A stretch of 55,233 nt of DNA from Nitrososphaerales archaeon. Lineage in GTDB: Archaea; Thermoproteota; Nitrososphaeria; Nitrososphaerales; Gagatemarchaeaceae. The position numbers and the translations under genes are program-made. Within the stretch, counting starts at the first letter, position 1. The number at the start of each line of letters is the position of its first letter. The notes under the pieces were generated by a model, which did not search any database, had not been told where the DNA came from, and saw only the letters and a list, made by a program, of their open reading frames with translations. This document shows positions 1 through 55,233 of this stretch, one piece after another. The stretch spans positions 1-55,233 of the forward strand of contig JASHPA010000137.1 in the NCBI GenBank assembly GCA_030038365.1, written 5' to 3'.

Positions 1-896
1 GCGGTGTACCACTGTCCCAGGCCTCCAGATGGAGAGATCGCGGAATAGTAGACGGAGTTCGTCGCCGCGAAACTAGGTGCTCCCCCGATGCAGTAAACAT
101 GGTCGCCCGAGACGACGCAGGACTGGATGTCAACGCTCGTGGGGTAGCTGGTCGTCTGCTTCCAGGTCGAGACACCTTCCGAGGAGAGTTGTGCGTAGTA
201 AACGGCATCCGTCACGGGCGAGGAGCCGTCGTCGATGCCTCCAACGCAGTAGATGTACCCTCCGGACGGAACACACGACTGGCTGGTGATGTTCACCGGA
301 TAGCTCGAGCTGCTGGTCCACGCGCCCAGACCGGACGGAGAGGCCTGGGCATAGTAGACAGAGTCCGTGGGGAGTCCCGAGGGGTTGTAACCCCCGATGC
401 AGTAGATATATCCGTCCCATGTCGAGCAAGACTGACTGAAGACGCCCGCCGGGTAACTCGTTGTCCCGGTCCACTGCGAGATGCCGGATGATGAAACGCC
501 CGCGTAATACACCGAATCAGAAGCGCCCTTGGATGTGTAGCCGCCAATACAGTAGATGTCCTGCCCTGAGATGGTGCAAGATTCGGTATTGAGGATGGAC
601 GGGTAGCTCGTGGAATTCGACCAGGAGGCTATTCCGCCCGAAGGCGACACGGAAGCGTAGTACACGGCGCCGGTCGACTCTGAACCATTGGCTGTGTAGG
701 TGTCACCAGTGAAGCCTCCTACGCAATAGACGTACGTCCCCGCCGCCACACACGATTCATCGTCTACGCTGATCGGGTAGCTCGCGGCTGAGCTCCAGTA
801 GCCGGATGTCTCGGCGCTAGCCTGATCGACCACCAGGAGAAGGGCTAACGCAAGTACCATAAGCGTCGCCATCCCGCTCTCCTTGCTCCCAATCAT
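1..896 (-). CDS. Secreted Kelch-like repeat protein, 3' end outside the window
   Basis: This gene runs off the left edge; 298 codons are visible and no stop is seen. The first 28 residues form a signal peptide (hydrophobic core VLALALLLVV, cleavage near QASA). The rest consists of about five imperfect repeats of roughly 50 residues. Each carries a Cys before a short turn, then the pattern YCxGG, then VYYA and a Trp before a SYP motif. The GG and aromatic pattern resembles Kelch or galactose-oxidase-type beta-propeller blades. The protein is probably exported and acts in adhesion or glycan binding. The conserved cysteine pair per repeat suggests disulphides. The ATG at 896 fits a TATA-like box at 927-934; a second ATG at 872 is possible. 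The exact function is not known. Confidence 0.8.
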   Translation of the reverse strand, partial: MIGSKESGMATLMVLALALLLVVDQASAETSGYWSSAASYPISVDDESCVAAGTYVYCVGGFTGDTYTANGSESTGAVYYASVSPSGGIASWSNSTSYPSILNTESCTISGQDIYCIGGYTSKGASDSVYYAGVSSSGISQWTGTTSYPAGVFSQSCSTWDGYIYCIGGYNPSGLPTDSVYYAQASPSGLGAWTSSSSYPVNITSQSCVPSGGYIYCVGGIDDGSSPVTDAVYYAQLSSEGVSTWKQTTSYPTSVDIQSCVVSGDHVYCIGGAPSFAATNSVYYSAISPSGGLGQWYT

Positions 897-926
897 CAGT
901 GGATCATTTCAGATTTGGCTGTCTGG

Positions 927-934
927 CTATAAAG
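927..934 (-). promoter_or_regulatory. TATA-like box of the Kelch-like gene
   Basis: On the minus strand this reads CTTTATAG and is centred about 34 bases before the ATG at 896. That would give a very short leader of about 8 bases. Confidence 0.45.
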
Positions 935-1134
935 TGTGAGAACTTCTACGCCGAAGGAGGGTGCCAGGTACACTTTCAGGCCGAAGACACAGAAGAACTG
1001 CCGTTCGATACACGCCTCAGAAACGCGATAGGCGTGGTGGGCTGACCTCCAAGTACACACCCCGCGTGCTACGGACATCCTCAACGGCGCTGACGCCAGT
1101 GAAACCTCAGGAACTTTTTTCGTGAGGAACCATC

Positions 1135-2160
1135 TCAGGGGAGCGTCAGGATCTTCTTGGGGTTCTCTCTCATCATGGTGTCGATATCTGCCTGGGATAT
1201 TCCTTTGGCCCTCAGCATGGGCAGGATGTTGGTAAGGACATGGTCGTATCCATTGCCACCGAACTCCTTGAGGTGCACTTTCATGCAGACGTCCTGTGAT
1301 ATGAGCAGCTGCGAAGTCAGACCATGCTTCACCGCTAAGACGACGCCTTCCACCCGGTCCACGTCCCTCGGGTCCCACTGGTCCGGCGTGTAGTATCCCT
1401 CCTGGCCGAAACAGTCGTAGTCGATGAAGACCCCCCGTTTCGCCAGCGACTCGTGCTCGTCCATGATGAACCCGCTCTGATCGATGTGGCTCAGAACAAC
1501 ACTCGACAGGTCGAGCCCCTCTTCCTCCATCACATCCAGAAGCCTATGAGCGTCCTTAGCCCACCTGCCGGGGAACCCACAGTACGGGTGGATGTTCACC
1601 TTGAGCTTTGTCTTCAGGCTCGCTCTCGCGGCCGCCCTCAGGCTCTTCACCTCATTGTCCTCGAGGGGCATCGTAGTCCCTATCTCGCCGATTATCCCGG
1701 GCTTCACCCCGGTCCCGTCCATCCCGTTGGTGATGTCACCTACTATCTCGTCAGCCAGCTCGTCCGCCGTCTTCGTCTCCACCCGGGGAGGATGAGAAGC
1801 ACCCACGTAGAAACCGCACCCCATCACGACGTTTACACCCGTCGCCATCGAGATTGCCTTGACAGCCGCGGGGTTCCTCCCGAGGCCGACGTTCGTCAAA
1901 TCCACGACGGTTTTGCCTCCCGCGCTTTTGAAGTGGAATAGCTCCCTGATCGCGAGGTCTACGTCGTGCTGCACCATGTTGTCTTTGACGAGGTACATGT
2001 TCCTCCAGACCTGTGCCAGGTTGTTCAGACTTACCCTGCTACCCGCCAGACGCTTCTTGTCCGCGCTCTCGGGTTCTACATAGTAGCAGAGGAGGTCGAA
2101 GAGTAGGTGCTCGTGAACCAGGGTGATTCCGAGCTCGTCGGGCCTGATTTCGCCAGTCAC
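1135..2160 (-). CDS. Phosphotriesterase-family (PHP-type) metal-dependent hydrolase
   Basis: This 341-residue protein belongs to the phosphotriesterase/PHP family of amidohydrolase TIM barrels. The binuclear metal ligands are visible: H16 and H18 in VHEHLL, H191 in NIHPYCG, H225 in LSHIDQSG and D290 in ISQD. The bridging position is E159 in GEIGTT, as in E. coli Php, rather than the carboxylated lysine of true phosphotriesterases and many lactonases. It may hydrolyse a lactone, ester or similar bond, but the substrate cannot be told from sequence. The start is GTG at 2160. It lies on the same strand as the EamA exporter but 237 bases downstream of it, so it may be a separate transcript. Confidence 0.88.
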   Translation of the reverse strand: MTGEIRPDELGITLVHEHLLFDLLCYYVEPESADKKRLAGSRVSLNNLAQVWRNMYLVKDNMVQHDVDLAIRELFHFKSAGGKTVVDLTNVGLGRNPAAVKAISMATGVNVVMGCGFYVGASHPPRVETKTADELADEIVGDITNGMDGTGVKPGIIGEIGTTMPLEDNEVKSLRAAARASLKTKLKVNIHPYCGFPGRWAKDAHRLLDVMEEEGLDLSSVVLSHIDQSGFIMDEHESLAKRGVFIDYDCFGQEGYYTPDQWDPRDVDRVEGVVLAVKHGLTSQLLISQDVCMKVHLKEFGGNGYDHVLTNILPMLRAKGISQADIDTMMRENPKKILTLP

Positions 2161-2397
2161 TGTCTGTATTCGCGGCGTATTCTCGCCACTCGATTGCCCG
2201 AGGTTTTCTTAAAAGTGCACCGTTCAGCCATCGCTTTTCTTCAAACGGATGACCAAGCGGCCGCGATTTCGCTCCGAGGGCAGAGCACACACATGCTCAC
2301 CGACATCCGTCTCAAGGATCCAAACGGGGTTCCTCCTCACCGATGCCCCGGCGGTGATGGTCAGGGTATCCCCTGCTATCCACCCTAGTTGGCTTTG

Positions 2398-3285
2398 CTA
2401 CGCCGTAAGGTAGAGGAGCGTCGCTACTCCGACCAAGGAGATTGCGATCCCGAGCAGCTGATTTGGTTCAGGTTTCTCCTTCCGGAACACCATGCCGTAG
2501 CATGCGAGGAAGAACCCGCCCATCCCGGAGGTCATGATCACCAGGGGCAGGAGGTTCCCTGCAGTCGTAATTCCTCCCCCGAGCGTGAGATATCCGGCGG
2601 TGTCGAATATGGCCACCAGCCAGACATACGGTCCGACGGCTTTCCAGCTGGGTCTGACGTCGCGTTTCAGGATGGGGGAGATGGCGAACCCGATGGCGGC
2701 CGCACCTGCCTTGAGCACTAGTGTGGGAACCAGGTATCCCACCTCAGGCACGACGACGGAAAGGGCCACAAAGACGAAGGAGAAAGAGCATGCGGCCGCC
2801 AGGCCGGAGAAGACACCCGAGGTCACGATGGTACCACTCCGGTCGGCTCCCGATTTCCTTAGGTCGGAGAACTTCGTGGAGATCAGTATCACGCCTCCCA
2901 TGACCGCTGCGAGCGGTGGTCCTTCGACGAGCGTCAGTTTCGTTCCGAGGAAGACCACGTCAAGCAATATCGCGATCGCCGGGGCGGTGTAGGCTATCGG
3001 AGCGACCACCGACAGCGGGGCGGAGTGATAACCACCGTACGCGAAGACGTAGGCCGACAGGAAGCCGACGGATGCGAGGGGCAGCAACAAAAGCCAGCTG
3101 GATGACAAGGAAGTATCCGCGCCGAGGATCACGATGAGGAACGCTAGCAACGGGATGCTGAGCAGACAGGAGTAGACCGTCGTCGCGTAGGCTCCTACTC
3201 GCGCCGAGGCGAAAGTCGATATCCAGTCGCCCGTACCCCATAACAGAGCCGTGACTAGACCCAGGGCGACCGATAGGACTGCAAT
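2398..3285 (-). CDS. EamA/DMT-family transporter, apparent near-cognate start
   Basis: This is a ten-helix drug/metabolite transporter with two EamA halves, probably exporting a small metabolite. The first canonical start in frame is TTG at 3150, which would give only 250 residues and remove the first helices. The frame stays open upstream to a TAA at 3304-3306. It there encodes a typical EamA N-terminus (VLSVALGLVTALLWGTGDW), so translation must begin further upstream. No ATG, GTG or TTG is available. The ATT at 3285 gives 295 residues, the normal family length. A TATA-like box at 3316-3324 predicts transcription from about 3294, just before this codon. A base error or start-codon mutation is the alternative. 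Confidence 0.75.
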   Translation of the reverse strand: MAVLSVALGLVTALLWGTGDWISTFASARVGAYATTVYSCLLSIPLLAFLIVILGADTSLSSSWLLLLPLASVGFLSAYVFAYGGYHSAPLSVVAPIAYTAPAIAILLDVVFLGTKLTLVEGPPLAAVMGGVILISTKFSDLRKSGADRSGTIVTSGVFSGLAAACSFSFVFVALSVVVPEVGYLVPTLVLKAGAAAIGFAISPILKRDVRPSWKAVGPYVWLVAIFDTAGYLTLGGGITTAGNLLPLVIMTSGMGGFFLACYGMVFRKEKPEPNQLLGIAISLVGVATLLYLTA

Positions 3286-3315
3286 AGACGGATCGAGCCG
3301 TCCTTAAGATGGACT

Positions 3316-3324
3316 GGTTATAGC
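3316..3324 (-). promoter_or_regulatory. TATA-like box of the EamA gene
   Basis: On the minus strand it reads GCTATAACC. It predicts a transcript start near 3294, which excludes any translation start further upstream and supports a start at 3285-3297. Confidence 0.5.
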
Positions 3325-3427
3325 AGTTTCGAGAAAGACGAGCAGACTCCGTGACCAAGCCGGCAGTGGTCGGGACGCTGCGTTCGAAGAGCTTATCTTG
3401 TCCGGGGCGCGGAATCTTTCGGAGCCG

Positions 3428-3703
3428 ATGGGAATGGAGAGAAAGATGCCAACGGAGGAGGAGAAGGCCCGGTTCAGGAATATGATGAACGAGATGATCA
3501 AGGCGCGCATCGAGATGTTTGCGACGGCTGCGCCGGATTACGCACGCGCGCTGGGGACCTTCCGCGCCGAGCTACAAAAATCTGGTTTTTCGCCCGAGGA
3601 GTCGATGCAGATAGTCCTGAAGGTCGCCGACCAGCAAGGTCCGAGGGGCTTCTGGGGCGGAAGGCACCGCCACCGGCACAAGGACGAAGAACCTCACCAT
3701 TAG
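3428..3703 (+). CDS. Small helical protein with His-rich tail
   Basis: This is a 91-residue protein I do not recognise. It is mostly charged helix (MPTEEEKARFRNMMNEMIKA) and ends in GGRHRHRHKDEEPHH, a possible metal-binding tail. The ATG at 3428 is preferred over an upstream TTG at 3398 because a possible TATA-like stretch lies around 3389-3398. A second ATG follows at 3434. It is divergent from the EamA gene. Confidence 0.65.
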   Translation: MGMERKMPTEEEKARFRNMMNEMIKARIEMFATAAPDYARALGTFRAELQKSGFSPEESMQIVLKVADQQGPRGFWGGRHRHRHKDEEPHH

Positions 3704-3763
3704 AGGTCGCAGGGTTTTTACTCACCCTGCGGCGGAATGTAAGCCTTGCAGAACAGCGGTAGG

Positions 3764-4723
3764 ATGGCAGGTCAGAAGCCGCACTTTTCGATGCCGGCCG
3801 AGATGAAGCTCGGCGCGCCGACGCTGCGGGTGAGGGACGTCACCGAAGCACTCACATTCTACAGACAGGACTTCGGTCTCGGTCTGACGCGGAGCTATGA
3901 AGACCCGGCCGATGGCCTTCAGGTTCATGAGCTCGCACCCGCCGCTTCTTCCGAGCCTCTGCTGATTCTCAAGGAAGACAGGGCTGCGGCAACCCCAAGT
4001 CCAGACTTTGCCGGCCTGTACCATTTTGCGGTCCTCGTGCCTACGAGAAAGAGCCTCGCTTCGACCTATCTCGCGCTGGGGATGTCCGGGGTGAACTACG
4101 ATGGCTTCGCCGACCACTACGTCTCGGAGGCGCTCTATCTCCACGACTCTGCGGAGAATGGCATAGAGGTCTATGCAGACAGACCGAAGGAGACTTGGTC
4201 CTCCTTCAAAGTCTCTTCCTCAGAGGACCGAAGTGCCGCGATGGAGCGGTTCTCCTCTCTAAACAAGCCCCTCGACTTCGGCTCGCTACTGAGGGAGTTG
4301 GACAGCAGGGAGAGGACGACTCCCGTGAAGTTCGCTGAAGGGGCAAGAATCGGGCACATGCATCTGAGGGTGACCAATCTGCCGCGGTCCGTGGAGTTCT
4401 ACCATGAAGCCATGGGACTAGACATCATGGTGAACTCACCTGAGATTGGCGCAGCCTTCCTCTCCGTTGGCGGCTACCATCACCACCTTGGGCTGAACGT
4501 GTGGCACAGCCACGGAGGAGCTCAACATCAGAAAGGAGAGGCTGGTCTGGATAAGTTCACGATGACCGTGACGGACGCTAAGGTACTCGACGAGCTCGAC
4601 GAGAACCTGCGTACCCATTCGGCCAAGTTCGTCAGGGACGCGGACCACCTTGTGACGACAGACCCCAACGGAATAATAGTCGAGGTCCATGGACGAAAGA
4701 CTACGGTTTCACGCGCCGCGTGA
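3764..4723 (+). CDS. Two-domain VOC protein, catechol-2,3-dioxygenase-like
   Basis: This protein of about 319 residues has two vicinal-oxygen-chelate (glyoxalase/extradiol dioxygenase) domains, like bacterial CatE proteins. The metal ligand pattern is present in each half. In the N-terminal half there is a His in LYHFAVLV and a Glu in NGIEVYADRP. In the C-terminal half there is a His in GHMHLRV, a His in GGYHHHLGLN and a Glu in GIIVEVHG. It is likely an Fe(II)-dependent ring-cleaving dioxygenase or related lyase; the aromatic substrate is unknown. ATG at 3764 is chosen over TTG at 3746. An APC permease follows on the same strand with its own promoter. Confidence 0.85.
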   Translation: MAGQKPHFSMPAEMKLGAPTLRVRDVTEALTFYRQDFGLGLTRSYEDPADGLQVHELAPAASSEPLLILKEDRAAATPSPDFAGLYHFAVLVPTRKSLASTYLALGMSGVNYDGFADHYVSEALYLHDSAENGIEVYADRPKETWSSFKVSSSEDRSAAMERFSSLNKPLDFGSLLRELDSRERTTPVKFAEGARIGHMHLRVTNLPRSVEFYHEAMGLDIMVNSPEIGAAFLSVGGYHHHLGLNVWHSHGGAQHQKGEAGLDKFTMTVTDAKVLDELDENLRTHSAKFVRDADHLVTTDPNGIIVEVHGRKTTVSRAA

Positions 4724-4767
4724 GTTCAGTTCATTTCTAATGCCGCCAGGAATCGGAGCGGCTGACG

Positions 4768-4776
4768 CTTAAATAC
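4768..4776 (+). promoter_or_regulatory. TATA-like box upstream of the first APC permease
   Basis: The sequence CTTAAATAC lies 82 bases before the ATG at 4858. It would imply a leader of about 60 bases, longer than for most genes here. Confidence 0.4.
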
Positions 4777-4857
4777 GAACGTCATCCGCCATTAGAGCGC
4801 CGGTTGTACGCCGCATTATCGTTTGCGCCAACTCTGGCATCGGAGGCAGTTGTCTAG

Positions 4858-6462
4858 ATGGCCGCCACCAAGACCTGGACGAGGGATGCCACTGGTCTCG
4901 TCAGGGAACTCGGTCCGTGGGACGTGCTTATGTTCGCATTCGTCCTGCCCTGCATCATCTACGTCGGCCACTACATGCTCTTCTCGGCCGGCCTCTATCC
5001 CGGCAGCGACTTCTTCCTCGGCTCGATTTTCATCTTCACATTCATCCCACTCAGCGTGATTTACCTTCTCTTCACCGTGGCGATGCCAAGGTCGGGCGGC
5101 GAGTACGTCTTCGGTTCGCGCGTCCTCTCGCCCGGCTGGGGCTTCTTCGCAGGGTGGGCTCTGCTCGTAGCAGGTCCTTTTTCATCCTCGGTCTCGATCA
5201 TGATCCCCGCCGTCACCTACGGTCTCGGCGACCTGTTCGCCGTCTGGGGACTCGAGACGGGTAACAAGGGGTCGGTCAGCTTGGGCGAGACCCTCGCCCA
5301 GCACGCAGGGATACCTGGTTTCGTCCTGATGGTCCTGATATGGGTCGGCTGCTTCGTGATAGCGAGTATCGGGATGCGCACCATCAGGTGGACGATTTGG
5401 ATAACAGGGACGATCCAGTGGATAGCTCTGGCCATCTACGTCATAGTGATGGCGGGCACGAACTTCTCGGCCGCCACTGCGAATATGGCACACCTCACAG
5501 GTGTCACGTACCAGGAGCTCGTCAACACGGTCACGCCGGTGGGCTACGCGCCGGGGCTGTACTCCTACAGCGCCACAGTCTACGCCGGGTTCACCTATGT
5601 CGCCCTAGCCGTCTTCGGGTGGACCTTTGTCTCCAACATAGCAGGTGAGATAAAGACCAGGTCGATGGTGAGGTCGATGTTCTTCGGTCAGATAGGCTCG
5701 CTGTGTCTCCTCGCGCTGTTCACGGCCATCTTCGCCGGAATCACGTACTACGGCTTCTCCAGAGACTTTGTGAACGCCCTCGGCTTCCTCGCGGCAAGCG
5801 GTAAGGATGTGGGTCTCTTCGGGGTCCCGATGGGCATGAGCTTCGCGGTCGCCTTCGCGACGAACAACCCGTATCTTGCGATAACGCCCGCGATCGGATA
5901 TGTCGTCGCCTCGATAGGGATATCCGTCACATTCGCGGCGATGGCCACGAGGAATCTCTTCGCTTTCTCCTTCGATGGGATACTTCCTCAGGCGATGGCG
6001 AAGGTGAGCAGCAACGGATCCCCGCGCATCGCTACCTTCGTGGCGCTGATTCCGGGAATCCTCTTCCTGGCGGTGGGACAATTCACCACGATACTCTCGC
6101 TCTTCGCCTACCTGGTCATCCTGTGGTTCGCGGCCTATCTAGTGGTAGCCATAGCCGCGATTGTCTTCCCTTACAGGCGGAAAGAGCTGTTCAACTCGTC
6201 GCCCGACATAGTGAAGAAGCGGGTTGGGGGCATTCCCATCATAGTCATCATGGGGGTTGCCACCCTCATAGAGTGCATAGCTGGGATCTATTCGATAGTA
6301 GGCCCTGCTACCAGCGGCGGTTTCATCTCTGTGGGCCCACTTCTTTACAGCACCCTCATCCCGCTCGGCTTCGGCTGGGTGATCTACGGGATAGCCTACT
6401 ACTACAACAAGTCGAGGAACACTCCCTTCGCCCTCAGGTTCAAGGAGATTCCTCCGGAATAG
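4858..6462 (+). CDS. APC-superfamily amino acid/amine permease
   Basis: This is a 534-residue integral membrane protein with about 12 hydrophobic segments. It carries the APC signature region MPRSGGEYVFGSR near helix 2 and ends in a basic cytoplasmic tail. It should import an amino acid, amine or related solute by cation symport. The N-terminal stretch TRDATGLVREL is nearly repeated in the second APC permease at 15.4-17.1 kb (LRDATGLVKEI), so the two are paralogues. Neighbouring dioxygenase and dehydrogenase genes suggest uptake of a carbon or nitrogen source, but the substrate is not determined. Confidence 0.92.
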   Translation: MAATKTWTRDATGLVRELGPWDVLMFAFVLPCIIYVGHYMLFSAGLYPGSDFFLGSIFIFTFIPLSVIYLLFTVAMPRSGGEYVFGSRVLSPGWGFFAGWALLVAGPFSSSVSIMIPAVTYGLGDLFAVWGLETGNKGSVSLGETLAQHAGIPGFVLMVLIWVGCFVIASIGMRTIRWTIWITGTIQWIALAIYVIVMAGTNFSAATANMAHLTGVTYQELVNTVTPVGYAPGLYSYSATVYAGFTYVALAVFGWTFVSNIAGEIKTRSMVRSMFFGQIGSLCLLALFTAIFAGITYYGFSRDFVNALGFLAASGKDVGLFGVPMGMSFAVAFATNNPYLAITPAIGYVVASIGISVTFAAMATRNLFAFSFDGILPQAMAKVSSNGSPRIATFVALIPGILFLAVGQFTTILSLFAYLVILWFAAYLVVAIAAIVFPYRRKELFNSSPDIVKKRVGGIPIIVIMGVATLIECIAGIYSIVGPATSGGFISVGPLLYSTLIPLGFGWVIYGIAYYYNKSRNTPFALRFKEIPPE

Positions 6463-6473
6463 GACGCGTGCAG

Positions 6474-7256
6474 CTAGTACATAGTAGAGCCGCCGGTCAC
6501 GTTGAAGTCCTCGCCGGTGACGTAAGATGCCTCGTCGGAGCAGAGGAAGGCCACCGCGTTCGCTATGTCCTGCGGGGCTGCATACCTTTTGAGGGGGATC
6601 ACGCTTGTGTAGAAGTTCAGTCTCTCCTGCTCCGTGATCCCGAAGATACTCGCCTCGTCCTGCGTGCTCTTCCTGAAGAAAGCCGTATCCACGTTGCCGG
6701 GGCAGACGGAGTTCACGTTGATGCCGTAGGGGGCGAGTTCGTGGGCAACAGCCCTGGTGAAGGCAATCACTCCTGCCTTGGATGCACTGTAGTGTGCTCC
6801 TGTCGCAAAGGGAGCCTTGCCCGCCTCCGACGCGATGTTGACAATCTTCCCTCCCTTCCCCTGCGCTATCATCTGTTTCGCCGCAGCTTTGGTGCATAGG
6901 AAAGTCCCGCGGAGGTTGACCGAGTGAACCCTGTCCCACTCCTCCTCTGCCAGGTCTACTACGTAGAAGTTCGAAATGACGGCAGCGTTGTTGACCATTA
7001 TCTCGAGCGAGCCGAACTTTGAAATTGTCCTCGCGAAGAGTGACGCCACGTCCGGGGACTTGGAAACGTCGGTACGGAAGTGCTCTGCCTCCCCTCCCTT
7101 GGCGGCTATCTCGCTCGCTGTCGACGCAGCGGTGTCGGCGTTGATGTCCGTGACCATTACCTTAGCTCCGGCAACGGCTAGCGTGATCGCCGTGGCGCGG
7201 CCAATCCCAGCACCGGCGCCCGTCACTATCGCGGTCTTTCCCCCGATTCCTGTCAT
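6474..7256 (-). CDS. Short-chain dehydrogenase/reductase (classical SDR)
   Basis: This 260-residue protein is a classical SDR with a Rossmann fold. It has TGAGAGIG (residues 12-19) for NAD(P), NNAA at 89-92, the active-site Ser at about 143 and the YSASK pair Y156/K160. An acidic D37 after the second strand (VTDIN) favours NAD over NADP. It ends in VTGGSTMY, typical of the 3-oxoacyl-ACP reductase/glucose dehydrogenase-like branch. It converges on the APC permease with an 11-base gap. The substrate is unknown. Confidence 0.92.
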   Translation of the reverse strand: MTGIGGKTAIVTGAGAGIGRATAITLAVAGAKVMVTDINADTAASTASEIAAKGGEAEHFRTDVSKSPDVASLFARTISKFGSLEIMVNNAAVISNFYVVDLAEEEWDRVHSVNLRGTFLCTKAAAKQMIAQGKGGKIVNIASEAGKAPFATGAHYSASKAGVIAFTRAVAHELAPYGINVNSVCPGNVDTAFFRKSTQDEASIFGITEQERLNFYTSVIPLKRYAAPQDIANAVAFLCSDEASYVTGEDFNVTGGSTMY

Positions 7257-7339
7257 GGACGGTATTCCCCGAGATAGGTTTTAGAGGTTTTTCCGCGCCC
7301 CTGTCTCGGATTTAAGGGAGGTCACGCAATGGGGTCTCC

Positions 7340-8353
7340 ATGAGATACGCGGAGACCACGCTGAGCCTGATAGGAAACACCCCACTTCTGCGGCTGAGGA
7401 ATGTGACAGCGGGTCTAGGCTCGAGCATATTCGTAAAGTGCGAGTACCTTAATCCAAGTGGGAGCATCAAGGACAGGATGGCCCTCAAGATGATAGAGGG
7501 TGCCGAGAAGTCAGGCAAGCTCAAGCCCGGAGGGACTATCGTCGATATGAGTAGTGGTAACACGGGACCTGCCCTCTCGTTCGTGGGTAATGTCAAGGGC
7601 TACAGGGTCAGGTTACACATCCCCTCGAAGTGGACGGGGAGCTATAATCCGGAGAACAGGATAAAGCTGATGAGGCTCTTTGGCGCCGACGTCACGCCTA
7701 TAGACCTCGACAGTTACCGCGGGCAGCTGCAAGGTCTAACTGGGCAAGAATATGCCGCTGCCGCCTTCGCTCTCGGCATGAAGGCCTGCTACGACCTCGA
7801 ACGTCAGGACAGCTCGTTCTGGTGGGCTGACCAGATGTCCAACCCGGACAACACGCTTGCTCACGAGCTTGGTACAGGAGCGGAAGTCATCGAGCAGCTC
7901 GACGGAAAGCTGTCGGCATTCGTCGCCTCCATCGGAACCGGCGCTACCCTGCTTGGAGTAGCGCACGCGCTCCAGTCCAGTTCAATCGGTGCCAAAGTCG
8001 TCGGGGTCGAGCCCGAGGACTCCAAGGTGATCGAGGAATGGGCCAGAACAGGTTTCCTCAACGACTATCTCGAGAAGCTTGGGATGCCGCGGAGAAAGTA
8101 CATCATCGAACAGATGGTCGAGGAGGGTGTCCCGGAGCGGATGGTCCACGTCGGGCACGAGGAAGCGAGGGAAATGGCGAACCGCCTGTGCAAGGAGGAA
8201 GGAATCTTCTGCGGTATATCGTCCGGTGCGAACGTCCACGCCGCGCTACACGTAGCAAAATCACTTCCACGCGGGTCCAACATAGTGACGGTCTGTGTTG
8301 ACCGGAGGGACAGGTACCTCCCAGAGCATCCTGCCGAAAACTACGTAATCTGA
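7340..8353 (+). CDS. Cysteine-synthase-family PLP enzyme
   Basis: This 337-residue fold-type II PLP enzyme is related to O-acetylserine sulfhydrylase and cystathionine beta-synthase. The PLP lysine is K44 in SGSIKDR. The substrate loop SSGNTGPAL and the phosphate loop GTGATLLG are present, with GISSGANVHAA near the C-terminus. It most likely makes cysteine from O-acetylserine or O-phosphoserine and sulfide, though family members also act on other beta-substituted amino acids. The residues around K44 and SSGNTG are intact, so it should be active. Confidence 0.88.
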   Translation: MRYAETTLSLIGNTPLLRLRNVTAGLGSSIFVKCEYLNPSGSIKDRMALKMIEGAEKSGKLKPGGTIVDMSSGNTGPALSFVGNVKGYRVRLHIPSKWTGSYNPENRIKLMRLFGADVTPIDLDSYRGQLQGLTGQEYAAAAFALGMKACYDLERQDSSFWWADQMSNPDNTLAHELGTGAEVIEQLDGKLSAFVASIGTGATLLGVAHALQSSSIGAKVVGVEPEDSKVIEEWARTGFLNDYLEKLGMPRRKYIIEQMVEEGVPERMVHVGHEEAREMANRLCKEEGIFCGISSGANVHAALHVAKSLPRGSNIVTVCVDRRDRYLPEHPAENYVI

Positions 8354-8367
8354 GTCTGGGGCGCGCG

Positions 8368-8730
8368 TCAAACGGCTGCATAGGTGACGAAGACTCCAGT
8401 CTTCCGGAGAGACTTGTCCGCATAGTCGATCTCCAGACCCAAGCCTTCAAGAGCATCCGCGCCCAACACCTCCGCATCGTCGACCTCTCCAAAGACGACT
8501 ATCCTCGTTGCCTTTTCTCCCATTACTCCCAACAGCGGTTCGCCGGTCTCCCGTGCCAGTTCCCTGCCTTCGATCGTCCTGAACCTTCTCGTCGCGGTCG
8601 GCTTCACTCCTGCCAACTGCAACGAGTCACGAGCTATTCATGTTAGGAGCGAACCCGTATCGACCAGGAGCTTCAGCGATAAGCTGCTGACCGGCCCGGT
8701 AACGGACACCTCGGCGTAGGTCATTCCCAT
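8368..8730 (-). pseudogene. Retropepsin-like aspartic protease gene interrupted by an in-frame TGA
   Basis: From ATG 8730 the frame encodes MGMTYAEVSVTGPVSS and then the aspartic protease motif LLVDTGSLLT. It meets TGA at 8638-8640. The same frame continues without another stop to 8368, encoding the rest of the domain (RRFRTIEGRELARETGEP, VVFGEVDDAEVLGADALEGL). Members of this archaeal clan AA family commonly have Trp or a hydrophobic residue right after this DTG segment, so TGG-to-TGA is the simplest lesion. Only one base separates it from an intact 120-residue protein. It may be a recent pseudogene, a sequencing error or, less likely, readthrough. TGA is a normal stop elsewhere in the window. 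Confidence 0.75.
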
Positions 8731-8777
8731 AGAAGTTTACGACCGCATCGACGTTAAGCTCCATTGTGTTCTACGCG

Positions 8778-8786
8778 AATATATAC
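8778..8786 (+). promoter_or_regulatory. TATA-like box of the epimerase gene
   Basis: AATATATAC, centred 49 bases before the ATG at 8831, is one of the best TATA matches in the window. Confidence 0.5.
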
Positions 8787-8830
8787 CAAGCTGGGCGCGA
8801 AACGCCGATGCACAGCAGGACAACAGACGT

Positions 8831-9784
8831 ATGACGACCTTCCTGATAACGGGCGGAGCCGGATTCATTGGTTCATGGCTTTGCCGTTCGTTGCTGGCAG
8901 ACGGGCACGACGTCACCGTGATGGACACGCGGCGGAGCCATCTTCTGGACGCTGCCGGGAAGATAAAATTCGAGAAGGGAGACATATCATCGTCTGAGAC
9001 GGTCGCCGAGGTGTTGAGGAAGCACCGTCCCGAGACGGTAGTCCACTATGCGGCCCTCCTATCAGCAGACGCGGAGGCCGACTCGTCCCTAGGCTATCGG
9101 ACCAACATAGCTTCCATCTGGCCTCTTTTCGAATCCGCCAGGACTGCGGAAGTCGAATCGGTTCTCTTCGCGAGCAGCAACGCGGCGTACGGCCCAGATG
9201 TAGGTTCTGTCGCCGAGGAGAGGATCTATGCCATCCCCACGACGATCTACGGGATCTCCAAAATCTACGGTGAGATGATCGGAACCTGGTTCTCCAAAAA
9301 GTATGGCATTCGCTTCGCGGCCTTTCGCTATGCGTCCGTGATTGGCCCTGGCAGGGGGCTCGGTGGGGCTTCTGCGTACACCTCTCTCATGATTCAGAAG
9401 CCGGCACAGGGAGAGGCCTATGACGTAGACGTCCGCGAGTCGTCCCGCCTCCCCATAGTCTACGTGAAAGACGCCGTCGGAGCGACCCTATTCGTGTACA
9501 GGAACCTCAGAAGAGCCAAGCAAACGGTATTCAACGTATGCGGGCTCGCCAGGTCGCCCACAGCCGTCGAGATGGCACGCGCCGTCAGGCGACGCCTCCC
9601 TGGTTCGGAGATTCGGTTCAGGCCGAAAGAAGAGGTAGTGAAGATAGTTGATTCGTGGGCCAGGAACTCCTCGACAAGGAGGCTGTCCTCGATGGGATGG
9701 AAGCCGCAATATCCGGACCTCGATGGCCTCGTTTCGGACTTCATCGATGAAGTGAGAGGAAATCCGAAAGTCTACCGGATTTGA
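8831..9784 (+). CDS. Extended SDR, NAD-dependent nucleotide-sugar epimerase/dehydratase family
   Basis: This is a 317-residue extended SDR. GGAGFIG near the N-terminus binds NAD. VHYAALLS is the family HxAA-like segment, followed by FASSNAAYG and the catalytic YGISK (Tyr and Lys). The conserved RYASVIGPGR segment is also seen. It is related to UDP-glucose 4-epimerase and to L-threonine 3-dehydrogenase-like enzymes. No neighbouring glycan genes indicate which sugar or acid it acts on. Confidence 0.88.
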   Translation: MTTFLITGGAGFIGSWLCRSLLADGHDVTVMDTRRSHLLDAAGKIKFEKGDISSSETVAEVLRKHRPETVVHYAALLSADAEADSSLGYRTNIASIWPLFESARTAEVESVLFASSNAAYGPDVGSVAEERIYAIPTTIYGISKIYGEMIGTWFSKKYGIRFAAFRYASVIGPGRGLGGASAYTSLMIQKPAQGEAYDVDVRESSRLPIVYVKDAVGATLFVYRNLRRAKQTVFNVCGLARSPTAVEMARAVRRRLPGSEIRFRPKEEVVKIVDSWARNSSTRRLSSMGWKPQYPDLDGLVSDFIDEVRGNPKVYRI

Positions 9785-9793
9785 GGACTCATC

Positions 9794-10153
9794 TCAGACA
9801 GGCACTTCCACATACGTGTCATGTCTGGGATAGTACGAGTCAGACCACTGGGACTTGTATTTCGCCCTGAGCTGGTCTATGATTCTTCCTGCCTCTGCAG
9901 GGTCCGGTACCAGCTTCGCCTTGGACGATACGGAGGCCCCGCCAACACTGAGACTGATTTGCGGGTCTTCCACGAGATTCCTGAACCATGGCGTCTCCGC
10001 GCCCTTCACTGGGACTATCCTGACGGTCCTTTCTTGCAGGATGAACCAGACCGGAGTCGAACGCTCCTTTTTGGTCTTCCGTCCGGTGACACTGATCTTC
10101 ACCTCGTCCGAATTCTTTAGCTTGCTCAGAAAATCTTCGTGGGTGGTGGCCAT
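9794..10153 (-). CDS. F420-dependent (Ddn-like) nitroreductase-family protein
   Basis: This 119-residue protein has the split-barrel fold of the deazaflavin-dependent nitroreductase (Ddn/DUF385) family. It has KISVTGRKTKKERSTPVW followed by a central strand set and WFRNLVEDPQISLSVGG. Relatives bind cofactor F420, which is common in archaea, and reduce quinones or other electrophiles. It converges on the epimerase gene with a 9-base gap. ATG at 10153. Confidence 0.82.
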   Translation of the reverse strand: MATTHEDFLSKLKNSDEVKISVTGRKTKKERSTPVWFILQERTVRIVPVKGAETPWFRNLVEDPQISLSVGGASVSSKAKLVPDPAEAGRIIDQLRAKYKSQWSDSYYPRHDTYVEVPV

Positions 10154-10257
10154 TCTAGGTCGTTGGAATGCGGCTCCCCGCGTTTAAGTGATTTTGGGCT
10201 GTTTGTTCCCCTGCCTTACCTATTTACGACCGTCCCGAAAGTGGAGACGTCAGAGTG

Positions 10258-11031
10258 ATGGGCACGTCAGAACGGTCCAACGAGGACCCCGGAAGAGAAG
10301 CGAGGGGATGTCTTCACAAGAACTGGCATTACACCTTCGTCGCCTCGCTACTCACGATGCTGACTTGCGCGCTCGCACTGCTCAACGCAGCCTTCAAGGT
10401 CTTCAACATCTCGTCCTACTCGCCATCCGACCTTTCGGTCTCGTTCATTCTGGCTGGCTACCTCGGGATGTTCCTGACGGTCTTGCTCTCTCCAGTTCCC
10501 GATTATCTGCTCCTTCCTGTATATGGCTACCTCTGCAGCCTCGGGCTGTTCAACCCATACACGACCCTCCTCATCTGCGTCGTTGCCGCCGTAGTCCCGA
10601 TAGAGTATGCTGCGGGGAGATACGCAGGCCGGGCGCTTCTGCTCAAGGGCCTTTCCTACTTCCGCATCACAGAACACGACATCCGGGTGGCCGACGACTG
10701 GCTCATTGAGCACGGCAAGTTCTCGATATTCATCGCCACTTTCATCCCGTTCTTCTACAGCATAGCTTCTTTGGCCGCGGGGACGCTGAGGATGAGGTGG
10801 GTCCCTTTTCTGCTGAGCAGCACCATCGGATTCGCGCTCAGATACGTTTTCCTTGAGTACATAGGTTTCTACGGCATCTATGTCTTCGCAGCATCCTTCG
10901 ACTACTCGGAGAGAGGTTTCTTCGCTCTGCTTCTGGCCATCTCATCCGCCTACGTGGCCGGCCATCTTATCAGGGTGTTCCGCGACGAAGGGCGAATTTC
11001 CTCGAAGCTATCCAAGTATAATCTGGGCTAG
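10258..11031 (+). CDS. DedA/SNARE-associated family membrane protein
   Basis: This membrane protein of about 257 residues has the DedA (VTT) domain. Several helices surround an amphipathic re-entrant segment with the motif FIPFFYSIASLAAGTLRM, matching the family pattern of F-x-P-x2-R/Y with a downstream AG. Relatives are proton-dependent lipid scramblases or flippases. ATG at 10258 directly follows a GTG at 10255. A TATA-like CTATTTAC at 10219-10226 fits either start. Confidence 0.85.
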   Translation: MGTSERSNEDPGREARGCLHKNWHYTFVASLLTMLTCALALLNAAFKVFNISSYSPSDLSVSFILAGYLGMFLTVLLSPVPDYLLLPVYGYLCSLGLFNPYTTLLICVVAAVVPIEYAAGRYAGRALLLKGLSYFRITEHDIRVADDWLIEHGKFSIFIATFIPFFYSIASLAAGTLRMRWVPFLLSSTIGFALRYVFLEYIGFYGIYVFAASFDYSERGFFALLLAISSAYVAGHLIRVFRDEGRISSKLSKYNLG

Positions 11032-11556
11032 AGGCGGAAACGCCGGAACGAGGAAGTTGACGCGGGCGAGAGCGCATCGGCCGTCGCGTACTTGGCAGTC
11101 CCACACGTCAATCAATGGGGGAAGATGCCGCATTCCCACTTGAAGCAGTTGGAAGCGATTCACTGGAGTGTCGGCCAATCGACCGAGGGTTCGCCCGGAT
11201 TCTCCTTGCGTCGGAGCGGGTCGCGCTGACCGGGGCTTCTCGACTTGGTTTCCAGATTCCTGGGCCCAGGGCAGCGCTAGCTCTCACGTGGGGGCTTTTG
11301 CGCCCACCTGTTACGGATGCGTTTGAGTTGTGGGGCGTGGTGCCGTCCTGCTCCTGCTGGACATGCCGCTTCCCGTGAATCAGCAGTAGCTTGGCTGGCG
11401 GAGGCATCATGGTCAGTGTGGCGGCGACCATACTCCTCGTTGTAACGAACCGAAAGCGCTGGACCGGAGAAAGGAGCCTTCGTCACTATTCGATATGCAT
11501 AGGTACTCCTGAATTGTTCAACTAGGACTAAACCCAAGCGGCGCGTCCCGTTCATC
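11032..11556 (+). other. Long intergenic stretch, no convincing gene
   Basis: I see no convincing gene here. One plus frame from 11115 is open to a TGA at about 11378 and then continues with a short membrane-like segment (IMVSVAATILLVVTNRKRW, ATG at 11408, ending near 11524). It could be a degraded gene, but nothing in it is recognisable. No tRNA or clear repeat is present. Confidence 0.4.
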
Positions 11557-12078
11557 ATGTCGACCAGTACGTCCCGCGAAAGTGAGGTGGAGCTCGAGGT
11601 CGAAAAAGAGCAGGAAAAACCAGTCAAGAGACCTCCGTTGGAGCAGCTAGTCCCGAGGAGCGACGAGCTCTATTCGGCAATCGAACTCGTGCTCATGGCC
11701 TCCCCAAGAAGACAGATACTCCAGGGCGGCGACCTACCTGCACTCGAGAAAGCCGCATACGAAGCCGCGAACTCGGGGGACGCCCTACGCGCGAGGATAG
11801 GCTACGAAGCAGCTGCGAGGGTCGCGCTCTTCGAGCAGAACGAGGACAAGTTCCGTGGCATGCTTGAGAAGGCGGACAAGTTCTCGAAGGAGGGCGAGTC
11901 CTTCAGTAAGATGCATCGGGTTCTGCTGCAGAGGATTGATGATGCGATGTGCATAGCCAGAGAGTTCTATGTCGAACTTGACCAAGAGAAGAAGGCCGCA
12001 GAGGCCGCACCGGCACCGGCCCAGGTGTCCGGTTATGGAAGAGAGTTGCAGGACAGTGCTCGCCTAGGCACTTTGTAA
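11557..12078 (+). CDS. Hypothetical helical protein
   Basis: This 173-residue protein is unrecognised. The first 25 residues are highly charged (SEVELEVEKEQEKPVK) and probably disordered. The middle is alpha-helical with a TPR-like spacing of Ala and Tyr (LEKAAYEAANSGD, RIGYEAAARVALFEQNED). The tail is Ala/Pro-rich. No signal peptide or membrane segment is seen. It lies 18 bases before a small zinc-finger gene on the same strand and may be cotranscribed with it. Confidence 0.75.
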   Translation: MSTSTSRESEVELEVEKEQEKPVKRPPLEQLVPRSDELYSAIELVLMASPRRQILQGGDLPALEKAAYEAANSGDALRARIGYEAAARVALFEQNEDKFRGMLEKADKFSKEGESFSKMHRVLLQRIDDAMCIAREFYVELDQEKKAAEAAPAPAQVSGYGRELQDSARLGTL

Positions 12079-12096
12079 GGCGACAGAAGGCCACGC

Positions 12097-12246
12097 ATGG
12101 AAAGGCCGCAGCCGGATTTCGTCTGCAGCATCTGCGAACGGGTTTTCAGCACGCCAGAAGAACGCCACAGGCACAACACGTCCATACATTTGGCAAATCC
12201 ACGCAGTAGTGGAATTAACACCACCGAACTGCCGTACATGGGATGA
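12097..12246 (+). CDS. 49-residue C2H2 zinc-finger protein
   Basis: A 49-codon frame from ATG 12097 encodes a single classic C2H2 finger: C10-x2-C13-x12-H26-x4-H31, with the usual Phe at position 17 (VCSICERVFS). The finger fills most of the protein, followed by a short polar tail. It probably binds DNA or RNA or another protein. It follows the helical protein gene by 18 bases. Confidence 0.72.
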   Translation: MERPQPDFVCSICERVFSTPEERHRHNTSIHLANPRSSGINTTELPYMG

Positions 12247-12320
12247 GCAAGCAGCGGGCTTACCACAGGGAGGGGAGACAAAGGGCTGCTCTCCCTCCTC
12301 TTTCTTTATGTCACGGATGG

Positions 12321-12935
12321 CTATGTGGAGAGATCGCCGTCTCCGGGCAGGCGCTTTGCCCGCTCGTCCACGGGCGGGTTTCTGTTCCGCGGCCACAGGC
12401 GGAACCTCCGCGCCGACATCTCCTGCGCTAGAATGATCGAGGACGCCATCGCTTCGCTGTTCACGAATGAAGCCGCGAGGTTATCGCACGCCGATTCTTC
12501 GTCGCCGTTGCTTCTGCTGGATGCGTAAGAGAGACCCCCCATAAGCGGGAAGAATAAGGCGATAAACGCCACTTCCGCGATCAGGAGCGAGCCGGTCCCC
12601 ACGAGGGCGGCGAGGGTGAGCGCGGCGGAGACAACCAGACTTGCAGATGCCACTTTTGCTCTTCCGTTGTGATGCATGGAGTGCGCAAACTCGTGAGCCG
12701 CCACGGCGAGTAGCTGTTCGTTCGTCAGTCGCTCGTAGAACCTTTCGCCGAAGACTATCTTGTTCCCCACATTGGCGGCGGACATGTGGCTAGCGCGAAG
12801 TAGGAAGTACCTGTGTCCAGGATTAGGGCTCAGTTCCTCCGCAACCCCCATCCTATGGGCCAGGGAGTCGAGCTCGCTGGACTTGAAGGGCCGGCCTCCA
12901 AAGAAAGCCCTGAGGTACAGCGACGTAAGGTCCAT
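12321..12935 (-). CDS. M48 (HtpX-like) membrane zinc metalloprotease
   Basis: This 204-residue protein has the HEXXH motif HEFAH (H81, E82, H85), two hydrophobic segments at about 95-117 and 119-137, and the third ligand in EESACD (E147-x3-D151). This is the HtpX/Ste24 order. The protein should sit in the membrane with a cytoplasmic active site and degrade damaged membrane proteins. It is shorter than typical HtpX (about 280 residues) because the N-terminal helices are absent. ATG at 12935. Confidence 0.85.
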   Translation of the reverse strand: MDLTSLYLRAFFGGRPFKSSELDSLAHRMGVAEELSPNPGHRYFLLRASHMSAANVGNKIVFGERFYERLTNEQLLAVAAHEFAHSMHHNGRAKVASASLVVSAALTLAALVGTGSLLIAEVAFIALFFPLMGGLSYASSRSNGDEESACDNLAASFVNSEAMASSIILAQEMSARRFRLWPRNRNPPVDERAKRLPGDGDLST

Positions 12936-13081
12936 CGGCGTTTCGAGTACAATCTAATAGATGAACATTAGGAAACATGCCTTCCTTTTGTGCTGCGACA
13001 GGAAGGAAAACCCTAACTGTAGATTCTCAGGCAGAAGAAAAACCGAAGATTCGTGAATCAGGCGGATAGTCAGTCGTCTTT

Positions 13082-13525
13082 ATGTCCGACCGAGAAAAAA
13101 TGACGATGGTAGCAAACTATGTGTTACCCGACACGTTGGTCGGACTGCTGATCCTGGTCCTGGGGATCATAATCCTCTGGGCAGTGATCTCGCTGCCCGT
13201 GTACGTGGCCGGGAAACTGGTTACCGCCGGCAAATCGGACTACGGGGATGCGATGGCCGCGACGCTCGGGGGAGCCATCGGATACATCGTCGTATTCTGG
13301 GGAGGCACGTTCGCCCTCAGCTACATCATGGCCCCCGCCTCAGCCGTGGTGATAGCCTTCATCTTTGCCCTAATTGTCTGGGTCGCGATATACGCGGCGT
13401 CCTTCGACACATCTTGGTTCGGCGGCCTAGGTATAGCCATAGTGGGGTGGGCCGTGCTAGTCATAGTCGACATCATCCTGATGGCCATCTTCGGAGTCGC
13501 AATCCCGAAGTTCTTCCCGTTCTAG
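13082..13525 (+). CDS. Small four-helix membrane protein
   Basis: This 147-residue protein has about four hydrophobic segments, roughly residues 16-40, 58-75, 80-105 and 115-143, with short loops and no charged catalytic pattern. I do not recognise the family. ATG at 13082 is used; a second ATG lies at codon 7. It stands alone between convergent or divergent neighbours. Confidence 0.72.
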   Translation: MSDREKMTMVANYVLPDTLVGLLILVLGIIILWAVISLPVYVAGKLVTAGKSDYGDAMAATLGGAIGYIVVFWGGTFALSYIMAPASAVVIAFIFALIVWVAIYAASFDTSWFGGLGIAIVGWAVLVIVDIILMAIFGVAIPKFFPF

Positions 13526-13567
13526 CGGGGACAATCCCATACGAGCGAAGGAAGTCCGCCTTCGCCC

Positions 13568-14285
13568 CTAACTCTTTATGAACGCCAGCAGCTCCGCATT
13601 GACGGTGTCCTTGTGCGTCGAGCACATCCCATGCGGGGCGCCCCGGATGAGTTTCAGCGTCGCGTTCTTCACTACCTTCGCAGTCAGCAACGCCGAGTCG
13701 GTTACAGGGACAATCTGGTCATCGTCTCCCTGAAGCACGAGTGTGGGGATGCCGATCCTTCTGAGGTCCTCACTGAAGTCGGTCTCGGAAAATTGCTTGA
13801 CACAGTCATAGACGGCCTTATGCCCTGCGAGCATCCCCTGCAGCCAGAATGAATCACGAAGACCCTGTGAGACCTTCGAGCCCGGCCGGTTCGCGCCGTA
13901 GAAGGGAACCGCGAGGTCCTTGAAATACTGCAACCGGTCTGCGAGGACACCTGCCCGAATCTGGTCGACGACCTCGATAGGGGTCCCGCCCGGGTTGGCG
14001 GTGTCTTCACCATGATTGGTGACACTGCGCCGATAAGGACCGCCTTGGAAAGGTGTTTCGTACCATGTCTCCCTTATGTAACGTGCGACCTCGCCTCTCC
14101 GCCCGTCGAGTGCCCGACATGGACGACGTCCTTCAGGTGCAGGTGGTCGATGAGTTCCGAGACATCGTCGGCGTAGGTGTCCATATCGTTGCCGTTCCAC
14201 GGTTGGTCTGAGCGTCCGTGACCGCGGCGGTCGTGCGCGATGCACCTGTACCCCTAGATGCAAGAAAGAGCGCTTCAATGAACGG
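13568..14285 (-). pseudogene. Decayed non-haem chloroperoxidase-type alpha/beta hydrolase
   Basis: The C-terminal half is intact in one frame (PGGTPIEVVDQIRAGVLADR, SFWLQGMLAGHK, the acid region VLQGDDDQIVP, and the catalytic His in GAPHGMCSTHKD). Upstream, the family sequence is spread over different frames. LFLASRG lies in one frame and [13 protein letters not shown] to HVGHSTGG (nucleophile elbow with its Ser) in a second. GEVARYI is in a third, and HGTKHLSKAVLIGAVSP is in another. At least four indels are needed, and the N-terminus is missing. This is a real pseudogene rather than one base error. Confidence 0.85.
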
Positions 14286-14363
14286 TAAGCGGCGATAAGA
14301 TTACTCTAGAAAATTATTGCCTCGAAGATATACGACCGGTCTGGTGCCTGTACATGAAGTTCA

Positions 14364-14618
14364 ATGGCGAAACTAACAACAGAAGAGAGAGAGGAACTGC
14401 CGGCTTCGGATTACGCCTGTCCGATAGACAAGAAACTCCCCCTAAATGACGCCGAACACGTGAGGAACGCCATGGCCCGCTTTGACCAGGTCATAACAAA
14501 CAAGTGCCACCCGGAGGAAGCACGGAAGAGGGTAATCGCGGCTGCCCATAAGTACGGAATTGATGTGAAGGACTTCGAGAAGGTGCATAGCTTCAAGAGC
14601 ACGGCCAGAGAAGGCTGA
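14364..14618 (+). CDS. Small conserved protein, DUF6582-like
   Basis: This 84-residue soluble protein begins MAKLTTEEREELPASDYACP. The pattern resembles small DUF6582-type proteins (MAKLTxxxRxxLPxSDFAxP, then a run on arranging and counting residues HxRNAxAR). The role of that family is unknown. It is conserved enough that the ATG at 14364 is clear. Confidence 0.75.
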   Translation: MAKLTTEEREELPASDYACPIDKKLPLNDAEHVRNAMARFDQVITNKCHPEEARKRVIAAAHKYGIDVKDFEKVHSFKSTAREG

Positions 14619-14675
14619 ACAGCCCCTGCCAGCCGACTGGCAGCAGCCCCACATCAAAAGTACACAACCGGAGGC

Positions 14676-15251
14676 TTAACCGCCGCCGATGGTGCCGCAC
14701 CCGCACCAGCCCATCTCGTCTAGGTTTCCGCCACAGACGGGACAGGTCTTGTCCAGGTACTTGAACTCCTGTGCCGTCTTTCCGAAGCGGCGTATGTGTT
14801 CCTCTCCTCCGGGAGGTTCGCCAACGTTCCACGCGAACGGACCCTCGCCGTCGCCCAAGGCCTTCCTGCGTGTCGTCGCCACAAGATGGGCAAGTTGCTC
14901 GGCCTTGTTCAGGAGGGGTGCTAGTTGCTTCTTATACCAGTCTTCGAGCGCCTGGAGGTCACTCAAAAGCGCAGCGTCCAGCAGCGACGTTGAGACGTCA
15001 TGCACCCTCATCTCGAGTTCGTTAGCGGCCGCCGGGCTCTCCTCGCTAACGTACTTTACTATCTCAGTGCAACACCTCAACGCAAGTTGCGCCTGCGACA
15101 CGCGAAGCGACCACAACGAGTCCTGATCCTTCTGGCTCTCAGAATAGTGTAGGACGAGGAGGTCATCGATTTGTTTCTTATAGCGGCTAATGCGAAGCTC
15201 GATTAGTGCCGCGTTCTTGTTCTGTTCCAGAGTCTCGAGCGGGTTCGACAT
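14676..15251 (-). CDS. Hypothetical helical protein with C-terminal zinc ribbon
   Basis: This is a 191-residue protein. Residues 1-125 are predicted helical and probably coiled coil (QNKNAALIELRISRYKKQ). The last 25 residues hold a CPVCGG and CGC metal site, so it probably carries a zinc ribbon. The family is not recognised. ATG at 15251. Confidence 0.75.
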   Translation of the reverse strand: MSNPLETLEQNKNAALIELRISRYKKQIDDLLVLHYSESQKDQDSLWSLRVSQAQLALRCCTEIVKYVSEESPAAANELEMRVHDVSTSLLDAALLSDLQALEDWYKKQLAPLLNKAEQLAHLVATTRRKALGDGEGPFAWNVGEPPGGEEHIRRFGKTAQEFKYLDKTCPVCGGNLDEMGWCGCGTIGGG

Positions 15252-15419
15252 CTGTAGGCAAGTTGCCCAGCCGACACTATTGCTCTAACGGAGGAATGAT
15301 AGGGAGCGAGCCTATAGAACTATCCGGCCTGCGCGACCGGATTGCCGGCCAGTAGATCCTGATGCTCAGTCCCTGTCGACTCTCCGTCTGATCCAGGAAG
15401 CGCCTGAGAAATCTGTTCC

Positions 15420-17102
15420 TTATTCCGGGGGTATCGTCTTGAAGAGCAATTCGACGTCCACCCCGCGGCTCTTGTTGTAAGTGCGAGCGCCGTAGTAGAT
15501 CACTGCCGCCAATACGAAAATCACTACGCTGACAAGGACTCCGCTCGAGCTGGCGAAGCTCAGCACGCTAGAGGAGGAAGCCGCGCTCGTGATTATCGGG
15601 TAGAAGACAAAAATCCCGAAGACGGGAATCGCGAAGATGAGCCAAGCTACCGATACCAGGGAGATCGCCGGAATTCCTGCTATCTTCCTAATCCAGCTTT
15701 TCGGCGCCATGTTCCAGAGCTCCGGCCTCCTTCTCTTCATCAGCAAGATATTGAGCGATGGGAAGATGTAAGTAGGAAGGGCAAGGAGTATGGAGGCGTA
15801 GAGCGTCGTAGCGGGATTCACTCCGAGGATGTTGGCTATGTATGTGAGATAGACGAGGGCGAGAACGATAATCGTTGTTTTAACTGGAGTGAATGTCCTC
15901 GAGCTGATAGACCCGAACCAGCTAGGGAGTAGTCGGTCCATCGAAGCGGCGAATATCATTCTGATGGCTATCGTCACGGCGACATACACGATACCGATGT
16001 CGGCCAGCGTCATAGAGATTATGCCCAGAGGTATCGCGACGCCTGCGAGGCTGGGGTCCGCAAGTGCGAGTATGGCCGCCGAGTTGGGTGGCGAACCGCC
16101 GAGCGGAGTACTTGAACTTCCGGTCCAGAAGAGGTAACTCCAGGAATTTATCACATTGTATCCACCGGCATATGCGAACGGAATCCAATAGACGCTATAG
16201 TAGAAGACAAGGACCAAGATACATGCTATCGCGCCGTAGTAGGTGGCCTTGGAAGCTTGCCCCTTTATCTCGCCTGCGATGTAGAAGTTGTTCTGGTAAC
16301 CCAAGAACGCGAACACCATGAAGAGCAGCAACGCCCCGAACCCGGAGACGGTGTACCCCGGAGAGAAGCCTCCAGCGGTCGCCGCATTCTCCAGTGCCTG
16401 GATGCTGCTGAAGCCAGAAACCTTGAGGAGGTTCGCTTGGATTGTGGAAGTGCTCGGACTCAGAGCGACGAACGTGAAAAGGAGGATGACCGAGGCGAAT
16501 ATGGCGAGACCTATCGTGATTGTATTGGCGGTTATGTAGGTCTTGGTCTGCCTGAAGCCGAACAGGAAGAAGAAGAACAGAAAGAACGGAATGCTGACGA
16601 TGAGGGAACCCTCGGTGGACGTGAGCCAGTTGCCCGCTGACACCAGAGCGCTCCCATTGGACATCAGGGCGCCGAGCTTCAGAGAATCGCCCATGGTCGT
16701 CATCATGTACCAGTAGTTGAGACCCCCTGCGGTCAGCCATGCGCCCGCATACGTTATTCCCTCTATGAATCCCCAAGCCGGGCTGAAAATCCTCGTCGTG
16801 GCAACGTAATCTCCGCCGCTTCTCGGTACTATGTAAGCGAGGAATACGTAGGTCAGGCCGAAGAAAAACTCGGTTACTGCGGTGATTAGCAGAGCCCAGA
16901 CGAAGATGGGGACGCCGTAAATCATGTTCGTCGGGTACAGCGCCACGAAGGAGATGCTGAATGCCGCTATCCCTATCCCGGAGGAGACCGCAAAGAAAAC
17001 CGCATTGCGAAGACTGATTTCCTTGACCAGCCCCGTCGCGTCTCTCAGGAACGTCTTCTTCGGTCCCGTCGATTCGGCTGTCTTTCCGGACGCATCAGCC
17101 AA
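15420..17102 (-). CDS. APC-superfamily permease, paralogue of the one at 4.9 kb, TTG start
   Basis: This is a 560-residue, roughly 12-helix APC transporter with VPRSGGDYVATTR near helix 2 and a short basic tail ending TIPPE. The first permease also ends in EIPPE, confirming the relationship. The start is TTG at 17102, because a strong TATA-like box at 17124-17133 places the transcript start essentially on it. It is divergent from the hydantoinase-type gene 143 bases away. Transport of a cyclic amide or amino acid fits that context, but this is inference. Confidence 0.9.
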   Translation of the reverse strand: MADASGKTAESTGPKKTFLRDATGLVKEISLRNAVFFAVSSGIGIAAFSISFVALYPTNMIYGVPIFVWALLITAVTEFFFGLTYVFLAYIVPRSGGDYVATTRIFSPAWGFIEGITYAGAWLTAGGLNYWYMMTTMGDSLKLGALMSNGSALVSAGNWLTSTEGSLIVSIPFFLFFFFLFGFRQTKTYITANTITIGLAIFASVILLFTFVALSPSTSTIQANLLKVSGFSSIQALENAATAGGFSPGYTVSGFGALLLFMVFAFLGYQNNFYIAGEIKGQASKATYYGAIACILVLVFYYSVYWIPFAYAGGYNVINSWSYLFWTGSSSTPLGGSPPNSAAILALADPSLAGVAIPLGIISMTLADIGIVYVAVTIAIRMIFAASMDRLLPSWFGSISSRTFTPVKTTIIVLALVYLTYIANILGVNPATTLYASILLALPTYIFPSLNILLMKRRRPELWNMAPKSWIRKIAGIPAISLVSVAWLIFAIPVFGIFVFYPIITSAASSSSVLSFASSSGVLVSVVIFVLAAVIYYGARTYNKSRGVDVELLFKTIPPE

Positions 17103-17123
17103 TAGATGACGACCGTGAAAATA

Positions 17124-17133
17124 ACTTATAAGT
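17124..17133 (-). promoter_or_regulatory. TATA-like box of the second APC permease
   Basis: On the minus strand it reads ACTTATAAGT, centred about 27 bases before the TTG at 17102. This is the classic distance for a leaderless archaeal mRNA. Confidence 0.6.
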
Positions 17134-17245
17134 GTTTACTCTTCAGTGACTTTTCTTTAGGAAAGCTAATCCCGAGGCGATTTTTTGTGACCTTCTGTGA
17201 GGGCGACGAAACGCTATTAGACCACTGCCCGGAATTATTCGTAGA

Positions 17246-18622
17246 ATGACAGTAGACCTGGTCCTGAAGAACTGCAGGGTTGTGAAGCCTTCTGGAGTAT
17301 ACGACGCCGGGGTCGCGATAGATGAAGGAAAAATCGTCGCGGTGGCGCATGACTCGCATCTACCCGCCGGGAGCAGGACAGTGGACTGCCACGAGAACTA
17401 CGTCATGCCCGGGGTAATCGATAACCATGTCCACATAGGGGTCTACAAGCCCTGGATACAGGATATCCAGGAAACTGCTTCTGCAGCGGCGGGTGGCGTG
17501 ACCTCGCTTGGCAACTACATCGGGATGGGATCGATAGCTTGGACCGACTCCTACCTCAAGAAGATGCAAGGGTGGATAGACGACTACAACGCGAACGCCT
17601 ATGTTGACTGCTTCTTCCATCTCCCGTTGCAGAGCGACGTCCAAATAGACGAGATGGACAAGTACTTCGAGCAGTTCAGGACTAGCTTCTTCAAGTTCCT
17701 TCCCTACTTGGGGAGCGAGGCCAGCGGTCTCGGACTCAAGGAAATAGACGACGGCCAAATCTACGACGGGTTCAAGCATGCAGCTGCCCTCGGCAAAGGC
17801 GTCACCGTGGCGACCCACTGTGAAAATATGAAGATTGTGAGGCGACTCAAGACGCAGTTGATGGCCGCAGGCAGGAACGATGGAGGACAGGCGAACTTCG
17901 AGTCGAGACCTCAGCCCGTGGAGGTGCTTGACGTCCTGAAGAACCTCTACATCGCTAGGGTCTTCGGCACACAAATCTACATCGTACACGTGACTTCCTC
18001 GGACAGCGTGGATGCTATCGCAAGGGCGAAGTATCATGGGCAGAGGGTGGTGGCCGAGTCCTGTACACACCATCTAACCGTGGACAAGGACAACCAGTAC
18101 GGTGCCATCGGGATTGAGTACCCGGCGTTGAAGGAGAAAGCAGACATCGAGAGACTGTGGCAGGGGCTCGCTAACGGCACGATAGATACCGTGGGGACGG
18201 ATCACTGTTCGACGACACGGGACCAGAAGGTAGATATGTGGAACGCTAAGGCCGGATTCCCAGGCTGGGAGACCCTACTCCCCCTAACCCTGACCTACGG
18301 AGTCAAGAAGCGTGGGATCCCGATGGCGAGGGCGGCCGCAATCCTATCCGAGAACTCCGCTCGCGCGAACATGGTCTATCCGAGGAAGGGAGCCATCGAG
18401 GTGGGCTCGGACGCAGACCTAGCCGTGGTAGACATGAAGAAGACCCAGGAGGTCTCCTTCGATAAGAACCTGCACTACAAAGTCAGTGACTATTGTCTAT
18501 ACGAAGGCTGGGAGCTGACTGGCTGGCCGGCCATGACCGTGCTGAGGGGGGCTGTTGCCTACGAAGATGGCCAGGTCTTAGGAAAGGCGGGCTCCGGAAG
18601 ATATGTGACGAGGGACGTCTGA
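17246..18622 (+). CDS. Hydantoinase/dihydropyrimidinase-type cyclic amidohydrolase
   Basis: This 458-residue amidohydrolase has all the metal ligands of the D-hydantoinase/dihydropyrimidinase/allantoinase group. They are H61 and H63 in NHVHIG, the lysine to be carboxylated K150 (SFFKFLPY), H191 in THCEN, H248 in VHVTSS and D319 in GTDHCST. It opens a cyclic ureide or imide ring in pyrimidine, hydantoin or allantoin breakdown. Its divergent neighbour is an APC permease, and an isochorismatase-fold hydrolase lies 3 kb away. A transport and degradation route is plausible, though the exact substrate is not determined. Confidence 0.9.
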   Translation: MTVDLVLKNCRVVKPSGVYDAGVAIDEGKIVAVAHDSHLPAGSRTVDCHENYVMPGVIDNHVHIGVYKPWIQDIQETASAAAGGVTSLGNYIGMGSIAWTDSYLKKMQGWIDDYNANAYVDCFFHLPLQSDVQIDEMDKYFEQFRTSFFKFLPYLGSEASGLGLKEIDDGQIYDGFKHAAALGKGVTVATHCENMKIVRRLKTQLMAAGRNDGGQANFESRPQPVEVLDVLKNLYIARVFGTQIYIVHVTSSDSVDAIARAKYHGQRVVAESCTHHLTVDKDNQYGAIGIEYPALKEKADIERLWQGLANGTIDTVGTDHCSTTRDQKVDMWNAKAGFPGWETLLPLTLTYGVKKRGIPMARAAAILSENSARANMVYPRKGAIEVGSDADLAVVDMKKTQEVSFDKNLHYKVSDYCLYEGWELTGWPAMTVLRGAVAYEDGQVLGKAGSGRYVTRDV

Positions 18623-18771
18623 ATGTCCAAAAATCGCTGAATCCAGGGGTATAACTGCGGAAATATTGCATCTCGCGCTCCAACTACAACAAATGTGAAG
18701 CCGACAACTGAAGTCCCAAAGAAATGGCTAGAAAAAACCAGTCAGTATAACTTGACGAATCTTCCATGGGT

Positions 18772-18782
18772 GCCTATTAAGC
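18772..18782 (+). promoter_or_regulatory. TATA-like box of the small CPFCGG protein
   Basis: The sequence around CCTATTAAG is centred 29 bases before the TTG at 18806, supporting that start. Confidence 0.45.
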
Positions 18783-18805
18783 CCTAACTGAGACGAACGA
18801 CCGCC

Positions 18806-19003
18806 TTGCCCCTTGTCTCCGATTCCTTCGTGGTCTCGAAGACTAAGACGAACGTCGTGAGAAAGTGTCCCTTCTGTGGAGGCTACGTCGAAGACGAGCC
18901 CGGGAAAGACATCAACTTCATCGTGCACCTGGGGACGCCCACTGCCAAGCACGCGCACGAGCAGATCTGGGCTGACTACGTAGCAGCGATGCACCACGTG
19001 TAA
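18806..19003 (+). CDS. Small CPFCGG protein, TTG start
   Basis: This 65-residue protein has one CPFCGG knuckle at about residues 21-26, then VHLGTPTAKHAHEQIW with three His residues that could complete a metal site. The family is not recognised. TTG at 18806 is supported by the TATA-like box; GTG at 18830 is the alternative and would give 57 residues. Confidence 0.6.
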   Translation: MPLVSDSFVVSKTKTNVVRKCPFCGGYVEDEPGKDINFIVHLGTPTAKHAHEQIWADYVAAMHHV

Positions 19004-19027
19004 CTCTTCTCATCCTTCGATAACAGC

Positions 19028-19606
19028 TCAGACGGCCTGGCTGCTTGTCTGCATCGGCCGGCCCGCGAAGAGCCTCAGCATCTCGCGGTTGAAAGCGGGT
19101 ATGTCGTCCGGCTTGCGACTTGTTACGAGGAGTCTGTCCACGACGACCTCTTCGTCGACCCACTCAGCACCCGCGTCCATGAGGTCGGTCTTCAGGGAAG
19201 GCCAGGAAGTCATCCTACGCCCTCGTGCCTCCTCCGCTTCGATTATTGCCCAAGGAGCGTGACAGATGGCTGCAACCGGCTTCCGGTCGTTGAAGAAGGC
19301 CTTGACGAAGGCGACCGCCTTCGGATTCATGCGTAGACTGTCGGCGTTGATCACGCCTCCCGGGAGCAGAAGCGCATCGAACTCGTCGGGCGTCGCGTCC
19401 TCCAGGCTTACATCGACCTTGAGCTCGCCACCCCAGTCCTTCGACTTCCAGCCCCTGACCTTACGCTCTTGCGGCGAGACGATCCGGGTCTTGGCACCGG
19501 CCACATCCAACGCCTTCTTTGGTTTCTTCAGCTCTGACTGCTCGAATCCGTCATCTGCCAGTATCGCGACCCACAATCCCCGCAGACCTTTCTCCTTGCT
19601 TGGCAT
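19028..19606 (-). CDS. DJ-1/PfpI-family protein
   Basis: This 192-residue protein of the DJ-1/PfpI superfamily carries the nucleophile C115 with H116 in AAICHAPW and the conserved E22 in DDGFEQSE. Relatives are chaperones, glyoxalases or proposed deglycases, and older annotations call them intracellular proteases. ATG at 19606 is chosen over an upstream start at 19705, because the added 33 residues are basic and unlike the family. Confidence 0.85.
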   Translation of the reverse strand: MPSKEKGLRGLWVAILADDGFEQSELKKPKKALDVAGAKTRIVSPQERKVRGWKSKDWGGELKVDVSLEDATPDEFDALLLPGGVINADSLRMNPKAVAFVKAFFNDRKPVAAICHAPWAIIEAEEARGRRMTSWPSLKTDLMDAGAEWVDEEVVVDRLLVTSRKPDDIPAFNREMLRLFAGRPMQTSSQAV

Positions 19607-19777
19607 GTTGCTTCGGCAGGTATCCTCTTCAGCAATTTTTTGCCCTGCGCGTAGATTCTTCGGTAGGGACTGACGAACTCGTCTCCTGACAGATGCTGTC
19701 TGCATCCAGGACGGCGACGCCCTAGATTATGAATATTATAATGATAATTCACATTCGAATAGTCCTTGCAGGAATTA

Positions 19778-19785
19778 TTATATAA
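19778..19785 (+). promoter_or_regulatory. TATA-like box of the carbonic anhydrase gene
   Basis: TTATATAA is centred 25 bases before the ATG at 19807, so the mRNA is probably leaderless. Confidence 0.55.
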
Positions 19786-19806
19786 CGAACGCTGCTTTTG
19801 GTCCCC

Positions 19807-20298
19807 ATGACCCAAGCCGACCAGCTCCTCAAGAACAACGGATCCTATGCGAAAGCCTTCAAGAAAGGAGGCTTACCGATTCCGCCGAGCAGAAAACTCG
19901 CAGTGGTGGCCTGCATGGATGCGAGGCTCGACGTGCACAAGATCCTCGGCTTGGAAGAAGGCGAAGCTCACATCATCAGGAACGCTGGCGGAGTCGTCAC
20001 CGACGATGCGATTCGCTCGATACTCATCTCTCAGCGCCTCTTGGGGACTGAGGAGATCATCCTGATTCACCACACAGACTGTGGCATGCTGACCTTCAAG
20101 GATGACGATGTCAAGAACAAGATTGAGAGCGAGACTGGAATCAGACCGCCGTTCGCGCTCGAAGCTTTTTCAAACCTCGACGATGACGTCAGACAGAGCA
20201 TCGCCCGCATCAGGGCGAGCCCCTTCGTCCCTGGGAAGAACAAGGTCCGTGGATTCGTTTACGATGTGAAGTCAGGACGTCTGCGCGAGGTCAAGTAA
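19807..20298 (+). CDS. Beta-class carbonic anhydrase
   Basis: This 163-residue protein has the complete beta-carbonic anhydrase site: C36, D38 and R40 in CMDARL, and H89 and C92 in HHTDCG, which bind zinc. It interconverts CO2 and bicarbonate in the cytoplasm. It resembles the small archaeal Cab-type enzymes. Its stop overlaps the convergent GH76 gene by 8 bases. Confidence 0.92.
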   Translation: MTQADQLLKNNGSYAKAFKKGGLPIPPSRKLAVVACMDARLDVHKILGLEEGEAHIIRNAGGVVTDDAIRSILISQRLLGTEEIILIHHTDCGMLTFKDDDVKNKIESETGIRPPFALEAFSNLDDDVRQSIARIRASPFVPGKNKVRGFVYDVKSGRLREVK

Positions 20299-21505
20299 GG
20301 GAAACAGCTGCAACCAGCGCGTCCAGTGCCGAGCTTTGGGTCGAAGCATCAGCCCCTGTAAAGGGTCCCGCCCAGTGCACGCCGAACGTGTTATTCGAAC
20401 CGTCCCGATTGTTGCTCCAGATTGACTGGGCTTGCCTGACAAAGAAGGACTCGCACGAGGAGAGGAACCGAGCGTCCTCGCTTCTCATCGCCGTAGATTG
20501 CGGACTTTTGGCAACTCTGATTACGGTGCTATAAGCGTACGAGAGGTACCGCACGAATATCCCCTTGAACTGTGTACCGTCGTCACCACAACCCTGAGAC
20601 GTGGATTCGCACGGTTCGACTAGGACACCACCCTCGTCTACGAGCTGGTTCATCGCCGCGATGGCGATTTCCTCAGCCCGCCTAAGATAGTTGTAGTCTC
20701 CCGTAATCGAGTACAGGTCCGAGAGCCCACCGAGGATTACCCCCTGATTATAGGTCCAGGCGGGCTCGCCGTTGTTGTCGCACTCCGTGAGATTCACTCC
20801 GTCGTTGATGAGTCCGTTTGGACCCTGAAGGCCAATCTGGTCGAACCAGGTCCAGGCTCGCTCCGACCAGCGGAGATAGCTCTCGTCGTTTGTCCTAGCG
20901 TAGAGGCGCGCCGCCAGCGTGATGAACAGCTCGTTTTCGATCGCGTTCTTCTCGTTCCGCTTCTTGCTCCACCATATGCCTCCTCCACACACGTCTTCAT
21001 CCCAGCCTGCAAGGATGTCGTCAAAGATTGTCTTCGCCGCTCTCAGAAACTCCGGATCAGCGACCCTGTCATACGCTCGGAGCAGCGCCAATGCCCACCA
21101 TCCCTCATCGTCATAGAAGTCGTCGATAAAGCTAGGCTGGTACTTCGTCCTCATATTGTCATACACGTCCAAGACGATTGCGCGTATGTCGTTCAGAGGT
21201 CTCTCGTACGAGTAGTTGACCACTGTCTCGAGGGCGTTCGCGGTATTCCACCATCCGAGGTCACGCCACGAGCCAGACCCTGCTTGGTACCAGTTGTCCA
21301 TTAGCGCTTCGAACGCGGCGTCGGCGTAACCCGCCAAGGCCAGAGCGCCGCGGTCGTCCCTCGAGGCGGGGGAACGCGAAGCTGACGATTCCCCAGTTGT
21401 CTTCGAGGCGTCGTCTTGGTTACCGAGAGATTCTGGGAATGCCACTGCGCCGAGGACTGCTAAACTTGCCGCCGCCGCGGTCTTGAGAAATTTCCTTCTA
21501 TACAA
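20291..21505 (-). CDS. Tat-exported GH76-family glycosidase
   Basis: This 404-residue protein begins with a twin-arginine signal (YRRKFLK, then the hydrophobic stretch ASLAVLGAVAF), so it should cross the membrane folded. It is followed by a Ser-rich linker and a glycoside hydrolase family 76 (alpha/alpha)6 barrel. FYDDEGWWALA carries the characteristic Asp pair (D132, D133). GH76 enzymes are alpha-1,6-mannanases, so a mannan-type polymer is the likely substrate. The start is TTG at 21505. GH76 is better known in bacteria and fungi. Confidence 0.85.
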   Translation of the reverse strand: MYRRKFLKTAAAASLAVLGAVAFPESLGNQDDASKTTGESSASRSPASRDDRGALALAGYADAAFEALMDNWYQAGSGSWRDLGWWNTANALETVVNYSYERPLNDIRAIVLDVYDNMRTKYQPSFIDDFYDDEGWWALALLRAYDRVADPEFLRAAKTIFDDILAGWDEDVCGGGIWWSKKRNEKNAIENELFITLAARLYARTNDESYLRWSERAWTWFDQIGLQGPNGLINDGVNLTECDNNGEPAWTYNQGVILGGLSDLYSITGDYNYLRRAEEIAIAAMNQLVDEGGVLVEPCESTSQGCGDDGTQFKGIFVRYLSYAYSTVIRVAKSPQSTAMRSEDARFLSSCESFFVRQAQSIWSNNRDGSNNTFGVHWAGPFTGADASTQSSALDALVAAVSLT

Positions 21506-21697
21506 TAGTTCCTGAATATTGTTACGTAATCAGGGCATATGTGAATAAGCTGAAGGCAGGTTCCGTAACGAGCCTACAGCTCACTCTACGGTGACATGTC
21601 TTCGCGCTCGTTGTTGGCTGTTGATGTTATAGGCACGCGCAAACTTTAGCGCTCAAATAACTGCCGTCGAGGAACTCTCAACATCTCCTTCAAGCAC

Positions 21698-22285
21698 TCA
21701 GCCGATGTTGGACACGACAGAACCGGCGAGTCGCACATCGAACATTCTTCTCATAAGCCAAAGCGCCTTTTCGTGGGCCTCCTTGTCGAAGCTTCCAACT
21801 GCGTCCTCCACAACCGTCGTCTGGAACCCGAGGTAAGACGAATGCCTGGCCGTGCCTTCTATCCCACCTTCCGTACTCACGCCAGCGAGCACGAGAGTAT
21901 CGACCCCCCTGTTGCGAAGCATCTGCTCGAGCATGGTCCCGACGAAGAAGCTCGCTGTGCTCTTCCTCAGAACGAGGTCCTCATCCGCTGGTCGAAGCTG
22001 CTCGATTATCTGCCACTCCTTTGAGCCTTCGTTCATGAACCCCGCCTTTGGGTCTAGTCCGCGGCGTTTCAGGAAGGCGACATTCGCGACGCTCATGTAT
22101 TCGTAGGGCACCCCCGTGTGCTGGCTGTAGATTACCGGCAAGCCCAGTCCGTGGAAGGAATCCCGCAGTATCCCGATCTTCTGTACGACGTCGTCGAAAT
22201 TGAAGGCCCTTGGAGCGATACCATGTTGCATGTCCCAAACGATGAGAGCCGGTCTCGAAAGTTTCGCGGCTGAAGCTTCACTCAT
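21698..22285 (-). CDS. Isochorismatase-fold hydrolase lacking the catalytic Cys
   Basis: This 195-residue protein has the isochorismatase/cysteine-hydrolase fold. D18 (VWDMQHG) and K108 (LRKSTASFF) of the catalytic triad are present. The nucleophile position, normally Cys in nicotinamidase and carbamoylsarcosine amidase, is G141 in STEGGIEGTARH. EntB isochorismatase also lacks a Cys here. Cys-dependent amidase chemistry therefore looks unlikely. ATG at 22285 is supported by a TATA-like box at 22307-22317; an upstream start at 22474 is rejected. Confidence 0.82.
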   Translation of the reverse strand: MSEASAAKLSRPALIVWDMQHGIAPRAFNFDDVVQKIGILRDSFHGLGLPVIYSQHTGVPYEYMSVANVAFLKRRGLDPKAGFMNEGSKEWQIIEQLRPADEDLVLRKSTASFFVGTMLEQMLRNRGVDTLVLAGVSTEGGIEGTARHSSYLGFQTTVVEDAVGSFDKEAHEKALWLMRRMFDVRLAGSVVSNIG

Positions 22286-22623
22286 GACCCCTCTATGGGG
22301 CGCAGACGTAAAAGCTTTGGCAAGCCAAACGGATTGGAAGTCGCAATAGGGACTCGCGCTTAGTCCATCCCTGAACATGCTGAACCCACAGACCGGAAAG
22401 GAAGAACAAGAAGCCCCGGCCACGTCTTGCTCGCCTGGACCATTTGATTGACTAGACGCTTGGTTCGAACCCATTGAACCTAATCAATGAAGTCAACTAG
22501 GAAGAAGCGTAACCGCTGACGGGTTCGCTATGGCATTCATAAAGCGCGTGGACGTCTCCAATCATCGCCTACTGGGCCAATCCTGAATTACGGGTTCTCG
22601 CTCAGCATCTGGATTCAGCTACA
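22286..22623 (+). other. Intergenic region between divergent genes
   Basis: This holds the promoter of the isochorismatase-fold gene (AAGCTTTTACG on the minus strand, 22307-22317) and presumably one for the MFS gene. A TTCGAACC match near 22465 does not fold as a tRNA. I see nothing else. Confidence 0.4.
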
Positions 22624-23817
22624 TTGAGGTCCAACTTCGCAGTCCTGCTCACCGCGTCATTCATCGGTGACATCGTCTCACCAATATTCGCCCTCTATCT
22701 TCCCCTCTTCGCCTACGAGCTGGGTGCCAACGTCATGGAGGTCGGCCTCGTGGGCGGCGTTTCGTACGCGTCATACAGTTTCATGCCGTTCCTGATAGGA
22801 CGATATTCAGACAGGGTCAAGCGAAGGAAGGATTTCCTAACCGCCTCGCTCGCCGTCCTTGCTGCCTGCTCGTTCGTCTACGTCTTCGTCTCCTCGCCCG
22901 TCCAGCTCATCGCCCTAAGGGTGCTCGAGGGGATTGGGTGGGCCACGGTCTGGCCAGTCATAGACGTCGAGGTGAGCGAGGAGATCCACGGAGAGAGCAG
23001 CAGGTCCTTCAGCATCTACAACACGGTCTGGGCCATAGCCAGCGCTCTGGGTCCCCTGGTTGGGGCAGGCATGATAATCCTCTTTGCGCAGGTCCGGTAC
23101 ATCTTCGCGATCACTGCGCTTCTGATGGTCCTGGCAGCAACCCTGAACGCAGCCCTGATGAAACAGGGTGAGCCGGTCTCCGCTCGCGTGCAGCCCCTTG
23201 AAGCCGAGCCCATCGCTCACAGCACAGGGAGGAGGTTTGCCAGTTCCATCTGGATCCTTGTCGTCGTCATGATCTTCGTCTCGGCTGTCCGTGGCGTGCT
23301 TTTCACATTCTATCCTCCACTTGCTGAGTCGAGGGGTGCGTCAGACCTGATAGTGGGGGTAGTTGGTTTCTCCTTTGGAGGCTCCAGGGCCTTCGCCTTC
23401 TCCCTGACGACCAGAGAGGCGTTCAGGCGATTCCTCCTCGAAGAGAGGAACATCCTGACCATTTTCGCCTGCGCTATGGCCGTATGCGCGGTAGCGGGGT
23501 CTCTTCCGGTCCTGGCTGGGAGCACAGTGCTCCTTGGTCTGCTTGCATTCGTTGTCGCCGCGTTCTCCAATTCGGTCGCCATGGTGATCTGCCAAGTGGA
23601 GCTAATCGCTCGGGCGGAGCCTCACAGGAGAGGGAGCGCGGCTGGCGTCTTCGAGTCAAGCATCGGAATAGGTTTGGCGCTCGGACCTGTTGTCTCAGGG
23701 TTCGCTTCCAGGGGCTCACTCTCGACACCGTTCCTCATTGTGCCGTTCGGATTCATCGCGGCCCTCTCGACGATGCTGGCGCTACACAGGAGGGAGAGGA
23801 TGAGAGGCCATACGTAG
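22624..23817 (+). CDS. MFS transporter
   Basis: This 397-residue protein has about 12 membrane helices. It carries the MFS loop 2-3 motif GRYSDRVKRRKDFL and a second-half counterpart around FGGSRAFAFS. The family exports drugs or moves small solutes by proton exchange; no feature predicts the substrate. The start is TTG at 22624, immediately before the first helix (FAVLLTASFIGDIV). It has no close operon partner. Confidence 0.88.
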   Translation: MRSNFAVLLTASFIGDIVSPIFALYLPLFAYELGANVMEVGLVGGVSYASYSFMPFLIGRYSDRVKRRKDFLTASLAVLAACSFVYVFVSSPVQLIALRVLEGIGWATVWPVIDVEVSEEIHGESSRSFSIYNTVWAIASALGPLVGAGMIILFAQVRYIFAITALLMVLAATLNAALMKQGEPVSARVQPLEAEPIAHSTGRRFASSIWILVVVMIFVSAVRGVLFTFYPPLAESRGASDLIVGVVGFSFGGSRAFAFSLTTREAFRRFLLEERNILTIFACAMAVCAVAGSLPVLAGSTVLLGLLAFVVAAFSNSVAMVICQVELIARAEPHRRGSAAGVFESSIGIGLALGPVVSGFASRGSLSTPFLIVPFGFIAALSTMLALHRRERMRGHT

Positions 23818-24137
23818 CGTTGCCGCTTGGAGCCCTTTCCGCGTCTGAACCCTGACCGACATATGTTTTTCACGTCACCCGGTGAACGGTGTTCTTGCCG
23901 AATCGACCGTCGAGTTGGCCGCCTGTTCGGGCGCGTCTTCGCCGGCGCCGCTGTCGATGCTTCCGGTACAGCCGTCATCGGCCTCAGAGGACCCGACACG
24001 GCTGGGCATACGTAAACATGAGTCTGCCAGGGATGCCATGGCGAGGAGCGGTCAGCCGATGCACGTCTGGGACGGTGATGTCTTCACGGTCTCATTCGCA
24101 CAGAGGTGCCCCAGCAATCCTGTCCCGACACGGGCCC
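23818..24137 (+). other. Intergenic stretch, no gene seen
   Basis: This lies between two convergent genes. Open frames here are Ser/Pro/Arg-rich and lack family patterns. No hairpin, RNA gene or repeat stands out. Confidence 0.35.
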
Positions 24138-24674
24138 TTAGGGCCCTCGTCCTGTTTCCTTCTTCCATCTGCTCCAGCTGGTGATGGGTGGGTCGATGTC
24201 TATCTGCCAGAGCAGGGCATTGAGTTCGCCTCTGTGTTGCAGTTCCTCTTCAATCAGATGCCAGAGCATGTCCTCGACGTTGAACCTGAGCGTCTCTCCG
24301 TCTCTCGGTCGTTCAATCCAGCGGACGAGGTCCTGTGGCTGAAGATTATTGACGAACTCCAGGATGTGAGGGTTAGTCCGGTCTGAATCAGACTTCAGCT
24401 GTTCGAGCGACGCGCATTTCTGGCCGAAAGAATCCGTTTCGTTCAGACGCACTCCGCTGTACCTTTCGTCAATCCAGAGCCGGTACGCCCACAAGATGTG
24501 CTCAGAGATATCCAGGAGAGATGGAAAAGAAGCCTCTCTGTCCTTTGTCAGCTGCTCGGGCGATAGCGTCTCCAAGACCTTCAGGTACTTTTTCCGGACG
24601 TGATCGTTGTACGCGAACCATTCCCTGATGGAGTCGAGGTCCGCTTTCCGCCTGACCTCTTCTTCTGGACTCAA
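24138..24674 (-). CDS. DinB-like four-helix metalloprotein
   Basis: This 178-residue protein has the DinB/YfiT-like four-helix bundle. The metal-ligand pattern is a His in the first half (ISEHILWAYRLW) and two in the second (WHLIEEELQHRGEL). Relatives are thiol-dependent transferases (mycothiol or bacillithiol in bacteria) or nuclease-like damage-induced proteins. The role in archaea is unclear. The start is TTG at 24674. Confidence 0.8.
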   Translation of the reverse strand: MSPEEEVRRKADLDSIREWFAYNDHVRKKYLKVLETLSPEQLTKDREASFPSLLDISEHILWAYRLWIDERYSGVRLNETDSFGQKCASLEQLKSDSDRTNPHILEFVNNLQPQDLVRWIERPRDGETLRFNVEDMLWHLIEEELQHRGELNALLWQIDIDPPITSWSRWKKETGRGP

Positions 24675-24762
24675 CCTTCACATGAACCTCGGACACCGGA
24701 GACGCGTGTCGTAAGATAAGTTTGACCTGCCCGGGCATTTCCGAGTCTGCGACATCCGGCAC

Positions 24763-26181
24763 TCACCACTGCATGTGGATGTGCGTAACGAGTGCGCACG
24801 GGTCTCCATTGTGCCAGGGACATGGAGTGCCGCATGGGCGTATCGGCTGGAGACCGCCGTGTGGATTACCTTCACAGAAGGCCTGTGACACATACGCTAG
24901 GCTCTGAGCTGCCACGCAGACCTCAAGAAAGGTAAGCGTGTTGTTCCCGGGTCCGAGGTCGAGAGCCCTTCCTAGGGTGTGGTCGCTTTGCGGGACTCCG
25001 CCAAAATGGGCATTCCTCTGTGGACAACGGAAGCCGCCTAGTATCTGAACCGGCCCGTGCGCCGCATCTGTTACTTCCTGCAGGACCGACTCCATCGTGT
25101 GGTCTGTGCCGAACCCGTCAAGCATATACCCATAGTTTCCGTTGTTGGGACTGTCAAGGCCCGCCGCCGGGCACTGCACACAGTCTGTGCGTTGGGGCAC
25201 GTCATCGTATTCGAAGTCTACGTACTCCTGCCTCAATGTGTCTATCTCGTCCTGTGTGAGCTGCGCGGTGGCAGTGTAACTTCCGGCGGTAACTTGGATG
25301 TTGTACTGCAGCGCGGGGTTTGCCGTAAGGGACCCAGCCGTAGGATTGTTCGACTTGGACTGGAAGCCAAAGGTCGCGCCCGTCCCGGTGGCTGGATTCG
25401 GAGGTCCAGCGTTCCCGTCCGGAGGAGTCGTCACCTGCCAACTCGCCGTGTTCGGGTCGGCCCCGGACTGGCTGGTATCGACGGTGAAAGCGGGAGTGTC
25501 CGTGCTGATGAAAGTAGACTCGCTGTTGTCCGTGCGCTGTATCGAGATGGATGGGTAAATGGTCAGGACTGTGGTGACGGTGATTGTCTCGCCAGCTTGG
25601 CCACCGTAGTTGTATGTCTTGGTTGCGGTCCCGCCGTTCACCCTCTGGATCGGGGGTGCTGCCCAGGGGCTGCTCTCAATCGGTCCTGCAGATTCGGTCT
25701 CCGACACGGGAGGTCCACAGGAAGGCGTGACCGTCACCGTGTCCTGCCCCGTCAGTCCATTCATTATGTCGCTCCAACCTGGGGCGTTTAGCTGCATGTT
25801 CAAGGGACTTTGAGCACTTGGATCGGTCGAGGCCCACTGGCCCTCAGCTTGGGCGGAGCCTGAAGGGGTGGTAACGTCGATGGCCGAGGTAGCGTTCACG
25901 AAGTCTAGCGTGAGGTTGACGTTATTCGAGCCCGGGTCGTAGCTTCCGGCCAAGTCTATGGTCCCCATGGGCGCTGCGGTAGCCTGACCACCGGTCGCTG
26001 AGACCTGCAGCGACCCCTTTCCTGTCGCAGTGCCGGTTATCGAGTTGTCTGCCGCGATCGTGAAGTTCATGTTCCAAGTGGTCGAGCCAGCGACCGTCCC
26101 CGCACCTTCGCCCGAAATCGTGGTCACAGCGGTTCCGCACCAGCTCGACGTGCTGGAAGTGAAGGTGGGAGGCTGGGACAA
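24763..26181 (-). CDS. Long Thr/Ser-rich protein with C-terminal M15-type peptidase domain
   Basis: This is a 472-residue protein. Residues 1-320 are low-charge, rich in Thr, Ser, Gly and Asn and probably beta-rich, as in surface proteins. Residues about 375-472 match M15A zinc peptidases: GGFRCPQRNAHFGG, S399-x-H401-x6-D408 in SDHTLGRALDL, and the last His in HIHMQW. Such peptidases cut D-Ala-D-Ala or other peptidoglycan-like peptides. There is no signal peptide. TTG at 26181 is favoured by a TATA-like box at 26206-26214, and the frame upstream closes soon. How it leaves the cell, if it does, is open. Confidence 0.75.
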   Translation of the reverse strand: MSQPPTFTSSTSSWCGTAVTTISGEGAGTVAGSTTWNMNFTIAADNSITGTATGKGSLQVSATGGQATAAPMGTIDLAGSYDPGSNNVNLTLDFVNATSAIDVTTPSGSAQAEGQWASTDPSAQSPLNMQLNAPGWSDIMNGLTGQDTVTVTPSCGPPVSETESAGPIESSPWAAPPIQRVNGGTATKTYNYGGQAGETITVTTVLTIYPSISIQRTDNSESTFISTDTPAFTVDTSQSGADPNTASWQVTTPPDGNAGPPNPATGTGATFGFQSKSNNPTAGSLTANPALQYNIQVTAGSYTATAQLTQDEIDTLRQEYVDFEYDDVPQRTDCVQCPAAGLDSPNNGNYGYMLDGFGTDHTMESVLQEVTDAAHGPVQILGGFRCPQRNAHFGGVPQSDHTLGRALDLGPGNNTLTFLEVCVAAQSLAYVSQAFCEGNPHGGLQPIRPCGTPCPWHNGDPCALVTHIHMQW

Positions 26182-26205
26182 CGAATATGGCAGGGACGGG
26201 AATTC

Positions 26206-26214
26206 ATATAAAAA
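26206..26214 (-). promoter_or_regulatory. TATA-like box of the M15-type peptidase gene
   Basis: On the minus strand it reads TTTTTATATG and is centred 29 bases before the TTG at 26181. Confidence 0.55.
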
Positions 26215-26304
26215 TCTGATACATCAAACGACAGATGCCTGACGGTCTGGAAATCGCGGCGTCCCTATCTCTGCTCCATTCGCCAAGCCCCGACTCTGAT
26301 AGGC

Positions 26305-26606
26305 CTCAGTTTTTGACACAACTGAGATTTGATTGTCAGGAGATTGCCGACGTTGCTATCTCGCACTCACCGTCCTCCCTCGACCGCTCCCTTGGCCAAG
26401 AATTCGGACCCGACTATCGGGATTGGCCAATCCACGACCTCACAGACGCCATGTCAATCTCCTTGATCCGCATTATCTCCATATCCCAGATGCGTCCGAG
26501 AGTTTCGCTAGTCCACTGGTCAAACTCCGGCGGCCGTTCGCGAGGAGTTCTCTTACCCACTTCGCGAGCTTCGTCTCTTCGTCGAGGAGCGCCTCTTTTC
26601 TTGGCA
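26305..26606 (-). pseudogene. Frameshifted relic of a two-gene A/B module
   Basis: From ATG 26606 the frame encodes MPRKEALLDEETKL-AKWVRELLA, almost the same as gene A at 45.4 kb. One missing base then shifts the frame. The next frame continues RPPEFDQWTSETLGRIWDME and stops at 26414. Immediately downstream the B-like sequence is also split: SREDGECEIA in one frame, then NVGNLLTIKSQLCQK in another. Order, strand and spacing match the intact module. This copy is clearly decayed. Confidence 0.7.
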
Positions 26607-26732
26607 TAGCTGCCACGCGCCGTGTTCTAACCAATAGACGCCGACGACGGGAACAGATCGACAGAACCGGCGCGCCGGCAATCGCGCGTATATAGCGCGA
26701 CGTGCGCGGTCCCGCATGACGGGAGCCAGAGG

Positions 26733-27155
26733 ATGAAAAAAATAAGCGCAGATCCTCCCCAGAAAGACAGGTCTGCCTCTCAGGAGATAGACGCCATAAT
26801 CAGGAAGACGGCCGGCTGGCGTGGGAAGACATTGTCGCAGCTGCGCGCGCTGATCAGGGAAGTCGACCCCGCGGTGGTCGAGGAGGTGAAGTGGAAGAAA
26901 CCCTCCAAACCGGAGGGTGTCCCTGTCTGGTCCCACGACGGGATACTCTGCGTAGGAGATACACTCAAGAGCGCCGTGAGACTGACATTCCCGAAGGGCG
27001 CTCAGATCAGCGACCCGAACAAGCTCTTCAACAAGCGCCTGGAGAGCAACAAGGTACGCGCTATCGACTTCGAGGGCGCCGCCATCGATGAGGCCGGGTT
27101 GCGAGCACTTGTCATCGAAGCCATCAGGCAGAATACGTCGAAAGCGAGCGATTAG
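26733..27155 (+). CDS. DUF1801 protein
   Basis: This 140-residue protein belongs to the DUF1801 (YdhG-like) family. The core pattern is EEVKWKKPS, PVWSHDGILCVGD, then VRLTFPKGA and KVRAIDF. The function of the family is not established. A TATA-like CGTATATAGC near 26688-26697 fits a short leader before ATG 26733. It is divergent from the decayed A/B relic. Confidence 0.82.
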   Translation: MKKISADPPQKDRSASQEIDAIIRKTAGWRGKTLSQLRALIREVDPAVVEEVKWKKPSKPEGVPVWSHDGILCVGDTLKSAVRLTFPKGAQISDPNKLFNKRLESNKVRAIDFEGAAIDEAGLRALVIEAIRQNTSKASD

Positions 27156-27182
27156 CTCTTCAGAATATGAGCGAGAGGGGTC

Positions 27183-27848
27183 TTATCCCTTTTGGGTCTC
27201 GCTAAGCTTCTCCAGAGAGGCATAACTCCTCAAGGCGTCCTTCTCGTCGACCACGATTATCAGCTCAGGGACGCAGCTCATGAACTCGATCATGTTTATC
27301 CCGTTCATCGCCAGCTCGGTTGTCACGGTCGATACGATCCCAGGTGTCTTCTCTGCCACTTCGGCAAGCGAGACGATGATTTCGGCGAGATTGGTCACGG
27401 TCTGCCTCACGTCTTTCTTCGGGACAGTGGTGGCCAGCCGATGCAGGTTCTTTTCGTCTAGTACCACTCGGATAGATTCGACTCCAGCAACAATCCTGAA
27501 CGTCTCGCCGCGGCCGTAGTCAACCTGCGCGGCGAACTTGCCGAGCGCGGCCGGAATTTCGGGGACGTTCGAGATAGCGACATCGGCTATCTTGTTCTTC
27601 ATGGTCAGCTTCCTCAGAAGGGTGCCGATGTGCTGGTGAGATGCTACACTCTGGTCAATCGGGTACCTTCTGATTGCACCGATTATGGCGTCGACGGAGA
27701 AGTCTCGCCCTTCTGCCCCGGCACTGTTTTGGATGTATCTTGCGAGGCTCCGCTGATTGATCAGCCCCCTGCCAAGACCGCTGCGGATGGCCCCGTCGCT
27801 CTCGATAAGCCTCCTCACAACCTCCGATGTATCTGCCAATTCCGGCAC
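27183..27848 (-). CDS. Archaeal ACT-domain regulatory protein
   Basis: This 221-residue protein has an N-terminal helical, possibly winged-helix segment (INQRSLARYIQ). ACT-like repeats occupy the C-terminal half (VAEKTPGIVSTVTTELAMNGINMIEFMSCVPELIIVVD). This is the layout of archaeal proteins related to aspartokinase regulatory regions. It may sense an amino acid. GTG at 27848 fits a TATA-like box at 27866-27874. Confidence 0.8.
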   Translation of the reverse strand: MPELADTSEVVRRLIESDGAIRSGLGRGLINQRSLARYIQNSAGAEGRDFSVDAIIGAIRRYPIDQSVASHQHIGTLLRKLTMKNKIADVAISNVPEIPAALGKFAAQVDYGRGETFRIVAGVESIRVVLDEKNLHRLATTVPKKDVRQTVTNLAEIIVSLAEVAEKTPGIVSTVTTELAMNGINMIEFMSCVPELIIVVDEKDALRSYASLEKLSETQKG

Positions 27849-27952
27849 AAATGCGCCAAGAGAACCATATATCGCTTTGGCGTCACCCGGACTCAGAAAG
27901 AAATTGAGGCGCCCGGAGATGAGGTCGAGGGTCCTTCACAAGAGTCGTAGTG

Positions 27953-29188
27953 TTAGATGCGTCGCCCGAACTGGTACAGCACCAGTTCTCCACGGTTGAC
28001 AATCCTCGCACCGATGTCCGTAGGCAAGACGAAGACATCATCCTTCGCAACCCTCTTCGAATTTCCGTCAAGCTCAATCTCCCCACTGCCGTTTGCAACG
28101 TAGTACTGGAGGTCTGTCGCTGACCCGGCTGGAGAGAACTCGTCTTCGACGCAGACCAAGTCGTGGAAGAGCGCGAGACTCTCCGGAGTAAGGCGCCTGG
28201 AGGTGTTCTTCTCCCGCTTCCTGCCCAGCGAGTCAGCGAGCATGTCGGCAAGCTTGTGGCCTCCAATGCTCTGCACGTCAGGGTGGACCTTCTCTGGAAA
28301 ATCGAGTTGCGGGTATGTGGTGATGTCCTGGACAAAATCCCAGGGCCCTGTTTCCCTCGATCCGCAAACGAACAGGAAAACTCTGTCTTCCTCTTCGTCG
28401 TTCCTGAATGCGTGGATGTTGCCATGACCCATGTATACGATGTCCGACTGGGTGCACAGGGCCGTCTCATCCCCTATCTGGTGTATCCCGTCTATCGCGT
28501 CAGGCAGGAAGTGATGCTCGTCAAGGAACGCGTGGGAGTGGTGGGGTACTCTGCCCTTCGCCCTTACCGTGACCCTGTAGACCCCGATGACCTCACCAGC
28601 GACGAGCCTCGAAATCTCTAGATCAACCTTGGAATAACTGGTGGACGTCTGCTCGGGTATTCTCTTCCAGTTTTGCGCAAACACTCCGTTACCACTTGTA
28701 ACTCCTTCGACGGCCCTGAGAAAGTTCAGGTACAGACGTTTGACCTCTTGGTCTCCTTCCTGAGCTTGACCTAGGCTCTCCTCGACGAACGCCAAGGCCT
28801 CGTGGTAGAGCCTCAATGTCGCTAGGGCCCTGTGATCCCGGTACATCGGGTGATATCTGGCACTGTTCAGAAGTTCCAGGCCTCTCATCGCCTGTCGCAG
28901 CTCTCGTTTGTCGCCTTCCCGTCTCTCGAAGACTTCGCGAAGCCCAAGGAGGGTGGGTCCGTAAACGTCGAGACCCCTGAAAGCATAGACGTACAGCCGC
29001 GCCACTGGAACGTAATCCTCGACAGTTTCGAGCAGCCGGTTTGCGCCGAATTCCTCTGCAGCACCCACCGCCTCGAGGTATACGCGGCTTTGCTTCGCTC
29101 CCAGCTGCCTCTGTGCTACTTCGGCCACGCTGGCTGAACGTCGTTTCGCCGGAAAAGTGTTATGACACAAATCTGATGAATAGGCCAT
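27953..29188 (-). CDS. Helical-domain plus cupin-like protein
   Basis: This protein of about 411 residues has an N-terminal helical domain (residues 1-170) followed by two cupin-like barrels. Candidate metal residues are the His-rich stretch VPHHSHAFLDEHHFLP and MGHGNIHAFRNDEEE. A second barrel ends in VLPTDIGARIVNRG. It might be a sugar isomerase-like or dioxygenase-like enzyme or a sensor. ATG at 29188 is favoured because a TATA-like box at about 29213-29224 places transcription near 29192; ATG 29197 is the alternative. Confidence 0.72.
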   Translation of the reverse strand: MAYSSDLCHNTFPAKRRSASVAEVAQRQLGAKQSRVYLEAVGAAEEFGANRLLETVEDYVPVARLYVYAFRGLDVYGPTLLGLREVFERREGDKRELRQAMRGLELLNSARYHPMYRDHRALATLRLYHEALAFVEESLGQAQEGDQEVKRLYLNFLRAVEGVTSGNGVFAQNWKRIPEQTSTSYSKVDLEISRLVAGEVIGVYRVTVRAKGRVPHHSHAFLDEHHFLPDAIDGIHQIGDETALCTQSDIVYMGHGNIHAFRNDEEEDRVFLFVCGSRETGPWDFVQDITTYPQLDFPEKVHPDVQSIGGHKLADMLADSLGRKREKNTSRRLTPESLALFHDLVCVEDEFSPAGSATDLQYYVANGSGEIELDGNSKRVAKDDVFVLPTDIGARIVNRGELVLYQFGRRI

Positions 29189-29237
29189 ATTTGACATAAT
29201 CCGGCTGACTCTGTCATAGATTTCAAATCATCGAACC

Positions 29238-29247
29238 GTTAAATATC
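29238..29247 (+). promoter_or_regulatory. TATA-like box of the first aldehyde dehydrogenase
   Basis: GTTAAATATC is centred 25 bases before ATG 29268 and is consistent with a leaderless mRNA. Confidence 0.55.
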
Positions 29248-29267
29248 TGCGGCCCCTGATTTCCTGT

Positions 29268-30773
29268 ATGACGGCTATCCTACAGAACGTAAGCCCGGAG
29301 GTAGCAAAGTACCTTTCACAAGACTCAATCAAGATGTACGTCGACGGGCAGTGGAGCCCCGCTGACGACGGCGGTGTCTTTCCAGTCCTCGACCCCGGGA
29401 ACGGCAGCGTTCTGGCCAAGGTCGCTTCCGGTAAGGCGAGTGACGTCGACAGAGCTGTCCGGGCTGCCCGCAGGGCGGCGCACAAGACCGGCTGGAGCAC
29501 GATGCCGGTCAACGACAGAGCTGTGATTCTCCACAGGCTTGCTGACCTTATCGACAGGCATGTGGAGATACTCGCCGAGATCGAATCCCTCGACGTAGGG
29601 AAGCCGATAGGCCAGGCCAAGGGTTTCGATATACCAGACGCGGCAAGAACCCTGCGCTATTACGCAGACCTGTCGGTGCACACCCGCAGACGCGAGCCGA
29701 TCGCGGTGTCCGGATATGAAGCAAGCTCAATCCGGGTGCCATACGGGGCGTGCGGTTTCATATTTCCTTGGAACTTCCCGTTCCTGCTCTTCGGCTGGGG
29801 GGTCTCTCCCGCTCTGGCGGCGGGCAACACCGTGGTTATCAAGCCTGCAGAAGACACCCCTCTTTCGACGTTGTTCCTCGCCAAGCTGGCCGAACAAGCA
29901 GGCGTGCCTCCGGGTGTTATCAACATCGTCCCCGGATACGGAGAAAACGCCGGTGCAGCGCTCGCATCTCATCCGGACATCCAAAGAATGTCGTTCACCG
30001 GTTCCCCGGAAGTGGGACGCCTTGTCGCCGAGGCGTGCGGAAGGAACTTGGTGCCGGTCAAGCTCGAGCTCGGAGGGAAGGGTGCCGCAGTCGTGTTCGA
30101 TGACGTGAACGTCGATGCCGCTGCCGATGCCCTTTCCAGCGCGATCACGCTGAACTCCGGCCAAGTATGCTGCACAGCGACGAGGTGGGTTGTGCATGAG
30201 AGGGTGATGCGGCAGTTCGTGGACCGAGCAGTGAGTAACCTCAAGAACGTGGACAAGGGAATCGGCTATGGGCTAGACTCCGGCACAAAGATGGGTCCGG
30301 TGGTCAGCGAGAAGCAGCGCCAGAGGGTCTTGGGATACATAGAGAGGGGAGAGAAGGAGGGGGCCAAGGCGCTCCTAGAAGGAGGGAGGGCATCCGTACC
30401 GGGACACGAGGCAGGATTCTATGTGAAGCCGGCGCTCCTGACGGGGCCGTCCGACAACGTCTGCGCCAGAGACGAGATATTCGGACCGGTGGCGTATATC
30501 ATGCCATTCACGGAAGAGAAGGAAGCGATAGAACTCGTCAACAAGTCTCACTACGGGCTCGCGAACAGTGTCTGGTCGAGCAATCTCGACCGCGCCAACC
30601 GCGTCGCAGAGTCCCTCGTGGCGGGCAACTCCTGGATCAACGCACACAACATCTTCAAACAGGGTATCCCCTACGGTGGGACAAACCTCAGCGGCCTGGG
30701 AGGCGGTGTCCTCGGCCCGGAGACGCTGCTCGACTACCTGAGACCACAGTCAATCGTAAGACCCCTCTCCTGA
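29268..30773 (+). CDS. Aldehyde dehydrogenase (betaine-aldehyde-dehydrogenase-like)
   Basis: This 501-residue NAD(P)-dependent aldehyde dehydrogenase has the catalytic Cys in NSGQVCCTATR (about residue 300), the general-base Glu in LELGGKG and the N-terminal GFIFPWNFPF signature. It oxidises an aldehyde to the acid. The second half (GPVVSEKQRQRVLGYIERGEKEG) is typical of the betaine/aminoaldehyde branch, but the substrate cannot be fixed. It is divergent from the cupin-like gene. Confidence 0.92.
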   Translation: MTAILQNVSPEVAKYLSQDSIKMYVDGQWSPADDGGVFPVLDPGNGSVLAKVASGKASDVDRAVRAARRAAHKTGWSTMPVNDRAVILHRLADLIDRHVEILAEIESLDVGKPIGQAKGFDIPDAARTLRYYADLSVHTRRREPIAVSGYEASSIRVPYGACGFIFPWNFPFLLFGWGVSPALAAGNTVVIKPAEDTPLSTLFLAKLAEQAGVPPGVINIVPGYGENAGAALASHPDIQRMSFTGSPEVGRLVAEACGRNLVPVKLELGGKGAAVVFDDVNVDAAADALSSAITLNSGQVCCTATRWVVHERVMRQFVDRAVSNLKNVDKGIGYGLDSGTKMGPVVSEKQRQRVLGYIERGEKEGAKALLEGGRASVPGHEAGFYVKPALLTGPSDNVCARDEIFGPVAYIMPFTEEKEAIELVNKSHYGLANSVWSSNLDRANRVAESLVAGNSWINAHNIFKQGIPYGGTNLSGLGGGVLGPETLLDYLRPQSIVRPLS

Positions 30774-30882
30774 TCGCGAGATGCGGATTGGAGGGCTAGG
30801 CCTCGCCAGTCCATCTTCTGGGCCGGCGAGAGTTACAGCCTAGTCAGATAGACTTAGCAGGAAGAAAAGCCAGACGAACGCC

Positions 30883-32052
30883 GTGAAGACTGGTATCAAG
30901 AGCGCTCGTACGCTGTTTCCGGCAACGAAGAAGGTCAAGTACTTCTTCAACGGTGGAATCTGCCTGATACCTACTCCGGTGCAGACCGCTCTGAGCGAAT
31001 TCACAGACCAGAACAGGTCGGGCTTCAGTGACAAGAACTGGGGAGTATGGAGTGAGAATGTCTCCGCCGCGTACAGGCTGTTCGCCGGACTGATAGGCGC
31101 AAGTCAGAGTGAGGTAGTCGGCATTCCGAACACTAGCACAGGCACGGGAGTCTTTGCCCTCATGATTGACCCGAAGAAGGGGAGCAATGTCGTCTATGAT
31201 GACCTGACCTACAACACGGTCTTTCCCTTCTCCTTGCGCGCCAAGACAGGCGTCGAACAGCGTATCATAAGAAACGACAGGGGCAGCATCGATGTCGGTC
31301 AATTCGAGAAAGCAGTCGACGACAAGACCTCCGCCGTCGTCGTCAGTTCCGTGTCCTGCTGGAACGGCTACAGGTATGACCTCGGGCAGCTTTCAGAGAT
31401 CGCACACGCGCACGGGGCCTACCTGGTAGTTGACGCCGCCCAGCATGTCGGGGCCATCGGGCTGGACGTGAAGAAGGACGGGGTCGATTTTCTGGCGACC
31501 TGCGGGCACAAGTGGCTACTCGGCCCTCCGGGGACCGGGTTCATGTATGTCCGGGGCGACCTCATCTCCAAGTTCGACCCTCCACTCCCCGGATGGATGG
31601 GGATTGATGACCCTGGTGGCTACGAGATGTGGAAACCCACATTCCCAAGGACTGCCCTGCGGTACGAGACGGGCATGCCCAGCATGATGCTGCTGGGAGG
31701 GATGCGCGCAAGCCTCGAACTGATTAACAAGCTGGAGCCGGCAAGTATAGAGAGGGAGGTGCTGCGAAGGAGCGGCTATCTCATCGAGAAGCTGAGCGAC
31801 ACCGGAGTGGACGTCTTCACTCCCACCGAGAAAGAACACAGAGCCGGTCTCGTTACTTTCCTTCTCAAGAACCATCAGCAGCTCTTCGCTGAGCTCTCGA
31901 AGAATTCGTTCGTCGTCTTCCATCATCCTGAGACGGTCGTGAAGAACATGCACTGGACCAACGGCGGATTCAGAATCGACCCCACGTTCTTCAACACGTT
32001 CGAAGAGATCGATGACTTGGTAGACCACGTGCGGAAATGGTCAAGGCGGTAA
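30883..32052 (+). CDS. Class V aminotransferase-fold PLP enzyme
   Basis: This protein of about 389 residues is a fold-type I PLP enzyme of the class V group (isopenicillin epimerase, kynureninase and cysteine desulfurase relatives). The PLP lysine is in CGHKWLLGPPGTGF. The aspartate that binds the pyridine nitrogen is in VVDAAQHVGAIG. Nothing in the neighbourhood shows which reaction it performs. The start is GTG at 30883. It follows the aldehyde dehydrogenase by 109 bases. Confidence 0.87.
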   Translation: MKTGIKSARTLFPATKKVKYFFNGGICLIPTPVQTALSEFTDQNRSGFSDKNWGVWSENVSAAYRLFAGLIGASQSEVVGIPNTSTGTGVFALMIDPKKGSNVVYDDLTYNTVFPFSLRAKTGVEQRIIRNDRGSIDVGQFEKAVDDKTSAVVVSSVSCWNGYRYDLGQLSEIAHAHGAYLVVDAAQHVGAIGLDVKKDGVDFLATCGHKWLLGPPGTGFMYVRGDLISKFDPPLPGWMGIDDPGGYEMWKPTFPRTALRYETGMPSMMLLGGMRASLELINKLEPASIEREVLRRSGYLIEKLSDTGVDVFTPTEKEHRAGLVTFLLKNHQQLFAELSKNSFVVFHHPETVVKNMHWTNGGFRIDPTFFNTFEEIDDLVDHVRKWSRR

Positions 32053-32432
32053 AGAGGAAGCTTATCCGCCGGTATCCGCGACCCAGTCTGGGCTTGCTGC
32101 TTGGCCGCCAGCCGGCCACTCATGGATGTATATCCCATAGGAGAGGCTTCGTAAATGCATTGTCGCTCTCCCTTTCGGAAGACAAACGCATGACGAAGAG
32201 GAGCGGAGTTCATTGATCAGTCGGAATCCGGTGCTGATAGTGCGTGAGCATACAGCTCGCCGGAAGACACGACCGGCCAGTAAGGCCTGCAGTCGTAATC
32301 CAGACCGCCGCGCTCGCTTCGGCATCCTCGGCTCTTCCAGCTCTGAGAGGACCGACATTGAAGAAAGAATCCAACTATCAACTTCTAGATAACTCATGAA
32401 AGGCCGAGCGACAGATACTATCGATAATCTGT
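32053..32432 (+). other. Intergenic stretch, no gene seen
   Basis: The 380-base gap before the small membrane protein has only short open frames with Ser/Arg-rich composition. No convincing gene, hairpin or repeat is seen. Confidence 0.35.
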
Positions 32433-32717
32433 ATGGCGACAAAAAAGAAGACGACCGCTTCTCTGGGGCTTCCCAAGGTAGAAACGGTCAGGGCAGGTCT
32501 GTCAGACGCCAAAGGCAAAGTTCAAGCCAGGGCGACTCGCACCGCAAACAACGCGCGAAGCTCAATCCGGAAGCGTCCGTTGACGGCGGTAGGCGCGGCG
32601 ACTGGCGCCGCGGTCATGGTCGGGGTAGTCGCTGGCGCCGTCCTGACAAAGAAGGTCACGGACAGGACAGCCAAGAAGAAGGAAGAGAAAGACGTGGACG
32701 ACCTGGAAGACATGTAG
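32433..32717 (+). CDS. Small basic protein with one Gly/Ala-rich membrane helix
   Basis: This 94-residue protein has a basic N-terminal half (ATKKKTTASLG, RATRTANNARSSIRKR), one glycine-zipper-like hydrophobic segment at about residues 51-71 (VGAATGAAVMVGVVAGAVL), then a charged C-terminus. The layout is like DUF883/ElaB-type inner-membrane proteins, which attach to ribosomes in bacteria. Homology is not certain. Confidence 0.62.
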   Translation: MATKKKTTASLGLPKVETVRAGLSDAKGKVQARATRTANNARSSIRKRPLTAVGAATGAAVMVGVVAGAVLTKKVTDRTAKKKEEKDVDDLEDM

Positions 32718-33181
32718 ACCACCACGATGGCGCGATTTGTGTCCGGCTAGCGAACTTCTGAAAATCCCGGAAGAATGGAAATCTAGCGCGGGAGGCCAAT
32801 AGTCGGCTGGGTGCTGGGAATATGGTGGCTGTGGTCCAGGTTCGCAACGGCCGCAGTGGAGACATCACAATTCGCAAATCATACCTAGAGTCCTTCCAAC
32901 GGCGGCGAGGATTCCTCGCTCTTGCTCGCCCTACTGCTGGAATTCATCCCATATTCCATCCTAATAACCTGATTTCGAAGTTCAGGGAAGCCGGGGCTGT
33001 AAGGATGGGGAGATGCAGGAAAAGACTGAGATGAGACGATTTTCGAACTTTGGATTCTAGGCGTTCTCTCCCATAGGTTGGCCTCTAGCCGAGTTTCAGG
33101 GGTGCTACAGCTCTTCCGGAGCCAGCGAGGCCAAACTGGACGCAGCCATCCACCTTTGGACGGACGATTGGATGGATAGTC
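32718..33181 (+). other. Long intergenic stretch, no convincing gene
   Basis: A 70-codon frame at 32822-33034 is Arg-rich and shows no recognisable pattern, so it was not called. No hairpin or RNA gene is evident. Confidence 0.3.
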
Positions 33182-34123
33182 CTAGATCTGGAGCGCCGCC
33201 CTGAGTTCTCTGTAACGGTTCCTGATAGTGACTTCTGTTACTCCGGCCGCCACGGCTATTTTCCTTTGCGTCTTTTCCTCTCCGGAAAGGTTGGTGGCCA
33301 CATAGAGCGCTGAGGCGGCGAGACCTGCAGGGTCCTTACCTGCGGTGACCCCGCTCTGCCTCGCCCTGGCGATTATCTCTAAGGCCTTGCGCTTGGCCTT
33401 CTCCCCGGCCCCTACTCTCGACGCTATCTTTGACACTGACTTGGCGGGGTCCGGGACCGGCATTTTGATGTCCATCTCCCGGACGAGCATCCTGTAGGAC
33501 CTAGCCAGGTCCTTCTTGCCTATGTTTGCTACGCGTGCCACGTCCCCTATCGTCCTCGGTATCTCCCTGTCCCTGCAGGCAGCGTACAGGGACGCCGTTA
33601 TCATCTCAGTGATGGACCTGCCTCTTATGAGACCGCGCTCGAGGGCCTTCCTGTAGATGTAGGCCGCCCTCTCCACAACCTCGTCAGAAAGGGACAGTTT
33701 TTCGGAGAAGGTCCTAAGCTGGACGAATGCCCGAGTCATGTTTCGGTCAGCCGGCTCGTGGACCTGGCTCCTTCTGTCCCATGTCCTTAGACGGTCCACC
33801 GCGCTCCTCATGCTTCCCGAGATCGGCTTCCCTGCCGAGTCTGTGTTCCGCGTGCCTATCACCGTGGACAGGCCCATGTCGTGGGAAGCTATCGAGGTCG
33901 GGAGACCCGTCCTGCCCTCTTCCTTTCCGTCGTCCCTGGACAGAGACCTCCGTTCCGGGCCCCTGTCCTCCATCTTCTCCTTGACCACATATCCGCACTT
34001 GCTGCAAATCAGCTCCCCGTTCTCCGGGTCGAGGACCATCGCTGCCTTACCGCAGCGGGGGCACCTGTCCAGAGCTCGCTGCAAACGAAGCTGGCGAGTC
34101 GCGTCCTTCTCTAACGTTAGCAC
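33182..34123 (-). CDS. tfb: Transcription initiation factor TFB (archaeal TFIIB)
   Basis: This 313-residue protein is archaeal TFB, which bridges TBP-bound TATA DNA and RNA polymerase. The N-terminal zinc ribbon uses C21, C24, C40 and C43. It is followed by the B-finger region (RRSLSRDD) and two cyclin-like repeats, about residues 120-205 and 215-305 (GRSITEMITASLYAACR and DPAGLAASALYVATNL). A GTG at 34123 is used; a TATA-like box at 34145-34154 lies 26 bases upstream. Confidence 0.95.
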   Translation of the reverse strand: MLTLEKDATRQLRLQRALDRCPRCGKAAMVLDPENGELICSKCGYVVKEKMEDRGPERRSLSRDDGKEEGRTGLPTSIASHDMGLSTVIGTRNTDSAGKPISGSMRSAVDRLRTWDRRSQVHEPADRNMTRAFVQLRTFSEKLSLSDEVVERAAYIYRKALERGLIRGRSITEMITASLYAACRDREIPRTIGDVARVANIGKKDLARSYRMLVREMDIKMPVPDPAKSVSKIASRVGAGEKAKRKALEIIARARQSGVTAGKDPAGLAASALYVATNLSGEEKTQRKIAVAAGVTEVTIRNRYRELRAALQI

Positions 34124-34550
34124 GGAAAACGATGTCTGGTCCTTGATATTAATCCGATTTCCAGAATCGTTCCAAAATCATTAGAGAGTCTGCCCCAGAA
34201 CACCTACGGCTGGACTCCGTCCGCAGGCTCTCAGGGAATATTGTGGGAGATTCCGTTAACTCCGTTGCGCGATTGTCGTCCTCACAGGGGGTCAAATGTC
34301 CGCAGGGAAATGTAGCACATCACGATACCGCCCGACAGTCTCGCAAAATCGGCGTTGCAAGCTCCGGGGTCGGCACGCTCACTAGGAAGACGATGTTTCC
34401 CAGCAAGCTGGTCGAGCTCCTCGATTTGAGAATGAAAAGACGGCCATACAAAAGAGGGACTTGTAATCCGCCGTAAGCTGGTCTCCTCGTTACAATTCCA
34501 CGACTAACCTTATTTATGATGCAACCCTGCCGAACATCAGAACTCTAGCC
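34124..34550 (+). other. Intergenic region with promoters of tfb and the second ALDH
   Basis: The left end has the TATA-like GATATTAATC of tfb (34145-34154, minus strand). The right end has TTATTTATG (34510-34519), which may serve the aldehyde dehydrogenase. An ACTTGTAATCC match near 34460 lacks tRNA arms. A 77-codon frame (34243-34476) has no recognisable pattern. Confidence 0.4.
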
Positions 34551-36014
34551 ATGGCCAAGATGCTCATCGCAGGAAAGTGGGTTGATTCGTATGATGGAGC
34601 GACGATTGACGCCGTAAACCCCGCTACATCCGAGGTACTCGACACCTTCCCAAGGGGCGGTAGAGAAGATGCGAGGGCAGCGATAGACGCGGCGTACGAC
34701 GCTCGCGGCAAGGCGGAGGCAATGACAGCCTACGAGAGGTCGACGATCTTGCTCAAGGCTTCGCAGATACTGGAACAACGGTCGACAGAGATGGCGAGGA
34801 TAATATCTCAAAACGTAGGTAAGCCCATCACCGATGCAGAGGCAGAGACCACGCGCGGCTGCCTCACCCTCGCCTTCGCCGCGGAGGAAGCCAAGCGCAT
34901 CTACGGCCAGACCATACCTCTAGATAGCAGTCCATTCCCGCCTGGGAACAAGGATAGGTTTGGTTTCACCATACGGGAGCCCATCGGGGTCGTCGGGGCG
35001 ATATCACCGTTCAACTTCCCACTCAACCTACTGCTGCACAAAGTTGCTCCGGCGTTGGCAGCGGGGAACACCGTCGTGATCAAGCCTCCCAGCGACGGCC
35101 CGTTGCCTGGGATAATGGCAGCGAAGATTCTGGAGGAGGCGGGGCTGCCCCCGGGAATCGTGAATCTGGTCACAGGGCCCGGGTCGACCGTCGGGGAGGA
35201 GATAGTCACCAACCCAAAGGTGGACGCCATCAGCTTCACAGGGGATACATCGACGGGACGAATGATCTCAGAAAAGGCAGCGGCCACCAACAAGAAGCTG
35301 ATCCTTGAGCTGGGCGGTCACGACCCGATGATAATCCTTGATGACGCCGACCTGACCAGAGCGGCCAAACTCGCCACGACAGGGGTCTTCAGCTATTCCG
35401 GTCAAGTATGCACAGCAACCAAGCGCATCATAGTCTCCGAGGCCATAAAAGACAAGTTCGCTTCGGCTTTCGTCCAGGAAGTTCAGAAGCTGAAGGTGGG
35501 TAACCCGCTCGAGCGCACCACGAATATGGGCCCTGTCATAAACGCAGCAGGTCTCTCTAAGGTACAGGAGTTGGTTGAGGACGCCACGTCGAACGGAGCG
35601 GTGGTGTTGCTTGGCGGGCAAAGGCTGGATTCTGAAGCGTATTCAAAGGGATTTTTCTATTCCCCTACAGTTCTATCCAACGTGAGGGAAAGCATGAAGA
35701 TTACCCAGCAGGAGATCTTCGGGCCCGTTGCTCCGATACTGGAAGTTGGAGACGCAGAAGAAGCTGTAGAGGTGGCAAACAATACGGTATACGGCCTGCA
35801 GGCCTCCATCTTCACCTCCAACCTCGCCCGGGGAATAAAGCTCGCCAGGAAGATCAGAGCTGGAGCCGTGCTCATCAACGACCGCACGAACATGCGGTGG
35901 GACAACGCGCCGTTCGGAGGTGTCAAGCGGAGCGGTCTGGGGAGAGAGGGGGTTAGCCTGGCCGTCACCGAGTTCACGGAACTCAAATTCATCGTTGCCA
36001 ATCTAACCGAATAG
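34551..36014 (+). CDS. Aldehyde dehydrogenase, GapN/lactaldehyde-type
   Basis: This is a 487-residue NAD(P)-dependent aldehyde dehydrogenase with the catalytic Cys in YSGQVCTATKR and the general-base Glu in LELGGHDP. The segment INDRTNMRWDNAPFGGVKRSGLG is typical of the branch holding non-phosphorylating glyceraldehyde-3-phosphate dehydrogenase, lactaldehyde dehydrogenase and succinate-semialdehyde dehydrogenase. The substrate is uncertain. It is a distant paralogue of the other ALDH in the window. Confidence 0.9.
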   Translation: MAKMLIAGKWVDSYDGATIDAVNPATSEVLDTFPRGGREDARAAIDAAYDARGKAEAMTAYERSTILLKASQILEQRSTEMARIISQNVGKPITDAEAETTRGCLTLAFAAEEAKRIYGQTIPLDSSPFPPGNKDRFGFTIREPIGVVGAISPFNFPLNLLLHKVAPALAAGNTVVIKPPSDGPLPGIMAAKILEEAGLPPGIVNLVTGPGSTVGEEIVTNPKVDAISFTGDTSTGRMISEKAAATNKKLILELGGHDPMIILDDADLTRAAKLATTGVFSYSGQVCTATKRIIVSEAIKDKFASAFVQEVQKLKVGNPLERTTNMGPVINAAGLSKVQELVEDATSNGAVVLLGGQRLDSEAYSKGFFYSPTVLSNVRESMKITQQEIFGPVAPILEVGDAEEAVEVANNTVYGLQASIFTSNLARGIKLARKIRAGAVLINDRTNMRWDNAPFGGVKRSGLGREGVSLAVTEFTELKFIVANLTE

Positions 36015-36108
36015 GCTCCGCACAAAGATTGTTACGCGGAGGGGACGCGGAAAGACTTCGGAATCCGGCAAGAGCTGGCGCTTATCCATCATCGCGTTGT
36101 TCGACAAT

Positions 36109-36264
36109 ATGGCTCGTTGCCCAGAGTGTGGAACGCTACTGATTCAGCTTGGGAAAAGAGGAGACGGACGATTTACGGAAGAGACGGATAGACCACGCTA
36201 TCGACGGGAGGTCGACAAGGTCGCGTGGGGTTGTCAGGAACACGGACCGTCGTGGGCCGCGTGA
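36109..36264 (+). CDS. 51-residue zinc-binding protein
   Basis: From ATG 36109 a 51-codon frame encodes MARCPECGTLLIQLGK and later WGCQEHG. A C4-C7 knuckle plus C-x2-H at about 41-44 makes one zinc site. A TATA-like box (GCTTATCC, 36080-36087) is 25 bases upstream. The family is not recognised. Confidence 0.6.
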   Translation: MARCPECGTLLIQLGKRGDGRFTEETDRPRYRREVDKVAWGCQEHGPSWAA

Positions 36265-36397
36265 CAAAGTCCCTCTCTCAGGGAAATCGAAAGATACCTT
36301 GCTGAAGCTTCTTTTGTCGTCGCCAGTTTCGACCAGTTCCATGCTAATGGAGAAATTACGTGTATTTAGGTGGCCGTATGGAAGTCGAAACAATTGG

Positions 36398-38806
36398 TCA
36401 GTTTGACTTATGGCGACCATTCACGATCAAGTTCAGGTAAGAAGAGAAACCCACGATTGACGTTGGTTTTTCGGAAACGGACGCGCCACTGGTTCGCTTG
36501 GAGGACAGGGCTCCCAAAATTCCAATCACCACGACGTCGGCGGCTACGATTAGCAGATATGACGATGTCAGTGATGTAGAGCTCGCTTTCGTGGAAGCCG
36601 AGCTGGAAGTGGTCGAGGCACCTGAGATGACGGTCAGCGTGTCGTTCAACGGGTTCGAGACGAATATCTCGCCCTTGCCAGAGTCGTATGCAATTGAGAA
36701 GGGATGCGGTCCTGCTGACTCGGTGCCGACGACAGAGTCGGTCGCGTCGGAGATAACGGCAGCGCTATCAGAATCGGGAGTAACAACGACTACCTCGCCC
36801 AGAGTTGGATCATAGACCGACTCACCCGCATCCGCAAGCGGAATCGTCGCGATGACGGAGTTGGAACTATCTGAGACGACGGAGATGCTGCCCGAGACGC
36901 TGGCTGACCCTTCGTTGCTCACAAAAATCTCCCCCTTGGAGGGGTCGTAAGTCATGCCATCTGGGTCCGGTCCGACCGGTATGTTGGCGACGACGGAGTT
37001 GCTTGAGTCAGAGATGACCGAGACCAATCCGGTCGCTGTATTGGATGCGCTGCTGTCGTTGGCCGTTTTTCCGATGTTGCCGACGAAGATCTCTCCTCTA
37101 GCGGGGTCGTAGGCTATCGCATTAGGAGCATCGTCAACCGGAATTGAAGCGACAACCGCGTTGGTAGAGGTCGATATCACGGAGACCACGCCGGAGGTGG
37201 TCAGGACGTTGTTCGGATATGAGCCCACCACCCTCTCCGCGCCCTCGTCCAGGACGAACACCTCCCCCCTCCCTGAGTCATATACCAAATCGCCAGGAAT
37301 CAGCCCCTGACCGCCGTTCTCAGATTGATTCCCCAAGTTGACCGTGGTTACGATGCTGTTGTTCGCGTCGGATATGACCGTGACGCAATTACCGTAGAGG
37401 TTGGAGACATAGAGCAATCCATTCGCCGGGTCATACGCGACATACTGCGGGCTGGGCGAGTTGGTGAAATTAAGACTGTTAACTCCGGGGATATTGATAG
37501 TCGCGATGACGGAGCCCGTGGTGTCGGAGACGACCGAGACGGTAGGCCCATTAAGATCGGCCACAAATGTCTCCCCTTTCGCCGAGTCATACGCGAGCCC
37601 TATTGGGTATGCGCCCACCCCGATCTCCCCGGGACCACCGTGTCCTGTGGTGGTGACGTAGGTGCCGGTCAAGCATTCTACGGACGCCTCGGAATCGAGG
37701 GTATAGGTGAAGCAGTTGGAGGAGTTCAAGCTCGTCGTCTGGGTGGAAGAAGAGGAGGATGCGGTTGTGCTGACCTGCGACGCTCCGACGGAGATGACAG
37801 AAAGGGTTTCGTCCTGGTTGCTCCCTACGAACACCTCGCCTCTGGCCGGGTCGTATGCGAGAACGGTACTGAGTATTCCTGCATTGACCACCTCGGTGAC
37901 CGAGTCGGTGGCGTCGCTGATGACCGAGACGTCGTCGGTCTCCTCGCTCGCGTTACCCTGGTTTCCCACGAAGATCTCACCGGTAGCCGGGTCGTAGGCC
38001 ATGCCTATCGGGCCGAACAGGTTACTCGAGGTGATGGTAGCCACGACAGAATCCGTCGCGTCGTTGATCACCGAGACGGCATCCTGATGCTCGTCGGCCA
38101 CGAACATCTCACCCTTGCCTGAGTCGTATACTATGCCAGAAGGCAGGTCTCCGACTGTGATCGTGGTCACCACGGAGTTGTTCGAGTCTGAGATCACCGA
38201 GACCGAGTTCTGTGTCTCATCGGCGACGTACATCTCCCCCTTGGAGGGGTCATAAGCCATGGAATACGGGTCGGCCCCTACCGGTATGGTGGCGATCACC
38301 GAGTCGGTGGTGTCCGAGATGACCGAGACCACACCGGGACCGCTCTGGCCACTGCCCACAAAGATCTCACCCTTTGTGGCGTCATAGGCCACCGAGTAAG
38401 GGTAGTTCCCCACAGAGACTGTCTTGATGATCTTGTCACTCGCGTCCGAGATTATCAATACGTCGTCGCCTGTACTATTGGCAACAAAGACCTCTCCCCT
38501 TGCGGAGTCGTATGCGATACCCGCGGGAGACGCATCAGTGCTCAAGGAAATATTGCCTACGACCTTGTTGTCGGTGTCGGAGATAACCAGAATCGAGTTT
38601 ATGTCGTTAAAGTAGTCGCTGTTCTGGACACTTACGAACAGCTCGCTTTTTCCCGAGTCATAGGCTATCCCAAACGCGTTCCCGGCGATGTTCGTCGACG
38701 CCACGAAAGCTTGTGCCTGCACGAACGCATGCGAAGAAGTTGCGAGGATCAGGAGAGCAAGCACGGAGAGGACCGTGGATGATCTGACTGCTCGGCACCC
38801 GGTCAC
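36398..38806 (-). CDS. Surface protein with two seven-bladed YVTN-type beta-propellers
   Basis: This 802-residue protein has an N-terminal signal peptide (VLSVLALLILATSSHA) and fourteen repeats of 40-60 residues. Each carries YD-x3-GE-x-FV-x-N and VSVISD-x2-NSVVATI-like strands, which matches the YVTN beta-propeller family common in archaeal surface proteins. Seven repeats precede and seven follow a Ser/Thr- and Cys-containing linker (TASSSSSTQTTSLNSSNC), so two propellers are predicted. A Ser/Thr stalk, one membrane helix (YLLIVAADVVVIGILGAL) and a short cytoplasmic tail follow. It is likely displayed on the cell surface. GTG start at 38806. Confidence 0.88.
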   Translation of the reverse strand: MTGCRAVRSSTVLSVLALLILATSSHAFVQAQAFVASTNIAGNAFGIAYDSGKSELFVSVQNSDYFNDINSILVISDTDNKVVGNISLSTDASPAGIAYDSARGEVFVANSTGDDVLIISDASDKIIKTVSVGNYPYSVAYDATKGEIFVGSGQSGPGVVSVISDTTDSVIATIPVGADPYSMAYDPSKGEMYVADETQNSVSVISDSNNSVVTTITVGDLPSGIVYDSGKGEMFVADEHQDAVSVINDATDSVVATITSSNLFGPIGMAYDPATGEIFVGNQGNASEETDDVSVISDATDSVTEVVNAGILSTVLAYDPARGEVFVGSNQDETLSVISVGASQVSTTASSSSSTQTTSLNSSNCFTYTLDSEASVECLTGTYVTTTGHGGPGEIGVGAYPIGLAYDSAKGETFVADLNGPTVSVVSDTTGSVIATINIPGVNSLNFTNSPSPQYVAYDPANGLLYVSNLYGNCVTVISDANNSIVTTVNLGNQSENGGQGLIPGDLVYDSGRGEVFVLDEGAERVVGSYPNNVLTTSGVVSVISTSTNAVVASIPVDDAPNAIAYDPARGEIFVGNIGKTANDSSASNTATGLVSVISDSSNSVVANIPVGPDPDGMTYDPSKGEIFVSNEGSASVSGSISVVSDSSNSVIATIPLADAGESVYDPTLGEVVVVTPDSDSAAVISDATDSVVGTESAGPHPFSIAYDSGKGEIFVSNPLNDTLTVISGASTTSSSASTKASSTSLTSSYLLIVAADVVVIGILGALSSKRTSGASVSEKPTSIVGFSSYLNLIVNGRHKSN

Positions 38807-39042
38807 AAATCTCCCGTTGCGCCCCTAACGGTTTTCACTTAAGCCTTTCCGGGGTCGATGCGGTTTGGTTGCGGGCGTCCGGCCTGCTGGATGACCACGT
38901 AGGTCCGTGATATTGCGCCGCCCCATACCGTGTTCCGGTCACCGTCTGGTATCCAATCGGATAAGCCAGTTCCAGCGAGCTGACTGGCTTACCCCACACG
39001 GTGCGTAGAAGCCGATCTTGGCTACGATACCTTGGAACGGTG
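38807..39042 (-). other. Region upstream of the propeller gene
   Basis: This presumably contains the promoter of the minus-strand propeller gene. No convincing gene is seen here. The stretch to 39388 holds only the doubtful small gene reported separately. Confidence 0.3.
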
Positions 39043-39213
39043 TCAGCGAGCTCGAATATGGAGTGACACCCTCCTGATGGTCCGCACTCGACGCGCCTTC
39101 TCGCGTTTGCGGCTATCCTTCTCCTGCTCGACCTCCCGGTGCTCATCGTCCTCCTCCTGCCTTTCCGCCTTGTGCCTTTGGGCGTCTGCTGGCGTCTCGA
39201 TCTCCGATGCCAT
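39043..39213 (-). CDS. Doubtful small charged protein
   Basis: A 56-codon frame encodes a strongly charged, probably helical chain (ETPADAQRHKAERQEEDDEH, KDSRKREKARR). A weak TATA-like GGTGATACGC sits about 26 bases before ATG 39213. Low complexity makes a chance ORF quite possible. Confidence 0.25.
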   Translation of the reverse strand: MASEIETPADAQRHKAERQEEDDEHREVEQEKDSRKREKARRVRTIRRVSLHIRAR

Positions 39214-39388
39214 GAGTATGTCGTGCACCGGCTCGGTGATACGCCGAAGGGAACTTTCTACTGCACGAATCACAGGAGCGACGCTAACGGGACATCGGAC
39301 GGTTCTCCTGCGCTCGCCGTTGGCGGCACTACCTATTCCGGCGCGGATGCGGCGCGAACGTCGACCGGGTCGGGAGTGGCCGAACAAG

Positions 39389-39736
39389 CTATGGCGGGGC
39401 GATGCTTGACAGGTTGGGAAACACCATGTAGGAAAGGGCTATCAGGATGATCCCTCCGATGAACATTCCCCATCCCGTACGCCTGGAGATGTGGCTCCAG
39501 TACAGTATGGCTCCTATCGGTATCAGGATGAGTCCGGCATAGAATGCTATCAGCGTCGCCGCGCCGTCGATTCCGGCTGCGAGAATATGGAGCTGGCCCG
39601 CAAAGGCCTGAAAATAGCCGCTAATCGTGGCCCCGAAGTTCGGCAGCGACTCGGACGAAACTGTGGTCGCGATAGATGTCGCGATGGAGGTCGAATTCGT
39701 GCCCGAACTTGCGGTTGCGGTGATGCTGGCGCTCAT
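39389..39736 (-). CDS. Small two-helix membrane protein with Ser/Thr-rich N-terminus
   Basis: This 115-residue protein has about 35 Ser/Thr-rich residues, then a hydrophobic stretch at about 45-80 (HILAAGIDGAATLIAFYAGL) and another at about 90-108 (GMFIGGIILIALSYMVF), with a positively charged loop (SHISRRTG) between. The topology and size recall pilin-like VirB2/TrbC proteins, but I see no sequence signature to confirm that. A TATA-like box (39757-39765) lies 25 bases before ATG 39736. Confidence 0.7.
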   Translation of the reverse strand: MSASITATASSGTNSTSIATSIATTVSSESLPNFGATISGYFQAFAGQLHILAAGIDGAATLIAFYAGLILIPIGAILYWSHISRRTGWGMFIGGIILIALSYMVFPNLSSIAPP

Positions 39737-39756
39737 CGGATAGAAGGTCGTCTGGT

Positions 39757-39765
39757 CTAATAAGC
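39757..39765 (-). promoter_or_regulatory. TATA-like box of the small two-helix membrane protein
   Basis: On the minus strand it reads GCTTATTAGAC, centred 25 bases before ATG 39736. Confidence 0.5.
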
Positions 39766-39810
39766 GGCAATGTCTCGCGGAGTCACAGCCTTGGCCCTGT
39801 TGCTGCCCAC

Positions 39811-40032
39811 CTATCCCTCCTCTACAAGTTCCTCGACTCTCTTGACCCTTGCTATTTTGTACGCTCTTATGATCCCTTTAGCCTTCAGACCCTTCATATC
39901 TATGAGCCTCTCTGAGCTGAATTTCACCAGTCCGCCACCAACGGACTCCACGTTGACTCCCTGCTTCGACATGAGGTTGGCAAAGGTCTCGGCACCTGCT
40001 ACGGTCACAACATACTCGTACTCTTCAGTCAT
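39811..40032 (-). CDS. Small hypothetical protein
   Basis: This 73-residue soluble protein (EYEYVVTVAGAETFANLMSK) has an alternating strand-helix pattern and a charged C-terminus (IARVKRVEELVEEG). It is not recognised. It follows the next gene on the same strand by 22 bases and could be cotranscribed with it. Confidence 0.65.
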   Translation of the reverse strand: MTEEYEYVVTVAGAETFANLMSKQGVNVESVGGGLVKFSSERLIDMKGLKAKGIIRAYKIARVKRVEELVEEG

Positions 40033-40054
40033 ACCAGCATGATCAACCAGAAAT

Positions 40055-40405
40055 TCATTTGAGGTCGTTCCATGATGGCCGAGAAGCCTCTATGCCTTTC
40101 ACTCCGAGCTGTCTCCTGGCGTACGCGACCTCCTGGGCATTCTTGGTGATCAAGTCGATTAGTTCATCCACCTCCTCCCTCATTCTCGCATCCGAGGGAC
40201 GCGCATGCGCGAGGGCCTCGAGCCGGAGAAGGAGTGTCTGGTGAAAATCCGTCACCGAATGAAGGACGTCGTCCAGCGACTTCGCATCGACTTGCCGATT
40301 TCTGCTGCGGCCGCTGGAGCCAGCAGCGACGGAGCGAACCTTCGTCCTTCCTTCTCCTCTCTTTCCCGCCGAATCTGGCTTCGCGACGGGGTAGTCCTCT
40401 GACAA
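40055..40405 (-). CDS. Small hypothetical helical protein
   Basis: The first 30 residues are basic (GKRGEGRTKVRS), followed by helical segments (LDDVLHSVTDFHQTLLLRLE, MREEVDELIDLITKNAQEVA). It is unrecognised. The frame is open to a TTG at 40438, but a TATA-like stretch at 40443-40452 would start the transcript near 40420, which favours the TTG at 40405 (116 residues). Confidence 0.55.
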   Translation of the reverse strand: MSEDYPVAKPDSAGKRGEGRTKVRSVAAGSSGRSRNRQVDAKSLDDVLHSVTDFHQTLLLRLEALAHARPSDARMREEVDELIDLITKNAQEVAYARRQLGVKGIEASRPSWNDLK

Positions 40406-40519
40406 CGCTAACGCTCTACGATTTGCGCAGACCGCCAAGGCATTCTTAAATCCACATAGAGGATTGTTATGGAAGATTAAGCGGAGCGCCGAACGACAAT
40501 TCCTTCCAGCCTCTTACTC

Positions 40520-40834
40520 TTGCAAGAGAAGCACAGTGTGGCCATCCTACTGCTCCTCGACCAGAGCGAAAGCCCTCTAACGACCAAGAAAATAATAGAG
40601 TCGCTGGGATTGAAGAGCTGGACCAGGGCAACGAGGACGCTCTTCAAGCTGGAAGAAGCCAACATCATTGTCAGGGCGGAACGATACGTAGGCATGCACT
40701 CATCAAGAGCAATCGTGTGGCAGCTCGAGCCAGAAGACGGCGACAAAGTTGTGGACGCGCTCAAGGAAGCGGAGAGATGGATCGACCATGCCCACAACAA
40801 GAAGAACGCTTCGCTTCCTACGGGATCCGGTTGA
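40520..40834 (+). CDS. Winged-helix DNA-binding protein, first of two
   Basis: This protein of about 104 residues has a winged-helix pattern: a helix (HSVAILLLLDQS), then TTKKIIESLGLKSWTRATRTLFKLEEANII as the turn and recognition region, then a short wing. It is similar in order to the next regulator (41020-41421), with WTRATRTLFKLEEA against WVAISNTLRKLQKA. TTG at 40520 is the first usable start; the frame is open further left without another. Confidence 0.65.
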   Translation: MQEKHSVAILLLLDQSESPLTTKKIIESLGLKSWTRATRTLFKLEEANIIVRAERYVGMHSSRAIVWQLEPEDGDKVVDALKEAERWIDHAHNKKNASLPTGSG

Positions 40835-41019
40835 CGTAAGTTCCAGGGCCTGAAGGGCTGCTTTTCCCGAAGCCGCCCCTGATAAGACCATACCTGCCAT
40901 GAAACGGTCACTGTCGCAACTTCTGCACGATTGTCATACTGATTAGCTACAATAAATCGCTACTTCAGCAATAAGAGGCGAGTCTGCTTCCTCCTCTCGC
41001 ATATCGCTGGATTGAGATT

Positions 41020-41421
41020 GTGGGACCTCGCAACGTCACTATATTGGAGTCGAAATATGCGATTCAGGTCGTTATCTTTCTTCACGAGCTGGATTATCCT
41101 GTGCCCACGCGTCGTATAGTAGATGCTCTCGGAGTTAGCAACTGGGTCGCAATCTCAAATACACTGCGCAAGCTGCAGAAGGCTGGCCTGATCACGGTGC
41201 AGAACGCGAGGGTCGGTAGAAAGAAATCGCCGGCAAGGCTCTGGCAGATCGAATCGGAGGTCGGCGTGAAAGTGGCCGAGGGCCTGGAGGAGATAGACCG
41301 CCGGATGAGCAAAGAAGAAGTCGGCGGCCTTTCGGAACGTCGGGCGATAGGGAGCACAGAACTAGAGGAGAAGCTGGTCACGGTAGTACGCAGCGGCCTG
41401 AAGAAGGTAACCGGAGCCTGA
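41020..41421 (+). CDS. Winged-helix DNA-binding protein, second of two
   Basis: This 133-residue protein has the pattern LESKYAIQVVIFLHELDYPV, PTRRIVDALGVSNWVAISNT (turn and recognition helix) and LRKLQKAGLITVQ with a basic wing (VGRKKSPARLWQIE). A C-terminal helical region may dimerise it. It is paralogous to the preceding gene. Start GTG 41020. Confidence 0.7.
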   Translation: MGPRNVTILESKYAIQVVIFLHELDYPVPTRRIVDALGVSNWVAISNTLRKLQKAGLITVQNARVGRKKSPARLWQIESEVGVKVAEGLEEIDRRMSKEEVGGLSERRAIGSTELEEKLVTVVRSGLKKVTGA

Positions 41422-41648
41422 GGCCCCGAAGGGCAATGCAGAAAAGGGACGCGACAGGACTATTTCACTGCAATATGCGCCATTGAAGACAGGGCATAAA
41501 CCGCCAGACTTTCCTCTTTGTTGAACGCCAGCCTGCTTTGTTACACTGCAAGCAGAAGCCGCTGACCAGATCGGAAGCGCAATACGTCGAGCGATCTAAG
41601 CCCCGAAGCGGCAGTTGGCCCTTTTATCTCACGTGTTATTGGATGGGT

Positions 41649-41978
41649 ATGAAGACGGAACAAGAGAAGGACGAAGTGGACGAACTCATTAACAAAATAG
41701 ATGATTTGGACCCACACGAGCCTGGCTTCTCCGAAGCACTGGCTGGGATCGAAAATGATGCGATGGCCGAAATGATAATGGCAAACAGGAAGAAGGACTA
41801 TCTCAAGGCGGCGAGGGCTCTCTCATTGCTAAAGGACATCGCCATCGTGAAGAGTATGGCGCGGGGATACAGGACAACGATGGAGTTGGTGCTTTGCGCA
41901 CACCAAATACAAAGCATCCTCTTGCGCGAAGTTGAATCTCCCGCCCTAAACGAGAGACGAGGCACAGACCCTGCCTGA
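41649..41978 (+). CDS. Small hypothetical helical protein
   Basis: This 109-residue, largely helical protein starts MKTEQEKDEVDELINKIDD. It has no recognised motif and two to three helical segments (IMANRKKDYLKAARALSLLK). A TATA-like CTTTTATCT (41621-41629) lies 24 bases before ATG 41649; ATG 41643 is also possible. Confidence 0.65.
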   Translation: MKTEQEKDEVDELINKIDDLDPHEPGFSEALAGIENDAMAEMIMANRKKDYLKAARALSLLKDIAIVKSMARGYRTTMELVLCAHQIQSILLREVESPALNERRGTDPA

Positions 41979-42142
41979 GCCGCAAAAGCGTGGTACGACG
42001 CGCAAAGGACTCGCCACAGAAGAGGCGGCCGGGATCAGATTAAGAGGGTGGCGCTTCATACGCCTGTACAACGAGACGCCACACACATACTTTCCGTTCG
42101 AGTCGCACCGCTTTCTCGGCTCGCTTTGCATCGGGAACCATC

Positions 42143-42625
42143 TTAGTACCCTAGCCTCGCGGTTTCCTCGGGGTCCTCTATGTCTATCGAATGAAGACCT
42201 TCCTGCTGAGCTATCCCGAGCAGTGCTTTGTCGGCAGAGACTAGTCTGTCAGCCTTCGAGTGGAGACACTGGACTAGCTGGAGTGCGTCGGCCTGATAGA
42301 TGTGATATTTTCTGATGAGGTCCCAGGCGTCGCCGATTTCGGACGAACCGAGTGGCAACAATTCGAGCGACTCTATCCTCAAGAGTCGGAGGGTCTCTCC
42401 GGCGAGTTGTCCCAAGGCGATCCCCGACTGTTCCTTGGTGATCCAACCTCTTCGCTGGTACTGGTCTATGATGCCGATAGTCTCTCCGAGGTTCCACAGC
42501 GAAAAGCAGATGTCTACCTCCTTCGCGTCAGATGCCTCATAGATTCTGGCTGCCGCTTCGCTTCCTTTCTCAGCGATGTAGCGCTTGACGATGACGCTAC
42601 TGTCTAGATATAGCCTTGTCGTGAC
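42143..42625 (-). CDS. PIN-domain toxin (VapC-like), no canonical start codon
   Basis: The frame contains a full PIN ribonuclease domain: the first catalytic Asp in RLYLDSSVIVKRY, the Glu in LWNLGETIGII, then YQADALQL and SADKALL. ATG, GTG and TTG are absent upstream of TTG 42415, which would delete the first two acidic sites. The conserved N-terminus requires a start near GTC 42625 (or ACG 42622), overlapping the antitoxin by 29 bases. Translation may be coupled to the antitoxin, or a GTG-to-GTC change has silenced the toxin. Confidence 0.75.
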   Translation of the reverse strand, partial: VTTRLYLDSSVIVKRYIAEKGSEAAARIYEASDAKEVDICFSLWNLGETIGIIDQYQRRGWITKEQSGIALGQLAGETLRLLRIESLELLPLGSSEIGDAWDLIRKYHIYQADALQLVQCLHSKADRLVSADKALLGIAQQEGLHSIDIEDPEETARLGY

Positions 42626-42884
42626 GCCCGCCCCTCATCTCCCTTAGCACGGATCCCGCCGAGGTAATGACTGAAGGCTTTACCGCAACGACCCGCGTGG
42701 AGCTAAGGCCTTTGGATGGAATCTTCATCTTCTGGAACGCGGTCGCGACCCTTTCCTCCACGATAGCGTCCTTGATTAGGCTCTCGACCTCTGAGCTCAG
42801 AGCCCGCGGATCACCGGTCTTTCTCAGCACCGCCCTCCTGAACTTGGTCCAGGTCTCGTCCCCGACGTAGAGGCTCACCTTCAT
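42597..42884 (-). CDS. VapB-like antitoxin (ribbon-helix-helix)
   Basis: This 95-residue protein starts with a short beta-strand (KVSLYVGDETWTKFRRAVL), a ribbon-helix-helix DNA-binding pattern, then a helical region and a polar tail (EMRGGRHDKAISRQ) that would bind the PIN toxin. It should repress its own operon. ATG at 42884 is preceded by a TATA-like box around 42911-42918. Confidence 0.78.
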   Translation of the reverse strand: MKVSLYVGDETWTKFRRAVLRKTGDPRALSSEVESLIKDAIVEERVATAFQKMKIPSKGLSSTRVVAVKPSVITSAGSVLREMRGGRHDKAISRQ

Positions 42885-43191
42885 ACCACTTTAACGGCAA
42901 AGCTCTATCTCTATAAGTTCTTTGCGGTATAATTGGACTCGTCAACAGGGGTTCGAAGGGGGACAATCGTGATCTATGCGCTGCCGAGCCTGGTAAGCAT
43001 AGTTTGGTCCGATGACCTGAAACCGGCTGGTCATCGATAGACCTCCAGACCCCTCGGTCCTCGATCAGAGGAAAGGCACTCCGCGCTCCCAGTGGTTTCC
43101 TGACGTGGCCGCCCGAGTGTGAATCGGAGCTTACGTCCGGATACCGACACGCGTATTAGTCAAGACACAACCACATACCTCGGACCTAGCA
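42885..43191 (+). other. Intergenic region between VapB and zinc-ribbon gene
   Basis: It contains the promoter of the VapBC pair (42911-42918, minus) and a possible one for the zinc-ribbon gene (GTATTAGT, 43151-43158). A 300-base frame that reads through it has no sensible protein pattern. Confidence 0.35.
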
Positions 43192-43767
43192 ATGCCGGGA
43201 CACGGGCACGGTCATCACAGCGGGGGACAGCTGCTTTACGCACCAATCTACTACCCATATTACGGGTGGGCTGGCTTTTACTCACCTTGGCTTGGTTGGA
43301 GCAACTGGGTCTGGAACTGGACGACATGCCAGGAGTGTATGGCGATGGTCCGAACGTCGTCAAACTACTGCAGTTACTGCGGGAACCTGATGCCACAAGC
43401 CGCGAAGGTAGAAATGAAATCCTGTGGCGCGTGCGGGGAAAACATACGGGCCTCCGCAAACTTCTGCCAATATTGCGGCGAAGACACACGGGACCTGAAG
43501 AAGCTGAAGGCGCGCATGCGGTTCTCCTGGCTGAACGGTACGGAGCGAAGATACGGCTCGGACCATACACGCTTCCGCGTCAGTGGAATTCCCAGCGCCG
43601 AAGATGACAACGAGGGACCCATGTTCGACAAGGCAAGGAAAAAGGCGAAGGACACGAACGAAGCGGTCACGGTCAACGTCGTTCTCCTAGAAAAGCGGGG
43701 AGAGATTGACTCGTTTCCGTGGGCACTCGTTCGACCAAACGGCACGATAGAATACGTGTATCCCTGA
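43192..43767 (+). CDS. Double zinc-ribbon protein with aromatic-rich N-terminus
   Basis: This is a 191-residue protein. Residues 1-45 are His-, Tyr- and Trp-rich (LLYAPIYYPYYGW, SPWLGWSNWVWNW), which may form a membrane-dipping or aggregating segment. Two adjacent four-cysteine ribbons follow (CQEC...CSYC and CGAC...CQYC). The C-terminal half (AVTVNVVLLEKRGE) is a soluble domain of unknown fold. The role is unknown. Confidence 0.78.
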   Translation: MPGHGHGHHSGGQLLYAPIYYPYYGWAGFYSPWLGWSNWVWNWTTCQECMAMVRTSSNYCSYCGNLMPQAAKVEMKSCGACGENIRASANFCQYCGEDTRDLKKLKARMRFSWLNGTERRYGSDHTRFRVSGIPSAEDDNEGPMFDKARKKAKDTNEAVTVNVVLLEKRGEIDSFPWALVRPNGTIEYVYP

Positions 43768-43858
43768 TTGCGTCCGGCCTTAGGGTGAAGAGATAGTTCA
43801 GGCGGAAGTTAGTAGGCGGTCGCTCTAACTCACGACTGCGGCGATGACGGTCCGGATG

Positions 43859-44737
43859 CTATGGTCTGAAGTAGTTAGTTGGAAGCCCAGCGACGCCGGT
43901 CCTGACCCTGAAGAGACCCCCTGACTTCGGATATCGCCTGAGCACGGAGGGCGTGAGCCCTTTCCTCGCCGTCGTGATGTAGAGGTCCCTGAAGTCCTTT
44001 CCTCCGAAGCAGCAGGACGAGACGTTGGGTGCCGGGACGTCAATCTGCTCTATGATCTTCCCCGTGTTAGGGTTCCATCGTGAGGCACGATGACCTCCCC
44101 AATGGGCCACCCAAATCATCCCTTCGCGGTCTACCGCCATCCCGTCGGGGTTGCCTTCCTGAGAGCCAAAGTCAACTGCGGTTCTCCCTCCTCGGATTGT
44201 CCCTCGGTCCGGGTCGTACCGGAAGGCAACCACCTTCCTCAGAGGGGAGTCGATGTAGTACATGGTCGAGTCGTCGGGGCTCCAGCCGAGACCGTTCGAA
44301 ATCATCACTCCCGACCGCATCTTGATGGCCTTTTTTCCTTCGAGCCTGTAGAGGGAGCCTACGGGTTTCCTCTCTACCATGTCCATCGTCCCAGCCCAGT
44401 ACCGCCCTCTGACATCGCACTTCCCATCGTTGAACCTGTTGCTCGGCTTGTCGAGCTCCAGCTCGCAGATCTTTGACATCTTTTCGGTGCGGACATCAAC
44501 TTGGTAGAATCCGTGCTGGAGCGTCACCGCGACGTCGGTTTCTGTGTAGGGCACGACCGAGCTTACAAAGCCGCCCAATGTGACAGACCTGTCCTTTTCC
44601 TTGGAAGGGTCGTAAGTATGAAGTTCTCCGTTGGCGATATCGACCCAGTACAGCAGTTGCTTTCGTTCGTCCCAGCTAGGTCCTTCGCCGATTATCGCTT
44701 TGGCGTCCAGAAGAAGTTCAAGGCTAGAATCCGGCAA
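43859..44737 (-). CDS. SMP-30/gluconolactonase-like beta-propeller
   Basis: This 292-residue protein belongs to the SMP-30/regucalcin family of six-bladed propellers. Conserved metal-binding residues are the Glu in IGEGPSW, the Asn in NRFNDGKCD, the Asn in ISNGLGWS and the Asp in NPDGMAVD. It would hydrolyse a sugar lactone to the free acid. The start is TTG at 44737; a TATA-like stretch near 44765 fits it. Confidence 0.88.
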   Translation of the reverse strand: MPDSSLELLLDAKAIIGEGPSWDERKQLLYWVDIANGELHTYDPSKEKDRSVTLGGFVSSVVPYTETDVAVTLQHGFYQVDVRTEKMSKICELELDKPSNRFNDGKCDVRGRYWAGTMDMVERKPVGSLYRLEGKKAIKMRSGVMISNGLGWSPDDSTMYYIDSPLRKVVAFRYDPDRGTIRGGRTAVDFGSQEGNPDGMAVDREGMIWVAHWGGHRASRWNPNTGKIIEQIDVPAPNVSSCCFGGKDFRDLYITTARKGLTPSVLRRYPKSGGLFRVRTGVAGLPTNYFRP

Positions 44738-44841
44738 GCCCGCGAGCTAGGCTCTGCTTTGTGTATTATTGGTTGCGGACCGATGAAAAGTCGGGGAAAA
44801 ATCACCTACCTGTAAGGTGAAATTGGTAGGGTCGGCGGCCC

Positions 44842-45033
44842 TCAACCGGTATACTTCCGTTCGGTGAATTTGGACTGACTTTCCGAGGTTGAAGGTTGAA
44901 AAAGCAAGTCCCTCAGGTTACTTGCAGAGTCAACGACCGAACGCTTCAACCGTGTCCTAAGAGGTGAGACTTCAATTTCGTCGGCTAGCCTCTCTAAAGT
45001 GCCCCAGTCAATGGTCTTACCAAGAAGACTCAT
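44842..45033 (-). CDS. Small hypothetical protein
   Basis: This 63-residue protein starts MSLLGKTIDWGTLERLADEI. The charged helix and Leu pattern are reminiscent of VapB-like antitoxins, but I see no clear DNA-binding motif, and no toxin gene is adjacent. A TATA-like CTATAAAAG (45061-45069) is about 32 bases before ATG 45033. Confidence 0.55.
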   Translation of the reverse strand: MSLLGKTIDWGTLERLADEIEVSPLRTRLKRSVVDSASNLRDLLFQPSTSESQSKFTERKYTG

Positions 45034-45249
45034 GACTACCGGATAGTCGGGTGTCTGTCCCTATAAAAGAACGTCCCGGCTGACCGATACCGAAGACTCA
45101 GGCAACGCCTTCATGCGATTCGGGAGATGCAGCAGGGTTCCACGAGGTAGACGATCGGGGATGGAGATGAAATTTGATGCGAACAGTATGGTTCAATCGT
45201 TTCATGTGCAATGATAGCCGGATTCGTCCCTGCAACTCACGAAGCATTG

Positions 45250-45423
45250 CTATTCTTTTTCACATAGCTCGGCGCGTATAATCAGAAGGTTGGCCAGCGC
45301 CGCTATCTCGAACTCGACATCTTCCCTGGAATGTTCCATGGCCCTCACGATTCTTTTCTTCACTACGGGTATCAGATTGCCGATGACCGCGCAGACTTCG
45401 GTGTCGACTTCTTCGCTGCTCAG
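45250..45423 (-). CDS. Gene B of the two-gene A/B module
   Basis: This 57-codon frame begins with CTG 45423, whose last two bases overlap the TGA of gene A (the junction reads CTGA). It encodes a probable helical protein with Cys near the N-terminus (DTEVCAVIGN), KKRIVRAMEHSREDVEFEI in the middle and RAELCEKE at the end. It matches gene B' at 48.48 kb at R-V/I-x2-A-x-E-x-S-x-E-x4-E-I-x-A-L. ATG occurs only late in the frame and would delete the conserved region. The family is not recognised. Confidence 0.6.
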   Translation of the reverse strand: MSSEEVDTEVCAVIGNLIPVVKKRIVRAMEHSREDVEFEIAALANLLIIRAELCEKE

Positions 45424-45560
45424 CGTCTACGCATCCTGGACATGTCCAGTGTTTCGTTGGCCCATCGCTCAAACTCGTCAGGGTTGGCGAGCAGCTCCCT
45501 AACCCACTTGATAGCTTGCTTTGTCTCCTCATCGAGCGACACTTCCTTCTTCTCTGACAT
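45420..45560 (-). CDS. Gene A of the two-gene A/B module
   Basis: This is a 46-residue protein with the core LDEETKQAIKWVRELLANP and EFERWANETLDMS, ending in RMRRR. The same pattern occurs at 48.36 kb (DEEALKKVHEMVNDPEKLKE) and in a broken copy at 26.6 kb (LDEETKLAKWVRELLA). It is helical and charged, with no known domain. ATG 45560 is supported by a TATA-like box at 45585-45595. Confidence 0.72.
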   Translation of the reverse strand: MSEKKEVSLDEETKQAIKWVRELLANPDEFERWANETLDMSRMRRR

Positions 45561-46054
45561 TGTCTGCTGTGTAAGTCCCTCCCGCCTAATAAACGCCAGT
45601 CTTGAAGTTGTCGTTGACGGGAGCTTTGCAGATGATTTCGTGTCTTCCATATCGCGTTGCTTTATGCTTCGATTCGCTTCAGAATATTTCCTCTTCAGCC
45701 CTCACTTTCTTGATTCTTCCACTGAGATGGCGAGCTCAGAAAAGTTCACGCCCTCCGACGTACACGCAGCGAAATCAAGGTATCCTGTGGACAATAACCT
45801 CACCTCGTCAACTGCTGAAAGGGACGTGCGGCTCAGGTCCAGTCCATCGGAGTCGAACATCCTGGCGAGGCTGCCTTTGCTGGGTTTGCTTGCAAGACAA
45901 GAGACGTGCAATCTCCCGGAGTTCTGTGTTCGCCTTCTACATCCAGTTGCTCGCTTCCGATTAAGTTGCATGCGCGGGCGAGCCGACAGAGTTTGTCGCC
46001 GAAAAACGTTATAACCATCACACATCGGAAGGCGCTCGAAAGCGGGAATAGTTT
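45561..46054 (+). other. Intergenic region upstream of EF-2
   Basis: It holds the promoter of gene A (45585-45595, minus) and a TATA-like GTTATAACC (46009-46017) for EF-2. A 96-codon plus frame at 45727-46014 has mixed composition and no recognisable pattern, so it was not called. Confidence 0.4.
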
Positions 46055-48244
46055 ATGCCGAAGTTCAAGACAACGGCCGAAGCGCTCAAAATCGTCCATA
46101 ATCAGGACCAGATTCGTAATCTGGGGATTATCGCTCACGTGGACCACGGCAAAACGACCACATCTGACTCTCTTCTTGCCGCCACGGGTATGCTTTCACC
46201 CTCTGTTGCAGGACAGGCGCTCGCTTTGGACTATATGGAGCTTGAGCAACAGAGACAGATGACGATCAAGGCAGCAAACGTCACTTTGTACTACGAGAAG
46301 GATAACAAGCCATATGTAATCAATCTTATCGATACGCCAGGCCACATCGACTTCACTGGCAAAGTAACGCGCAGTTTGAGGGCCGTTGATGGCGCAATCG
46401 TCGTAATAGACAGCGTTGAGGGTGTCATGACTCAGACTGAGACTGTCACCCGTCAGGCCCTCGAAGAACGGGTCCGTCCGGTCTTATACATCAATAAAAT
46501 CGACCGTTTAATCAAAGAGCTCCGATTAACGCCCGAAAAGATGCAGGAATGGCTTTTCAACCTCGTCAGGGATTTCAATCGTCTCATCGACACTTATGCG
46601 GAGAAGGAGTACAAGGAGGCGTGGAAGGTCACCATCCAGAACTCCCAGGTGGCCTTCGGCTCGAGCAAGGACAAGTGGGGCTTCAACTTCGACATGCTCA
46701 AGGCAGCGGGCATGTCCTTCAAGGACATCATCGAGGCCTACAACACGACGGGCCCGCAGGAGCTCGGCAAGAAGCTCCCGCTTCACGACGCGCTGCTGGG
46801 CATGGTCGTCAGGCATCACCCGGCCCCTCACGTAGCGCAGAAGTACCGCATCCCCAAGATCTGGCAGGGCGACATCAACAGCCCCCTGGGGCAGGCGCTG
46901 GTGAACTGCGACGAGAACGGTCCGATGGTCATGATGGTCACCAACGTCGTCGTCGATCCGGCCGCGGGGCTCGTGGGCACAGGACGGCTCTTCTCCGGGA
47001 CTATCAGCAACGGCGACGAGGTCTATCTGCTCAACTCAAAGAGGCAGGGCAAGATCCAGTCGGTCCAGATATTCATGGGCTTCCAGAGGGAAATCGTCGA
47101 CTCGCTTCCGGCGGGCAACATCCCGGCTCTGCTGGGCCTCGACATCAGGTCGGGTGAGACGATAAGCACCGTCAAGGACGTCGTCCCGTTCGAGTCCATC
47201 CACTACGTCTCAGAGCCGGTCGTCACGACCGCGGTAGAGGCAAAGCACCCGAGAGACCTCCCCAAGCTCGTCGAGGCGATGCGCAGGCTCAACATCGAGG
47301 ACCCGAATCTCGTCATAACGATCAACCAGGAGTCCGGCGAGACGCTGATGGCCGGAATGGGTGTCCTCCACCTCGAGATAGCGACGACGATGCTCCAGCA
47401 GCAGGGCCTCGAGATAATCACATCGCCACCCATCATCAACTACAGGGAGGCGGTCAGGGCATCCGCCGGCCCCATAATGAGCCGCTCGCCCAACAGGCAC
47501 AACAAGATATTCATCAAGGTGGAGCCGCTCGACCCTGAGATAATCGAGCTCATCCGCAACGGTACCCTCAACGAGATGGCCGACAAGAAGGGCATCCAGA
47601 AGACGCTCAGGGACCACGGCTGGGACTCAGACCAGGCGCGCTCGGTCGTCACGATCGACCCCAAGGGCAACATGCTCACAGAGGAGACGAAAGGTGTCCA
47701 GTACCTGCAGGAGTCGATGGACTCCATCAGGGCCGGCTTCGAGGACATCATGCAGAACGGGCCGCTCGCCTACGAGATATGCAGGGGAGTCAAGGTCACC
47801 CTGACGCACTACGTCCCACACGAGGACCCCGCTCACAGGACCTATGCACAGCTCATGCCGGCGACGAGAAGGGCGATCCTCGGGGCGATGCTCACCGCGA
47901 ACCCTACGCTCCTTGAGCCGATACTCGCGATAGAGGTCAAGGGGCCCGGAGACCTCATCGGTGCCATCACGGGCGTCATCAGCTCGAAGAGGGGCAAGCT
48001 CGTCAACGTCGAACAGAGGGAGGTCGTCACCATCATTCAGGGAGAGATTCCCGCTTCGGAGACCTTCGACCTCAGCGAGGTCATGAGGGGGGCCACAGCA
48101 GGCAAGGCCACATGGAACACGTCTTTCAAGACCTGGCAGTCCATCCCGACGAACATGCTCGCGCAGGTGGTCACGGACACGAGGAAGAGGAAGGGCCTCT
48201 CGCCTGAGCCGCCGAACCCTGCAGAGTTCATCGATAAGGAGTAA
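46055..48244 (+). CDS. fusA: Translation elongation factor 2 (aEF-2)
   Basis: This 729-residue translocation GTPase has the P-loop AHVDHGKTT, DTPGHIDF and NKID, and ends in the usual EFIDKE. The switch I/G2 region reads QRQMTIKAANV, as in crenarchaeal-type EF-2. The diphthamide loop is HEDPAHRTYAQLMP: the modified His is present, but the next two residues are R-T rather than the usual R-G. Codons 1-182 use A/T-ending codons and five CGT Arg codons. From about 46,600 to the end almost every codon ends in G or C and no CGT occurs. The coding frame is continuous across the change. Confidence 0.97.
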   Translation: MPKFKTTAEALKIVHNQDQIRNLGIIAHVDHGKTTTSDSLLAATGMLSPSVAGQALALDYMELEQQRQMTIKAANVTLYYEKDNKPYVINLIDTPGHIDFTGKVTRSLRAVDGAIVVIDSVEGVMTQTETVTRQALEERVRPVLYINKIDRLIKELRLTPEKMQEWLFNLVRDFNRLIDTYAEKEYKEAWKVTIQNSQVAFGSSKDKWGFNFDMLKAAGMSFKDIIEAYNTTGPQELGKKLPLHDALLGMVVRHHPAPHVAQKYRIPKIWQGDINSPLGQALVNCDENGPMVMMVTNVVVDPAAGLVGTGRLFSGTISNGDEVYLLNSKRQGKIQSVQIFMGFQREIVDSLPAGNIPALLGLDIRSGETISTVKDVVPFESIHYVSEPVVTTAVEAKHPRDLPKLVEAMRRLNIEDPNLVITINQESGETLMAGMGVLHLEIATTMLQQQGLEIITSPPIINYREAVRASAGPIMSRSPNRHNKIFIKVEPLDPEIIELIRNGTLNEMADKKGIQKTLRDHGWDSDQARSVVTIDPKGNMLTEETKGVQYLQESMDSIRAGFEDIMQNGPLAYEICRGVKVTLTHYVPHEDPAHRTYAQLMPATRRAILGAMLTANPTLLEPILAIEVKGPGDLIGAITGVISSKRGKLVNVEQREVVTIIQGEIPASETFDLSEVMRGATAGKATWNTSFKTWQSIPTNMLAQVVTDTRKRKGLSPEPPNPAEFIDKE

Positions 48245-48363
48245 AATCTAGGAAAGGAGCGGCCAGGAAGGGATGGCTTTCCTTTACCCGGTCCTGTCGT
48301 AACCAACTCCAGTATCGCCTTGGCGCTTTTAGGCGTGAGCGGACTTAAATCTCAGTGAAAGGC

Positions 48364-48498
48364 ATGAGCACATCGTTGCCCCAATCGGACGAGGAAGCTC
48401 TGAAGAAGGTTCACGAGATGGTGAACGATCCGGAGAAACTGAAGGAGTATGTGGCGTCTCGTCTTGACAGGGCTGTGAAGAATTGGCCTCGACGGTAG
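48364..48498 (+). CDS. Gene A' of the two-gene A/B module
   Basis: This 44-residue protein shares with gene A (45.4 kb) the core DEE-x-L-x2-V-x3-V-x-DP-E. It ends VKNWPRR, basic and aromatic like the RMRRR end of gene A. ATG at 48364. Its stop (48496-48498) overlaps the start of gene B' by 16 bases. It sits 119 bases after EF-2. Confidence 0.65.
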   Translation: MSTSLPQSDEEALKKVHEMVNDPEKLKEYVASRLDRAVKNWPRR

Positions 48499-48674
48499 AC
48501 GATGCAGAGGAAGATCTCTGCAGGTTGTTGCCCGACCAGAGAGAGCAACTCGTGCGCCGTGTCTTAATCGCTTGGGAGCGAAGCCCTGAGACTTTCGGAG
48601 AGGAGATCGTAGCCCTCAATGATATTGACGAGACGCTTCGCAATCACTGTCCAGATTTCATCGACAAAGAGTAG
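48483..48674 (+). CDS. Gene B' of the two-gene A/B module
   Basis: This 63-residue protein runs from TTG 48483 (overlapping the end of gene A'). It matches gene B in having Cys at about residue 13 (EDLCRLLPDQ), then RRVLIAWERSPETFGEEIVAL and a final Cys-containing stretch (NHCPDFIDKE). Family unrecognised. The ending FIDKE resembles the end of EF-2 (EFIDKE), which is probably coincidence. Confidence 0.58.
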   Translation: MASTVDDAEEDLCRLLPDQREQLVRRVLIAWERSPETFGEEIVALNDIDETLRNHCPDFIDKE

Positions 48675-48737
48675 CTCTCTCCGAGCCACGATTGCCGCCT
48701 GCCGCGCCTTCGACGGAGGAGGGCGCATTCAGAACAG

Positions 48738-48746
48738 CTATATCCT
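48738..48746 (+). promoter_or_regulatory. TATA-like box of the MoxR operon
   Basis: GCTATATCC, centred about 30 bases before the TTG at 48772, would start a transcript for the six-gene operon. Confidence 0.5.
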
Positions 48747-48771
48747 GTGGCGGTCCCCGACAGGACCGATT

Positions 48772-49527
48772 TTGCGAAACGGGCAAGCAGCGATAGTGTT
48801 GACGGTGCTCCTCGCATTCGGGATGGCTCTTGGAGCCGTCAGCCTAGACTTCCATAATGGCATCCTCAGGCTCACCGTCAACGATGACTCAGGGACCCTT
48901 GTGGTCAAAGTAATGACCGGGCTTGCTGGCCAGGAGAGTCCGATAGCGAATGCCAGCGTTATAGTAAGCACGCGCGGGGAGGCCGGCCCGCTCCTGCAAA
49001 CAAATTCCGACGGGGAGGTAAAGCTCCAGCTCCTGGTCGGCAATTACACCCTGATTGTCTACAACGACCAGTTTAGCGTCTCCGGAAGCGCCTCCATCCA
49101 GAACAAGGCCACCACTACGGCCAGCGTTTACGTAAAGCGCTATCTTGTGGCGCCGTTGTTGACAGAGCTCGACGACCCGGACGACACCGGCTACGTAAGC
49201 ATCTGGCAGCACGTGACGGTTGCGGTCAACTCATCCTCGGCAGACCTGCTGCTTGCGAGCACCGCCGTCTTCCTCGACACGGCATACACGCTCGGGACAG
49301 CTAACGGCACGACCGTCGCCACGACCTCGTCGTCGCCTACGGGGGTGCTTCCCCCCGCCACGAGCGACACACGCGCTATACTGTATTCCGAACCCATCAA
49401 CGGTTCGGCGACGGGGCTTTGGTGGTTCTCCTGGGAACCCACCGCCCCGCTCGCCTTGGCGGGACTCTCGGCCTTGACCCTTTCGACGTATTCGGCGAGC
49501 ATGCAGGTGCAAACCAGTGAACCTTGA
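48772..49527 (+). CDS. Membrane-anchored protein with carboxypeptidase-regulatory-like domain
   Basis: This 251-residue protein has an N-terminal hydrophobic anchor or signal (AAIVLTVLLAFGMALGAVSL). A beta-sandwich of the carboxypeptidase-regulatory type follows (SPIANASVIVSTRGEAG, LLVGNYTLIVYND), then a Ser/Thr-rich stretch and a C-terminal hydrophobic segment (APLALAGLSALTL). It should face outside. TTG 48772 is used because of the TATA-like box. The stop overlaps the next gene by 11 bases. Confidence 0.72.
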   Translation: MRNGQAAIVLTVLLAFGMALGAVSLDFHNGILRLTVNDDSGTLVVKVMTGLAGQESPIANASVIVSTRGEAGPLLQTNSDGEVKLQLLVGNYTLIVYNDQFSVSGSASIQNKATTTASVYVKRYLVAPLLTELDDPDDTGYVSIWQHVTVAVNSSSADLLLASTAVFLDTAYTLGTANGTTVATTSSSPTGVLPPATSDTRAILYSEPINGSATGLWWFSWEPTAPLALAGLSALTLSTYSASMQVQTSEP

Positions 49528-49873
49528 TTACGAAATCCTGCTGAACGTCCTCGTCTACGGCGCGTTGGCAGGAGGAATTCTGGCGTGGCGCGCACAGCAG
49601 AGCTTGCCGAAACCTCGCAGCCTCGAGGAGGCGTTCGAGATGCTCGAGCACGCTCTCCGTCACGTCTTCCCAGACATGAAGGACGGCTTCACCTGGAGAG
49701 AAGAGCTGTCGAGGGCGCGGAGCCTGCGGCCCGACCTGGGCTGGAGTAGCATCGAACAGGATCTGAACGCCTACGAGACCTACAAATACGGCACACAGCC
49801 ACCCCCTAAGATGGTCGGCGTCGAGTTCCTCAAGCTGGTGAAGGCATTGAGACGGATGGGGCCGCGCCATTGA
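49517..49873 (+). CDS. DUF4129-like small membrane-anchored protein
   Basis: This 118-residue protein has one N-terminal helix (ILLNVLVYGALAGGILAW), then a soluble part with EEAFEMLEHALRHVF, TWREELSRA and a final ETYKYG. The order resembles DUF4129, which in many bacteria is fused to or beside DUF58 and transglutaminase-type TgpA. Start GTG 49517; its stop overlaps the next start. Confidence 0.65.
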   Translation: MNLDYEILLNVLVYGALAGGILAWRAQQSLPKPRSLEEAFEMLEHALRHVFPDMKDGFTWREELSRARSLRPDLGWSSIEQDLNAYETYKYGTQPPPKMVGVEFLKLVKALRRMGPRH

Positions 49874-49875
49874 CC

Positions 49876-50811
49876 ATGGGCCCCCAGTTACGCGAGAAGG
49901 TCCTCTCCGAGCTCCGCAGGGTAGTCGTGGAGAAGGACAGGGAGGCGGAGCTGCTCCTCACAGCGCTGCTCGCCCGCGGCCACGTCCTCCTTGAGGGGGT
50001 CCCAGGAGTCTCCAAGACGCTCCTGACGAAGACCTTCGCAAAGTGCACGGAGCTCTCGTTCGGCAGGGTCCAGTTCACCCCTGACATGCTACCGCTCGAC
50101 ATCGTAGGAGGCTTCGTCTTCGACATGAAGCAGAGAGAATTCGAGTTCAGAAAGGGTCCCGCCTTCACGAACATCCTCCTCGCTGATGAGATAAACCGGG
50201 CACCGCCGAAGGTCCAGAGCGCGCTGCTTGAGGCGATGCAGGAGGGTCAGGCCACGGTCGAGGGACGCACCGAGCAGCTCCCGTTTCCCTACATGGTGAT
50301 AGCGACGCAGAACTCCATCGAGTTCCGCGGTGTCTATCCGCTCCCCGAGGGCCAGCTTGACAGATTCATGCTCAAGGTGATAATGAGCTACCCCTCGCCC
50401 GAGACGGAGGCCGAGATAATAGAGAGGAACATAACCGGAGAGAAGCCTCCAGAGGTGACTGGCGTCGTCTCCAAGGGAGAACTCCTCGAGGCGCTGCGCG
50501 CCGTGCGGGGCGTCACAATAACACCCGAGATGCTCGACTACCTCTCGAGGATAGCCGCCGCGACCAGAGCCGACGAGCGAGTCAGCCTCGGAGCCAGCCC
50601 CAGGGCCATTATCTCCCTGGCCTCATGCTCTCAGGCGCACGCGTACATCTCGGGACGCGATTTCGTCACTCCAGACGACATAAAGGACCTCGCGGTGGAG
50701 TCGCTCTCCCACCGCATGCTCCTTAGGTACTCCACAGACAGCTCGGGCGAGACCGAGAGCACCAGCTCCGTCATTCGCGAGATATTGGACAGGGTGCCTC
50801 CTCCTCGGTAA
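49876..50811 (+). CDS. MoxR-family AAA+ ATPase
   Basis: This MoxR-type AAA+ ATPase has about 311 residues. Walker A is GVPGVSKT (residues 41-48) and Walker B is LLADEINRAPP. Sensor 1 lies in ATQNSIEF and the MoxR lid region in SPRAIISLASC. It probably acts as a chaperone for the DUF58 partner. ATG 49876 is used; TTG at 49870 overlaps the preceding TGA and is an alternative that would fit tight coupling. Confidence 0.92.
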   Translation: MGPQLREKVLSELRRVVVEKDREAELLLTALLARGHVLLEGVPGVSKTLLTKTFAKCTELSFGRVQFTPDMLPLDIVGGFVFDMKQREFEFRKGPAFTNILLADEINRAPPKVQSALLEAMQEGQATVEGRTEQLPFPYMVIATQNSIEFRGVYPLPEGQLDRFMLKVIMSYPSPETEAEIIERNITGEKPPEVTGVVSKGELLEALRAVRGVTITPEMLDYLSRIAAATRADERVSLGASPRAIISLASCSQAHAYISGRDFVTPDDIKDLAVESLSHRMLLRYSTDSSGETESTSSVIREILDRVPPPR

Positions 50812-51926
50812 CTCTATCGCGGCGAGGCCGCGAATATCTCATCGCGGCTGCCGTCTTGGGCGTGGTACTGGGCGTCAAGGGACCTGCCGTCACTGCGATG
50901 GCCCCCTTCGCCCTGGCGGTCATCGCGGGGCTGTCGCTCTTCGTGTCTTCGCTTAGTCCGGATGTCATCTCGGCGTCGACGGGGATAGACCGCGTTAGAC
51001 TGTTCAAGGGTGAGAGTGTGAGAATACCGCTCGCCATCGGGTCCAGCTCGGGGCGGTGGATGAGCCTGACCTCGATCTCCCTGTCCGACGAGTCGTGGGC
51101 AGACGGGAAAGTGGGACCTATCGTGGAGGGCAGGTCGGATATTGTCGTCACGCCCAGGATTGCTGGGAGGTTCGAAGGTCTCTCGGCGGTGGCCAACGAG
51201 GTGGACCCGCTCGGGCTCTTCGAGTATCACAGGACGGTCAAGATAGAGGTACAGCTAGAGTCACTGCCGACGGCCCTCAGAGCGAAGGGGGAGATGCCGA
51301 AAGCGAGATTCTTCTCTGTCGGGGATAACCCCTCAGGAAGCGTCGGGACGGGACAGGAGATGTTCGGCATATCTGAGTATCAGCGCGGGCTCGAAACAAG
51401 GGACATCATGTGGAAGAGGGTCGCCAAGCTCCCTCAGGACAGCACCAGGCTCCCGATGCGGGTCAGGGAAGGGAGCACCAAGAAGACGGTGAAGGTGGGC
51501 CTTGCTATCGGCTCCGGCCAGGAGCAGGAAAAGCGCGAGGCCACCGTGGACAAGGTAGCTGAGGCGCTGGGACAGCTAGGCAACGACCTGCTCCTCATAG
51601 GTGCGGGCTTGGAGGTCTTCTACCGGGTCGGCGGACGCCTGCACACCATCGTGGCCTCGAACCGGGCGGAGCTGGACGACCTCGTGGTGGGCGCCTGGAT
51701 AGAGTCCGACGGGATGGTCGACCCGAGAGAGATGGCGGCTAACGTCGACCTGCTCATTCTGGAGTCGGACAACCCGGCCGAGGTGAAGGACTTGGCTGAG
51801 AACGGACCAACACCGCTGCTGGTCGTCTCCTCTGCGTCCAAGCCCATGAGGCTGCCTCCTCGCACCGTCGCGTTCACCGGACGGGAGGACCTGACGGAGC
51901 TGGCCGGAAGGGTGCTCACCGCATGA
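50808..51926 (+). CDS. DUF58 protein, start codon not canonical
   Basis: This protein of about 372 residues has two N-terminal helices (LIAAAVLGVVLGV, APFALAVIAGLSLFV), a large extracytoplasmic or cytoplasmic beta-rich domain and the DUF58 signature EYQRGLETRDIMWKRVAKL. The family's usual N-terminus, L-x-RRG, is visible as VTLSRRGREYL, upstream of the first canonical start (TTG 50856). Before that stretch only ATT 50784 or GTA 50808 (overlapping the TAA of MoxR, as GTAA) are available. It partners MoxR in a secretion- or envelope-related system. The start is uncertain. Confidence 0.82.
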   Translation, partial: VTLSRRGREYLIAAAVLGVVLGVKGPAVTAMAPFALAVIAGLSLFVSSLSPDVISASTGIDRVRLFKGESVRIPLAIGSSSGRWMSLTSISLSDESWADGKVGPIVEGRSDIVVTPRIAGRFEGLSAVANEVDPLGLFEYHRTVKIEVQLESLPTALRAKGEMPKARFFSVGDNPSGSVGTGQEMFGISEYQRGLETRDIMWKRVAKLPQDSTRLPMRVREGSTKKTVKVGLAIGSGQEQEKREATVDKVAEALGQLGNDLLLIGAGLEVFYRVGGRLHTIVASNRAELDDLVVGAWIESDGMVDPREMAANVDLLILESDNPAEVKDLAENGPTPLLVVSSASKPMRLPPRTVAFTGREDLTELAGRVLTA

Positions 51927-52723
51927 CGACGTTCTCACGTATCTCCATGGTCCTGCTCGTGGCCTTGATTGGCCCTCTCTCGCTCCTCTATGCCTCGTTG
52001 CTCTACTGGCTCGCCCGTAATCCTGATTTCCTGCCCATAGGTGTGGTCGAAGCAGCTGTCTTCGTAACGCTCATCGTGCGGACTCTGGTCATTCTCGTGG
52101 TTCCCGGCTTCAGGAAGGCGAACTTCTTCAGCACCTGGATGGTGTTCGTCCCAGACTTGCTCGTTGCCGCGGTCCTCGTCGCCTGTTCGGTTGCGGCGGG
52201 AGATGCCTACCTGCTATCTCTCTCGCGCCAGCTCTTCGGCGCATGGGTTCCGGCCTTCCTAATCGCCTTCCTGCCTCTCGCGATGTACAAGATCGGTTCG
52301 AAAATGCGCAATAAGACAAGCCCGATCTCGGAGACGCTCCCGTCGCTCACGTTCATCTTCGTGACGCTGGCAGTCTTCGTCTCGGCGACCTACTCACCGG
52401 CCCCTTCTGCCCAGGGGTTGCAGGGGATATCACAGCTCATCTACGGCGTCGTATTCGGCTCACGGATAGCGTCTTCTCAACCACTCCTTCTTTCTGTAGC
52501 AGGGACGGTCTTGGCAGTGGCCGTGGTTGTCTACGCGGTCTCACAGGGTAGTGGCGCACCCGTCATGCGGATTCTGCTTCTCTCGTTTATCGTCATCGGA
52601 CTCGCGGCGACGATCGGTTGGGGGCTGATCATCTCCTCTGTCACGCAGAGCAGCACGATCGCCTTCAGCATTCCTGCCCTGGTATTGCTGGCCACGATAT
52701 GGGGGGTCACACGTGCGCGCTAA
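51923..52723 (+). CDS. Multi-spanning membrane protein of the MoxR operon
   Basis: This 266-residue protein has about 7 hydrophobic segments (residues 8-28, 40-58, 72-90, 100-118, 140-155, 190-210, 232-262) and no recognised domain. It could be the archaeal counterpart of the membrane part of TgpA/DUF3488, which in bacteria accompanies MoxR and DUF58, but this is only an analogy by position. ATG 51923 overlaps the stop of DUF58 (ATGA). Confidence 0.65.
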   Translation: MTTFSRISMVLLVALIGPLSLLYASLLYWLARNPDFLPIGVVEAAVFVTLIVRTLVILVVPGFRKANFFSTWMVFVPDLLVAAVLVACSVAAGDAYLLSLSRQLFGAWVPAFLIAFLPLAMYKIGSKMRNKTSPISETLPSLTFIFVTLAVFVSATYSPAPSAQGLQGISQLIYGVVFGSRIASSQPLLLSVAGTVLAVAVVVYAVSQGSGAPVMRILLLSFIVIGLAATIGWGLIISSVTQSSTIAFSIPALVLLATIWGVTRAR

Positions 52724-54389
52724 GCCCATCTTTCCGTTGTTGCTACTCCTGGGGACACTCCTTTGCCTTCCCGCTCATGCATCGTCCGCCGCCACCTACT
52801 CCCCACAGCTCGAACTCGGATACAGCCCTGGGACATTGACATCGACGTCGTCCGGTGTACCGGTGTATACGATTGGCGATTCTATGTGGGCGGCGACGGG
52901 TTCGCAGGACCCCTACACCTATCAGCTTTACATGCCGAATGGCGACATGGTGGCGCAGGGAGTGATCGAGCCGCGAACGGTCATCCTGCTGCACATGTTC
53001 GCGTCGGGCGATGATCCGGGTACCTGGACCTTGGAGGTCGATGTCGAAGGGTCCGTTGCAGGTACACAGGCGATTCCCATCCTTTTTGTACAGGATACTC
53101 CCGTGTCGTTCAACATGACTGGGGACTCGATATCGAGCTCCGGCATCTTCTCGATGAATTTCACGGCCGTGAACGCACCATCGGCCCAAGATTTCTCCTC
53201 CTGTGTCTTCGGTAGCTCGCCACCTGGGACTGTCTCCGTCCCGATACCAATATCTCTGGGGAAGGGGAACATACTCGTGACAATGAACGGCACCGACAGC
53301 ATAGCCATCGCCCCGCAGCCCGTTGTGGGTCAGGTCACGAGTCCCTTCGACTTTTGGGTCGAGCTGTACCAGAACTATTCGTACACCGAAGGAGGAGTTT
53401 CCACGATGGTCTTCAGAGATGTCCAGGCTGCAGCATCCACGGCCGTGCCCCTCTCTTCCGGCGTTAGCTCCACGAATGCTCCCTTCACGCCGGCCGTCGC
53501 TTTGCGTCCGGGGTTGTTCAGCCTCAGGATATTCTTCGACAGTTCGAACGGATTGTTCACTGACGAGGCGCCGGTGCTGGTGACAGAGGGAGGGGACTCG
53601 TGGATCTCTCTGCAAGGGTGCGAAGCTACCTCCCAGCCAGCCTCGAATGTCATCACGGTCAAGTCGACGCTCACCGACGACCCGTCGCTGTGGCCGTCAG
53701 AGGCCTTTCTGATGTATCAGGAGGACGGGGTCGAGGGGTATTCTGCGGCACCACTATCTGCTGAGGTCTCTGCGGTAGACGTGACCGCGGCTCCCTGGGG
53801 CGCTACTTTCAATGACTCGGAACTGAGCGTGGTGCCCGGGCCGGGGATCCAGAGCTCCGCTTCGGTCGATGGCACCTTCTTCTTCGCGGCCTCGCACTAC
53901 CCTGTCGAGGTCGGAGTGTCTCTGTTGACTGGTGAGTATCCAGTGCAGGTCACGATACCCGTGCCCTACAGCCTAATGACGATACCGATTAACTCCAGCA
54001 ACCTCGTGGTGACGGCCACCGTCGGAAAGCAGGGTGCCGACGCTCCCGGAACAAACTTGCTCGTCTCGGCGGACGGCACGGTCATAGCAAAAGGTGCTAC
54101 GAACTCTGCCGGGAAGGCCACGTTCTTCCTTCCGGTGGGGAATTACAGCGTGACGGGTGATTACAAGAATGTGACGGAGGATGCCGTGGCGCTTACGACC
54201 TCGGGCCAGGTCTCCGCGATCACCCTGACTTTTCCGGGACCGCCGAGCATATACGGAACTTTCCTGCTCGCGAGTGCGGCCATTGGGATAGTCGCGACCT
54301 TGTTCATTTGGACGAACGTCTATCGTGGTCGTCGCGATGCCACTACACCGGCGGGGCCGAAGTCGAAAGAACCTATCGACAAGAAATAG
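52713..54389 (+). CDS. Secreted membrane-anchored protein of the MoxR operon
   Basis: This 558-residue protein has an N-terminal signal peptide (PIFPLLLLLGTLLCLPAHA), a long extracellular part of about 480 residues with several NxS/T sites, and a carboxypeptidase-regulatory-like repeat (residues about 430-500; APGTNLLVSADGTVIAKG). One C-terminal helix (FLLASAAIGIVATLFIW) and a basic tail follow. It is likely the exposed component of the operon. GTG 52713; its start overlaps the previous gene by 11 bases. Confidence 0.75.
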   Translation: MRAKPIFPLLLLLGTLLCLPAHASSAATYSPQLELGYSPGTLTSTSSGVPVYTIGDSMWAATGSQDPYTYQLYMPNGDMVAQGVIEPRTVILLHMFASGDDPGTWTLEVDVEGSVAGTQAIPILFVQDTPVSFNMTGDSISSSGIFSMNFTAVNAPSAQDFSSCVFGSSPPGTVSVPIPISLGKGNILVTMNGTDSIAIAPQPVVGQVTSPFDFWVELYQNYSYTEGGVSTMVFRDVQAAASTAVPLSSGVSSTNAPFTPAVALRPGLFSLRIFFDSSNGLFTDEAPVLVTEGGDSWISLQGCEATSQPASNVITVKSTLTDDPSLWPSEAFLMYQEDGVEGYSAAPLSAEVSAVDVTAAPWGATFNDSELSVVPGPGIQSSASVDGTFFFAASHYPVEVGVSLLTGEYPVQVTIPVPYSLMTIPINSSNLVVTATVGKQGADAPGTNLLVSADGTVIAKGATNSAGKATFFLPVGNYSVTGDYKNVTEDAVALTTSGQVSAITLTFPGPPSIYGTFLLASAAIGIVATLFIWTNVYRGRRDATTPAGPKSKEPIDKK

Positions 54390-54781
54390 ACGAGATATCA
54401 GGCGGGGTGTCCTTACATCACGCCCCTGCGCGCAAATTCCAGCGAACTGCGTTGCACTCAGGCGAAAAACCAGCAAGAGCGGCACGTCGATTGATGGAGG
54501 ATGCGAAGTTCGAGCTCTGGGCCAACATAGGTGTTAATCAGGGAGGGGATGATGGAGTTCGATATGGTCGCTCAGACGCTTCGATCCCCGGCTGCGCTCG
54601 ACTCGAACGAGTTCAAGCCGATCTCGGACCATTATCGCCAGAGAAGAGGCCTGAGGATAAGTGCGTGCAGGATTCCCAGCGGCCCGGCACGAGGACCAAG
54701 TACATGTCGAAGAGGGGTGCTTCTGGTCCTCGTGGTAACACCTCGGATAAGTGAGTCCGACTCCGCTCTGACTCTAGCGCC
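54390..54781 (+). other. Intergenic stretch with a weak A-like ORF
   Basis: Between the MoxR operon and the next gene, a frame from TTG 54451 encodes RAARRLMEDAKFELWANI, reminiscent of gene A (RELLANPDEFERWANE). No B-like partner follows, so it may be chance. Otherwise nothing is seen. Confidence 0.3.
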
Positions 54782-55233
54782 ATGACCGCCATCCCGCCTC
54801 CGCCTGACCTTGTCCCCGGAGAGGTTCCTCTTTGGAAAATGGGGGACGTAAAGGGCCTGATCTTCCGCAGCCTCGTCACGGGCTATATGGTGACGAGCTA
54901 CAGATGTTTCGTCTGGGACGTGAAGAGCAACGTCGTCACGATTAGCGTCCCGGTGACGCTGGCTGACGTGACCGTTGTGGGCTCCAAGCGCGGCAAGAGG
55001 GCCCTCAGGGGAGGCAGTTTCATCGTCCCAAAGACTGCCGACTACGTGCCGCCGACCATGGGCGAGCCCGTCGAGGTCGGGGACCTCCTCTTCAGGGTTG
55101 ACGGAGAACCCGTGATGGTCTTCCGGGACGTCTCGGAACCCACGAAGGTGAAGACACTCGTCGATACGCTCAAGGCGAAGGTGAGGGTCCCGCCAGGATT
55201 CGGCGTCGACGCATTTTGGCGGAGCCCTGCAGG
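54782..55233 (+). CDS. Hypothetical protein, 3' end outside the window
   Basis: The gene starts at ATG 54782 and runs off the right edge (150 codons seen). It is soluble and beta-rich (VKGLIFRSLVTGYMVTSYRC, VTISVPVTLADVTVVG) with several short strands. I do not recognise the family. The separation from the MoxR operon (392 bases) suggests it is not part of it. Confidence 0.7.
   Translation, partial: MTAIPPPPDLVPGEVPLWKMGDVKGLIFRSLVTGYMVTSYRCFVWDVKSNVVTISVPVTLADVTVVGSKRGKRALRGGSFIVPKTADYVPPTMGEPVEVGDLLFRVDGEPVMVFRDVSEPTKVKTLVDTLKAKVRVPPGFGVDAFWRSPA

Follow-up and report, generated by a model that had tools for sequence, protein, structure and literature searches.

A decayed copy of a two-gene module, a candidate toxin-antitoxin-like cassette, in a soil Nitrososphaerales archaeon

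Introduction

The locus analysed here, in a MAG of a soil Nitrososphaerales archaeon, raises the question of whether a disrupted stretch of about 300 bp is a dead copy of a small two-gene module, gene A followed by gene B, and what kind of element such a module would be. The window is the whole 55,233-nt stretch of DNA that was analysed. A sequence-only reading had described positions 26305-26606 as a third, frameshifted and dead copy of the module, and had proposed that the module spreads and is then lost, as expected for mobile or addictive small systems.

Results

The relic and the intact copies

Alignment of 26305-26606 with copy 1 bore out the homology; the frame is broken once in A and four times in B. 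The limits of the relic were corrected to 26607-26310 on the minus strand, where the full length of the module is recognisable with its frames disrupted. The features of the three copies in the window are as follows.

26468..26607 (-): gene A relic (copy 3); ATG at 26607 kept, break near 26533, one codon lost, 4-codon insert
26310..26464 (-): gene B relic (copy 3); four frame breaks
26631..26638 (-): decayed promoter box TCTATTGG, 31 bases upstream of the relic ATG
45420..45560 (-): copy 1 gene A; 46 aa, intact; profile match 73 bits; pS/pN against G007 0.84/0.14
45250..45423 (-): copy 1 gene B; 57 codons, open; CTG start; 4-nt overlap with the A stop; 88 bits
45586..45593 (-): TATA-like box TTTATTAG, 33 bases upstream of copy 1 A
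48364..48498 (+): copy 2 gene A; 44 aa, intact; profile match 48 bits
48483..48674 (+): copy 2 gene B; 63 aa; TTG start; 16-nt overlap with A; profile match 80 bits

Counted over the whole genome, the relic is one of at least five copies and not of three: two live copies in the window, the relic itself, one live copy on C117 and one with a broken B on C57.

In frameshift-aware alignments, 26601-26468 (-) matched residues 4-44 of copy-1 A with 29 of 40 residues identical (score 123), and 26464-26310 (-) matched residues 4-56 of copy-1 B with 27 of 53 identical (score 98). With A alone as query, tblastn recovered the relic in two pieces (joint E 4e-6). A blastn match of 96 nt had 71% identity (E 4e-5). 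When the other members, with the relic left out, were made into a frameshift-aware A-then-B profile, this profile scored the relic at 79.7, compared with 38.5 for the best non-module place in the window and at most 34.7 in the three shuffled windows used as null. Scored separately by profile dynamic programming, relic A reached 48.2 (23.1 or less in the rest of the window, modules excluded) and relic B 31.5 (at most 21.2 in shuffles). Chance similarity to A/B is ruled out by the shuffle scores. The box TCTATTGG is the counterpart of the copy-1 box TTTATTAG, from which it differs at two bases; both lie within GGCG(box), at 31 bases from the ATG in the relic and 33 in copy 1. With five frame breaks in 300 bp and open adjoining genes, the description of the locus as dead holds.

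Two further places in the window were recorded. At 54526-54658 (+), the frameshift-aware A/B profile matched weakly (38.5, against 34.7 or less in shuffles), possibly marking a further, much older relic, and at 13568-14278 (-) a hydrolase-like gene has its start apparently in another frame, a possible pseudogene or error.

Relative to copy 1, differences at first, second and third codon positions number 4/9/25 in A and 18/15/33 in B, with pS about 0.9, meaning that synonymous sites are saturated, and pN 0.17 (A) and 0.28 (B); the frame-aware alignment biases slightly towards this pattern. The saturation rules out a recent duplicate of copy 1. Since pS is about 0.9 and most differences in A fall at third codon positions, the relic appears to have worked long and died late, having been under selection for most of its separate history; its B perhaps broke before its A. 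Flanking direct repeats were found around neither copy 1 nor copy 3. With the DUF1801 neighbour of copy 3 used for synteny, no empty or intact orthologous site was found among relatives, because these carry the DUF1801 gene with different neighbours. The proposed course of spread followed by loss is supported for the family, with about 60 copies, roughly half of them incomplete by a mechanical count, and an EF-2 slot that is occupied, decayed or empty among relatives. Copy 3 itself may have followed this course, but it has no flanking repeat left (p = 0.26) and is not a recent duplicate of copy 1. As a dead copy, 26607-26310 is in itself ordinary; the interest lies in the module and its slots.

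Distribution, selection and loss

About 60 modules were collected from related Nitrososphaerales, 26 of 60 with both genes open under a mechanical classing into intact and incomplete that undercounts divergent A genes. An order-wide search of 400 genomes found A in 22 and B in 23, nearly all of one family and with at most seven per genome, and a phylum sample (398 genomes) added one borderline match; by these searches, the A/B family appears confined to the order Nitrososphaerales. In nearly all modules, A precedes B on the same strand. Pooled pS/pN was 0.62/0.15 for A and 0.70/0.19 for B, and with pS well above pN, purifying selection marks both as real genes.

At no fewer than five loci (G003:C11-, G014:C275, G103:C27, G000:C57, G007:C11), A is kept with B deleted or broken. 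G014:C275 (L048) and its sister locus G013:C247 (L055) are 96-98% identical, and about 295 bp including gene B are gone in G014 with A intact. Inspection of eight apparent cases of B without a full A revealed an open A in six and gave an ambiguous picture in the other two. Loss therefore looks one-sided, mostly sparing A, on few cases. As a separate observation, an 80-nt sequence recurs at a spacing of about 125 nt near two A/B modules at L091 (G003:C37).

Proteins and expression layout

A and B had no significant match in Pfam, NCBIfam, PHROG or PADLOC and none by sequence in the PDB, and searches of plasmids, phages and viral contigs found no relative. A has about 44-56 aa with a basic tail and B about 53-63 aa, both charged. 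The AlphaFold2 models show A as two helices (pLDDT 80) and B as a helical hairpin (pLDDT 90); fold searches with these models gave no significant match, B returning unspecific helical hairpins only.

B lies in a different frame from A and overlaps its end by 4, 16, 28, 58 or other lengths. At fixed B start positions, ATG, TTG and CTG interchange among modules, as start codons do; the CTG of copy-1 B is ATG or TTG in relatives, and the 26 intact pairs use TTG (9), ATG (9), CTG (7) and GTG (1). A TATA-like box lies at -45..-20 of A in 18 of 37 modules, against a background of 1.6%. The modules thus consist of two small, overlapping, co-directional genes with one promoter, the layout of type II toxin-antitoxin pairs. 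From this arrangement we infer that the archaeal TATA-like box would drive a short, leaderless mRNA encoding A and then the overlapping B. Since B usually starts at a weak codon (TTG, ATG or CTG) inside A or at its stop, it would probably be made by translational coupling, through re-initiation, and in smaller amount than A.

The EF-2 slot and neighbouring toxin-antitoxin genes

Copy 2 lies downstream of the EF-2 gene (46055-48244), whose end recurs at the end of copy 2 gene B.

48224..48244 (+): left repeat, the 3' end of the EF-2 gene, GAGTTCATCGATAAGGAGTAA
48654..48674 (+): right repeat, a second copy of the EF-2 3' end, GATTTCATCGACAAAGAGTAG; 17/21 identical to the left

The EF-2 gene ends in GAGTTCATCGATAAGGAGTAA, and the final codons of copy 2 gene B extend into the right repeat, so that this gene ends in GATTTCATCGACAAAGAGTAG. 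Three of the four differences between the repeats are synonymous in the EF-2 frame. The EF-2-end site occurs only twice in the window (2 occurrences in 20 shuffled windows), and since these two ends flank copy 2, copy 2 is the content of a 430-bp unit.

Among relatives, the EF-2 slot of G010 holds a 440-bp unit with a decayed A/B, and G004 and G005 have a single, unoccupied EF-2 end. In G003 (L123, G003:C11), two identical EF-2 3' ends enclose a 562-bp unit at 5411-5973 with a single HicA/HicB-like pair, which was recognised by eye. In G007 (L122, G007:C42), seven copies of the EF-2 3' end stand in tandem downstream of EF-2 (2469-10181, minus strand), with A/B in one interval, MazE and PIN in another, HicAB adjoining an A/B relic (the identity of HicB being weak: UPF0150 E 7e-6, HicB-like E 7e-4), and a histidine phosphatase-like ORF in or beside the intervals. 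Over all loci, direct repeats flank 11 modules at a level that none of 400 null draws reached, bounding units of mostly 368-459 bp, and one of these repeats (G060) resembles a tRNA 3' end; most modules are without flanking repeats. Comparison of unit ends made no terminal inverted repeats evident. No tRNA genes that could serve as targets were found in the window, and two lie near other modules. The module-bearing contigs carry no integrase, and several module-bearing genomes are without any; Cas1 was found in only 8 of 21 module-bearing genomes, in no case together with a module.

Among 150 small ORFs flanking modules, Pfam identified PIN (3), PIN_3 (1), RHH (3), DUF4258 (2), MazE (2) and ParE (1); a smaller control set, 55 small ORFs in 100 kb taken from these genomes, had no toxin-antitoxin genes. 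The module is closely followed by a DUF4258/DUF2283 pair on C117 and by a ParE/RHH pair on C57. In the window, a PIN-domain ORF (E 2e-4, just below the Pfam cut-off) stands beside a VapB-like ORF at 42143-42884 (-), about 2.4 kb from copy 1.

Discussion

On balance we take A/B to be, probably though by no means securely, a mobile toxin-antitoxin-like cassette of which 26607-26310 is a dead copy. The account that we infer, including toxicity, the roles of A and B, their coupling and movement itself, is that A would act as protector and B as the harmful partner of an addiction-like pair. The module would travel as a unit of about 370-460 bp that settles at the 3' ends of conserved genes, EF-2 above all; each insertion would duplicate the gene end, tandem arrays would form whose other units each contain a single ordinary toxin-antitoxin pair, and copies would then decay by frameshift or deletion, as at 26607-26310. 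This is the simplest account of the shared slots, the neighbours, the gene overlap, the patchiness and the loss that mostly spares A. The term 'addictive' of the sequence-only reading would suit the company of known toxin-antitoxin pairs. Counted against the cassette are the lack of any sequence or fold relation to a known toxin or antitoxin, the lack of flanking repeats around copies 1 and 3 and most other modules, the lack of an integrase on module contigs and in several module-bearing genomes, and the presence of Cas1 in only 8 of the 21.

More tentatively, it is possible that in soil Nitrososphaerales the EF-2 3' end, with other gene ends, is an acquisition site for minimal cassettes, each a few hundred bases long and holding a single toxin-antitoxin pair. 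An enzyme supplied in trans would insert them one after another and duplicate the gene end each time, so that capture would resemble that of an integron where no integron is present; A/B would then be one of several cassette types and represent a new toxin-antitoxin family.

We consider it unlikely that A and B are helical partners serving ordinary regulation or structure, for instance as a small DNA- or RNA-binding complex without addiction, with copies that spread and die like those of other accessory genes. In its favour, both proteins are short, helical and charged and bear no relation to known toxins; the scattered multi-copy distribution, the repeated loss, the toxin-antitoxin-rich neighbours and the sharing of repeat-bounded slots with single toxin-antitoxin pairs speak against it. 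Rather improbable is a role of A/B in the movement of its own unit, as an excisionase-like or target-recognition factor for an enzyme encoded elsewhere, with selection for transposition in place of addiction. A/B can be the sole content of repeat-bounded units of 370-460 bp, and thaumarchaeal casposons are known to land at EF-2 (PMC6563490); however, A/B is absent from other units of one and the same array, which contain HicAB or MazE-PIN, and is therefore dispensable for a unit settling at EF-2, and no terminal inverted repeats were seen.

Programmed frameshifting, by which A and B would form one protein and the frame breaks would belong to normal expression, is very hard to maintain: 31 modules share one offset of B from A and several B genes have no ATG, GTG or TTG start, but 14 modules have the other offset, the overlap varies in length, there is no common slippery sequence, and ATG, TTG and CTG alternate at one position like start codons. 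Least credible of all, to the point of being negligible, is the view that sequencing errors have disguised a working third copy, or that the resemblance is due to chance. The A start, the promoter position and the codon-like substitution pattern are all kept, but five breaks in 300 bp beside open genes are hard to ascribe to sequencing error, and the score stands far above the shuffles.

Taking A/B as a toxin-antitoxin-like cassette, its closest counterparts are the type II pairs (VapBC, HicAB, ParDE/RelBE, MazEF), which likewise consist of two small overlapping genes under one promoter, are mobile and patchy, and are found beside A/B and in the same slots; the A and B proteins differ in being shorter than usual, helical, and related in neither sequence nor fold to known families. 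Integron cassette arrays often hold toxin-antitoxin cassettes. The arrays described here resemble them in having tandem units, each with one small gene pair between recombination-site-like repeats, but the repeats duplicate the end of a host gene, module contigs carry no integron integrase, the promoter lies inside the unit, and both orientations occur. Integrons have been reported in archaea too (PMC9668308).

Thaumarchaeal casposons land most often at EF-2, family 1 inserting at its 3' end (PMC6563490). A/B units share with family 1 this landing site, the target duplication and the tandem insertion, and are unlike casposons in their size of 370-460 bp and in lacking Cas1, a polymerase and any terminal inverted repeats that could be seen. 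Elements integrated by tyrosine recombinases sit at the 3' ends of tRNA and protein genes (PMC6563490); A/B units likewise have gene 3'-end repeats on both sides, one of them tRNA-3'-end-like (G060), but are far smaller and have no integrase in the unit or on the contig.

The A/B modules add to soil archaea an undescribed multi-copy family of two genes, tied to insertion slots that lie, bounded by repeats, at the EF-2 end. Should the cassettes prove mobile, they would be among the smallest mobile units with an addiction-like cargo of their own, and the inserting enzyme, casposase-like or integrase-like, would become a concrete question.
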